Assembly: GCA_014801985.1 (NCBI GenBank)
Contig: JAAVDD010000035.1
Coordinates: 12,689-49,402, forward strand
Length of the DNA stretch: 36,714 nucleotides
From: Bacteroides sp.
GTDB lineage: Bacteria > Bacteroidota > Bacteroidia > Bacteroidales > Muribaculaceae
Reading direction: 5' to 3'
Both the position numbers and the translations under genes were made by a program. The notes beneath the pieces are model-generated. The model was given only the letters and a program-made list of their open reading frames with translations. It did no database searches and had not been told where the DNA came from. Shown in pieces: positions 1 to 36,714 of the stretch. Within the stretch, counting starts at the first letter, position 1, and every line of letters begins with the position of its first letter.

Positions 1-824
1 GCTTGGTTATTGTCGATGCTCTCACCGATCACGCCTCTCAGAGTGAGATATTTTCCATTGTTGCTCAGGCTGAGAGAATACATTGCCATCTTTGTCGCGT
101 TCCAAAGTGGCTTGCTCTCGTCGGCGATATCATCTTCGGTGAATTTGGTGTATGGCTTGAGGAACATCTCCGGTTCATATTCACCCTCCTCGTTCATTAT
201 CCAGAGCATAGGGATGGAAAGGTTTCCGAGGAATCCGTAGATTACTTTTCCGTCACCGCTGATACACTGCACACCCGAACCATACACAGCCTCGGCCGCA
301 TACGCTGCTCCTAATTCCTCATCCGAGGGGATAGGAAGAAGCTGCCAGTCGGCGTCTCCCTTCTTTACTGCCGCTAAAGTCTTGAAGGATTCGGCCACGA
401 TTGATCCGGCGATTATGCTGCCGTCATTTGTCAGAGCCTGGCCGATTACATATTCCATCCCTTCGGGAGCATTGAGTTCTGTCTGTTGGCCGGTGGAGAA
501 GGAATATATGATGCCGGGACCATCGAATCCGACAGCATCTCCGTTATTATTGACATTGCGGAGCTCGGCACCGCTGTCATCATTGGCGAGCATCCATTTT
601 GTGGAATTGTTCTTCCAGTCGCTGATGAAAATGCCTGCTGCATTCTCTATCACACCGCATAGATATTTCCCGTCAGGAGAAATGGCGAGGGCATTTGTAC
701 CTATATGCATCTCCTCCGGTGCGCCGGGCATATCTTTTCCGGTGAGGCCTACAAGTGTTAGCTCTTCAGCCGATGCTGAAATACCCAAGAGAAGGGCCAT
801 TGAAAGAGCATACGATCTTTTCAT
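1..824 (-). CDS. Secreted beta-propeller-like protein, C-terminus cut by window edge
   Basis: The reading frame is open from an ATG at 824 to the left edge of the window, so 274 codons are visible and the C-terminus is missing. The protein starts MKRSYALSMALLLGISASAEE, a typical signal peptide with no lipobox cysteine, so it should be exported. The mature part has recurring 'S-x-D/N-G-K' segments (AISPDGKYLCGVI, CISGDGKVIYGFL, SLSNNGKYLTLRG), each followed by a short hydrophobic strand and spaced roughly 80-110 residues apart, as in beta-propeller or HAF-like repeat proteins. The gene lies 27 bp (or 52 bp from the first stop) downstream of the frameshifted secreted protein, in the same direction, so co-transcription is plausible. 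A TATTTTTG box (829-836) sits just before the start but no -33 match was seen. Export is well supported; the fold is an inference and no enzymatic role can be assigned. Confidence 0.72.
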   Translation of the reverse strand, partial: MKRSYALSMALLLGISASAEELTLVGLTGKDMPGAPEEMHIGTNALAISPDGKYLCGVIENAAGIFISDWKNNSTKWMLANDDSGAELRNVNNNGDAVGFDGPGIIYSFSTGQQTELNAPEGMEYVIGQALTNDGSIIAGSIVAESFKTLAAVKKGDADWQLLPIPSDEELGAAYAAEAVYGSGVQCISGDGKVIYGFLGNLSIPMLWIMNEEGEYEPEMFLKPYTKFTEDDIADESKPLWNATKMAMYSLSLSNNGKYLTLRGVIGESIDNNQ

Positions 825-876
825 TTTTCAAAAATATAATTTGTGTTGTGTTTACTTTACGTTTACTTTTACTGCC

Positions 877-3225
877 TTACCATTGGAAACCTTCACGAAT
901 ACACCATTCTCTGGATTCTTCACTTCCACGCCCTGCGGATTGAAGAAGCGGGCGACTGCGTCGGCCCACGCCCTGGAGGTTGAAGTAGCGGGCGTCTGCG
1001 TCGGCAGCCTCAATAGATGAGATACCGGAGTCTTCCCCTTTTGTGAGGGTTACATTGATCTGTATAGGAGCATCGCAGAACATATCATCCTTCACGAGAT
1101 AGCACATTGCGTAATGATCATAGCCATCCACGGGGAAGGTGAAATCAGTGACAGGATGAACGGGGTATTCTCCATCTTCAAGGTATGAGAGGGGATACAT
1201 ATTGAATACGGCGTCAGATCGGGTTGCGGGGAAAGAGAGGGGCTCCACTTCTCCTTCAAGCTCAATATCTGAAATACCTACATATCCATCCCAACCCTCA
1301 GGTACGCCGAGAGTCATTGTCACATTGTCGGCATTGGTTTCGCCGGTAACGATGATATAGTGTGCTGTATAGTCGCCATATACCTCCTGCGTCTGGTTCA
1401 CGTCCAGATTCTGCACACTGAATGTTACATCGAAAGTCTCGGGATAGGTGAGGTCGAGACCTGAGAGATCTCTTGTGATTACAGCATCAAGGCTTACGGA
1501 ATTGGCCTCATCAGCCTGTCCATCCTTTACAAGAAGGATATCATAGTGATGATACATTCCATCGGCTGCAATTTCAAATACATTCCCCTCCTTGAATCCC
1601 CATTCGAGGAGTTCGTCGGTGGGAACCCATTCAGCCTTCACTTTTTTCTTGCTGCTGTAAGGAGTGATGCTGTTGTCCATATAGACGAAGCCATCCCATC
1701 CTTCGGGCACCTCAATGGTAATAGTGGCGGTGGATTCCTCTATTTCACCTTGAATCATGATTGTGTATGGTTCCACGCCATATTCATCCTCCTCTCCCGG
1801 GAACTGCATCACTTCAAGACTTGCCGGATCGGTGGTCACGGTAAATTCAGTCGGGAATTCCGGATCGTTGTTCTCACCGGGAACGATATATTCGATCGGT
1901 GCCAGCCATTCATACACAGTGGTGTTGTGGAGAGCATATCTTACTACTACTTTCACATCGTATGTGCCGGCTGCAGGATTGAGAGCGTTATAAGTGTTCT
2001 CAAACTTATAGCTTGTACCATCGGGGGTAGTGCCGTAGAAATACTCTGTTTTTCCGGGATCTTCGGTGAAAGTCACCTCTTTGAGAATCATAACTTTGTC
2101 GGCATCCTCTTTATATGATATGGAGGTTACATCCGGGAAGATAACGATATCAGTCTCGGTTACATCGGCGGGCTGACCCTTGAATCCGAGCTGATCGCTG
2201 TAAGTGGCCATCCATCCGGCCGGAATCACATCACCCTCCTTATATATTGTACCGGTTGCGCTTGTGGCACCATCGTTCTTAGAGTTCCAGATCATAGTGG
2301 CATTGTCGCGGGAGTCGATCACGAAAGCCGCGCTGCCGCTGGCGAATGTCACTGTCATCGGGAATTTCACATATATCTTTTTGCTGTTCTCGGCAAATTG
2401 TTTGAGCTGCTGTATGTTGGAGGCAGCGGGGATTACGGTGAGCACATACTGTGCATTGCCGGCTGCGTATGAGTCGTTACCCTTTGTTTCGGCCTTGATT
2501 GTGGTCTTTCCCGGACCGAGAATAGAGATATTCCCCTCTGAATCCACGCTTGCCACATCTGTGTCGGAGGAGTCCCATGAGATCGGGAGTTTGTTGGGAT
2601 TTAGAAGGATAGGTGCGCTGAAAGCCGAACCCATCACAGCCTCGGCATCGTCCACACTGAAGGAGAGACCGGAAGCCTCCTTGCCACCCAGATCCTGAGT
2701 GTAGGTGAGTTCTATGGAGTGGATATAGCGAGCCATGAAGGTAGAAGGCCATGTCATGGTTAGTGTCTCCGGTCCTTCGGCATTCCCCCATGTCCAGGTA
2801 TAAAATGTTCCATCCGACTCTGAAGAGACTTCCTTCCCGTTGCAGTTCACCTCAAGGGCGTTCAATGCATATCCGCTCATGATTAGCTTCGCATTGGTGA
2901 TGTTCCCTCCGGGGACAGTCAGTTCGAGTTTGTTAGCCACGCCCGATGATACATAAATACCCTGGATATTGGGATCTTTGGCGGTGGGGGCATATACAAG
3001 GGCATACCCTTTCCCTGTACCGTCGGTCACATTGAGCTGTAAATCAACTCCATCCTGAGAGTATGATACTTCATTTACGAAAGTCATGTCGTTGACCTGT
3101 GTCGTTGTCTGTCGTGTTAACCCTGCCATATCGTCTTGACCATCAAAGACGATTGTGGTCTGGTCGGCCCATGCAGCGACAGATGTCAGAGCCGCAGCTG
3201 TGAGAGTCAGTAAAGTTTTTTTCAT
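877..3225 (-). CDS. Large secreted protein with BIG2-type Ig-like domain; C-terminal tail frameshifted
   Basis: A 782-residue protein starting with signal peptide MKKTLLTLTAAALTSVAAWA. Residues about 190-265 form a bacterial Ig-like (BIG2) domain ('SWDSSDTDVASVDSEGNISI', then 'GKTTIKAETKG'). The following segment (about 270-390) looks like a beta-barrel of the OB type, and the rest contains two long repeats with 'GVPEGWDGYV' and 'EVPEGWDGFV' motifs, each in an 80-100 residue beta-rich unit. The protein should end in the sorting-type tail 'SSIEAADADARYFNLQGV', but a 40-bp tandem duplication (926-1005) shifts the frame, so the last 30 residues are an unrelated basic peptide. The missing end (VEVKNPENGVFVKVSNGK) is still readable in another frame, stopping at 852. 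A good promoter lies upstream. It is probably a surface or secreted adhesin-like protein; function unknown. Confidence 0.8.
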   Translation of the reverse strand: MKKTLLTLTAAALTSVAAWADQTTIVFDGQDDMAGLTRQTTTQVNDMTFVNEVSYSQDGVDLQLNVTDGTGKGYALVYAPTAKDPNIQGIYVSSGVANKLELTVPGGNITNAKLIMSGYALNALEVNCNGKEVSSESDGTFYTWTWGNAEGPETLTMTWPSTFMARYIHSIELTYTQDLGGKEASGLSFSVDDAEAVMGSAFSAPILLNPNKLPISWDSSDTDVASVDSEGNISILGPGKTTIKAETKGNDSYAAGNAQYVLTVIPAASNIQQLKQFAENSKKIYVKFPMTVTFASGSAAFVIDSRDNATMIWNSKNDGATSATGTIYKEGDVIPAGWMATYSDQLGFKGQPADVTETDIVIFPDVTSISYKEDADKVMILKEVTFTEDPGKTEYFYGTTPDGTSYKFENTYNALNPAAGTYDVKVVVRYALHNTTVYEWLAPIEYIVPGENNDPEFPTEFTVTTDPASLEVMQFPGEEDEYGVEPYTIMIQGEIEESTATITIEVPEGWDGFVYMDNSITPYSSKKKVKAEWVPTDELLEWGFKEGNVFEIAADGMYHHYDILLVKDGQADEANSVSLDAVITRDLSGLDLTYPETFDVTFSVQNLDVNQTQEVYGDYTAHYIIVTGETNADNVTMTLGVPEGWDGYVGISDIELEGEVEPLSFPATRSDAVFNMYPLSYLEDGEYPVHPVTDFTFPVDGYDHYAMCYLVKDDMFCDAPIQINVTLTKGEDSGISSIEAADADARYFNLQGVGRRSRPLLQSAGRGSEESREWCIREGFQW
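926..1005 (-). repeat. 40-bp tandem duplication inside the tail coding region
   Basis: Positions 926-965 and 966-1005 are two adjacent 40-bp copies differing at 5 positions. Each encodes the segment A-D-A-(D/V)-A-R-(Y/F)-F-N-(L/P)-Q-G-V on the minus strand. Because 40 is not a multiple of 3, the second copy throws translation out of frame. The 12% divergence means the event is either old or came from recombination with another gene's homologous tail. Confidence 0.88.
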
Positions 3226-3273
3226 AGAAATATAATATGGTTGGTGAATTATTGCAATTTGTAGCTAACTTGC

Positions 3274-3304
3274 CAAAGTTAGATAAAAAAATGCTACTGT
3301 GCAA
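3274..3304 (-). promoter_or_regulatory. Promoter of the BIG2 secreted protein
   Basis: Read on the minus strand, TTG (3304-3302) is followed by 20 nt and then TAACTTTG (3281-3274). This matches the Bacteroidales primary sigma factor consensus TTTG/TTG-N19-21-TAnnTTTG. The predicted start of transcription is about 45 nt before the ATG at 3225. Confidence 0.7.
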
Positions 3305-3380
3305 GCGAATTTGCAAAAAAAATGAATTTAAAATGTATAAAAGGAAAAAATAACTGAAATATGTGACACTGAAATGAAAA

Positions 3381-3414
3381 TTTAACCCCGAGCCAGATAA
3401 CTGATTCGGGGTTA
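3381..3414 (-). terminator. Hairpin terminator after the orphan tail
   Basis: TTTAACCCCGA and TCGGGGTTAAA form an 11-bp stem around a 12-nt loop. A second small hairpin (GATTGTGA/TCACAATC, 3428-3446) lies between it and the tail stop at 3455. On the minus strand the main stem is followed by a T-rich run. It terminates whatever reads through the tail relic. Confidence 0.6.
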
Positions 3415-3454
3415 AAAGAGTGTATGTGATTGTGATTATCACAATCATAAATGA

Positions 3455-3625
3455 TTATTTCACAGTCACCTTAGATACTTTTCCATTGGAAACCTTAACA
3501 TAGATACCGGGTTCAGGATTCTTGATTTCCACACCCTGAAGGTTGAAGAAACGTGCATCTGCATCTTCGGCATTGATTCCGTCGATACCAGTAGTGATTT
3601 ATATCACAGAGCTAACGATTGTCAT
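3455..3625 (-). pseudogene. Collapsed exported-protein gene: only the C-terminal sorting tail is left
   Basis: On the minus strand 3598-3455 encodes ITTGIDGINAEDADARFFNL followed by QGVEIKNPEPGIYVKVSNGK and a stop. This is the same tail as at the end of the BIG2 protein, but there is no protein in front of it. The only upstream in-frame coding is an ATG at 3625 with seven further codons (MTIVSSVI) ending in TAA at 3601-3599. A promoter-like box lies just upstream and a terminator downstream, so the outer parts of a gene remain while the body is gone. The simplest reading is a large internal deletion. Confidence 0.7.
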
Positions 3626-3635
3626 GATGATGTGG

Positions 3636-3667
3636 CAAATTTATATGAAATATTCGGGAAATGCCAA
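3636..3667 (-). promoter_or_regulatory. Promoter remnant before the tail relic
   Basis: On the minus strand, TTG (3667-3665), 21 nt, then TAAATTTG (3643-3636). This matches the Bacteroidales consensus and points at the 3625 ATG of the relic, about 10 nt downstream of the box. Confidence 0.5.
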
Positions 3668-3758
3668 TTTTGTATAGAAAATTCGTTGATGGATAGCGCA
3701 AAAACCTAAAATCAGGTTAACAAAAAGAGGAATCATACAGTATAATATACTTAAAAAA

Positions 3759-3784
3759 CGACCGCTCCGGTAGAGGAACGGTCG
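3759..3784 (-). terminator. Terminator of the oxalate operon
   Basis: CGACCG and CGGTCG with an inner TCC/GGA form a stem-loop. On the minus strand it is followed by TTTTTT. It lies 25 nt after the stop of the AEC transporter. Confidence 0.8.
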
Positions 3785-3809
3785 CAGAAAGATATATTAT
3801 AATTACCAA

Positions 3810-4781
3810 TTAAGCGGCAAGGCAAAGGTTTGTGATCCAAATCCAAAGAGGACAGAATCCGATGAAGAGAATCACAGAAAGAGTCAATGATGACGTACCT
3901 GTTGCAACGTATGTATTATACTCATCGGCAATAATGATTCCGGAGAAAGCCGGTGGCAAAGCGGCAGCCACCACGAGCATCTTAAGATTGAAGGGATCCA
4001 TCTTGAATAGAAGACCTAATGCCAGAATCACAGCAGGCATGACAATCATCTTCATAATAGAACCAAGGATAGCCTGCCAGTTGATCTGAATCTTGATTGC
4101 TGAAAGAGTGATACCTGCAGAAAATACGGCCATTGATGCATTGGCCTTTGCGATAAGGTCGAATGAGGGAGAAAGCTCTTTAGGCCATGGAATTCCAACG
4201 AGTACCCACACTACGGCCAAGATAGGAGCCCAGGCCACAGGCTGGGCCAAGGCATGAAGCACAGGCTTCCATGCACTCTCCTTTTTTGTTGAGCCTGGAT
4301 TTTGCTTCTCAAGAGAAGCATTCATAAGGGAGAGGCCGACAGGGATACCGATGGCATTGACCACGATACCGACGATTGCAACTACAAGAGCCACTGCGGG
4401 GGATGTTCCGAAAATAGGTTCCAAAACGGCAAAACCAAGGAAACCGATTGTCGGTGAACCGCTGATCAATGCTGAAACTGCAGCATCCGCACCGGTGTTC
4501 TTTTTAAAACAATATCTAAATATAAAATATACTGCCATGAAGACAGCCATTATACCGACAGCTGAAACGATGGTAAGTTTGATATCCTTTGCCAGATCCT
4601 CACGTGAGGCCTGAACGATGGATACGAACAGAGCGGCAGGAAGGGCGAAGTCGAGCACAACCTTGTTGAACTTCTTGGAATCCTCGCCTGTGAAAGCGCC
4701 TTTCTTCCCGGCAATGAAACCGGCAAGCATCACTACGATGATCGGCACTATGGCGTATAAAATTACATGAGAAATGCCCAT
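3810..4781 (-). CDS. AEC (auxin efflux carrier) family transporter, probable oxalate/formate carrier
   Basis: A membrane protein of 323 residues starting MGISHVILYAIVPIIVVMLAGFIAG. An in-frame ATG 132 nt upstream exists, but its extra residues would be translated from a GC-rich hairpin (4800-4836), so 4781 is preferred. About ten hydrophobic segments fall in two halves, with the AEC-typical N-terminal 'KVVLDFALPAALF' and the broken helix 'ALISGSPTIGFLGFAVLEP'. AEC members carry organic anions across the inner membrane; E. coli yfdV is an AEC gene beside frc and oxc homologues (yfdW, yfdU). Being third in the frc-oxc unit, it most likely imports oxalate or exchanges it for formate. The substrate is inferred from context only; no MFS OxlT-type antiporter is in the window. 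Confidence 0.85.
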   Translation of the reverse strand: MGISHVILYAIVPIIVVMLAGFIAGKKGAFTGEDSKKFNKVVLDFALPAALFVSIVQASREDLAKDIKLTIVSAVGIMAVFMAVYFIFRYCFKKNTGADAAVSALISGSPTIGFLGFAVLEPIFGTSPAVALVVAIVGIVVNAIGIPVGLSLMNASLEKQNPGSTKKESAWKPVLHALAQPVAWAPILAVVWVLVGIPWPKELSPSFDLIAKANASMAVFSAGITLSAIKIQINWQAILGSIMKMIVMPAVILALGLLFKMDPFNLKMLVVAAALPPAFSGIIIADEYNTYVATGTSSLTLSVILFIGFCPLWIWITNLCLAA

Positions 4782-4799
4782 AAAAATTTCTTTATAATA

Positions 4800-4836
4800 A
4801 AGCGGCCCGCCTTCTGCAAAGCAGTGGGGGCCGCTT
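4800..4836 (-). terminator. GC-rich hairpin between oxc and the transporter gene
   Basis: AAGCGGCCC and GGGCCGCTT form a perfect 9-bp stem with an inner CTGC/GCAG stem. On the minus strand it is followed by TTTATTATAAAG. It lies 19 nt before the transporter start. It could be a partial terminator or an mRNA-stabilising element that lowers or separates transporter expression from the two enzymes. Confidence 0.55.
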
Positions 4837-4936
4837 CGTTGATTATCTATGTTTTGAATATTAGAGATAGCAGGACTGAGCCGGGAGGTTATAATATTAA
4901 CTCCAGCGCCCAAGGCTATCTTGCTTGCTGAACGTC

Positions 4937-6667
4937 TTATACCGTATAATCGATCAGCGGGGTTGGGTTAAGATATCCGATATGACCGGATTCCTTGCCT
5001 GAATCGGCAGCGAGCTGAACATCGATGATGGTCGGTTTCTTGGAGGCGATAGCTGTCTCAAGAGCCTTCTTCAAATCATCAACATTGTCAACATAGAAGT
5101 TTTCTGCGCCGAATGCCTTTCCGAGAAGGTCATAACGGGCGTGGATGTCGAGAGTGGTCGGGGCCGGAGCCTCACCGCCACCGGGATTTACACCGATACC
5201 ATTGTAGATACCACCGTTATTAAAGATAACCACTGTCACGGGAAGTTTGTAGCGACAGGCTGTTGCGAAATCCATTCCGGAGAAACCGAAGGCTGAATCT
5301 CCCTCTACAGCCACGACACTCTTTCCGGTGGCGACTGCTGCACCGATCATTGATCCCATACCCATACCCATGATTGACCAAGTGGCGCAATCGATACGAT
5401 GACGAGGCAAGAACATATCCACGGCATCGCGAGTATCGTCGAGTGTGTTCGCACCCTCGTTGACAAGGATAACATCAGGATTTGATTCAAGAACGGGTTT
5501 GATTGCAGAAAGCGCGCTCCAGTGGTTCATAGGCGATGCCTTGGCAGCGTCTGTAAGACGAGCCTGGAACTTAGCGTTCTTCTCTGCGCTCTCCTTCTGG
5601 AGAGAAGGTATCCATGTGGGATCTGTGCTCATGCTCTTACCCTTCATGGCCTCCAGGATGCAATCGAGAGATTCATTGATATCTCCGACCACAGGAGCGG
5701 CGATAGGCACATTACGGTCGATTTCCTCAGGCTCTACATCAAGCTGTATGAATTTTCCATTGGGGTTCCATTTTCCCTTTCCGAAAGAGAGCATCCAGTT
5801 GATTCGTGCACCAATCACCATAACTACATCTGCATCCTCCATAATAGTGGAACGGCAGGATAGAGCGCTTAGCTTACCATTGTCAGGGAGAAGACCCTTG
5901 GCCATCGACATTGAAAGATAAGGAATCTTATAAGTCTCCACAAGTTCCTTGATCTTATCGTCGGCCTGTGCGTAGGCCGCACCTTTACCAAGAAGGATTG
6001 CAGGTTTCTTTGCAGAAAGGAGAAGCTCGACAGCCTTATCCACGGAAGCCTTGTTGGGGACAACAGGAGCTGCCGGATCAACCGGAGTGAAGAAAAGTTT
6101 CTCAGCCTCGGCGCGATCCATCACTTCACCAAGCGCAGGAGTAGTCATGTCGATATATACACCACCAGGACGGCCACTTACCGCTGCACGATAAGCTCTG
6201 GCCACAGCCGCAGGGATATCCTTTGCGTGACTGCATCGGAAGGCGGCCTTCACGAGAGGACGCGCTGTGTTGAGCTGATCAAGCTGCTCGTAGGTACCCA
6301 TATCCATATCCACCATCTGAGGGTCGCTTGCACCGGAAATCTGAATCATAGGATAGCAGTTCACGGTTGCATTTGTGGTGGCTGTGAGGCCGTTGAGAAA
6401 GCCAAGGGAAGATACGGTCAGAAGAACACCTGGGGTCTTGGTTAGAAATCCATGGGTTGCAGCTGCCATACCGGCCTGCTGTTCGAAGCGGAAACCATAG
6501 AAATTCATTCCGATTTTCTGCATTGCATAAGCAGCTTCTGTTACAGGGATTCCGACAAGGCCGTAGACATCCATTATTCCGAGTCGTTTAAGTGACTCTG
6601 CGAGTATATACATTCCCGTTACCTGTTCCGGAAATTCCGGAGTGGCGGGTTTATTTGCGTTTTCCAT
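4937..6667 (-). CDS. oxc: Oxalyl-CoA decarboxylase
   Basis: A ThDP-dependent enzyme of 576 residues that converts oxalyl-CoA to formyl-CoA and CO2 in the cytoplasm. The start MENANKPATPEFPEQVTGMY at 6667 is preferred to an ATG 54 nt upstream, because it gives a length close to the Oxalobacter enzyme (568) and an N-terminus beginning just before the conserved region. The N-terminal Pyr domain has 'YGLVGIPVT' and the ThDP-activating glutamate in 'FRFEQQAG' (E62). The middle domain has 'LGKGAAYAQ' and 'APVVGDI'. The C-terminal PP domain carries the cofactor motif at residues 455-490 ('EGDSAFGFSG' to 'NNGGIYNG'), which is diagnostic for Oxc among acetolactate-synthase-like enzymes. It follows frc by 69 nt. 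Identification is confident from family motifs and gene context. Confidence 0.95.
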   Translation of the reverse strand: MENANKPATPEFPEQVTGMYILAESLKRLGIMDVYGLVGIPVTEAAYAMQKIGMNFYGFRFEQQAGMAAATHGFLTKTPGVLLTVSSLGFLNGLTATTNATVNCYPMIQISGASDPQMVDMDMGTYEQLDQLNTARPLVKAAFRCSHAKDIPAAVARAYRAAVSGRPGGVYIDMTTPALGEVMDRAEAEKLFFTPVDPAAPVVPNKASVDKAVELLLSAKKPAILLGKGAAYAQADDKIKELVETYKIPYLSMSMAKGLLPDNGKLSALSCRSTIMEDADVVMVIGARINWMLSFGKGKWNPNGKFIQLDVEPEEIDRNVPIAAPVVGDINESLDCILEAMKGKSMSTDPTWIPSLQKESAEKNAKFQARLTDAAKASPMNHWSALSAIKPVLESNPDVILVNEGANTLDDTRDAVDMFLPRHRIDCATWSIMGMGMGSMIGAAVATGKSVVAVEGDSAFGFSGMDFATACRYKLPVTVVIFNNGGIYNGIGVNPGGGEAPAPTTLDIHARYDLLGKAFGAENFYVDNVDDLKKALETAIASKKPTIIDVQLAADSGKESGHIGYLNPTPLIDYTV

Positions 6668-6736
6668 AGTTTTTGTAAGAAGAGTTAAAAATTTGGAGAG
6701 CCTGATGGATAAGCTCATCAAGCTCTCCTGAGTTTA

Positions 6737-8047
6737 TTACATCTGGCCGTCGGCGAGGGGTTTGGTTGTACCATTCTTGGCAAATTCAGCCATCTGTTCC
6801 TGAGTATAACCGAGAGATGCGAGCACTTCTTCAGTATTCTGACCGAGTGCAGGCGCAGGACCGTAAGTAGGCTGGTAATTAGACATGGTGAACGGACATC
6901 CAACGGTGACAAATTCACCGATTTCACCACCCTGGTTGATTTTTACGAGTGTGTTGCCATCGTAAAGCGACTCATCACTCATGATCTCCTTTGTAGAGAG
7001 AACCGGACCGACAGGCACACCGGCCTTACTGAGAATCTCGGTAACTTCGAATTTAGTCTTATCGGCAGTCCATTCGCCGATACGCTGGTAGATTTCCTGT
7101 TTGTGACGGTCGCGGGCGTCGGCAGTGTTGAAGTCAGGATTGGTGAGCCAATCAGTGAAGCCGGTGGCATTGCAGAAGAGCTCGAAATCTTTTGCACCGC
7201 GCTGAAGGATCACATATACATAGTTGTTTGCATCCTCAGCGGAATCCATATCACCGGCAGGTTTACACTTGTAGGTCCAACCAAGGACACCACCACCTTC
7301 GATATTACCGGAACGAGGAACGCAATCACCGAACTTACCGTTAGGATACTGCGGGAACTGTGTCAGATAACCGAGCTTGTCAAGTGTGAGCTGGTCACGT
7401 GTCTTGATACGACAGAGGTTAAGACAAGCATTGTGCATTGACTGATATACATATACGCCTTCGCCTGTTTTCTCACGCTGACAAAGGGCGGCAAGCAGAC
7501 CGATCAGAAGGTGCATACCGGTGTTTGAGTCGCCAAGGGCTGCACCCGACTGAGTAGGAATGTTATACTCGCCTGAGAACCAACCTGTGGTTGAGGCTGC
7601 AGCGGCAGTCACCTGAGCGATAGGCTCGTATGCTTTAAGATTGGCATATTTTGAAGAAACAGGGAAACCCTTGATTGTTCCGTAGATACATTTAGGATTG
7701 AGTTTGTGAACCTCTTCCCAAGAGAAGCCAAGCTTATCCATTGCTCCCGGATGAAGGTTTTCTACAAATATATCAGCTTCCTTGATGAGCTTGGTAAGAA
7801 TCTCCTTTCCGTCAGGAGTCTTTGCATCAAGGGTAAGCGACTTCTTGTCGGAGTTGAGCTGAAGATAATAATATGATGGGAGATCGGGATTGAACTGAAG
7901 TTCCTTACGGGTGGCGTCTCCCACGCCGGGACGCTCGATTTTTATAACGTCTGCTCCAAGCCAAGCGAGCATCTGTGTGCATGAAGGACCTGACTGGACT
8001 TCTGTGAAATCTACTACTTTTATTCCACTTAATGGTGCTGTGTTCAT
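6737..8047 (-). CDS. frc: Formyl-CoA:oxalate CoA-transferase
   Basis: A class III CoA-transferase (CaiB/BaiF family) of 436 residues that moves CoA from formyl-CoA to oxalate, giving oxalyl-CoA for Oxc and regenerating formate. The N-terminus 'LSGIKVVDFTEVQSGPSCTQ' is the family start. 'GADVIKIERPGVGD' follows, and the catalytic aspartate lies in 'GAALGDSNTGMHL' (D173, matching Asp169 of the Oxalobacter enzyme). The glycine-rich active-site loop is seen in 'GNIEGGGVLGW', and 'KFEVTEILSKAGVPVGPV' is the conserved C-terminal part. Length agrees with characterised Frc (428). It is the first gene of the operon; the roughly 440 bp upstream hold a repeat element but no clear TAnnTTTG promoter. Distinguished from other CaiB-family enzymes by the adjacent oxc. 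Confidence 0.94.
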   Translation of the reverse strand: MNTAPLSGIKVVDFTEVQSGPSCTQMLAWLGADVIKIERPGVGDATRKELQFNPDLPSYYYLQLNSDKKSLTLDAKTPDGKEILTKLIKEADIFVENLHPGAMDKLGFSWEEVHKLNPKCIYGTIKGFPVSSKYANLKAYEPIAQVTAAAASTTGWFSGEYNIPTQSGAALGDSNTGMHLLIGLLAALCQREKTGEGVYVYQSMHNACLNLCRIKTRDQLTLDKLGYLTQFPQYPNGKFGDCVPRSGNIEGGGVLGWTYKCKPAGDMDSAEDANNYVYVILQRGAKDFELFCNATGFTDWLTNPDFNTADARDRHKQEIYQRIGEWTADKTKFEVTEILSKAGVPVGPVLSTKEIMSDESLYDGNTLVKINQGGEIGEFVTVGCPFTMSNYQPTYGPAPALGQNTEEVLASLGYTQEQMAEFAKNGTTKPLADGQM

Positions 8048-8183
8048 AATAAATTAAGATTTTAATAATTAGTAATTCTTCGTGTATGTGCGACTCTTTC
8101 ATCGCGTTCGGTATTAAAACAATAGTAATAAAAAGAATGTTAGATAGAGGCATAGAACTTTAAACATTAATTAACAATAGCCT

Positions 8184-8396
8184 CGATATATGATTCACCA
8201 AGTAGATGAAAGAATCTTGAACGCTAAAAATCGTTCTTTTTGACTCGTCATTATTCTTTTTAAAGGAAACTCGTCGATTTTCAATTGGCATCTGTTGTCT
8301 TATCATTAAGTCGCATACGAAAGTATGCTCCTTCTGCGGCAAAAGCACAAAAAATAACTTCGTTTTATCTGTTCATTAATTTTTAGTAGCTACTTA
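8184..8396 (-). repeat. MITE-like structured repeat, copy 1 (one end lost)
   Basis: Read on the minus strand from 8396, this is the same element as at 33145 and 35944. It begins TAAGTAGCTACTAAAAATTAA, has the central hairpin (GCATAC/GTATGC at 8313-8328, outer arms 8338-8345 and about 8292-8300), and has the highly conserved right half. The second terminal repeat has been replaced after TCATATATCG (8184). The outer stem pairs less well here (6 of 8) than in the other copies and the promoter-like box has one extra T, so this copy looks decayed. It fills most of the gap between frc and the permease gene. A 62-codon open frame runs through it but is not intact elsewhere. Confidence 0.82.
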
Positions 8397-8402
8397 AGAA
8401 AA

Positions 8403-8431
8403 AGATGGTATGTTAATTTGACACACCATCT
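8403..8431 (-). terminator. Terminator of the rbfA-permease unit
   Basis: AGATGGTATGT and ACACACCATCT pair with one mismatch around a 7-nt loop. T-runs on both sides mean it could act in both directions. It lies 55 nt after the stop of the LolC/E-like gene. Confidence 0.65.
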
Positions 8432-8485
8432 TTTGGGATTAATCCGGATGAAACAGGATTACGATATTCTTATTTCTGTATAGTT

Positions 8486-9739
8486 TTATATCCTTGATTT
8501 AGCAAATGCACCGGTGATCCATGCGGTGATAGCTCCGATTATGAAGAGCGGTATGAGGGTTATTATTATATCGCTCGGATCGACCACCACGGGATAAGCC
8601 TGAACCACGAGCGACTGCGGGTCGCCCTGAAGTTTAATGAGTCCGAATCGCTGCTGGAGGAGTGAGAGCAATAATCCGATAACGATGCCCGATAACGAAC
8701 CGACCAGAGTGACAAACACACTTTCCCAACGGAATACTGCCGCTATTCTGCGCCGTGACATTCCCAGAGCTTTAAGAGTGGACATAGAGCGTTCCTTCTC
8801 AATGACCAGCATCGACAGCGAGGATATGACATTGAAGGAGGCTATGACCAATATAAAGAAAAGGAGGAGGAAGGTGACCCACTTTTCAATGGAAATCATA
8901 CGGAAATTCATCTCCTGCTGCTGCAGACGATCTTTCACTATAAATGTTGAGGTGGCGACAGAATCTTTCTGTGCCGCTCTTCCCAATCTTTCCCTTACGA
9001 TTTCGGCAAGGCGTCCCGATTCCACTCCGGCTTTTGCCTTTAATTCCACAGCGGAGGCCTCAAGATCATATTGTAGAAGATCACGGGCAATATTTATATC
9101 CACAATCACGCGATTCTCATCATATTCCGATTGATTGGATCGATAGACACTCTCCACTCTTACGGAGTCACGCAGAAAAGAGGCGGAGGGGTTGGCGAGG
9201 TTTACACGTCCCTCGCGTCGAGGAGTGAAGAGAAGGAGGTCACTCCCCGGATTGGCGCCGAGTCGGGCAGCCGTACCCACAGCAATTACCGTCTCCGGGA
9301 GGTCTCCCCGGACTGTGGAAGAGGGGAGGCGGTCGATGAGAAGGGAATTGAGCGAGGTGAGGGAATTATAGGATTTTAAATCCACTCCCTTAAGGGAGAC
9401 GGGTGTTTCCCTGCCATTGTATATGGCCAGGGCATTCTCAAGAATGGAGGGCACAGCCAGCTCCACTTCCGGAATTTTCCGCAGGACATCTGCAAGTGAA
9501 TCCCCGTCGGTAATCACTTTTCCCTTTGAGGGGAGTACGATTACGTCGGGAGTGAGCGTATCAATTCTGTCGGCGATCACAGACTTGAATCCATTGAACA
9601 CCGACAGAACGCAGATAATTGCTGCCGTGGCTACAGCGATGCCACATATTGACACCACCGAAATTGCTCCCACGGCGCTATGTGATTTCTTGGCGCGCAG
9701 ATAGCGCCATGCTATCCGGGCGGAAAGAGGTAGTTTCAT
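8486..9739 (-). CDS. LolC/LolE-family ABC transporter permease
   Basis: A 417-residue inner-membrane protein with the MacB/FtsX architecture: one N-terminal transmembrane helix (about residues 22-48, 'GAISVVSICGIAVATAAIIC'), a large periplasmic domain (about 50-270), and three C-terminal helices ('KWVTFLLLFFILVIASFNVI', 'FVTLVGSLSGIVIGLLLSLL', 'IIITLIPLFIIGAITAWITG'). The N-terminal 'ARIAWRYLRAKKSHSAVGAI' and 'SMLVIEKERSMSTLKALGMS' before the third helix are typical of LolC/E. With LolD it would extract lipoproteins from the inner membrane; no LolD gene is in the window. It starts 3 nt after the rbfA stop, so the two are translationally coupled. Confidence 0.85.
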   Translation of the reverse strand: MKLPLSARIAWRYLRAKKSHSAVGAISVVSICGIAVATAAIICVLSVFNGFKSVIADRIDTLTPDVIVLPSKGKVITDGDSLADVLRKIPEVELAVPSILENALAIYNGRETPVSLKGVDLKSYNSLTSLNSLLIDRLPSSTVRGDLPETVIAVGTAARLGANPGSDLLLFTPRREGRVNLANPSASFLRDSVRVESVYRSNQSEYDENRVIVDINIARDLLQYDLEASAVELKAKAGVESGRLAEIVRERLGRAAQKDSVATSTFIVKDRLQQQEMNFRMISIEKWVTFLLLFFILVIASFNVISSLSMLVIEKERSMSTLKALGMSRRRIAAVFRWESVFVTLVGSLSGIVIGLLLSLLQQRFGLIKLQGDPQSLVVQAYPVVVDPSDIIITLIPLFIIGAITAWITGAFAKSRI

Positions 9740-9742
9740 AAA

Positions 9743-10132
9743 TTAGGGATTTTCCTCTCCTTCGGCAGGAGCCGCTTCTTCGCTCTTGCGTGCCGGGTCG
9801 GCGGCGAGCAGACGGTCGATATTGTCGATATAATCGAGAGAGTCGTCGAGATAAAATTGCAGGTCGGGACATTTGCGAAGCACCATCTTCACAGCCTGTG
9901 CCAGTTCGTAACGCACGGTTTTCGATTGCTTCTTGATATTTTCCAGAATCTCCTTTGATTTTTCAGGTGGGAAGATCGAGAGGTATGCTTTGGCAATGCT
10001 TAGGTCGGGCGATACGCGCACACCGCTTACGGATACCAATACATTTCCCATAGCCGCAGTCTGGCGACGGAATATTTCACTGAGTTCTTTCTGAATGAGT
10101 CTCGATATCTTTGCTTGACGTTTTCCTTCCAT
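9743..10132 (-). CDS. rbfA: 30S ribosome-binding factor A
   Basis: A 129-residue cytoplasmic protein with the single KH-type RbfA domain. The start 'KRQAKISRLIQKELSEIF' and the central 'VSVSGVRVSPDLSIAKAYLS' are family hallmarks, as is 'VRYELAQAVKMVLRKCPDLQ' with 'FYLDDSLDY' near the end. The last 20 residues are a loose acidic/alanine tail. RbfA binds the 5' helix of 16S rRNA during 30S maturation and cold adaptation. The gene precedes the LolC/E-like permease by 3 nt. Confidence 0.94.
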   Translation of the reverse strand: MEGKRQAKISRLIQKELSEIFRRQTAAMGNVLVSVSGVRVSPDLSIAKAYLSIFPPEKSKEILENIKKQSKTVRYELAQAVKMVLRKCPDLQFYLDDSLDYIDNIDRLLAADPARKSEEAAPAEGEENP

Positions 10133-10244
10133 AGTCTTTCTTTAATTCATAATTCTACAACTGCCAATTTATGATCGCGAATCATGAAGGATTGCACGAT
10201 CGGGAATGGCTTTTATAAGATAAACAATGAATGGGCGAATTCGT

Positions 10245-10880
10245 TTATAGTTTTCGAATAAGGGTTAGGCCGTCGCGAAGCGGCAGAATCACTTTCTCCA
10301 CTCTCGTATCGGCAGCCACCATATCGTTGAAGGCAATTATCTCGCGTGTCTGTGCCGACTGCTTCTCAGGAGGTTCGGTGACGTGACCGTCCCAAAGCGT
10401 GTTGTCCGCAATCATATATCCTCCCTTTCTGATCAAAGGGAAGCAGAGATCATAATATTTTCGATATTCCCTTTTATCGGCATCGATGAATACGAGATCT
10501 ACTGATTCCGGTTCCCATCCGGTAAGTTCCGTTGAGGCATCTCCGATATGAAGAGTGATTTTTTTGCCGTGAGGGGAAGTTGAAAATCCCTCGCGGATGA
10601 AATCTTCAAGTTCATCGTCGATTTCGAAAGTATGAAGCTGCGCATCCTCTCGGAGTCCTTCCGCTATGCATAGGGCGGAATAACCGGAAAAGGTCCCTAA
10701 TTCCAATACCATCCCCGGATCTATCATCTCCACGAGCATCTTTAGAAGTCGACCTTGGATATGACCCGAACACATCCTACCGTTGATTAGCCGGAGGTTT
10801 GTCCGCCGGTCAAGCTGGCGAAGATATTCAGGTTCCGGATCGATATGATGTCTTATATATGAATCGAGTGAATATTCCAT
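10245..10880 (-). CDS. O-methyltransferase of the CCoAOMT-like (Methyltransf_3) family
   Basis: A 211-residue class I SAM-dependent methyltransferase. Motif I is 'VLELGTFSGYSALCIAEGL' (about residues 58-76). The acidic residue binding the SAM ribose lies in 'HTFEIDDE', and 'DLVFIDADKREYRKYYD' with 'GGYMIADNTLWDGHV' are the metal-binding and catalytic segments of the caffeoyl-CoA OMT-like family. The natural substrate in Bacteroidota is not known. It lies 18 nt downstream of aroQ in the same direction, suggesting a shared transcript, though no pathway link is evident. Confidence 0.88.
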   Translation of the reverse strand: MEYSLDSYIRHHIDPEPEYLRQLDRRTNLRLINGRMCSGHIQGRLLKMLVEMIDPGMVLELGTFSGYSALCIAEGLREDAQLHTFEIDDELEDFIREGFSTSPHGKKITLHIGDASTELTGWEPESVDLVFIDADKREYRKYYDLCFPLIRKGGYMIADNTLWDGHVTEPPEKQSAQTREIIAFNDMVAADTRVEKVILPLRDGLTLIRKL

Positions 10881-10898
10881 TGTAAGTGGGAGTGAGGA

Positions 10899-11354
10899 TC
10901 AGATATGTGATGGGTTGATTTCTGCAAGATAAGCCACGTGCATTGCGCCAAGAAGGTATCCTCGAGTTCCGGCTCCGGCCACCACAGCGTCGACGCAGGC
11001 TGCCGTGACTGAATGTGAACGAAATTCCTCGCGCGCATGGATATTGGATATATGGACTTCCACCACGGGCTTGATTCCTTTGATGTCGCGTAGCGCATCT
11101 GCGATTGCGTATGAATAATGTGCGTAAGCTCCCGGATTGATAACTATTCCATCCACCGAAGGATTGCGACGTATTGCCTGAATATGGTCGATGATTTCTC
11201 CTTCGTGATTTGATTGAAAATGCGTGAATTCGATTTTAGGTAGATTCTCGCAAAGCATTTTCATTATGTCGTCGAGGGTTTCTGTTCCATATATTTTCGG
11301 GTCTCTCTCTCCGAGAAGATTGAGGTTGGGCCCGTTTATTACGGCTATATTCAT
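10899..11354 (-). CDS. aroQ: Type II 3-dehydroquinate dehydratase
   Basis: A 151-residue protein catalysing the third step of the shikimate pathway, 3-dehydroquinate to 3-dehydroshikimate. The N-terminal 'INGPNLNLLGERDPKIYGTE' includes the lid loop with the catalytic arginine and tyrosine. 'QSNHEGEIID', 'INPGAYAHYSYAI' and 'VEVHISNIHAREEFR' (catalytic histidine and substrate-binding residues) are all present. Length is usual for the dodecameric type II enzyme. No promoter was recognised directly upstream; the gene follows the tRNA-Asp terminator by about 100 nt. Confidence 0.95.
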   Translation of the reverse strand: MNIAVINGPNLNLLGERDPKIYGTETLDDIMKMLCENLPKIEFTHFQSNHEGEIIDHIQAIRRNPSVDGIVINPGAYAHYSYAIADALRDIKGIKPVVEVHISNIHAREEFRSHSVTAACVDAVVAGAGTRGYLLGAMHVAYLAEINPSHI

Positions 11355-11458
11355 TTTTATCTTATTTATGTTGAGGGGTTATGGGGTTATGTTATAATAG
11401 GGTTAGGATATTCGCCTGAACAGAATTCTGAATTCATGTTCAGATCGAATAACGAAAA

Positions 11459-11496
11459 AAGAGCAGCAGGTAACCTAAGTTAACACTACTGCTCTT
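11459..11496 (-). terminator. Terminator of tRNA-Asp
   Basis: AAGAGCAG and CTGCTCTT form the stem. On the minus strand it is followed by TTTTT. It lies 14 nt after the tRNA-Asp 3' end. Confidence 0.8.
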
Positions 11497-11509
11497 CCTC
11501 TCTCCTCAG

Positions 11510-11583
11510 CGGTGCGGACGGGACTCGAACCCGCGACCCCATGCGTGACAGGCATGTATTCTAACCAACTGAACTACCGCACC
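11510..11583 (-). tRNA. tRNA-Asp (GTC)
   Basis: On the minus strand GGTGCGG pairs with CCGCACC as a perfect 7-bp acceptor stem, followed by discriminator G. The D arm is GTTC/GAAT, the anticodon arm CATGC-CTGTCAC-GCATG gives anticodon GTC, and the T arm is GCGGG-TTCGAGT-CCCGT. No CCA is encoded. A promoter lies about 95 nt upstream and a hairpin terminator directly downstream. Confidence 0.96.
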
Positions 11584-11677
11584 AAACTGCGCCTAATCAA
11601 TTTCAACCGGCAGCCCGAAGACTGTGATTTGACATCAAAAGAGAACTGAAGAATCAGTTGCTTCCCGATTGCGGATG

Positions 11678-11709
11678 CAAAGTTAAGATAAAAAAATGAA
11701 CCGACCAAA
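11678..11709 (-). promoter_or_regulatory. Promoter of tRNA-Asp
   Basis: On the minus strand TTTG (11709-11706), exactly 20 nt, then TAACTTTG (11685-11678): a full match to the Bacteroidales consensus. The box and the first transcribed bases belong to a 28-bp segment (11658-11685) that recurs inverted at the tRNA-Pro promoter. Confidence 0.8.
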
Positions 11710-11774
11710 TAAAAATGCGGAAAAATACGAAAAAAGATTAAAAATAATTTTTTTGAAAAATTTTTACTAAAAAA

Positions 11775-11806
11775 TTTGGTGGCTTAAAAAATAAGTTGTA
11801 ACTTTG
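11775..11806 (+). promoter_or_regulatory. Promoter of tRNA-Pro
   Basis: TTTG (11775-11778), 20 nt, TAACTTTG (11799-11806). Transcription should start near 11811, about 46 nt before the tRNA. The 28-bp segment 11799-11826 matches the tRNA-Asp promoter-leader on the other strand with two differences. Confidence 0.8.
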
Positions 11807-11856
11807 CACTCGCAATCGGGAAGCAAACGATAAGCGAGATTCCTGAAAGCTTCATT

Positions 11857-11932
11857 CGGGGTGTAGCTCAGCCCGGTTTAGAGTACGCGTCTGGGGGGCG
11901 TGTGGTCGCAAGTTCGAATCTTGTCACCCCGA
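11857..11932 (+). tRNA. tRNA-Pro (GGG)
   Basis: CGGGGTG pairs with CACCCCG as the acceptor stem, with discriminator A. The D arm is GCTC/GAGT. The anticodon arm CGCGT-CTGGGGG-GCGTG contains two G-T pairs and gives anticodon GGG followed by G37. The T arm is GCAAG-TTCGAAT-CTTGT. No CCA is encoded. Confidence 0.95.
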
Positions 11933-11941
11933 CTGAGTAAA

Positions 11942-11970
11942 AAAGGCTTTGAGAATTTCTCAAAGCCTTT
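11942..11970 (+). terminator. Terminator of tRNA-Pro
   Basis: AAAGGCTTTGAGA and TCTCAAAGCCTTT form a 13-bp stem with a 3-nt loop, followed by TTCTTTTT. It lies 9 nt after the tRNA. Confidence 0.88.
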
Positions 11971-12029
11971 TTCTTTTTATATCGAACTAAGGAGCCTTTC
12001 CTGAGAGGCTCATGACATTGCAATATAAA

Positions 12030-12071
12030 AAGCGGAAGAACTATCATGACCTCATGCCTGTTCTTCCGCTT
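12030..12071 (-). terminator. Terminator of panB
   Basis: AAGCGGAAGAAC and GTTCTTCCGCTT form a perfect 12-bp stem with an inner ATCATGA/TCATG pairing. On the minus strand it is followed by TTTTATAT. It lies about 50 nt after the panB stop. Confidence 0.8.
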
Positions 12072-12120
12072 AAAAATATGTGGATATTCTCTCTATATAA
12101 TCTGTTCTCGATGGGACTCT

Positions 12121-12942
12121 TTAGTAGGATTCCGATTCATTGGGGAAATCGCCTGATTTCACATCCTCTATGTAGCGGCTCACGGCATCCGTCATGATTC
12201 CGGCCAAATCTGCATAGCGACGCAGGAACCGGGGAGAGAATCCCTGATTTATGCCTAACATATCGTGCATCACGAGAACCTGTCCGTCGCAGCCTCCTCC
12301 GGCTCCGATACCTATGACAGGAATGGTTAGCTCTTCAGCTACACGTTTTGCGAGTTCGGCTGGAATTTTCTCCAGCACTATGGCAAAGCATCCCAATTCT
12401 TCAAGCAGCTTTGCATCCTCGATAAGCTTATTTGCCTCCTCCTCCTGACGGGCACGGACAGCGTATGTCCCGAATTTATTTATGCTTTGCGGAGTCAGAC
12501 CGAGATGACCCATCACCGGGATTCCGGCGCTCAAGATACGTTCCACAGACTCGCGTATTTCAGATCCCCCTTCGATTTTTACGGCCTCGGCATGACTCTC
12601 CTTCATTATTCTGATGGCTGAGGCAAGTGCTTCCATCGGATTCCCCTGATATGAACCAAATGGAAGATCGACCACAACCAAAGCGCGGCTGACACCTTTT
12701 ATCACAGATTTGCCATGATAGATCATCTGATCGAGGGTGATAGGGAGGGTGGTTACATTTCCTGCCATCACATTGGAAGCAGAATCACCAACCAGAATGA
12801 CATCGATTCCGGCAGCGTCGATAATCTTTGCCGAAGAATAGTCGTAGGCTGTAAGCATTGAGATTCTTTCGCCACGCTGCTTCATCTCCGTCAGACGGCG
12901 AGTGGTGACTTTACGGGCATTGTCGGTGGTATTTGTTGACAT
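12121..12942 (-). CDS. panB: 3-methyl-2-oxobutanoate hydroxymethyltransferase
   Basis: A 273-residue TIM-barrel enzyme that makes ketopantoate from 2-oxoisovalerate and methylene-tetrahydrofolate, the first committed step of pantothenate/CoA synthesis. Hallmarks are '[20 protein letters not shown]', the metal-binding '[15 protein letters not shown]', 'LPFGSYQG', 'AVKIEGG', '[10 protein letters not shown]' and '[20 protein letters not shown]'. Length is normal. It is a single-gene unit with a hairpin terminator downstream and a TAnnTTTG box about 30 nt upstream of the ATG. Confidence 0.96.
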
Positions 12943-12973
12943 AATCGTAATATTTGATACTTAAATTTGGCTG

Positions 12974-12981
12974 CAAATTTA
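12974..12981 (-). promoter_or_regulatory. -7 box of panB
   Basis: TAAATTTG on the minus strand, 31 nt before the panB start. No clear -33 TTG was seen at the standard spacing, so support is moderate. Confidence 0.45.
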
Positions 12982-13077
12982 CTATTTTTTATCTATCCGC
13001 ACCACATAAAGTTGTGAATTTTTATGAATGTGGATAGGTGGAAAAACGGGAATTTCATGTAAAAAACAGTGTTATGC

Positions 13078-13108
13078 TTGATTCATACAGAAAATAATTG
13101 TAATTTTG
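13078..13108 (+). promoter_or_regulatory. Promoter of the exopolysaccharide operon
   Basis: TTG (13078-13080), 20 nt, TAATTTTG (13101-13108). It lies 77 nt before the first gene of the locus. The leader contains a small hairpin (GCGGA/TCCGC near 13137-13152). No upxY/upxZ-like antiterminator gene is found between promoter and operon. Confidence 0.65.
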
Positions 13109-13185
13109 CATTATTTCCCGATAGGGACAGGGTGTCGCGGAAGCGCATCCGCAGGAAAACCATTCCCTCAACCTGACCTTCAGTC

Positions 13186-14313
13186 ATGAGCTATTGGATA
13201 TTTAACTATATAATAATAATAGTGGCGGCCACGCTGCTGGCCTCGCTTATCATACCGAAAATACTGCTGATTGCCTTCCGCTGCAATCTCTATGACGCGA
13301 TCGACGACCGCAAGATTCATACAGGAGTGATACCCCGACTCGGTGGTATCTCCTTCCTCCCATCCATAGGGGTGGCTTTCTGTCTGGCAGTCGGTGTAAA
13401 TCTTCGCTTCTTCGAGACCGGAGCTCCCTTTATGAGTCTGATCGAAGAGGCGCAACTATTGTTTCTTGCCGCTGCTCTCCTGATGATTTATCTCCTTGGA
13501 ATCGCCGATGACTTGATTGGAGTGCGCTATCGTGCAAAATTTCTGTTCCAGATAGCAGGAGGCATATTCTTTGTTGTATCCGGACTTTGGGTTTGGAATC
13601 TATATGGTTTCCTTTGGATAGGAGAAATGCCTTCGTGGGTGGGTTGGTTGCTGACCATATTTTTTGTGGTATATGTGCTCAATGCCATTAATTTCATCGA
13701 CGGCATCGACGGCCTTGCTTCGGGACTGAGCATTGTGGCCCTTGCTTTCTATTCCTTTATCTTTTATCTTGCAGGGGAGTTTGTTCCCATGCTTCTTGCC
13801 GGTGCCTCGCTTGGCACTCTTCTGCCTTTCTACTATTACAATGTATTCGGTAAGGCTTCCACGCATAACAAGATATTCATGGGCGATACCGGTTCTCTGA
13901 CCATAGGTATTATCCTGTGCTTCCTCTCAATCAAGGTTGCCGACCTCCCTGCAAGGGGATTCGAACCCGATTTCAATCTTTTCATAATTGCTATAGCCCC
14001 AATCATCATCCCTTGTTTCGATGTGGTGAGGGTGGTGCTTCATCGTCTCCGCAAAGGGACTCATCCATTTCTCCCCGACAAGAGTCATATCCATCACAAA
14101 CTTCTCGCTCTGGGACTGGGACAGACCCGTTCTCTCGTGCTGATACTAATGGCCGATGCAATTATAATAGCATTGAACTTCGTAGCCTCCGCTCACTTCG
14201 GAGCCACATGGATTGTGGCTGCCGACGTGGTGATATGGACCTGCGGTAACATTTACTTAACCTCCTTGATAAGAAAACGGGAAAAAAGAATCGGGCAGAC
14301 CCTTTACAAATAA
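13186..14313 (+). CDS. Undecaprenyl-phosphate glycosyl-1-phosphate transferase, WecA/MraY family
   Basis: A polytopic inner-membrane enzyme of 375 residues with about 10-11 transmembrane helices. It attaches the first sugar phosphate, probably HexNAc-1-P, to undecaprenyl phosphate. The family signatures appear in order: 'DDRKIHTGVIPRLGG' (residues 40-54), 'GIADDLIGVRYRAKFLFQ' (the DD pair that binds magnesium), 'NAINFIDGIDGLASG', 'FMGDTGSLTIG' and the C-terminal cytoplasmic 'HPFLPDKSHIHHKLL'. The HIHH motif places it with WecA/TagO-like enzymes rather than MraY. It is first in the locus, right after the promoter, as expected for the initiating enzyme. The sugar donor cannot be read from the sequence. 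Confidence 0.92.
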   Translation: MSYWIFNYIIIIVAATLLASLIIPKILLIAFRCNLYDAIDDRKIHTGVIPRLGGISFLPSIGVAFCLAVGVNLRFFETGAPFMSLIEEAQLLFLAAALLMIYLLGIADDLIGVRYRAKFLFQIAGGIFFVVSGLWVWNLYGFLWIGEMPSWVGWLLTIFFVVYVLNAINFIDGIDGLASGLSIVALAFYSFIFYLAGEFVPMLLAGASLGTLLPFYYYNVFGKASTHNKIFMGDTGSLTIGIILCFLSIKVADLPARGFEPDFNLFIIAIAPIIIPCFDVVRVVLHRLRKGTHPFLPDKSHIHHKLLALGLGQTRSLVLILMADAIIIALNFVASAHFGATWIVAADVVIWTCGNIYLTSLIRKREKRIGQTLYK

Positions 14314-14355
14314 ATTCAGAAATTCTTCGTTAAGAGAATAGAAATAACCTGAAAT

Positions 14356-15207
14356 ATGAAATTTAGATACATCAACAAGATAGTTGCCGGAGTTATGCTC
14401 GCGGTGGTTATGACGGGATGCAAGGTGCCCGATAAAGTGGCCTATTTCCAAGATACCGACACCAACACCATTGTTGAGCTTGCAGCTGCCAAGCAGATAA
14501 CAGTGCAGCCCGGAGACAAACTTTCTATAGTGGTCAAATCCAAGGACCCCGCCATCTCCGACTTGTTTAATCTTCCTGTGTATTCAAGCCGAGTCGGAGT
14601 GGGAAAATCCGCTGCCAGCAACGATGTTTCGTTACGAGGTTACAGCACTTCCAATGCCGAGAGCGTGGCCACCTATACCGTCACTCCCACCGGAGATATC
14701 GATTTCCCGATTTTGGGTGTGCTCCATATCGCCGGCATGACACGCGCCGAACTTTCCGGATACATAAAAGGAGAACTTATGGGACGCAACCTCGTGAAGG
14801 ATCCCACGGTGATTGTGGATTTCCTCAGCACCGGAGTCGATGTGCTCGGAGAGGTGAAGAATCCCGGTCGTTATGATATCAATAAGGATAAACTCACTCT
14901 TCTTGAAGCCCTCTCCCTTGCCGGGGACCTTCAGATCACGGGTCAGCGTGAGAACGTGAAGGTGATACGTCAGGAAGGGAATCAACTTCACACCTATACG
15001 TTGGATCTCACCAATACCGCCTCACTTGCCAAATCTCCTGCCTATTATCTTCAGCAGGGCGACGTGATATATGTAGAGCCGACAACAATGCAGAAGCGCG
15101 CCACAACCGTCAATGGTAACAATGCGCTCAACGTGGGCTTCTGGATTTCAGTGGGATCGCTCCTTACCTCCGTGGTCACGACATTGGCCGTCTTCATCAA
15201 AAAATAA
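14356..15207 (+). CDS. Polysaccharide export lipoprotein, Wza-like (Poly_export/SLBB)
   Basis: A 283-residue protein with a lipoprotein signal peptide; the lipobox is VMTGC with the acylated cysteine at residue 22. Residues about 45-150 form the Poly_export domain ('QPGDKLSIVVKSKDPAISDL', then 'YTVTPTGDIDFPILGVLHIA'), followed by an SLBB domain ('VDVLGEVKNPGRYDINKDKL'). A hydrophobic helix near the C-terminus ('GFWISVGSLLTSVVTTLAVF') ends the protein, as in many Bacteroidota Wza homologues. It would form the outer-membrane pore for polymer export with the Wzc kinase encoded 16 nt downstream. Confidence 0.92.
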   Translation: MKFRYINKIVAGVMLAVVMTGCKVPDKVAYFQDTDTNTIVELAAAKQITVQPGDKLSIVVKSKDPAISDLFNLPVYSSRVGVGKSAASNDVSLRGYSTSNAESVATYTVTPTGDIDFPILGVLHIAGMTRAELSGYIKGELMGRNLVKDPTVIVDFLSTGVDVLGEVKNPGRYDINKDKLTLLEALSLAGDLQITGQRENVKVIRQEGNQLHTYTLDLTNTASLAKSPAYYLQQGDVIYVEPTTMQKRATTVNGNNALNVGFWISVGSLLTSVVTTLAVFIKK

Positions 15208-15223
15208 TCCGAAGAAGAAAAGA

Positions 15224-17659
15224 ATGGAAGAAACGACAAATAAAACGCAGACATTAGGGGCAAGCGACGGCTTCTCCTTTAAGGAATATCTCAAACAGTG
15301 TGGTCGGAAATGGTATTGGTTTCTAATCTCTCTGGTGGTGATATGTGGCCTCGGCATGCTCTATGTGCTCCGTCAGCAGCCAAAATACAGCCGTTCAATG
15401 GAAATCCTCATAAAGGATGAGGATAATTCTGCAGGCGGAGCATTGGGTGAACTCACCAGCGCTTTCTCCTCTTTCGGATTAGGGGGAATGAAGGCTAACG
15501 TCTACAATGAAATCATAGCCCTCTCTTCGCCGGCCGTGATGCTTGAGGTGGTGGAGAAACTCGATCTAAGTATGAATTATACAAAGAAGGGTCTTTTTCA
15601 CGGCACCACTCTGTTTGGCACTGATCTTCCTTTCACTGCGCTCCTTGCAGATGTCGATAAGGAAACAGGCGCGGGGTTCCGTGTGGAATGCTTGCCTAAC
15701 GGAGATGTTCGCCTTTTCCGTTTCACCAAGACTAATTCGGAAGGTAAAAGGGAGAAAATCGACGAAGAGGTGCGCGGACGCATCGACGGGCGCGCGATTC
15801 GCACTCCGATAGGACGTGTGGTTCTTTCGCCAAATCCCGAATATGTGAAGCCCAAGAAGAAAAAAGGGGATGAAAATCCTGTCATTATAGTGACACACAT
15901 GGGGGTGATGAACGCAGTGGAATACTACGGACAGCAACTCCATGTCGATCTTGCCGACACAGATGCCGATGTTATCGAACTCTCTGTAAAGGATACATCC
16001 ACCGAACGTGCTGTAGCTCTTCTTGAGACAGTCCTTCAGGTCTATAATCAGAATTGGATGGACGACAAGAACCGTATTGCCGTAGCCACCTCCGACTTTA
16101 TCGACGAGCGTCTGAAAATCATCGAGAGCGAGTTGGGAGTGGTCGACAGTGACATATCCAAATATAAGTCGGAGCATCTTGTGCCCGACCTAAAGGAGGC
16201 CGCCAAGCTCAACATGGAGCAGAATGCCAAGCTCGACAATGAGATTCTGAAGATGACCAATGAGATCACAATGGCCGGCTTCGTGAAGGATTATGTGGTG
16301 AATCCGACTAACGTAAACAACGTGATTCCGGTGAATACGGGAATTGGAAGCAATCAGCTTGAAGCGCAGATCGCATCCTATAACTCCCTTCTTCTGAACC
16401 GCAACACTCTTGCACAGAGTTCTTCAGATACCAACCCTCTCGTCCTTGACTACGATGCACAGCTACGTGGCCTGCGCGAGGCTATTGTAAGGGGTATCTC
16501 TTTCCATGTGTCCGCTCTACAGGCATCTCTCAATAATATGCGAGGGGCGAAAAACTCTACAGAGGGACAACTCTCATCGGGACCGACTCAGGCCAAATAC
16601 CTTCTCAGCGTGGAGCGTCAACAGAAAGTGAAGGAATCGCTCTATCTTTTCCTTCTCGAAAAGAGAGAGGAAAATGAACTGACGCAGACTTTCACTGCCT
16701 ATAACACCCGTATCCTCACTCCACCGATGGGGTCACTCCGTCCTGTCTCTCCAAAGAAAACCATAATATTGGCTTCCGCATTCCTTCTCAGCCTTATTAT
16801 TCCTGCACTCTGGGTTTACTTTGCCCTTTATCTTGACGATAAGGTGCGCAGCCGCCGCGATATGGAACGTATGGCCACACCTTTTGCCGGAGAAATTCCA
16901 ATGGTTTCGAAAGGAAAACGCAAGGGACTCCGCGATGGAAAAGCCGGGAAGATTTCCAAAAAAGGGAAGGAACTCGAAAATGTGGTGGTGGCCGTCAAGC
17001 AAGGCAGCCGCGATATTGTCAGCGAATCTTTCCGCATCATACGAGGCAATATCGACTTCATGGTGAAAAACCAGAGGACCAATATAATCATGCTCACCTC
17101 CTTCAATCCGGGGAGTGGAAAATCCTTCATTGCTTTCAACCTTGCAGCCTCCTTTGCGCTTAAAGGAAAGAAAGTGCTTATAATTGACGGTGACCTTCGT
17201 CATGGATCCACATCCCAGTTTGTCGGAATGCCTCCAAAGGGAGTCAGCGATTATCTCACCGGTGCCACCGACGACTGGCGAAAGACCGTCAGGGAAGTGG
17301 AGGCTCATCCGGGAGTGTATGTGCTTCCCATCGGTAACCGTCCGCCAAACCCCTCCGAGCTCCTTGACAACGGTCGAATAGGTATTCTCCTTGAAGAAGC
17401 ACGTGCCGATTATGATTATGTGTTCATCGACTGTCCGCCTGTGGACATTGTGGTCGACACCCAGATACTTGAGAAATATGTAGACCGCACGCTCTTCGTG
17501 GTGCGTGCCGGACTTCTCACAAAACATGCACTCTTCGAGATCGATGAGATCTATAAGACAAAACGTTTCAAGAACATGAGTCTTATCCTTAATGGAACTG
17601 ACTCCCAGCATAGCCGCACCCGTAGCTACGGCAGCTATGGCTATTACGGGGGAGAGTGA
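15224..17659 (+). CDS. Wzc-like chain-length regulator and BY-family tyrosine autokinase
   Basis: An 811-residue inner-membrane protein. The start MEETTNKTQTLGASDGFSFK at 15224 is chosen because the longer frame overlaps the previous gene. Residues about 20-45 are the first transmembrane helix, then a Wzz domain ('YSRSMEILIKDED'), a long coiled-coil periplasmic region (about 270-480), the PxxP segment 'PPMGSLRPVSPKKT', and a second helix. The C-terminal kinase has Walker A 'SFNPGSGKSF', Walker A' 'VLIIDGDLR' and Walker B 'YVFIDCPPVD'. The last 12 residues contain four tyrosines (RSYGSYGYYGGE), the usual autophosphorylation cluster. Phosphorylation of this cluster, and its removal by the PHP phosphatase encoded next, would control polymer length and export. 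Confidence 0.94.
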   Translation: MEETTNKTQTLGASDGFSFKEYLKQCGRKWYWFLISLVVICGLGMLYVLRQQPKYSRSMEILIKDEDNSAGGALGELTSAFSSFGLGGMKANVYNEIIALSSPAVMLEVVEKLDLSMNYTKKGLFHGTTLFGTDLPFTALLADVDKETGAGFRVECLPNGDVRLFRFTKTNSEGKREKIDEEVRGRIDGRAIRTPIGRVVLSPNPEYVKPKKKKGDENPVIIVTHMGVMNAVEYYGQQLHVDLADTDADVIELSVKDTSTERAVALLETVLQVYNQNWMDDKNRIAVATSDFIDERLKIIESELGVVDSDISKYKSEHLVPDLKEAAKLNMEQNAKLDNEILKMTNEITMAGFVKDYVVNPTNVNNVIPVNTGIGSNQLEAQIASYNSLLLNRNTLAQSSSDTNPLVLDYDAQLRGLREAIVRGISFHVSALQASLNNMRGAKNSTEGQLSSGPTQAKYLLSVERQQKVKESLYLFLLEKREENELTQTFTAYNTRILTPPMGSLRPVSPKKTIILASAFLLSLIIPALWVYFALYLDDKVRSRRDMERMATPFAGEIPMVSKGKRKGLRDGKAGKISKKGKELENVVVAVKQGSRDIVSESFRIIRGNIDFMVKNQRTNIIMLTSFNPGSGKSFIAFNLAASFALKGKKVLIIDGDLRHGSTSQFVGMPPKGVSDYLTGATDDWRKTVREVEAHPGVYVLPIGNRPPNPSELLDNGRIGILLEEARADYDYVFIDCPPVDIVVDTQILEKYVDRTLFVVRAGLLTKHALFEIDEIYKTKRFKNMSLILNGTDSQHSRTRSYGSYGYYGGE

Positions 17660-17723
17660 CGGAATCCGTGCATGAGCAGCTCATGCGGAGGAGAAGTGTA
17701 ATTTATCAAATGATCGAAAGATA

Positions 17724-18449
17724 ATGTGGCTTTTCAATAAAGTAGACAATTTAGAGAAATCGGGAATGTTTCAAGGATTCACCGACTGGCATTCCCATAT
17801 TCTTCCCGGCGTTGACGATGGAGTCAGGGATATGGAAGAATCCCTCGCAATCTTGAAACGTTATGAAGATGCCGGGATAAAGAGAGTCTGGCTCACTCCC
17901 CATATAATGGAGGATTATCCCAATACCACCGACTCTTTGCGTGCACGTTTCAAAGAGCTTCAGCAGGCATATACCGGTCCGGTAGAGCTTAGACTTGCCG
18001 CCGAGAATATGCTCGATTCACTCTTCGAGGAGCGTCTGGCAGCCCATGATTTTCTTCCAATCGGAGAGGAGGGGAAGCATCTTCTCGTCGAGACCAGTTA
18101 TATGAATCCTCCCTACGGATTTAAAGATATGATTCAGCGCACAATGGCGGCAGGCTATTTTATTGTGCTCGCCCATCCGGAACGCTATCGTTATATGGAT
18201 GAGGAGGATTATCGCGAACTGAAATCTAAGGGAGTGCTTTTTCAGACTAATTTTGCCTCTCTTGTCGGAGGCTATGGCGAGACGGCACGTAAAAAGGCCG
18301 AATGGCTATTGAAAGAGGGAATGATAGATCTTACGGGTAGTGATCTTCACAGACTCGGATTCTTTAATGAAACACTTAAAGAATCTCCAAAAAAGAAACA
18401 GTCGCTCCAGCATATAATGAATGTGGCCGCCAATCCGGGTCTGAAATAA
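17724..18449 (+). CDS. PHP-family protein-tyrosine phosphatase (CpsB/YwqE type)
   Basis: A 241-residue manganese-dependent phosphatase of the PHP fold. Metal-binding motifs are in order: 'DWHSHILPGVDDGVRD' (about 21-36), 'WLTPHIMEDYPN', the glutamate in 'LRLAAENML', 'VLAHPERYRYM' and 'DLTGSDLHR'. The family dephosphorylates the tyrosine cluster of Wzc-type kinases in polysaccharide loci, and the gene directly follows such a kinase here. The upstream gap is 64 nt. Confidence 0.92.
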   Translation: MWLFNKVDNLEKSGMFQGFTDWHSHILPGVDDGVRDMEESLAILKRYEDAGIKRVWLTPHIMEDYPNTTDSLRARFKELQQAYTGPVELRLAAENMLDSLFEERLAAHDFLPIGEEGKHLLVETSYMNPPYGFKDMIQRTMAAGYFIVLAHPERYRYMDEEDYRELKSKGVLFQTNFASLVGGYGETARKKAEWLLKEGMIDLTGSDLHRLGFFNETLKESPKKKQSLQHIMNVAANPGLK

Positions 18450-18468
18450 TCGGGTTCTATTCAAGAGT

Positions 18469-19815
18469 ATGGTGAAGATCGGCAATCTGCTTAAAGGAGA
18501 CGCACGAACAGTGAAGGCAAGAAAGAATGTTCTTGCCTCTTTTCTGCTTAAAGGAATAGATGGAATAGTCTATCTTCTTTTCGTTCCTGTCACTTTGGGC
18601 TATCTGAAGCCATACGAATATGGTGTCTGGCTCACCCTCAACTCCATCCTCCTCTGGATTGATTCCTTCGATATTGGGTTAGGTAATGGTTTACGCAACA
18701 AACTTGCCGAGGCCATGGCTGCCGGCGACCACGAGAGGGCACGATGTTATGTCAGCACCGCCTTCTTCATGCTTATCCTGCTGATGGGGGCAATGGTGGC
18801 GTTGGGTTCCATCGCCGCACCGTGGATAGACTGGTATGGCATTCTTCACACATCTCCGGATGAGGTGGGATCGCTCGGAAAAATTGTCTATCTATCATTC
18901 CTTATCTATTGCCTGAATTTCATCTTCAAATTCATAGGGAATGTCTATCTGGCGGCACAACTACCTGCTGTGAACAACTTCTTTGTGACCACAGGACATC
19001 TGGTGGCGTTGATAGTGATATACATACTTACCAAGACTTCCCCCGGTTCCCTGCTTGCAGTGGCAGTGGTCTATTGTGCTTCGCCGCTTGCAATATATCT
19101 GCTTGCATATCCCGTCACATTCTTTCGGATATTCCCATATCTACGGCCCGGACTGAAAAGTTTCCGTAGTAAATATCTAAAGGATCTTTTCAATATCGGA
19201 GTGCTCTTTTTTATTCTTCAGCTTTCAGGAATACTCCTATTTTCTTTGGCCAATATCCTTATTTCCCATCTCTTCGGTCCGGAAAGGGTGACGCCATATA
19301 ATATAGCTTACCGCTATTATAGCCTTGTTCCTATGGTGATGGCGATAATTGTAGGACCTATGTGGTCGGCCACGACCGATGCCTACTCACGAGGCGAGAT
19401 GGAATGGATAGGGATGGCAATGAAGCGAGTCAGGAAAATACTGATTCTTGCGAGCGTCGGGTTGTTGGTTATGACAGCGGTTTCTGAATGGGTCTACCGT
19501 ATATGGATTGGTAGCGATGAAGTGAAGATAGGGTTCCCAATATCATGTTGGATGGGGTTATATACCATGATTCTTGTGTGGAGCCTTGCCTATTCCCATT
19601 TTTTAAATGGCATGGGGAAATTGCGCCTTCAGACCATAAATACTCTTATTGTGGCCTTACTCTTCTATCCCGTGTGCAGTTTCCTGGGAAATCATATGGA
19701 AATTCCGGGAGTGCTTGCCGGTATGTGTCTGCTTAATTTTTCAGGTCTTGTGCTCAATATGATACAGTTTAATAAACTGATGAGGGGATCTGCACATGGA
19801 ATCTGGGAAAAATAG
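18469..19815 (+). CDS. Wzx-type polysaccharide flippase
   Basis: A 448-residue membrane protein with about 12 transmembrane helices. The N-terminal part 'GYLKPYEYGVWLTLNSILLW' and 'IGLGNGLRNKLAEAMA' are typical of polysaccharide-biosynthesis (MOP superfamily) flippases. It would move the completed lipid-linked repeat unit across the inner membrane. It starts 19 nt after the phosphatase and overlaps the next glycosyltransferase. No sugar specificity can be read from the sequence. Confidence 0.9.
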   Translation: MVKIGNLLKGDARTVKARKNVLASFLLKGIDGIVYLLFVPVTLGYLKPYEYGVWLTLNSILLWIDSFDIGLGNGLRNKLAEAMAAGDHERARCYVSTAFFMLILLMGAMVALGSIAAPWIDWYGILHTSPDEVGSLGKIVYLSFLIYCLNFIFKFIGNVYLAAQLPAVNNFFVTTGHLVALIVIYILTKTSPGSLLAVAVVYCASPLAIYLLAYPVTFFRIFPYLRPGLKSFRSKYLKDLFNIGVLFFILQLSGILLFSLANILISHLFGPERVTPYNIAYRYYSLVPMVMAIIVGPMWSATTDAYSRGEMEWIGMAMKRVRKILILASVGLLVMTAVSEWVYRIWIGSDEVKIGFPISCWMGLYTMILVWSLAYSHFLNGMGKLRLQTINTLIVALLFYPVCSFLGNHMEIPGVLAGMCLLNFSGLVLNMIQFNKLMRGSAHGIWEK

Positions 19816-20635
19816 AATGGAAATGGAACGAAAAAGCGACATATTAGTGGTAGCTGTGCTTTACAAGGAGCGACTCAACGATAGCAAGGCGTATCAGACG
19901 TTGCTTCGTGACTGCCCTCATGTCTATATCCACGACAATAGTCCTCAAGAGGAGTGCCCGCATAATCTTCCGGAGGGGTGGATTTATAGTAGTGATCCCA
20001 CTAATCCCGGCCTGAGCGCCGCCTATAATGCCGCTGCCAGGTATGCTAAGGAGAATGGTTTCCGCTGGCTGCTCCTTACCGACCATGACACGACATATCA
20101 GCCCGGAGCTTTCCTTCGTATGGAGAAATTTATCAAGAGATGGCCCGACGAGGCAATCTTAATTCCGAAGGTAAAGATTCCGGATGGCCGCTATCTCTCC
20201 CCGGTGCCGCTTCTTGGATTTTTCACCCGTCTGGAGAGACTTCCTCTCACCGGGGAGGTGGAATTAAAAGACACGGCAGTTATCAATAGCGGGATGCTTG
20301 TGAATGTGGATGCTTTTCTCAAATGCGGCGGATATAATGAGAATGTCTTTCTTGATTTTTCCGATTTTCAATTTATCGAGAGGTTAAGTTCTGTTGCCGG
20401 TAGAGGTCGGGTCATTGATGAAGAATTGCTTCAGGCTTTCAGTGGAGTGGAAGATAATGAAGAGAGTGCCATGAGGAGGTTCGGAATGTTCTGTCGCTCG
20501 TTGAAAGGATATGAAAAAAGGAACCTTCGAACGAGACTCGCGCTATTTGCAGTCGTGATGAAACGATCACTATCGCTTTCTATCCGACAGCGCAAGCTAT
20601 CGCCTCTGGGAATAATGATGAAGAACTACTTCTGA
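19796..20635 (+). CDS. Glycosyltransferase family 2, rhamnosyltransferase-like
   Basis: A 279-residue GT-A enzyme. 'PTNPGLSAAYNAAARYAKEN' and 'WLLLTDHDTTY' (the DxD-like metal site) are characteristic of the RfbN/WbbL-like rhamnosyltransferase branch of GT2. 'TAVINSGMLVNVDAFLKCGG' and 'FLDFSDFQFIER' are the acceptor-side motifs. The ATG at 19796 overlaps the flippase by 20 nt; a second ATG at 19817, 2 nt after the flippase stop, is an equally possible start. It would act at the cytoplasmic face of the inner membrane. The rhamnose assignment is by family resemblance only. Confidence 0.85.
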   Translation: MESGKNRMEMERKSDILVVAVLYKERLNDSKAYQTLLRDCPHVYIHDNSPQEECPHNLPEGWIYSSDPTNPGLSAAYNAAARYAKENGFRWLLLTDHDTTYQPGAFLRMEKFIKRWPDEAILIPKVKIPDGRYLSPVPLLGFFTRLERLPLTGEVELKDTAVINSGMLVNVDAFLKCGGYNENVFLDFSDFQFIERLSSVAGRGRVIDEELLQAFSGVEDNEESAMRRFGMFCRSLKGYEKRNLRTRLALFAVVMKRSLSLSIRQRKLSPLGIMMKNYF

Positions 20636-20690
20636 TTATAATAAATCACCGGATATTCAAGTTAGGAATAATAGAAGATATAGAAACGAT

Positions 20691-21800
20691 ATGGAATATT
20701 TAGGTCCGATTCTGCTGACCATAATAGGCATCATATTCAAGCCGAGATTCAAATCCGAGGCTCCGGTGAAGGTGTGGATGGGAGTGATCTGCATCTACAT
20801 CATTCTTATCATAGGGTTGCGCTATAGAGTGGGAACCGATACGTTCATCTACATGGACCGTTTTGAGCGCATTCCGCCCCTCGACGAAATCTTCAGCCGC
20901 CGGAAAATCGAAATGATATATGAGCCCGGCTACTTCCTTATAAACTCGATATGCAAATGCTTCAGTCGGGAATTCTGGCCGGTGCAGATAGTGATGGCCA
21001 CTATCACCAGCACATGTATTTTCACATTCCTGTATCGCACCTGTAAGAATGTGTTTGTGGGTATTTTCCTCTACCTCATCTTTCAGTGGCTTTTTTTCGG
21101 CACTGAAGTGATGCGTGAGAGTGCTGCCGTCGGTATATTTCTTGTAGGATATAAATATATAGATGAAAGGAAAACACTGTGGAAATACTTCATTTTCTGC
21201 GGTATTGCAGTTACCATACATTACTCGGCGCTTATCACATTCTTCTTCCCTTTGATAAGGAATTGGAAGTTCAATTATTGGTTTATAGGGGTGTGTCTGG
21301 TGATGCTGATGATCACCCCTCTTGTGGAGACACTCAATAAGTTGATGGTGTTAGGCACTATAACGAGTAAAATTGCGTTTTATATTAAGGATTCCATCAA
21401 TCTTAACATGAATTTCCGTATTATGGAGTTCATAAGAAATGGAATCTCTGCTCTCTTCATCCTATGGGTTTACCGTTATTCGAAAATGGATTGTAAATAC
21501 AGGGCTCTTCTTCTTCTTCAGATAGCAATGAGCTGCGGAGCCTTTGCATTGCCGATTATTTTCAGTAGGTTCTCGGATTATACCACGCTCTTTATGAATG
21601 TAGCGTTGGCTAACTATATCTGTACTAAGGCAGTCGACCTGAGGATGCGGGTCTTTGCGGTTCTGTTTGTAATTCTGACCCAGGGTTATCATTATTACAA
21701 ACTTTATCCGGAAAGATGTTTTCCGTATGTTTCGATTTTCGATCCCTACAAGGTGCCGGAACGTGAGGAGCTATTCCGTGAAATCTGGAAGGCACATTAA
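20691..21800 (+). CDS. EpsG-type polysaccharide polymerase (Wzy-like)
   Basis: A 369-residue membrane protein with about 10-11 helices. 'GLRYRVGTDTFIYMDRFERI' followed by 'YEPGYFLINSICKCFSREFW' is the EpsG family signature. The region 'FFGTEVMRESAAVGIFLVGY', the following 'GIAVTIHYSALITFFFPL' and a C-terminal cytoplasmic segment fit the same family. The protein would join lipid-linked repeat units in the periplasm. Wzy-like proteins are variable, so the assignment rests on the N-terminal motifs, the topology and the position between glycosyltransferases. Confidence 0.83.
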   Translation: MEYLGPILLTIIGIIFKPRFKSEAPVKVWMGVICIYIILIIGLRYRVGTDTFIYMDRFERIPPLDEIFSRRKIEMIYEPGYFLINSICKCFSREFWPVQIVMATITSTCIFTFLYRTCKNVFVGIFLYLIFQWLFFGTEVMRESAAVGIFLVGYKYIDERKTLWKYFIFCGIAVTIHYSALITFFFPLIRNWKFNYWFIGVCLVMLMITPLVETLNKLMVLGTITSKIAFYIKDSINLNMNFRIMEFIRNGISALFILWVYRYSKMDCKYRALLLLQIAMSCGAFALPIIFSRFSDYTTLFMNVALANYICTKAVDLRMRVFAVLFVILTQGYHYYKLYPERCFPYVSIFDPYKVPEREELFREIWKAH

Positions 21801-21873
21801 TAGGATGATACGGAGAAGTGATTTATCCGACTTCGTAGAGAGGGCAAAAATAGTTTATATCGTAAAAAATAGC

Positions 21874-21881
21874 TAATTTTG
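21874..21881 (+). promoter_or_regulatory. Possible internal promoter of the polysaccharide operon
   Basis: TAATTTTG lies 55 nt before the next glycosyltransferase, in the largest gap inside the locus (136 bp) and in a locally AT-rich stretch. A TTT (21853-21856) sits at roughly -33. It may give a second transcript for the distal genes. Confidence 0.45.
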
Positions 21882-21936
21882 TAGATATATTTTCATTTAT
21901 TGGAAAAAAGTAAGGAAGAATAAAGAAGTAGCGACG

Positions 21937-22647
21937 ATGGTGTCAGTGTGTATGGCCACATATAATGGCGAGCGGTATCTCCGCCAGCAGGTGGATTCGA
22001 TTCTCCGTCAGCTTGGCGACAACGACGAGCTGATTGTATCCGACGACGGCTCCGATGATGCCACTCTGGATATCCTTCGAAGCTATTCCGATCCTCGCCT
22101 TAAACTCTATTCCAATGAAATGGGTCGAGGAGTGAACGGTAATTTCGAGACAGCCGTCAGCCATGCTTCCGGAGACTATCTATTTCTCTCCGATCAGGAT
22201 GATGTCTGGCTTGAGGGTAAGGTGAGGGAATGCGTATCCGCCCTGAAGGATGCAGACTGTGTGGTGCACGACTGTATTGTCACCGACGGGGAGGGAAATG
22301 TGACCTCTGATTCATTTTTCAGACTCCGTGGTTCAGGACCGGGATTTTGGAAAAACCTTTACCGCAACAGCTATCTGGGTTGTTGTATGGCTTTCCGCAG
22401 GGAGGTGTTGCAATATGCATTGCCTTATCCCAAACCATTGCCTGTGTTTCAGGAGGGTTGGATTGCCTCGTTAGCCGAGATAAAGGGTAGGGTGAGGTTT
22501 ATCCCGTTCAAGGGGATTTTTTTTCGCCGTCATGACGGAAATGCCTCATTCACGGCTAATAAAAGCCGGTTCACTCTACGCAAGCAGATAAGCTACCGCG
22601 TGTCGCTTCTGTGGCTCGTGGCGAAAAGACTGATGAAGATAGGATAA
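21937..22647 (+). CDS. Glycosyltransferase family 2
   Basis: A 236-residue GT-A enzyme with the full family start 'MVSVCMATYNGERYLRQQVD', the UDP/dTDP-sugar site 'LIVSDDGSDDAT' and the DxD region 'YLFLSDQDDVW'. 'NLYRNSYLGCCMAFRREVL' and 'RRHDGNAS' near the end are common in GT2 rhamnosyl- and galactosyltransferases of O-antigen loci. It is one codon-length from the next gene (stop 22647, next start 22649), so the two are coupled. Donor and acceptor are unknown. Confidence 0.9.
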   Translation: MVSVCMATYNGERYLRQQVDSILRQLGDNDELIVSDDGSDDATLDILRSYSDPRLKLYSNEMGRGVNGNFETAVSHASGDYLFLSDQDDVWLEGKVRECVSALKDADCVVHDCIVTDGEGNVTSDSFFRLRGSGPGFWKNLYRNSYLGCCMAFRREVLQYALPYPKPLPVFQEGWIASLAEIKGRVRFIPFKGIFFRRHDGNASFTANKSRFTLRKQISYRVSLLWLVAKRLMKIG

Positions 22648-22648
22648 T

Positions 22649-23263
22649 ATGGGAAACAGAATAGAAAGGGAGATGGGCTTTTTCGAGGGTATAAGGCTTG
22701 GATTCGCACTCTTGCGAAGCAAGCTGCATTTCCCTGCCGCCCGGCTGGTTCGTTTCCCGATTTATATAAGGGGAAGAAAATATATTGACTTCGGACACGC
22801 ACTCACCACAGGCGTAGGCTGTCGTATCGAGGCATTCCGTTTATCGAGAGAAGAGGCTCCGAGGCTGACATTCGGAAACAAGGTGCAGCTCAACGACTAT
22901 GTCCATATATGCGCGTTGCGCTCCATAGAGATAGGCGACGATGTACTGATGGCCTCACACGTCTATATCTCCGACAACAGCCATGGAGAATACAAAGGGT
23001 GTGATTCCGACTCCTCTCCGGAGGAGCCTCCTATCGAGAGAAGTTATCTCACGGCGCCTGTGAAGATCGGTGCTCGCGTATGGATAGGGGAGGGGGTAAT
23101 GATTCTACCGGGAGTGGAGATTGGGGCCGGTGCGGTGATTGGCGCCCATAGCGTCGTCAACCGTGACGTTCCCGCCGATTGCATAGCTGTCGGCGTGCCG
23201 GCAAGAGTAATAAAGAAATATAATCGTTCATCTAAAAGATGGGAGAGAGTCTCCCGTGATTGA
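22649..23263 (+). CDS. Left-handed beta-helix acyltransferase (WbbJ/WcaF-like)
   Basis: A 204-residue hexapeptide-repeat acetyltransferase. The coil repeats run from about residue 75 ('FGNKVQLNDYVHICALRSIE') through 'IGDDVLMASHVYISDNSHGE' to 'IGARVWIGEGVMILPGVEIG' and 'AGAVIGAHSVVNRDVPADCI', ending with 'AVGVPARVIKKY'. The histidine in 'DNSHG' is the usual catalytic base. It probably O-acetylates a sugar of the polymer repeat unit or precursor using acetyl-CoA. Confidence 0.9.
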   Translation: MGNRIEREMGFFEGIRLGFALLRSKLHFPAARLVRFPIYIRGRKYIDFGHALTTGVGCRIEAFRLSREEAPRLTFGNKVQLNDYVHICALRSIEIGDDVLMASHVYISDNSHGEYKGCDSDSSPEEPPIERSYLTAPVKIGARVWIGEGVMILPGVEIGAGAVIGAHSVVNRDVPADCIAVGVPARVIKKYNRSSKRWERVSRD

Positions 23264-23267
23264 GGAT

Positions 23268-24407
23268 ATGGCAAAGATATTGATTACCGGAGGAGCGGGA
23301 TTCATTGGGTCGAAAACAGCACACAAGCTCATTTCCTTAGGACATGAGGTTGTGGTGCTTGATGCGCTTACACCTCAGATTCATGGAGAGAATCCGGAGG
23401 TGACTTCTCCGTTATACAGGAGCATCATCGGCAAGGTGGAGTTTATCAGAGGCTCCGTCACCTCCCGTGATGACTGGCGTAAGGCTTTGAAAGGAGTCGA
23501 TGCTGTGCTTCATCTTGCGGCCGAGACCGGTACCGGTCAATCTATGTACGAGATTGAGAGGTATGTCAATGTCAATATCGGAGGCACAGCCCTCCTCCTC
23601 GACATTCTTGCTAATGAGAAGACCGACGTGAAGCGTGTGGTGGTGGCGGAATCAAGGGCTATATATGGAGAAGGACGCTACTGGAGCGACGAACTGCAGA
23701 GCTTCGTCTATCCCGATAGCCGTCCTGATGAGACCATGTCGCAGGGAGATTTTGAGGTGAAATATCCCGGTTGCAAGGAGAATCTGAAGTTAGTCGGCAC
23801 CACAGAAGATTCCAAGATTCATCCCGGCTCTATATATGGTATCACCAAGCAGGTCCAGGGTGAGATGGTTCATCTCGTGTGCCGTTCTATAGGTGTGGAA
23901 TCTGTCTCGATGCGCTATCAGAATGTATATGGTCCCGGTCAGTCGCTCAGTAATCCCTATACCGGTATCCTCTCTATTTTTTCCACCCGGATAAAGAATG
24001 GTAACGGAATCAATATCTTTGAAGATGGGAAGGAGACACGCGATTTCGTTTATATAGATGATGTTGTTGATTCCAACATTTTGGCTCTCACGGTGTCCGG
24101 TATCAGCGGAGAAGCCTTCAATATCGGCACAGGAGTGGCTACTGATGTCCTTACTGTGGCCAATACCTTGAAGAAGTATTATGGAACGGAAGTGCCAACC
24201 ACAATATCGGGTAATTACCGTATTGGTGATATTCGTCATAACTATGCCGATATATCCAAGGCCAAAAGAATGCTTGGATTCACACCTAAATGGGAGTTTG
24301 CCCGTGGAATAGAGAATTTCTGTCGTTGGGTCGATGGTCAGCCGGTTCAGGAAGACAACTACGAAAAGTCGATTCAGGAGATGAAAGAGAAAGGACTCTA
24401 CAAATGA
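23268..24407 (+). CDS. NAD(P)-dependent nucleotide-sugar epimerase/dehydratase
   Basis: A short-chain dehydrogenase/reductase-family protein. The GTG at 23256 would overlap the upstream gene; the ATG at 23268 (MAKILITGGAGFIGS, 379 residues) is preferred and puts the NAD motif GGAGFIGS at the N-terminus as usual. The active site includes 'VVVAESRAIYGEG' and the Y-x3-K pair in 'YGITKQ'. 'VSMRYQNVYGPGQSLSNPYT' and 'RDFVYIDDVV' are typical of C4-epimerases; the long insert after 'YGEG' resembles dTDP-L-rhamnose 4-epimerases, but a UDP-sugar epimerase is possible. Its presence in the locus suggests a dedicated sugar donor. The stop overlaps the next start in ATGA. Confidence 0.85.
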   Translation: MAKILITGGAGFIGSKTAHKLISLGHEVVVLDALTPQIHGENPEVTSPLYRSIIGKVEFIRGSVTSRDDWRKALKGVDAVLHLAAETGTGQSMYEIERYVNVNIGGTALLLDILANEKTDVKRVVVAESRAIYGEGRYWSDELQSFVYPDSRPDETMSQGDFEVKYPGCKENLKLVGTTEDSKIHPGSIYGITKQVQGEMVHLVCRSIGVESVSMRYQNVYGPGQSLSNPYTGILSIFSTRIKNGNGINIFEDGKETRDFVYIDDVVDSNILALTVSGISGEAFNIGTGVATDVLTVANTLKKYYGTEVPTTISGNYRIGDIRHNYADISKAKRMLGFTPKWEFARGIENFCRWVDGQPVQEDNYEKSIQEMKEKGLYK

Positions 24408-25417
24408 GAAGTATGGAAGGGAAGAGAGTTCTGTTCATCTCCAACCGCAATTTCGGAATCCAGCAGATGATTCAGCAGACTCTTGAAAAGAAGGGGGCTG
24501 TCGTTGAATTTTTCGACGAACGCCCTGCTAATACTTTCTTTGTTAAAGCTGCTATAAGGCTCAACCGCCATCTGCTCGGTTTCTATGTGAATCGCTATCA
24601 CCGCGACATAATAGCCCGCAACGCCGGAAAGAGATTTGATTATATATTCTTCATCCGGGGGGAATGTTTCTCATATAAAAATCTTCAGGCCCTTCTTGCC
24701 TCCCATCCGGAGGCGAAGTCAATTGTATATCATTGGGACTCAATAGCCAATAATGGCAATGCTCTGAATCTCCTGCCGCTTTTTGACGCCAAATTCACCT
24801 TCGACCGTACAGACAGCCGGAATCTCGGAATTAATTTCCTACCCCTATTCTATTACGACCATTATTCGCTGCTTAACGACGGAAGAAAGGAGTTCAAGCA
24901 TGATCTGCTTTTTGTCGGCACAGCCCATAGTGACCGTTATCGTATCATCAAGGAGGTGGAAGCTCGATTCAAGAGCCTTGGAAAAAAATGCTACATCTAT
25001 TTCTTCTTCCAAGGAAAGCTGATGTTCTATAAATATTACCTCCAGCATAAGGAGGCGCGTTCAATAAAGCCATCGGAAGTGCATTACGAATCTATAAGTA
25101 ACGACGCTCTTCTTGATTTATATCGCAATTCGCGTATTATTGTCGACGTCTCTCATCCTAAGCAGACCGGATTGACTTTGCGGTGTATGGAAGCATTGGG
25201 CTCTGCAAGAAAACTCATAACAACTAATCGTGACATCGTGAACTATGATTTCTATGATGATAGGAATATCCTTGTCATTGATGGGCATAATATTGAAGTG
25301 CCTATTGAATTCATAAACTCGGATTATCATCCTGTGGCGAAGGAGATATATGAGAAATATAGTCTAAGCAGTTGGTGCGATACTTTGTTTAGGGATTGGT
25401 TAATAGAAAAAGAATGA
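24404..25417 (+). CDS. Putative glycosyltransferase, CgeB/GT1-like
   Basis: A 337-residue protein. The ATG at 24404 shares ATGA with the preceding stop and gives the natural start MRSMEGKRVLFISNRNFGIQ; a longer frame exists but overlaps the epimerase. The N-terminal half is Rossmann-like ('YDYIFFIRGECFS'-type strand in 'FDYIFFIRGECFSYKNLQAL'). The C-terminal half has 'DLLFVGTAHSDRYRIIKEVE' and 'IIVDVSHPKQTGLTLRCMEA', matching the nucleotide-sugar binding end of GT-B enzymes, especially the glycosyl-transferase-like group often annotated CgeB or LPS biosynthesis. It is probably the last working enzyme of the locus. Donor and linkage unknown. Confidence 0.75.
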   Translation: MRSMEGKRVLFISNRNFGIQQMIQQTLEKKGAVVEFFDERPANTFFVKAAIRLNRHLLGFYVNRYHRDIIARNAGKRFDYIFFIRGECFSYKNLQALLASHPEAKSIVYHWDSIANNGNALNLLPLFDAKFTFDRTDSRNLGINFLPLFYYDHYSLLNDGRKEFKHDLLFVGTAHSDRYRIIKEVEARFKSLGKKCYIYFFFQGKLMFYKYYLQHKEARSIKPSEVHYESISNDALLDLYRNSRIIVDVSHPKQTGLTLRCMEALGSARKLITTNRDIVNYDFYDDRNILVIDGHNIEVPIEFINSDYHPVAKEIYEKYSLSSWCDTLFRDWLIEKE

Positions 25418-26794
25418 AATTGTTGAAAACGCTTGCGTTGCTCGCTATTATGTTGATTTCGGGCAATGTAATGGGTATGGCTGAAACCACCTGCCTCTGA
25501 ATATCTGACATCTATGGAAATACTTCATACTTCATAGCTGATGAAACCCTGCATCTGGAGAAAGAGGGAGATGATATTCTGATAATTTCCAAGAGCAGCA
25601 ATGTAAGGTTGGGAGCAAGTCAATTGAAAGATTTTAGTTATGAGCAACGTGGATTGAGTGAAATACGTGAGGTAACCCCTGATGCCTCATATATCCGTCT
25701 TGATGGAGAGATGCTAAGGATTTCTGCTTCTGACGAGGGCTTTTCTCTCTGTACGATATATGATATGAATGGTATTGGGTAGAGGCAATTCTACATGGGG
25801 TATGCCAAAGAAGCCGATGCGTCTTAAATTTTCAAAGAAAACGTCGATCTGTGGTTTCAAGAAAGCAAAGAATTATGTATTGCTTAATAATTACCTTGAC
25901 CCCACGATGATGCGTAATGTGCTGGCGATGTGGCTTGCCAAGAGGTTAGGGGTACCATATGCCAACACTATGGTGCCTTGCCACGTGTTTATAAACGGTC
26001 ATTATTCCGGTGCATACACCCTTACAGAAAAGGTCGGCATCAACAGTGGAAGCGTTGAGATCGAGGAAACTGAGGGGATACTTTTTGAACTCAGCACAGA
26101 ATATGATGAAAAATATAAGTTCCGTTCCGAAGTGTGGGATTTACCTGTCATGGTCAAGGATCCGGATTTTGACGAGCTTTATGAAGATGATCCGGAAGGG
26201 CTGACTCCTGAGGAACGTCTTGCATTATGGCAAGAGGATTTTAATCGTGCCGAGGCTGCTGTGAAAGAGGGGAGAGCTGATGAGGCATTCGATATGGAGA
26301 GCGCGGTGAATTATTTTATTCTGTATGAATTTGTCAAAAATTCGGAGATTGGATATCCCAAGAGCTTCTATCTCCATAAAAATTCTTTAGCGGAAGGGGA
26401 GAAATATTATTTCGGCCCTGCCTGGGATTTCGACGTTGCATTCAATCTGTTAGTTGTGCGTGATGGCGTGGCTAACCCTGCTTCTCCTGAAGGTGATATA
26501 TGGGTGAATGCATTGATAGGAGAAATGACTGATTCAGAAGCTTTCCAAAATCTATATAAGGAGAGAAGAAAAATATTTCAAGAAGAGTTTTTCCCGGAAA
26601 TGCTTGGATATCTTGACACCTACGCTGCCCTTATTGAGCCTTCAGCCAAACTTAACGGGTTTCGTTGGCCTGATAGCGGATTCTATAGCAGTTGGACGTT
26701 TGTGGAGCCGTCGTTTGATACGAAGCGCCATGTAGCGGAGCTGCGGGAATGGCTGATACAGCGTGCTGAATATCTCCGCAAACGTGATATATGA
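25414..26794 (+). pseudogene. Broken CotH-family protein gene
   Basis: The original start overlaps the upstream stop (ATGA at 25414). It encodes signal peptide MKLLKTLALLAIMLISGNVM, but an in-frame TGA at 25498-25500 stops it after 28 residues. The same frame continues open to TAG at 25780 with a tail-like domain ending 'GFSLCTIYDMNGIG'. From 25769, in the +1 frame, a CotH kinase domain begins abruptly at 'GRGNSTWGMPKKPMRLKF' and runs to 26794 with 'KAKNYVLLNNYLDPTMMRN', 'HYSGAYTLTEKV' and 'FGPAWDFDVAFNL'. The first part of the CotH domain, which normally precedes RGRGNSTW, is missing. So there is one nonsense change plus a deletion with frameshift. CotH proteins phosphorylate secreted proteins or modify surface structures. 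Confidence 0.82.
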
Positions 26795-26815
26795 TTGGAA
26801 ATTTCCTTGACACAA

Positions 26816-26846
26816 TTGTATCTTAAATAAAGATTTTATATATTTG
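26816..26846 (+). promoter_or_regulatory. Promoter of the DUF234-type ATPase gene
   Basis: TTG (26816-26818), 20 nt, TATATTTG (26839-26846). The start of transcription would fall a few bases into the long hairpin that follows. Confidence 0.6.
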
Positions 26847-26890
26847 CAGATGCGAAATGGTCAGTTCCGAACTGGTCATTTCGCATCTGC
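26846..26890 (+). terminator. Long perfect hairpin, terminator or leader structure
   Basis: GCAGATGCGAAATG pairs with CATTTCGCATCTGC, and inside it CAGTTC pairs with GAACTG. It is followed by TTGTTTTTAATTT. It can end the decayed CotH transcript, but it also forms the very 5' end of the ATPase mRNA predicted from the adjacent promoter. Confidence 0.65.
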
Positions 26891-26914
26891 ATTGTTTTTA
26901 ATTTGCATTGGGTT

Positions 26915-28234
26915 ATGAAATTTTTTGATCGTATAAAAGAGATGGAGATTCTCAGGGAATCTAAGAAAAGAGCGGACAGAGAATCACAGTTCGTGGTTGT
27001 TACAGGACGACGACGCATAGGTAAAACACAGTTGGTGATCCATACTTTTGGAGAAGAGAACCTGATCTACTTCTTTGTAGCAAGAAAAACTGAAAAAGAG
27101 CTTTGCAAAGGTTACATACGAGAGTTAGAAGAAAAGATGGGAATCCCGATATTAGGGAATGTGGAGAACTTTGCAGAAATCTTTGAATATGTATTGAAAT
27201 ACTCAAAGACACGCCCTCTCACCCTTTTTATAGATGAGTTTCAAGATTTCATGAGGGTTAACCCTTCAGTCTATAGCGATATGCAGAGGCTGTGGGATCT
27301 TTACCATGCAGAGTCTAAGCTTACATTGATTGTGGCAGGATCTATCAATACTCTAATGAATAAAATATTCCGTGATTTGAAGGAACCTCTTTACAACCGT
27401 CAGACGCGATTCCTTAATCTAAAGCCTTTCAGTCCGGAAGTGATGAAAGAGATAATGAAATATTATTCTCCATCATATGCAAAGTCAGATCTTTTGGCAT
27501 TATACACTTTCACGGGTGGAGTGCCGAAGTATATTGACATCCTGGTGGGGGCGGACGCCCTCCGAGAAGATAAGATGATAGATGAAATTATAAGTCAGGG
27601 TTCCTCTTTTGTGGATGAAGGGAAAGCTATGCTTATAGAGGAGTTTGGAAAGGATTATTCAACCTATTTCTCAATATTGACCGCCATTGCTTCCGGATAC
27701 ACGGTAAGGAGTGAAATAGAAACTCAGGTAGGGAAGGAAATTGGGGGGTATCTCACCCGGTTAGAAGATATATATGGCCTGATTTCCAAGATTCAACCTA
27801 TGTTTGAAAAGACAAGCAATAAAAATGTAAGGTACGGGATAGAAGATAGTTTTTTGAGGTTCTGGTTCCGGTTCTTTTATAAGTATTCATATATAATCCA
27901 GTTGGATGCATATTCTCGGCTTCGCGACATAGTTAGGCGTGATTATGCCACCTTTTCGGGCGTTGCTCTTGAAAGGTATTTCCGGGCCAAGCTTATGGAG
28001 CGGGAAGAATATACCCGCATATCCGGGTGGTGGGATCGGAGAGGAGAAAATGAAATTGATATTATAGCGGAAAATGAACTTGAAAAAACAGTCGCCTTTT
28101 TTGAAGTGAAGAGGAAAGAGCGTAATATAGATTTGTCTATTCTCCGCAGTAAGGCGGATGCGTTTATGAAAGTCACCCATCGTTTTGCAGATTATAAAAA
28201 GACATTCCGGGGGCTGTGTATAGAAGATATGTGA
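26915..28234 (+). CDS. AAA-type ATPase with DUF234/nuclease-like C-terminus
   Basis: A 439-residue protein starting MKFFDRIKEMEILRESKKRA; an upstream TTG at 26903 is less likely. Walker A is 'VTGRRRIGKTQLVI' (about 30-43) and Walker B 'PLTLFIDEFQDFM'; 'LIVAGSINTLMNKIF' is the sensor region of the archaeal-ATPase (AAA_14/DUF234) group. A winged-helix stretch follows ('GGVPKYIDIL', 'GGYLTRLEDIYGLI'). The C-terminus has the restriction-nuclease-like motif 'GENEIDIIAENE' and 'FFEVKRK' (D-(x)n-E-x-K). These proteins are common in Bacteroidota and archaea, often many per genome, with unknown biological role; a DNA- or stress-related role is only a guess. A solo gene between a hairpin and leuS. Confidence 0.85.
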   Translation: MKFFDRIKEMEILRESKKRADRESQFVVVTGRRRIGKTQLVIHTFGEENLIYFFVARKTEKELCKGYIRELEEKMGIPILGNVENFAEIFEYVLKYSKTRPLTLFIDEFQDFMRVNPSVYSDMQRLWDLYHAESKLTLIVAGSINTLMNKIFRDLKEPLYNRQTRFLNLKPFSPEVMKEIMKYYSPSYAKSDLLALYTFTGGVPKYIDILVGADALREDKMIDEIISQGSSFVDEGKAMLIEEFGKDYSTYFSILTAIASGYTVRSEIETQVGKEIGGYLTRLEDIYGLISKIQPMFEKTSNKNVRYGIEDSFLRFWFRFFYKYSYIIQLDAYSRLRDIVRRDYATFSGVALERYFRAKLMEREEYTRISGWWDRRGENEIDIIAENELEKTVAFFEVKRKERNIDLSILRSKADAFMKVTHRFADYKKTFRGLCIEDM

Positions 28235-28287
28235 ATCCTTATGCCAACGTTATTGATACAGATTGCTGATATTTGCAGTTTTTTAGC

Positions 28288-28295
28288 TAACTTTG
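28288..28295 (+). promoter_or_regulatory. -7 box of leuS
   Basis: TAACTTTG lies 27 nt before the leuS ATG. A TTG at 28263-28265 is 22 nt upstream, slightly longer than the usual spacing. Confidence 0.55.
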
Positions 28296-28322
28296 CAACT
28301 CATAAAGAAAAGCAAAAGAAGC

Positions 28323-31085
28323 ATGGACTATAACCATAAAGAAATAGAAAGGCGCTGGCAGGAGTTCTGGCGCGAAAATGAAGTCTACAAAGTGACTGAA
28401 GACGATAGCCGTAAGAAATTCTATGTGCTCGACATGTTCCCATATCCCTCCGGAGCGGGTCTGCACGTCGGTCATCCTTTGGGCTATATAGCAAGCGACA
28501 TATATGCGCGTTTCAAACGTCAGCAGGGTTTCAATGTGCTCCATCCGATGGGTTATGATGCTTACGGACTGCCTGCCGAGCAGTATGCCATACAGACCGG
28601 ACAGCACCCTGAGAAAACAACTGAGGATAATATTGCGCGTTATCGCGCACAGCTTGACAAGATAGGATTCTCGTTCGACTGGAGCCGTGAAGTCCGCACC
28701 TGCGACCCCAAATATTACAAGTGGACGCAATGGGCTTTCATGCAGATGTTCAATTCCTACTATGACCTTGACCTGCAGAAAGCTGAACCGATAGATAAAC
28801 TGATAAAGCATTTCTCTGAGAAGGGGACTGACGGCATTCACGCTGCCTGCGGTAAGGAACTTCATTTCTCGGCTGAAGAGTGGAATGCCATGTCCGAGAA
28901 GGAACAGCGCGAGATATTGATGAACTATCGTATCGCCTATCAGGGGGAGACGATGGTCAACTGGTGTCCCGAACTCGGAACGGTGCTTGCCAACGATGAG
29001 GTGAGCGAAGGATTGAGTGTCCGCGGAGGGTTCCCGGTAGAGCAGAAACTAATGAATCAATGGTGTCTCCGCGTTTCCGCATACGCACCCCGTCTTCTCG
29101 ACGATCTGGCTAAAGTGGAATGGAGCGATTCGCTTAAGGAGACTCAGCGAAATTGGATTGGACGTTCAGAGGGTGCCGAAATGCGTTTCCCCGTGGCCGG
29201 TAAGGATATCGAACTTGAAATCTTCACCACACGTGCCGATACAATTTTCGGTGTCACTTTCATGGTGCTCGCTCCTGAATCGAAATATGTGGAGATGCTG
29301 ACCACTCCTGAGCAGGCGGAGGCTGTGAAGGCTTACCTCGATGAGGTTAAACACAAGACGGAGCGTGAACGTCAGATAGATAAAAAAGTATCGGGCGTCT
29401 TCACCGGAAGCTATGCCGTGAATCCCTTGACAGGTAAGGAGATTCCTATATGGGTGAGCGACTATGTGCTTGCCGGATACGGAACAGGCGCAATTATGGC
29501 GGTTCCGGCCCACGACTCTCGCGACTATGCTTTCGCGCGTCATTTCGATCTTCCTATCGTGCCGCTTATTGAAGGGGCCGACGTATCGGAAGAGAGCTTC
29601 GATGCAAAGGAGGGTAAAATGATAAATTCATGTGGTCCGAAGCTCGATCTCAATGGTCTTGAAGTGAAGGATGCCATTGCAAAGACAAAGAGATTCATTG
29701 AAGAGGAGGGTCTTGGCAAGGTAAAGACCAACTACCGCCTTCGCGATGCCATCTTCTCCCGTCAGAGATATTGGGGTGAACCGTTCCCTGTATATTACAA
29801 AGATGGGGTGGCATATCTTATGGATGACAGTGCTCTGCCTCTCCTTCTTCCCCCCGTGTCGAGCTACCTCCCGACCGAAGATGGTCAACCGCCGCTCGGT
29901 CGTGCTGAAAACTGGACCACTCCTGAAGGGTATCCAATAGAGGTATGCACTATGCCCGGGTTTGCCGGATCTTCGGCATATTATCTCCGATATATGGATC
30001 CTCACAACCAGAATGCCCTTGTAGGGAAGGAGGCTGATGAATATTGGCGCAATGTCGACCTCTATGTCGGAGGCGCGGAACATGCCACAGGACACCTCAT
30101 TTATTCTCGTTTCTGGAATAAGTTCCTATACGATCTCGGTCTTGTATGCGAATCGGAACCTTTCAAGAAACTTGTGAATCAGGGTATGATTCAGGGTCGT
30201 ACCAATTTTGTTTACCGTATCAAGAACACCAATACTTTCGTAAGCCACGGCTTGAGAAAGGAATATGACACGACTCCTATACGAGTGGATGTGAACATCG
30301 TCAGCAACGATATTCTTGACACAGATGCCTTCCGCAAGTGGCGTCCTGAATATGCTGATGCAGAGTTTGTTCTTGAAGATGGCAAATATATCTGCGGGTA
30401 TGCTGTTGAGAAGATGTCAAAGTCGATGTTCAATGTGGTGAATCCCGATGATATCGTGGAGCGTTATGGAGCCGATACTCTCCGTCTTTACGAGATGTTC
30501 CTAGGACCGGTGGAGCAATCCAAACCATGGGATACCAATGGTATTGATGGTGTTAACCGATTCCTTAAAAAGCTCTGGGGCCTATTCGAGAAGGCAGAGA
30601 ATGAGCCGATAAAGGAGATGACAAAGGAGGAGAAGAAAGCGGTCCATAAACTCATCAAGAAGATTACTGAGGATATCGAGAATTTCTCGTTTAATACATC
30701 AGTGGCTGCCTTCATGATTGCTGTCAACGAGTTGACGTCTCTAAAATCGACCAATCGTGAGGCAATGGAGGTCATCACTCGTCTGATAGCCCCCTTTGCT
30801 CCCCATATCGCTGAAGAATTCTGGCATCGTCTGGGTCATACAGGAAGTGTGGCGGATGCTGCATGGCCTGCATACGATCCTGAGGCGTTGGTGGAGGATA
30901 CCGTGAAATATCCGGTTAGCTTCAATGGTAAGACACGATTCATGATAGAGGCTCCGGCAGGAATGTCGAAGGAGGAGGTTGAGAAACTTGCCCTCTCCGA
31001 TGCCGCCGCTGAGAAATGGCTTGCCGGAAAGACTCCACGAAAGGTGATCGTGGTTCCCGGAAAGATTGTAAATATCGTGGTGTAA
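28323..31085 (+). CDS. leuS: Leucyl-tRNA synthetase
   Basis: A class I aminoacyl-tRNA synthetase of 920 residues charging tRNA-Leu in the cytoplasm. The start [16 protein letters not shown] at 28323 is the family N-terminus; the frame's longer extension overlaps the promoter box. The HIGH motif is in '[16 protein letters not shown]' (about 38-53). The CP1 editing domain is complete, with the threonine-rich '[19 protein letters not shown]' and '[19 protein letters not shown]' carrying the conserved editing aspartate. KMSKS is present as '[19 protein letters not shown]'. The anticodon-binding domain and C-terminal domain follow ('[20 protein letters not shown]'). Intact and of normal length for Bacteroidota. 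Confidence 0.97.
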
Positions 31086-31114
31086 GTCTCACGACGATAA
31101 TATAGTGGATATTG

Positions 31115-31148
31115 AATCCCTGTCACGCTTTAGCCGATGGCAGGGATT
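31115..31148 (+). terminator. Terminator of leuS
   Basis: AATCCCTG and CAGGGATT form an 8-bp stem followed by TTCTTTTTC. It lies 29 nt after the leuS stop. Confidence 0.78.
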
Positions 31149-31199
31149 TTCTTTTTCTACGGAGAACTGAAATTTAAACCTATACGTTGAATTTTTTAT

Positions 31200-31207
31200 T
31201 AATTTTG
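31200..31207 (+). promoter_or_regulatory. -7 box of the galactanase gene
   Basis: TAATTTTG, 27 nt before the ATG at 31235, in an AT-rich stretch directly after the leuS terminator. No convincing -33 element at the standard distance. Confidence 0.5.
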
Positions 31208-31234
31208 TAGACAACCAATAAATCTACTACTGAT

Positions 31235-32482
31235 ATGACTCGTATTAATACAATTTTCTTCGCTATTCTGTTACTCTTTTCCCTCAATCTCCATGTCAAA
31301 GCGGAGACACGATATGCAGGGGGCGACATATCCCTTCTTCCTCTCTATGAAGAGGCCGGTGCTAAGTATTACGACCACGACGGGAAGCCGATTAAAGATG
31401 TTATCTCGTTCCTGAAGGATGAGGGGATGAATGCTATGCGTGTGCGTATGTTCGTAAATCCGGATAATTATACCGGAGCCGACAAAGATCCAAATGCTTG
31501 TCAGACCATTGAAAATGTCATACCTCTTTGTCAACGTATTAAGGAGGCTGGAATGGCCCTTATGATTGATTTCCATTATTCCGATACATGGGCCGATCCC
31601 GCTCAGCAATACACACCTAAAGATTGGGGGAACTTAACTGATGAAGAGCTGTATGACAAAATATATTCCTATACCCGAAAATCCTTGCTCACTCTAAAGG
31701 AAAACGGTGTAGTGCCTGACTTCATTCAGCCGGGGAATGAAATCAGCTACGGTATGCTCTGGGGGCCGGAGGGAACGGCAGAATCCGACTTGAAAAAAAC
31801 TTTCATAGGAAACGATGCCAATTGGGATCGTCTTGGAAACCTCCTGAAAAATGCTATCCGCGCATGTCGCGAAATAGCGCCGGATGCAAAGATTGTGCTG
31901 CATACTGAGCGTACTGCTGATATCACGGTTCAGGATAATTTTTATTCAAATATGGAGAGAATGGGTATCGAATACGACATAATCGGACTAAGCTATTATC
32001 CATATTTTCATGGTAAGATAAATTCTCTTGATAAAGCCATTACCTCTCTTGAATCGAAATTCCAGGATAAACGTATAATGGTGGTAGAGACAGGGTATTC
32101 GTATAAGTGGGAAGTTCCCGGGACAAGTTGTCCCGTGGATTATCCATATACAGAGGAGGGGCAAAAAGTGTTTGCCGACGAACTTGTAAGCCTTCTTCTC
32201 CGTCATCCATCCGTCAATGGTCTCTTCTGGTGGTGGCTCGAATATAATGCTTTCAATACCACGCTATCAGGATGGTATAATGCTCCGCTTTTTGATTCTA
32301 CAAATGGTCGCGCTCTGGATGCACTCAAGATTATCTCACGCTTCGCTACCTATGATAGCCGTGTGATGGAAATGGAGTATAAGCACTGCAATGAAGAATA
32401 TCTCTATGATCTTTCGGGAAAGAGAATAGGGGCCGGAGCCAAGGGAGTGGTTATCACATCTCAGGGAAAGATGCTGCGATGA
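31235..32482 (+). CDS. Arabinogalactan endo-beta-1,4-galactanase (GH53)
   Basis: A 415-residue exported glycoside hydrolase that cleaves beta-1,4-galactan side chains of pectin. Residues 1-23 are a signal peptide (MTRINTIFFAILLLFSLNLH, cleavage after 'VKA'). The GH53 TIM barrel begins 'RYAGGDISLLPLYEEAGAKY' and has 'MNAMRVRMFVNP', 'LMIDFHYSDTWADPAQQ', the acid/base glutamate in 'QPGNEISYG' (E169) and the nucleophile in 'MVVETGYSY' (E285), with 'GLSYYPYFHG' between them. The last 30 residues ('YLYDLSGKRIGAGAKGVVIT') are a short sorting-type tail. There is no SusC/SusD pair nearby, so this is an orphan enzyme rather than part of a visible polysaccharide utilisation locus. Confidence 0.93.
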   Translation: MTRINTIFFAILLLFSLNLHVKAETRYAGGDISLLPLYEEAGAKYYDHDGKPIKDVISFLKDEGMNAMRVRMFVNPDNYTGADKDPNACQTIENVIPLCQRIKEAGMALMIDFHYSDTWADPAQQYTPKDWGNLTDEELYDKIYSYTRKSLLTLKENGVVPDFIQPGNEISYGMLWGPEGTAESDLKKTFIGNDANWDRLGNLLKNAIRACREIAPDAKIVLHTERTADITVQDNFYSNMERMGIEYDIIGLSYYPYFHGKINSLDKAITSLESKFQDKRIMVVETGYSYKWEVPGTSCPVDYPYTEEGQKVFADELVSLLLRHPSVNGLFWWWLEYNAFNTTLSGWYNAPLFDSTNGRALDALKIISRFATYDSRVMEMEYKHCNEEYLYDLSGKRIGAGAKGVVITSQGKMLR

Positions 32483-32507
32483 AAACAATACTCTCTATCG
32501 ATATGTT

Positions 32508-33095
32508 ATGAAATTGAGTAAAAACATTATTATGAAAAATTTTAAATCTAATGCATGGCTGCTCCCTCAGCCCGTGCTGATTATAGGCACATATAATGAA
32601 GATGGCACACCCAATGCTATGAACGCCGCATGGGGCGGGCAGTGGGATTATCATGAATTATTCATTTCGCTTGGTTCGCACGCTACTACCGAAAATCTCA
32701 AACGTAATCCGGAGTTCACCGTGGCTTTCGCAACTGTCGACTCTCTTCCTGCCGCCGACTTCGTAGGAATAGTGAGTGCGAAGAAGGATCCTGATAAAAT
32801 GAAGAAAACAGGATGGAGCTCCGAGAAGGGAGAGACTGTGGACGCGCCTGTTTTCTCCTGCTTCCCGATGACTATGGAATGCCGTATAAAGGAGAAATTA
32901 TATGAATCTGAAAGTGGATTCTATATGGTGGCGGAAATTTTGAACATACAATGCGATGAGAAATATCTTGGAGCTGATGGGCGACCCGATGTAGAAAAGA
33001 TGCATCTTATCACATTCGATCCAATAAATAATAGTTATATTGAACTTGGCTCCCGCGTAGGATCTGCCTTCCGGGATGGCCTTCAATTGAAATAA
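32508..33095 (+). CDS. Flavin-reductase-like, FMN-binding split-barrel protein
   Basis: A 195-residue cytoplasmic protein. An internal ATG at 32532 (MKNFKSNAWLLPQPVLIIGT) is the more conserved start, giving 187 residues. 'LPQPVLIIGTYNEDGTPNAM', 'AAWGGQWDYHELFISLGSHA' and 'TTENLKRNPEFTVAFATVD' form the FMN-binding split barrel of the flavin-reductase family, and 'LYESESGFYMVAEILNIQCD' is the last strand pair. Members reduce or bind FMN for partner oxygenases or unknown purposes; no partner oxygenase is adjacent. It starts 25 nt after the galactanase and may be on the same transcript. Confidence 0.88.
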   Translation: MKLSKNIIMKNFKSNAWLLPQPVLIIGTYNEDGTPNAMNAAWGGQWDYHELFISLGSHATTENLKRNPEFTVAFATVDSLPAADFVGIVSAKKDPDKMKKTGWSSEKGETVDAPVFSCFPMTMECRIKEKLYESESGFYMVAEILNIQCDEKYLGADGRPDVEKMHLITFDPINNSYIELGSRVGSAFRDGLQLK

Positions 33096-33144
33096 GTCAA
33101 TATTTCGCAATTTGTAGATGGCTCGCATGGGGTATGATTATTGC

Positions 33145-33385
33145 TAAGTAGCTGCTAAGAATTAATGAACAGCTAAAACGAAGTTATTTTTGTGTAGCTT
33201 TTGCCGCAGAATGAAGGAGCATACTTTCGTATGCGGCTGAATGATAAGGCAAAAGATACCAATTGAAAATCGACGAGTTTCCTTTAAAAAGAATAATGAC
33301 GAGTCAAAAAGAACGAGTTTTAGCGTTCAAGATTCTTTCATTTAGTTGGTGAATCATATATCGATTAATTTTTAGTAGCTACTTA
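33145..33385 (+). repeat. MITE-like structured repeat, copy 2 (complete)
   Basis: The left end TAAGTAGCTGCTAAGAATTA and right end TAATTTTTAGTAGCTACTTA are inverted repeats with two differences. A TATTTTTG box (33185-33192) precedes a hairpin with outer arms CTTTTGCC (33198-33205) and GGCAAAAG (33248-33255) and inner arms GCATAC/GTATGC (33219-33234, loop TTTC). The right half (about 33258-33340) matches the other copies almost perfectly. TA dinucleotides flank both ends, as expected for a TA target duplication, though they may also belong to the palindrome. Confidence 0.85.
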
Positions 33386-33431
33386 TATGTGAGGCTCTTT
33401 TCATCATTAAGTTTTGGCTATGTTGGAAAGT

Positions 33432-33483
33432 TTTGATAAATTTGGGAAAAGTTTTCATTAAAACTTTTCCCAAATTTATCAAA
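33432..33483. repeat. 24-bp perfect inverted repeat
   Basis: Two 24-bp arms (33432-33455 and 33460-33483) separated by CATT. The core of each arm is TTTGGGAAAAGTTTT and its complement. It sits just before the collapsed ATPase remnant. It may be the terminator of a lost gene or a recombination or protein-binding site; no T-run follows. Confidence 0.75.
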
Positions 33484-33493
33484 TGTTTTCAGT

Positions 33494-33670
33494 ATGGAAG
33501 AAACTTCTGGAATAATCGAAAGACCTCTATATATGCAGAGGATTCTCCTTTTGTAGGGAAAAATATAATAAAGATACTGACAGGGCAAAGGCGGGTAGGA
33601 AAAAGGGTCGTGAAATAGATTTCGTAGCTGAGAAGGATGGGGAAAGTCTTTATGTGCAAGTGGCTTTGAC
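33494..33670 (+). pseudogene. Collapsed DUF4143/AAA_14-type ATPase remnant
   Basis: From ATG 33494 one frame reads MEETSGIIERPLYMQRI and stops at TAG 33554. A second frame reads 'PFVGKNIIKILTGQRRVGK' (33550-33606), the P-loop start of this ATPase family. A third frame continues 'KGREIDFVAEKDGESLYVQV' (about 33601-33663), which is the C-terminal nuclease-like end. About 300 residues between them are gone, joined inside an A/G-rich run. So both ends of one gene survive with two frame changes. The end abuts the 3' end of the EamA gene on the opposite strand. Confidence 0.75.
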
Positions 33671-33688
33671 AGTCGCCATATTTCCCTG

Positions 33689-34600
33689 TCACTGCTTCGC
33701 ATCGTTTGGTGCAGCCTTTGAGATGGTGACAAGATACACTCCGGAGAAGATAAGGAGCACGGCCATTGCTTTGGCGAGATTGAAAGTATCCAAACCGAGA
33801 CAGATTCCCACGAGAGTAGCTACAATCGGTTGCACATAATTATACATTCCCACGATTGTCGGCCGTAGGTTCTTCTGTCCTATCATGATGCATATGTAGG
33901 CCACGAATGTACCAAAGACCACCACATAACCTATCCCTAACCATTCCGGTAATGATATTGCACTCCAATCGGTGGAAGCAATTTGCGGAATGGTGGCCGG
34001 GAGAGAGACGATGGCAGCGGAGAGAAACATCCATTTCATCAGAGTAACGAGAGAATATTTCCGGATGAAATTACGATATATGGTAAGATAAGTGGCATAA
34101 CTCAACTGCGCCATCAACACAATGAAATCACCTAAGGCCGGGGATGTTCCGCCGGCTGTTTTCGCTCCATTACCGAAGATGAGTATCAATGCGCCTGTGG
34201 CACCAAGAATTATTCCTCCCGCCTTTTTAAGAGTGATAGGCTCGCGAAGGAATACCCAGGCAAGTAGCATCACCCACATCGGCATAGTGGTAGTGACAAG
34301 TGAAGCCTCTCCGGGAGATGTGAGGCTGACTCCGATTATGAAACAACCCTGATTAAGAAGGATACCCAGCATTCCGGCTCCGAACAAACGGAGAGCATCA
34401 GCCGCCGGCATATTTTCGTGTGGTAGGAAAAGGGAAGTAAGCCAGAAGAGCGCTGCTGCTCCTGCCACTCGGAAATCCACCATAATCAGCGGGGCGATTA
34501 ATCCGGAAGCGAAAACCAGTTTTACAACAGGCGACATCAGCCCCCAACACACATTGGCTCCAAGCATGGCCAAATGTCCCTTCGGATTGAAATCTTTCAT
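33689..34600 (-). CDS. EamA/DMT-family transporter
   Basis: A 303-residue inner-membrane protein with ten helices in two EamA repeats. 'GANVCWGLMSPVVKLVFASG', 'GVSLTSPGEASLVTTTMPMW' and 'WVFLREPITLKKAGGIILGA' are the first repeat; 'LMAQLSYATYLTIYRNFIRK', 'GTFVAYICIMIGQKNLRPTI' and 'VGMYNYVQPIVATLVG' the second. DMT members export or import metabolites such as amino acids and purines; the substrate cannot be told. It is transcribed away from the small membrane protein gene, with TAATTTTG (34629-34622) as a possible -7 box. Confidence 0.9.
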   Translation of the reverse strand: MKDFNPKGHLAMLGANVCWGLMSPVVKLVFASGLIAPLIMVDFRVAGAAALFWLTSLFLPHENMPAADALRLFGAGMLGILLNQGCFIIGVSLTSPGEASLVTTTMPMWVMLLAWVFLREPITLKKAGGIILGATGALILIFGNGAKTAGGTSPALGDFIVLMAQLSYATYLTIYRNFIRKYSLVTLMKWMFLSAAIVSLPATIPQIASTDWSAISLPEWLGIGYVVVFGTFVAYICIMIGQKNLRPTIVGMYNYVQPIVATLVGICLGLDTFNLAKAMAVLLIFSGVYLVTISKAAPNDAKQ

Positions 34601-34689
34601 TGCATCATCAGTTTAAGGATGCAAAATTAGTAAAATTATTGTTTTGTGGCTGCCTTTTTGTATACAAAATATAATATGGTTATCCTGCG

Positions 34690-34721
34690 TTTGAAAATAT
34701 GGTCATAAAGATTTAACTTTG
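34690..34721 (+). promoter_or_regulatory. Promoter of the small membrane protein, predicted leaderless
   Basis: TTTG (34690-34693), 20 nt, TAACTTTG (34714-34721). The ATG is only 4 nt after the box, so transcription should begin at or within 2-3 nt of the start codon. Confidence 0.65.
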
Positions 34722-34725
34722 CAAA

Positions 34726-35145
34726 ATGAAACCCGCTGAAAAATTAAAAATCTGCAACTGGTCATTGTTGGTCTCCGGCATCCTGATATTGGCATCAAGT
34801 ATCCAGCTTGAAGCAACCGGGAGCGAAGGTATATTCCCTATATGGCTTCATGTGGCTCTCGGCATTATTTTCTCTGCTTTAGTATTCACTCATGTCTATC
34901 TCCATTTTAAGTGGAATAATTGGTTTAAGAGATTTCAAAAGCTCAAGAAGCCCGTAACGAGGCTTTTATGGTATCTTTTTTTGCTGACCCTTGCGCTTGG
35001 CATAGCCGCTTTTGTGCATTGGACAACAACGTATGATCATTCACCTCTGGGTGGTGTGCATGGCAAGATTGGTTTCTTAATGATGGCAGTCGCGATTGCC
35101 CACACCATAAAACGCATAAAATTTTTTAAATCTTCAAAAAGATAA
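34726..35145 (+). CDS. Small four-helix membrane protein, DUF4405-like
   Basis: A 139-residue protein with four hydrophobic helices ('LLVSGILILASSIQLEA', 'IWLHVALGIIFSALVFTHVY', 'LLWYLFLLTLALGIAAFVHW', 'GKIGFLMMAVAIAHTIK'). Histidines in 'WLHVALG', 'THVYLHFKWN' and 'GGVHGKIG' are placed like heme ligands of cytochrome b-like DUF4405 proteins. Such proteins are thought to be membrane heme or electron-transfer components; no direct evidence here. A single gene with its own promoter. Confidence 0.72.
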   Translation: MKPAEKLKICNWSLLVSGILILASSIQLEATGSEGIFPIWLHVALGIIFSALVFTHVYLHFKWNNWFKRFQKLKKPVTRLLWYLFLLTLALGIAAFVHWTTTYDHSPLGGVHGKIGFLMMAVAIAHTIKRIKFFKSSKR

Positions 35146-35171
35146 TCCCAAAGGATAGACGTTTTGAAGGA

Positions 35172-35203
35172 TTTGTATGCATAGCCGATATTTAGTATCT
35201 TTG
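35172..35203 (+). promoter_or_regulatory. Promoter of the nucleotidyltransferase-fold gene
   Basis: TTTG (35172-35175), 20 nt, TATCTTTG (35196-35203): a full consensus match, 25 nt before the ATG at 35229. Confidence 0.68.
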
Positions 35204-35228
35204 CAGATTTATCTAATCAATATAAAGG

Positions 35229-35822
35229 ATGAATCAGAAAGAGATTAACGCATTGGCAGCGGCTAAACAGCGCGAAGCACTTAAAGTTTATGCAGCATCC
35301 GGCATCCCGGAGATATGGGAGACGGCCGGTTGCATGGTCAATATCATTGGATCCCTTAAAATGGGTCTGTTGATCACACATAATGATATCGATTTGCATG
35401 TATATTCCAAAAATATAACGGAAGAATCTACTTTTAGAATTGCCTCCGGAATGTCGGCACTACCGGGTGTGGTTGATATGACATGCATAAATGGTCTACA
35501 TACAGATGAGCATTGCATGGCCTGGCATGTAAAATATCGCGCCGATGATGGGGAGATATGGAAATTCGACATTATTCATATTGAGGAGGGTTCCCAATAT
35601 GATGGCTTCTTTGAGAACATGGCTAAAAGAATCAGTGAAACACTCACCGAAAGACAGCGCGAAACCATATTACGCCTAAAGTTTGAGACTCCACAGAATG
35701 AAGAGATTCATGGCGTGGAATATTACGAAGGAGTCATCGCCGATAATGTTAATACGATTGATGAGTTAAGGAAATGGGTGGTGGCCCACCGGAAGAAACC
35801 TCCATATTATTGGATTCCGTGA
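35229..35822 (+). CDS. Nucleotidyltransferase-fold protein of unknown role
   Basis: A 197-residue cytoplasmic protein. 'IIGSLKMGLLITHNDIDLHV' (residues 39-58) reads as the pol-beta-type signature: G-S (41-42), then D53-x-D55 after a hydrophobic strand. 'WKFDIIHIEE' supplies a third acidic residue (D114) on the next strand. The C-terminal half is helical ('ISETLTERQRETILRLK') and ends 'KKPPYYWIP'. Members of this superfamily transfer NMP groups to small molecules, RNA or proteins. No HEPN or toxin-antitoxin partner is adjacent, so the MNT-antitoxin reading is not supported. Function unknown. Confidence 0.7.
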   Translation: MNQKEINALAAAKQREALKVYAASGIPEIWETAGCMVNIIGSLKMGLLITHNDIDLHVYSKNITEESTFRIASGMSALPGVVDMTCINGLHTDEHCMAWHVKYRADDGEIWKFDIIHIEEGSQYDGFFENMAKRISETLTERQRETILRLKFETPQNEEIHGVEYYEGVIADNVNTIDELRKWVVAHRKKPPYYWIP

Positions 35823-35852
35823 ATCGAAGATTTACGGAAAAACTTATTCAGT

Positions 35853-35877
35853 CCCTGTGGGTTTGCAACCCACAGGG
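35853..35877. repeat. REP-like palindrome A
   Basis: CCCTGTGGGTT and AACCCACAGGG pair perfectly around TGC. The flanking sequence 35844-35871 recurs inverted at 36385-36412 with three differences. It could also act as the terminator of the gene ending at 35822, but no T-run follows. Confidence 0.72.
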
Positions 35878-35943
35878 CAGTAGGGGCCACACTGAAAGAA
35901 AGATCTCAGCCCACCCTTGGGTTGCATCAAATAAAAATCAACA

Positions 35944-36191
35944 TTAATAAGTAGCTACTAAGAATTAATGAACAGATAAAACGCAGTTAATTTTGAGCAT
36001 ATTAGTTCGCGGAGTGAAGGAGTAGAGCGGGCTATGCGACTGAACGACAAGGGCTAAGATGCCAATTGAAAATCGACGAGTTTCCTTTAAAAAGAATAAT
36101 GACGAGTCAAAAGTAACAAGTTTTAGCGTTCAAGATCTTTCAACTGCTTTGTAAAAAATATATCGATTAATTCTTAGTAGCTACTTATTAA
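35944..36191 (+). repeat. MITE-like structured repeat, copy 3 (complete, perfect ends)
   Basis: The two ends (35944-35969 and 36166-36191) are perfect 26-bp inverted repeats containing AAGTAGCTACTAAG. A TAATTTTG box (35988-35995) precedes a hairpin whose outer arms are TTAGTTC (36002-36008) and GGGCTAA (36051-36057) and inner arms GTAGAG (36022-36027) and CTATGC (36032-36037). The central sequence differs strongly from copy 2 yet keeps the same pairing. The right half (36060-36140) is nearly identical to the other copies. Confidence 0.87.
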
Positions 36192-36276
36192 CCATAGAAA
36201 AAACTAATCATTATTATTAAGCTTTTACACGACTTCGGACAAAAGATCCGATCATGACATTCTTCCGGCCATGGAA

Positions 36277-36297
36277 GCGTGGTTTGCAAACCCACGC
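36277..36297. repeat. REP-like palindrome B
   Basis: GCGTGG-TTT and AAA-CCCACGC pair around GC with one bulge. It shares the 'TTTGCAAACCCAC' core with palindromes A and C. Confidence 0.6.
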
Positions 36298-36384
36298 TGA
36301 CTGCGAGGGAGTTCGTCCGGACAGACCGCCACGGTGAGGCCTGTCTCAATCTCGAGAGTGGTAACGCCAGTTCTAATAACTTGC

Positions 36385-36412
36385 GGGTTACAAACCCACA
36401 GGGACTGAGTAA
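36385..36412. repeat. REP-like repeat C, inverted relative to A
   Basis: A 28-bp match (25 of 28) to the complement of 35844-35871. Its right edge is exactly where the SanA-like reading frame stops resembling its family. Confidence 0.7.
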
Positions 36413-36560
36413 GACCCACCTTCCGATGTGGAATGCTATCCACATCATCATAGGTCTTTCCGGAAACATTCTTACTGACAAAAATATCACACACTGATAT
36501 GAGAGTAGTGATTGCTGCTATAATTGCAATACTCCAAATGATAATTTTACGCTTTTTCAT
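36411..36560 (-). pseudogene. SanA/YdcF-like (DUF218) gene truncated at a repeat
   Basis: The frame starts MKKRKIIIWSIAIIAAITTL, a signal anchor, and continues 'NVSGKTYDDVDSIPHRKVGL'. That is the N-terminus of SanA-like envelope proteins, where the text normally goes on with 'VLGTS' and the DUF218 domain. After 'KVGL' it runs into the palindromic repeat ('TQSLWVCNPQ') and ends 52 codons later at 36252 with no family resemblance. About 50 of an expected 200 or more residues remain. Its start overlaps the end of the ADP-ribosylglycohydrolase gene by 14 nt, so it was coupled to it. Confidence 0.7.
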
Positions 36561-36714
36561 CGATTATTTGATTGATAAAGGATGTTATCTTCTGATGATA
36601 CATGGCTCGGTTATTCAGATTTTCAATATAATATCCAGGAATAGAGGAATAACCAAACTTTGCACCGAGAATAGCGCACGCAATCGCTCCATTTGTATCA
36701 GCATCGCCACCTTC
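36547..36714 (-). CDS. ADP-ribosylglycohydrolase family protein, C-terminus only
   Basis: The last 55 codons of a gene entering from the right edge. 'GGDADTNGAIACAILGAKFG' is the C-terminal metal-binding signature of ADP-ribosylglycohydrolases (two aspartates and threonine binding the dinuclear magnesium centre), followed by 'YSSIPGYYIENLNNRAMYHQ' and a short helix. The enzyme removes ADP-ribose from proteins or small molecules. The metal site visible here looks intact. The rest of the gene lies outside the window. Confidence 0.85.
   Translation of the reverse strand, partial: EGGDADTNGAIACAILGAKFGYSSIPGYYIENLNNRAMYHQKITSFINQIIDEKA

Follow-up and report, generated by a model that had tools for sequence, protein, structure and literature searches.

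A hairpin conserved in shape more than in sequence is shared by MITEs and IS5-family transposon ends in related gut bacteria

The window, by which we mean the whole stretch of 36,714 nucleotides analysed here, holds three related, non-coding elements that lie between genes. The original prediction had placed three copies of one repeat in it, and all three are found at these places with slightly adjusted boundaries. Copy 3 spans 35950-36185 on the + strand and has TA at 35948-9 and 36186-7 (35948..36187 with the TA), copy 2 spans 33147-33383 on the + strand between TA at 33145-6 and 33384-5 (33145..33385 with the TA), and copy 1 lies at about 8183-8394 on the - strand (8183..8396 as annotated), where its right terminal repeat is missing and its centre is about 6 nt shorter, so that its BLASTN alignment to copy 3 spans query positions 5-223 only. 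The ends of copy 3 form a 26-nt perfect inverted repeat, and the end motif AAGTAGCTACT, searched for in the window with at most one mismatch, gave 9 matches on the two strands, at 5 sites, versus 0.25 expected from shuffles. Short, non-coding, multi-copy, bounded by terminal inverted repeats and carrying no transposase, the window copies have the properties of MITEs. Other repeats lie close by: right after copy 2, at 33409-33506, there is a 47-nt inverted repeat with a 4-nt gap, perhaps a bidirectional terminator; copy 3 is flanked by diverged inverted copies of a GTGGGTTTGCAACCCACAGGG-type repeat at 35843-35883 and 36373-36413; and positions 36542-36700 have a 97% repeat on contig C1.

Each copy contains a core hairpin. 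A covariance model, R1, whose underlying alignment left out the core of copy 3, matched that core at 35986..36072 on the + strand with 65.1 bits (E 7.9e-16), the core of copy 2 at 33183..33269 on the + strand with 67.3 bits (E 1.8e-16) and the core of copy 1 at 8278..8357 on the - strand with 34.5 bits (E 9.4e-7). The hairpin tip, with its tandem G.A motif GAAGGA / GACTGA, occupies 36016..36043 (+) in copy 3 and 33213..33240 (+) in copy 2. The outer arms are as first described, and so is the double change proposed for the inner arms, the sixth inner pair being C-G in copies 1 and 2 and G-C in copy 3. The inner arm GTAGAG of copy 3 differs from the GCATAG of its own subfamily by two further changes, of which one leaves a wobble and the other a G.A mismatch, and copy 3 is therefore a partly decayed member.

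A 44-nt module, ATTGAAAATCGACGAG..GACGAGTC, is inserted in the 3' arm of copy 3 (36065..36108, +), and it also lies at 33262..33305 (+) in copy 2, as read from the sequence, and at 8242-8285 in window coordinates in copy 1. The conserved right half of the elements had been taken for the 3' part of the RNA, which is too simple: 44 nt of it are a separate module, missing in the otherwise similar copies L003, L007, L008, L009 and L016. With a length of 42-47 nt, the module sits within hairpin arms at different spots and in both orientations, and it was found at 19 places once near-duplicates had been removed, 13 of them at most 200 nt from a tip. It also occurs in L163 and L104, and L042:1003-1101 has two tandem copies without a hairpin; it may be a micro-element nested in MITEs.

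The elements are not confined to their own genome. In the own assembly (G000, 2.52 Mb, 55 contigs) at least 58 BLASTN matches to copy 3 were obtained with 40 of 69 candidates scored, and about ten of the 58 are merely an inverted end read on the opposite strand. The elements there are modular, with full copies of about 240-248 bp, copies of about 200 bp that lack the 44-nt module and internal-deletion remnants of about 110 bp, and fetched partial matches revealed further families of elements that share this centre but end differently (TAAGTAGCTGTTCAAATTAAAC, TAAGTAAGTTTGAGAAATTAG). The hairpin tip, written as GAAGGAGCAT(N8)ATGCGACTGA with at most three mismatches, gave 38 pattern matches in the own genome versus 2 with the reversed control. 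DNA matches to copy 3 were found in 14 of 41 genomes (the own genome and 40 relatives), all of the same genus, and the tip reaches further: an exact GAAGGAGCAT-N8-ATGCGACTGA scan of GTDB species genomes returned at least 111 stretches and, among the 80 listed with titles, nearly all were from Muribaculaceae and other Bacteroidales, including Prevotella conceptionensis, Hoylesella loescheii and Prevotellamassilia timonensis. The covariance model matched in at least 6 of 149 genomes sampled across the order, a lower bound because at most 29 candidates per genome were scored. Copy 3 had no match in phages; the tip was found in two viral contigs, apparently one locus. Four listed copies of Bacteroidales-type elements (L102, L103, L113, L134) come from a MAG labelled Paenibacillus (JAMPHR), which reflects transfer or, with greater likelihood, a MAG that is mixed or wrongly labelled, and one tip-bearing MAG labelled Gammaproteobacteria may be mislabelled.

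On the two arms of the hairpin, GAAGGA and GACTGA face each other, and from these letters the tip can be read as a non-canonical structure composed of a stem, tandem G.A pairs, two Watson-Crick pairs, again tandem G.A pairs, and a stem. A distant genome (G043, L297) has a different tip sequence and keeps the two G.A doublets, which are read there as three pairs apart, and in many cores a bulged A follows about 20 pairs further out. We aligned 37 cores out of 43 representatives that were non-redundant at 80%. Five were dropped for a 44-nt insertion in an arm or for poor arms (L100:3968, L163, L129:3843, L135, L067) and L106, from a record labelled Gammaproteobacteria, was dropped at alignment, so that the alignment leans to well-paired cores. 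In the 37 ungapped non-redundant cores, the 37-pair helix has 77.6% standard pairs, in a structure taken from a single member (L053); this choice favours the unslid register where percentage paired is compared and does not cause the two-sided changes. Such changes occur at 34 of the 37 base pairs, and the covariation score was 0.486 versus a mean of 0.144 in shuffles and at most 0.165 in slid structures. Whole tips have changed on both sides, as in GGAGAATA..TATTCGACTGA and GGAGCTTAG..CTAAGCGACTGA. Moreover, within 12 close clusters of four or more sequences, some of them from insertion sequence ends, single changes at consensus pairs gave G.U 29 times versus A.C 14 times (p 0.03), and in 20 cells both sides had changed to a new Watson-Crick pair. 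Compensatory changes, expected for a covarying hairpin, were thus found in many cores beyond those of the window. We conclude that the central fold is conserved far beyond chance, that the hairpin is kept by compensatory change, and that its shape is conserved more than its sequence in these related gut bacteria.

The core hairpin recurs as an end module in a group of IS5-family transposons, a point on which the original interpretation needs correction. Our searches for this family used PF01609 (25 genomes), a transposase piece (149), NF033580 (26) and the L256 transposase (81), and they yielded 11 distinct elements bounded by terminal inverted repeats (TIRs), with a transposase or remnant matching L256 and with terminal repeats of at least 28 nt except in L354. 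In 10 of the 11, each end has an inward hairpin, the left one on the + strand and the right one on the - strand, 31-41 nt from the element ends: L256, L344, L347 (= L230, L259), L351, L352, L353, L354 (= L267), L355, L356 (= L266) and L363. The eleventh, L362 (L362:1339-1847), is a two-ended IS5 remnant whose terminal repeats are perfect (score 32); it has the right hairpin only, the left one missing directly behind an intact perfect repeat. Transposase loci without TIR bounds in the fetched DNA had one hairpin (L345 (= L226), L359, L372) or two (L280). The two hairpins of one element follow the same plan with different sequences.

L256 (1261 bp) and L344 (1283 bp) are IS5-family elements by their DDE transposase, perfect terminal repeats and short target duplication: both have 34-bp perfect terminal repeats and an open transposase frame of 263 codons, with 3-bp target duplications of TTA/TTA in L256 and TGA/TGA in L344. 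The L256 transposase scored 141.6 bits against the IS5 model NF033580, whose cut-off is 110, and the L344 protein is 79% identical to it. In the rest of the hairpin group the transposase gene is shortened or interrupted; L355 is flanked by TTA/TTA, and the flanks of L351, L352, L353 and L363 are not identical. The L256 element had no match in plasmids. No hairpin was found inside nine IS5 elements with other repeats (L227, L234, L240, L248, L251, L254, L270, L348 and L360 (= L221), the last masked in the middle and not at its ends), and the hairpin matches at L254 (= L349) and L255 fall outside the insertion sequence.

MITE classes that are sisters to that of the window copies do match IS5 elements in their termini, and the hairpin is borne by MITEs whose terminal repeats are of several different types. 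L150 is a MITE formed by a 161-bp near-palindrome with the L256-type terminal repeat. The ends of MITEs with GAGAGTGTTTGGATTTAAA and GAAGTCGTTTAAAC repeats resemble hairpin-free IS5 elements, and the ends of hairpin-free L270 and L348 resemble those of hairpin-bearing MITEs, namely L201 and the GAGAGTGTTTGG class, respectively. Counting each element on both strands, identical 3-bp TNA flanks accompany the GAGAGTGTTTGGATTTAAA MITEs in 19 of 23 strand-wise rows, identical flanks accompany the GAAGTCGTTTAAAC MITEs in 8 of 10, and the TA class, whose elements are mostly 170-240 bp, has TA on both sides in 116 of 128. Empty sites were sought in relatives and none was recovered, the intergenic DNA there being too diverged. 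A transposase with the same ends as the window copies, which the original prediction suggested looking for, did not turn up in the loci and relatives scanned: inverted-repeat scans of the fetched loci and DDE_Tnp_1 and IS5 searches gave none with the AGTAGCTACT ends, and end-only AGTAGCTACT places in relatives were mostly truncated or short deletion copies. Our tentative reading is that the window copies are non-autonomous MITEs, palindromic over their whole length, with IS5-type ends and with an inner part of ~90-120 nt homologous to the end hairpin of the IS5 group. Two open, hairpin-free IS5-family insertion sequences of ~960 bp with ends GAAGTTGTTTAAAC also lie in the own genome (L227 and L234, on G000 C13 and C21) and are a possible partner of the L042-type MITE.

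A palindrome that exists as double-stranded DNA is expected to give about equal numbers within each pair of complementary mismatches. We aligned the arms of 60 representatives with a score neutral to mismatch type, dropping 5 for low score, and counted mismatches only where they were flanked by Watson-Crick pairs. In the inner arms, at most 45 nt from the tip, such isolated mismatches were G.A 102 versus C.T 7, G.T 57 versus A.C 13, and G.G 15 versus C.C 0, whereas the outer arms, on the terminal-repeat side, gave G.A 37 and C.T 39, G.T 39 and A.C 29, and G.G 15 and C.C 10. Binomial probabilities for G.A and then G.T were 1e-22 and 1e-7 in the inner arms and 0.9 and 0.27 in the outer arms, taking as independent counts that span related sequences and are not independent events. 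The asymmetry of the inner part versus the symmetry of the outer part therefore indicates that the inner hairpin has been selected as one folded strand, and the selected strand is the + strand of copies 2 and 3.

These counts bear directly on the possibility that we are dealing with plain palindromic MITEs, whose fold would simply follow from their inverted repeats and common ancestry. The outer arms, with their symmetric mismatches, fit this explanation, as do the near-identical bursts in which subfamily copies occur and the G/T and A/C numbers (87 versus 76) of a less selective early count over all arm positions (43 cores, simple alignment), in which A/G reached 240 versus 19 for C/T. A fixed C.A opposition in some classes may be the reason why this looser count misses the wobble asymmetry. 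A passive palindrome should not give G.A over C.T at 102:7 and G.T over A.C at 57:13 in the inner arm only, however, nor are tips with both sides changed expected from it, and we regard this explanation as very unlikely. On this point the original prediction, of a mobile element with a structurally conserved, covarying hairpin rather than a plain MITE, is borne out by the two-sided changes and the mismatch asymmetry.

Folding energies agree with strand specificity in part. As RNA, the copy 3 core gave a z-score of -2.2 on the + strand, with 3 of 200 shuffles as good, and of 0.1 on the - strand; with DNA parameters the values were -1.0 and -0.1, so that neither strand stands out. Copy 2 as RNA has a good fold on both strands (+ strand -26.2 kcal/mol, z -3.8; - strand -22.6 kcal/mol, z -4.7). 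The two L256 hairpins as RNA reach -42.9 and -38.9 kcal/mol on the structured strand versus -25.3 and -25.5 kcal/mol on the other strand, and DNA parameters gave the same strand order for copy 2 and for the single L256 hairpin tried.

A strand-specific, covarying fold is also what a small-RNA gene of the element's own would display, a structured RNA being made from an internal promoter, and TAnnTTTG boxes are indeed present in the window at 33185-33192 (copy 2) and 35988-35995 (copy 3), as the original prediction had noted in support of such a gene. The boxes do not form a conserved feature: among 37 diverse cores, TAnnTTTG occurs at this stem position in 8 and anywhere in the 5' 30 nt in 9, and it lies inside the stem, at positions that are paired and covary by compensated changes. 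Furthermore, RNA genes would be a difficult reading of the inward pairs found in insertion sequences, and Rfam 15 gave no match on the window elements at gathering scores or over the hairpins in 10 loci at E up to 5, on which ground we also rejected membership of a known Rfam family. The promoter assigned to the element is accordingly not supported, and a small-RNA gene is quite unlikely.

The tip itself could be taken for the start of a short coding element, in which AAGGAG would bind the ribosome and ATGCGACTGA would supply the start codon for a small peptide (MRL...), and the SD-like AAGGAG does stand 11 nt before the ATG in all 114 tip matches, a regularity that follows from the construction of the search pattern. 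Paired changes abolish the ATG in L086, L092 and L112, a stop follows it directly (ATGTGA) in L118, L129:3843 and L256, and the frames behind the ATG, read by eye, are short and differ from each other. With the ATG lost through paired changes in some copies and followed by a stop codon in others, we rejected this reading, which is scarcely credible.

All 98 placed elements lie outside called ORFs of 90 aa or more, which would suit a hairpin that serves the host in cis as an mRNA 3'-end or stability element like REP/BIME. Yet no preferred orientation is seen: among 92 placed elements (6 more were without a flank) both neighbours lie on the structured strand in 25 cases and on the other strand in 33, while 21 have divergent and 13 convergent neighbours; local GC skew is positive for 39 of the 92. 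Element orientation is random with respect to neighbouring genes and GC skew, which counts against a regulatory role in the host and also against a bias to the lagging strand, and is as expected if selection acts on the element rather than on host transcripts. We rejected the host regulatory element because orientation ignores the neighbouring genes, and consider it highly improbable.

The hairpin fold itself probably does a job for the element. Its persistence where there is no transposase gene and where the ends differ suggests that the element itself benefits, and therefore favours a role in mobilisation. At each end, the strand that enters the element 5' to 3' would fold once it is single-stranded, and the folded strand would be recognised by its shape during mobilisation, through the two tandem G.A motifs, fixed A.G mismatches and the bulged A. 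The transposase of an IS5 element would act in trans on the MITEs. Single-hairpin MITEs could be born from an insertion sequence end that folds back and is copied, or by internal deletion, and the resulting palindrome would then decay symmetrically in its outer part; the symmetric decay of the outer arms and the continuation of the palindromic stem into the terminal repeats fit such fold-back copying. Against a role in mobilisation stand the loss of one hairpin in L362, the absence of a transposase for the AGTAGCTACT ends of the window copies from our searches of fetched loci and relatives, a G.U tolerance that suits RNA at least as well as DNA, and the IS5 elements that do without the hairpin, whose transposases therefore cannot need it. 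As a whole, the explanation by IS5-derived MITEs, an end fold recognised in mobilisation, a transposase acting in trans and a fold-back birth is the one we prefer, although we hold it with less than even confidence.

Its main rival is an RNA shield: in transcripts that come from genes on either flank of the insertion sequence, the hairpins would fold and damp read-through expression of the transposase, the MITEs merely inheriting the hairpin. Protection of this kind is known from other insertion sequences. At both ends an incoming transcript would bear the structured strand, so that the inward orientation is explained equally well, and the G.T excess over A.C in the inner arms and the very stable RNA folds at the L256 ends also suit this rival. 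However, MITEs without a transposase gene keep the hairpin by compensatory change, the 3' end, at which a transcript coming in would be antisense, has the hairpin as well, and there are IS5 elements without it. In addition, neither L256 hairpin is directly followed by a run of five or more U, and they are therefore not ordinary terminators. A shield is possible, if on the unlikely side.

The kind of element, IS5-type insertion sequences and their MITEs, is known. The elements described here are like the IS5 family (NCBIfam NF033580, Pfam PF13340/PF01609) in their transposases, those of L256 and L227 belonging to NF033580 / PF13340, in the 3-bp TNA-type duplications of several, in their size of ~0.9-1.3 kb and in having MITEs that share their terminal repeats. 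For P. gingivalis, MITEs are described that have TIRs in common with ISPg elements of the IS5 family (PMC4596501). New, as far as could be checked, is the conserved and strand-specific hairpin at both ends: the open-access literature, queried by tip sequence and subject terms with subscription papers outside the search, held no description of such a hairpin. To our knowledge, a hairpin that is conserved in shape and specific to one strand has not been described inside each end of any IS5 element.

Other hairpin systems resemble it in part. Integron attC sites and IS200/IS605 ends are single-strand hairpins recognised by shape, with variable stems, fixed unpaired bases and one active strand. 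By its sequence, the hairpin described here would share the variable stems, the fixed unpaired bases and one strand favoured as the fold; unlike them, it sits at the ends of a DDE-type transposon, and a search for Y1 enzymes gave no link to it. IS10, IS50 or IS200 have 5' hairpins that protect from read-through transcription, and these are likewise hairpins or inverted structures near insertion sequence ends that fold in incoming RNA, whereas the present hairpin stands at both ends, has conserved tandem G.A motifs and persists in transposase-less MITEs. Pneumococcal BOX elements are small repeats of modular build, in which a stable stem-loop is combined with modules that may be absent; compared by plan and not by sequence, they recall the elements described here with their 44-nt module, but belong to a different phylum and have different ends. 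REP sequences, mobilised by RAYT Y1 transposases, are short hairpins with a GGAG/GTAG-like 5' foot and many intergenic copies, also as inverted pairs. The present elements share all these traits and differ in their long terminal inverted repeats and TA or TNA flanks. The sole Y1_Tnp match in the own genome is weak (23 bits), a 333-aa RAYT-like gene at L076 (G000 C12:26534-26779) that has a palindrome of its own, GGATAGTAATCGTGATGCGC..AGTAAGCATAATCC, in inverted copies on its two sides; this palindrome is unlike the hairpin described here, and a REP/RAYT system was therefore rejected.

Ordinary MITEs are conserved at their ends, whereas here the ends differ and compensatory mutation, biased to one strand, keeps the central fold across several Bacteroidales families. 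Such a pattern points towards a step that depends on structure, which this family of DDE transposons is not known to have. More generally, a DDE-type, IS5-family lineage of Bacteroidales might depend in its mobilisation on ends that fold as a single strand, of ssDNA or RNA, and are read by shape via tandem sheared G.A pairs, and fold-back copying of such an end might generate palindromic MITEs in which the hairpin, and not the terminal repeat, is the element's conserved identity; we judge this broader proposal unlikely in its full form. The two elements whose transposase is open, the copies of the hairpin, of which there are well over a hundred, and, for control, the sister elements that lack it make a ready test set, and the covariance signature offers annotators a means to label an abundant, so far unlabelled repeat in some gut Bacteroidales genomes.

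Two minor observations concern single loci. Inverted pairs of hairpins about 160-240 nt apart occur at L118:6253-6550, at L123:4066-4354 and in the own genome at C20:58381-58645, looking like internal-deletion derivatives of two-hairpin insertion sequences. In a Muribaculaceae isolate, a SAM-II riboswitch (L108:1123-1181, - strand, 65.6 bits) lies near a MITE.
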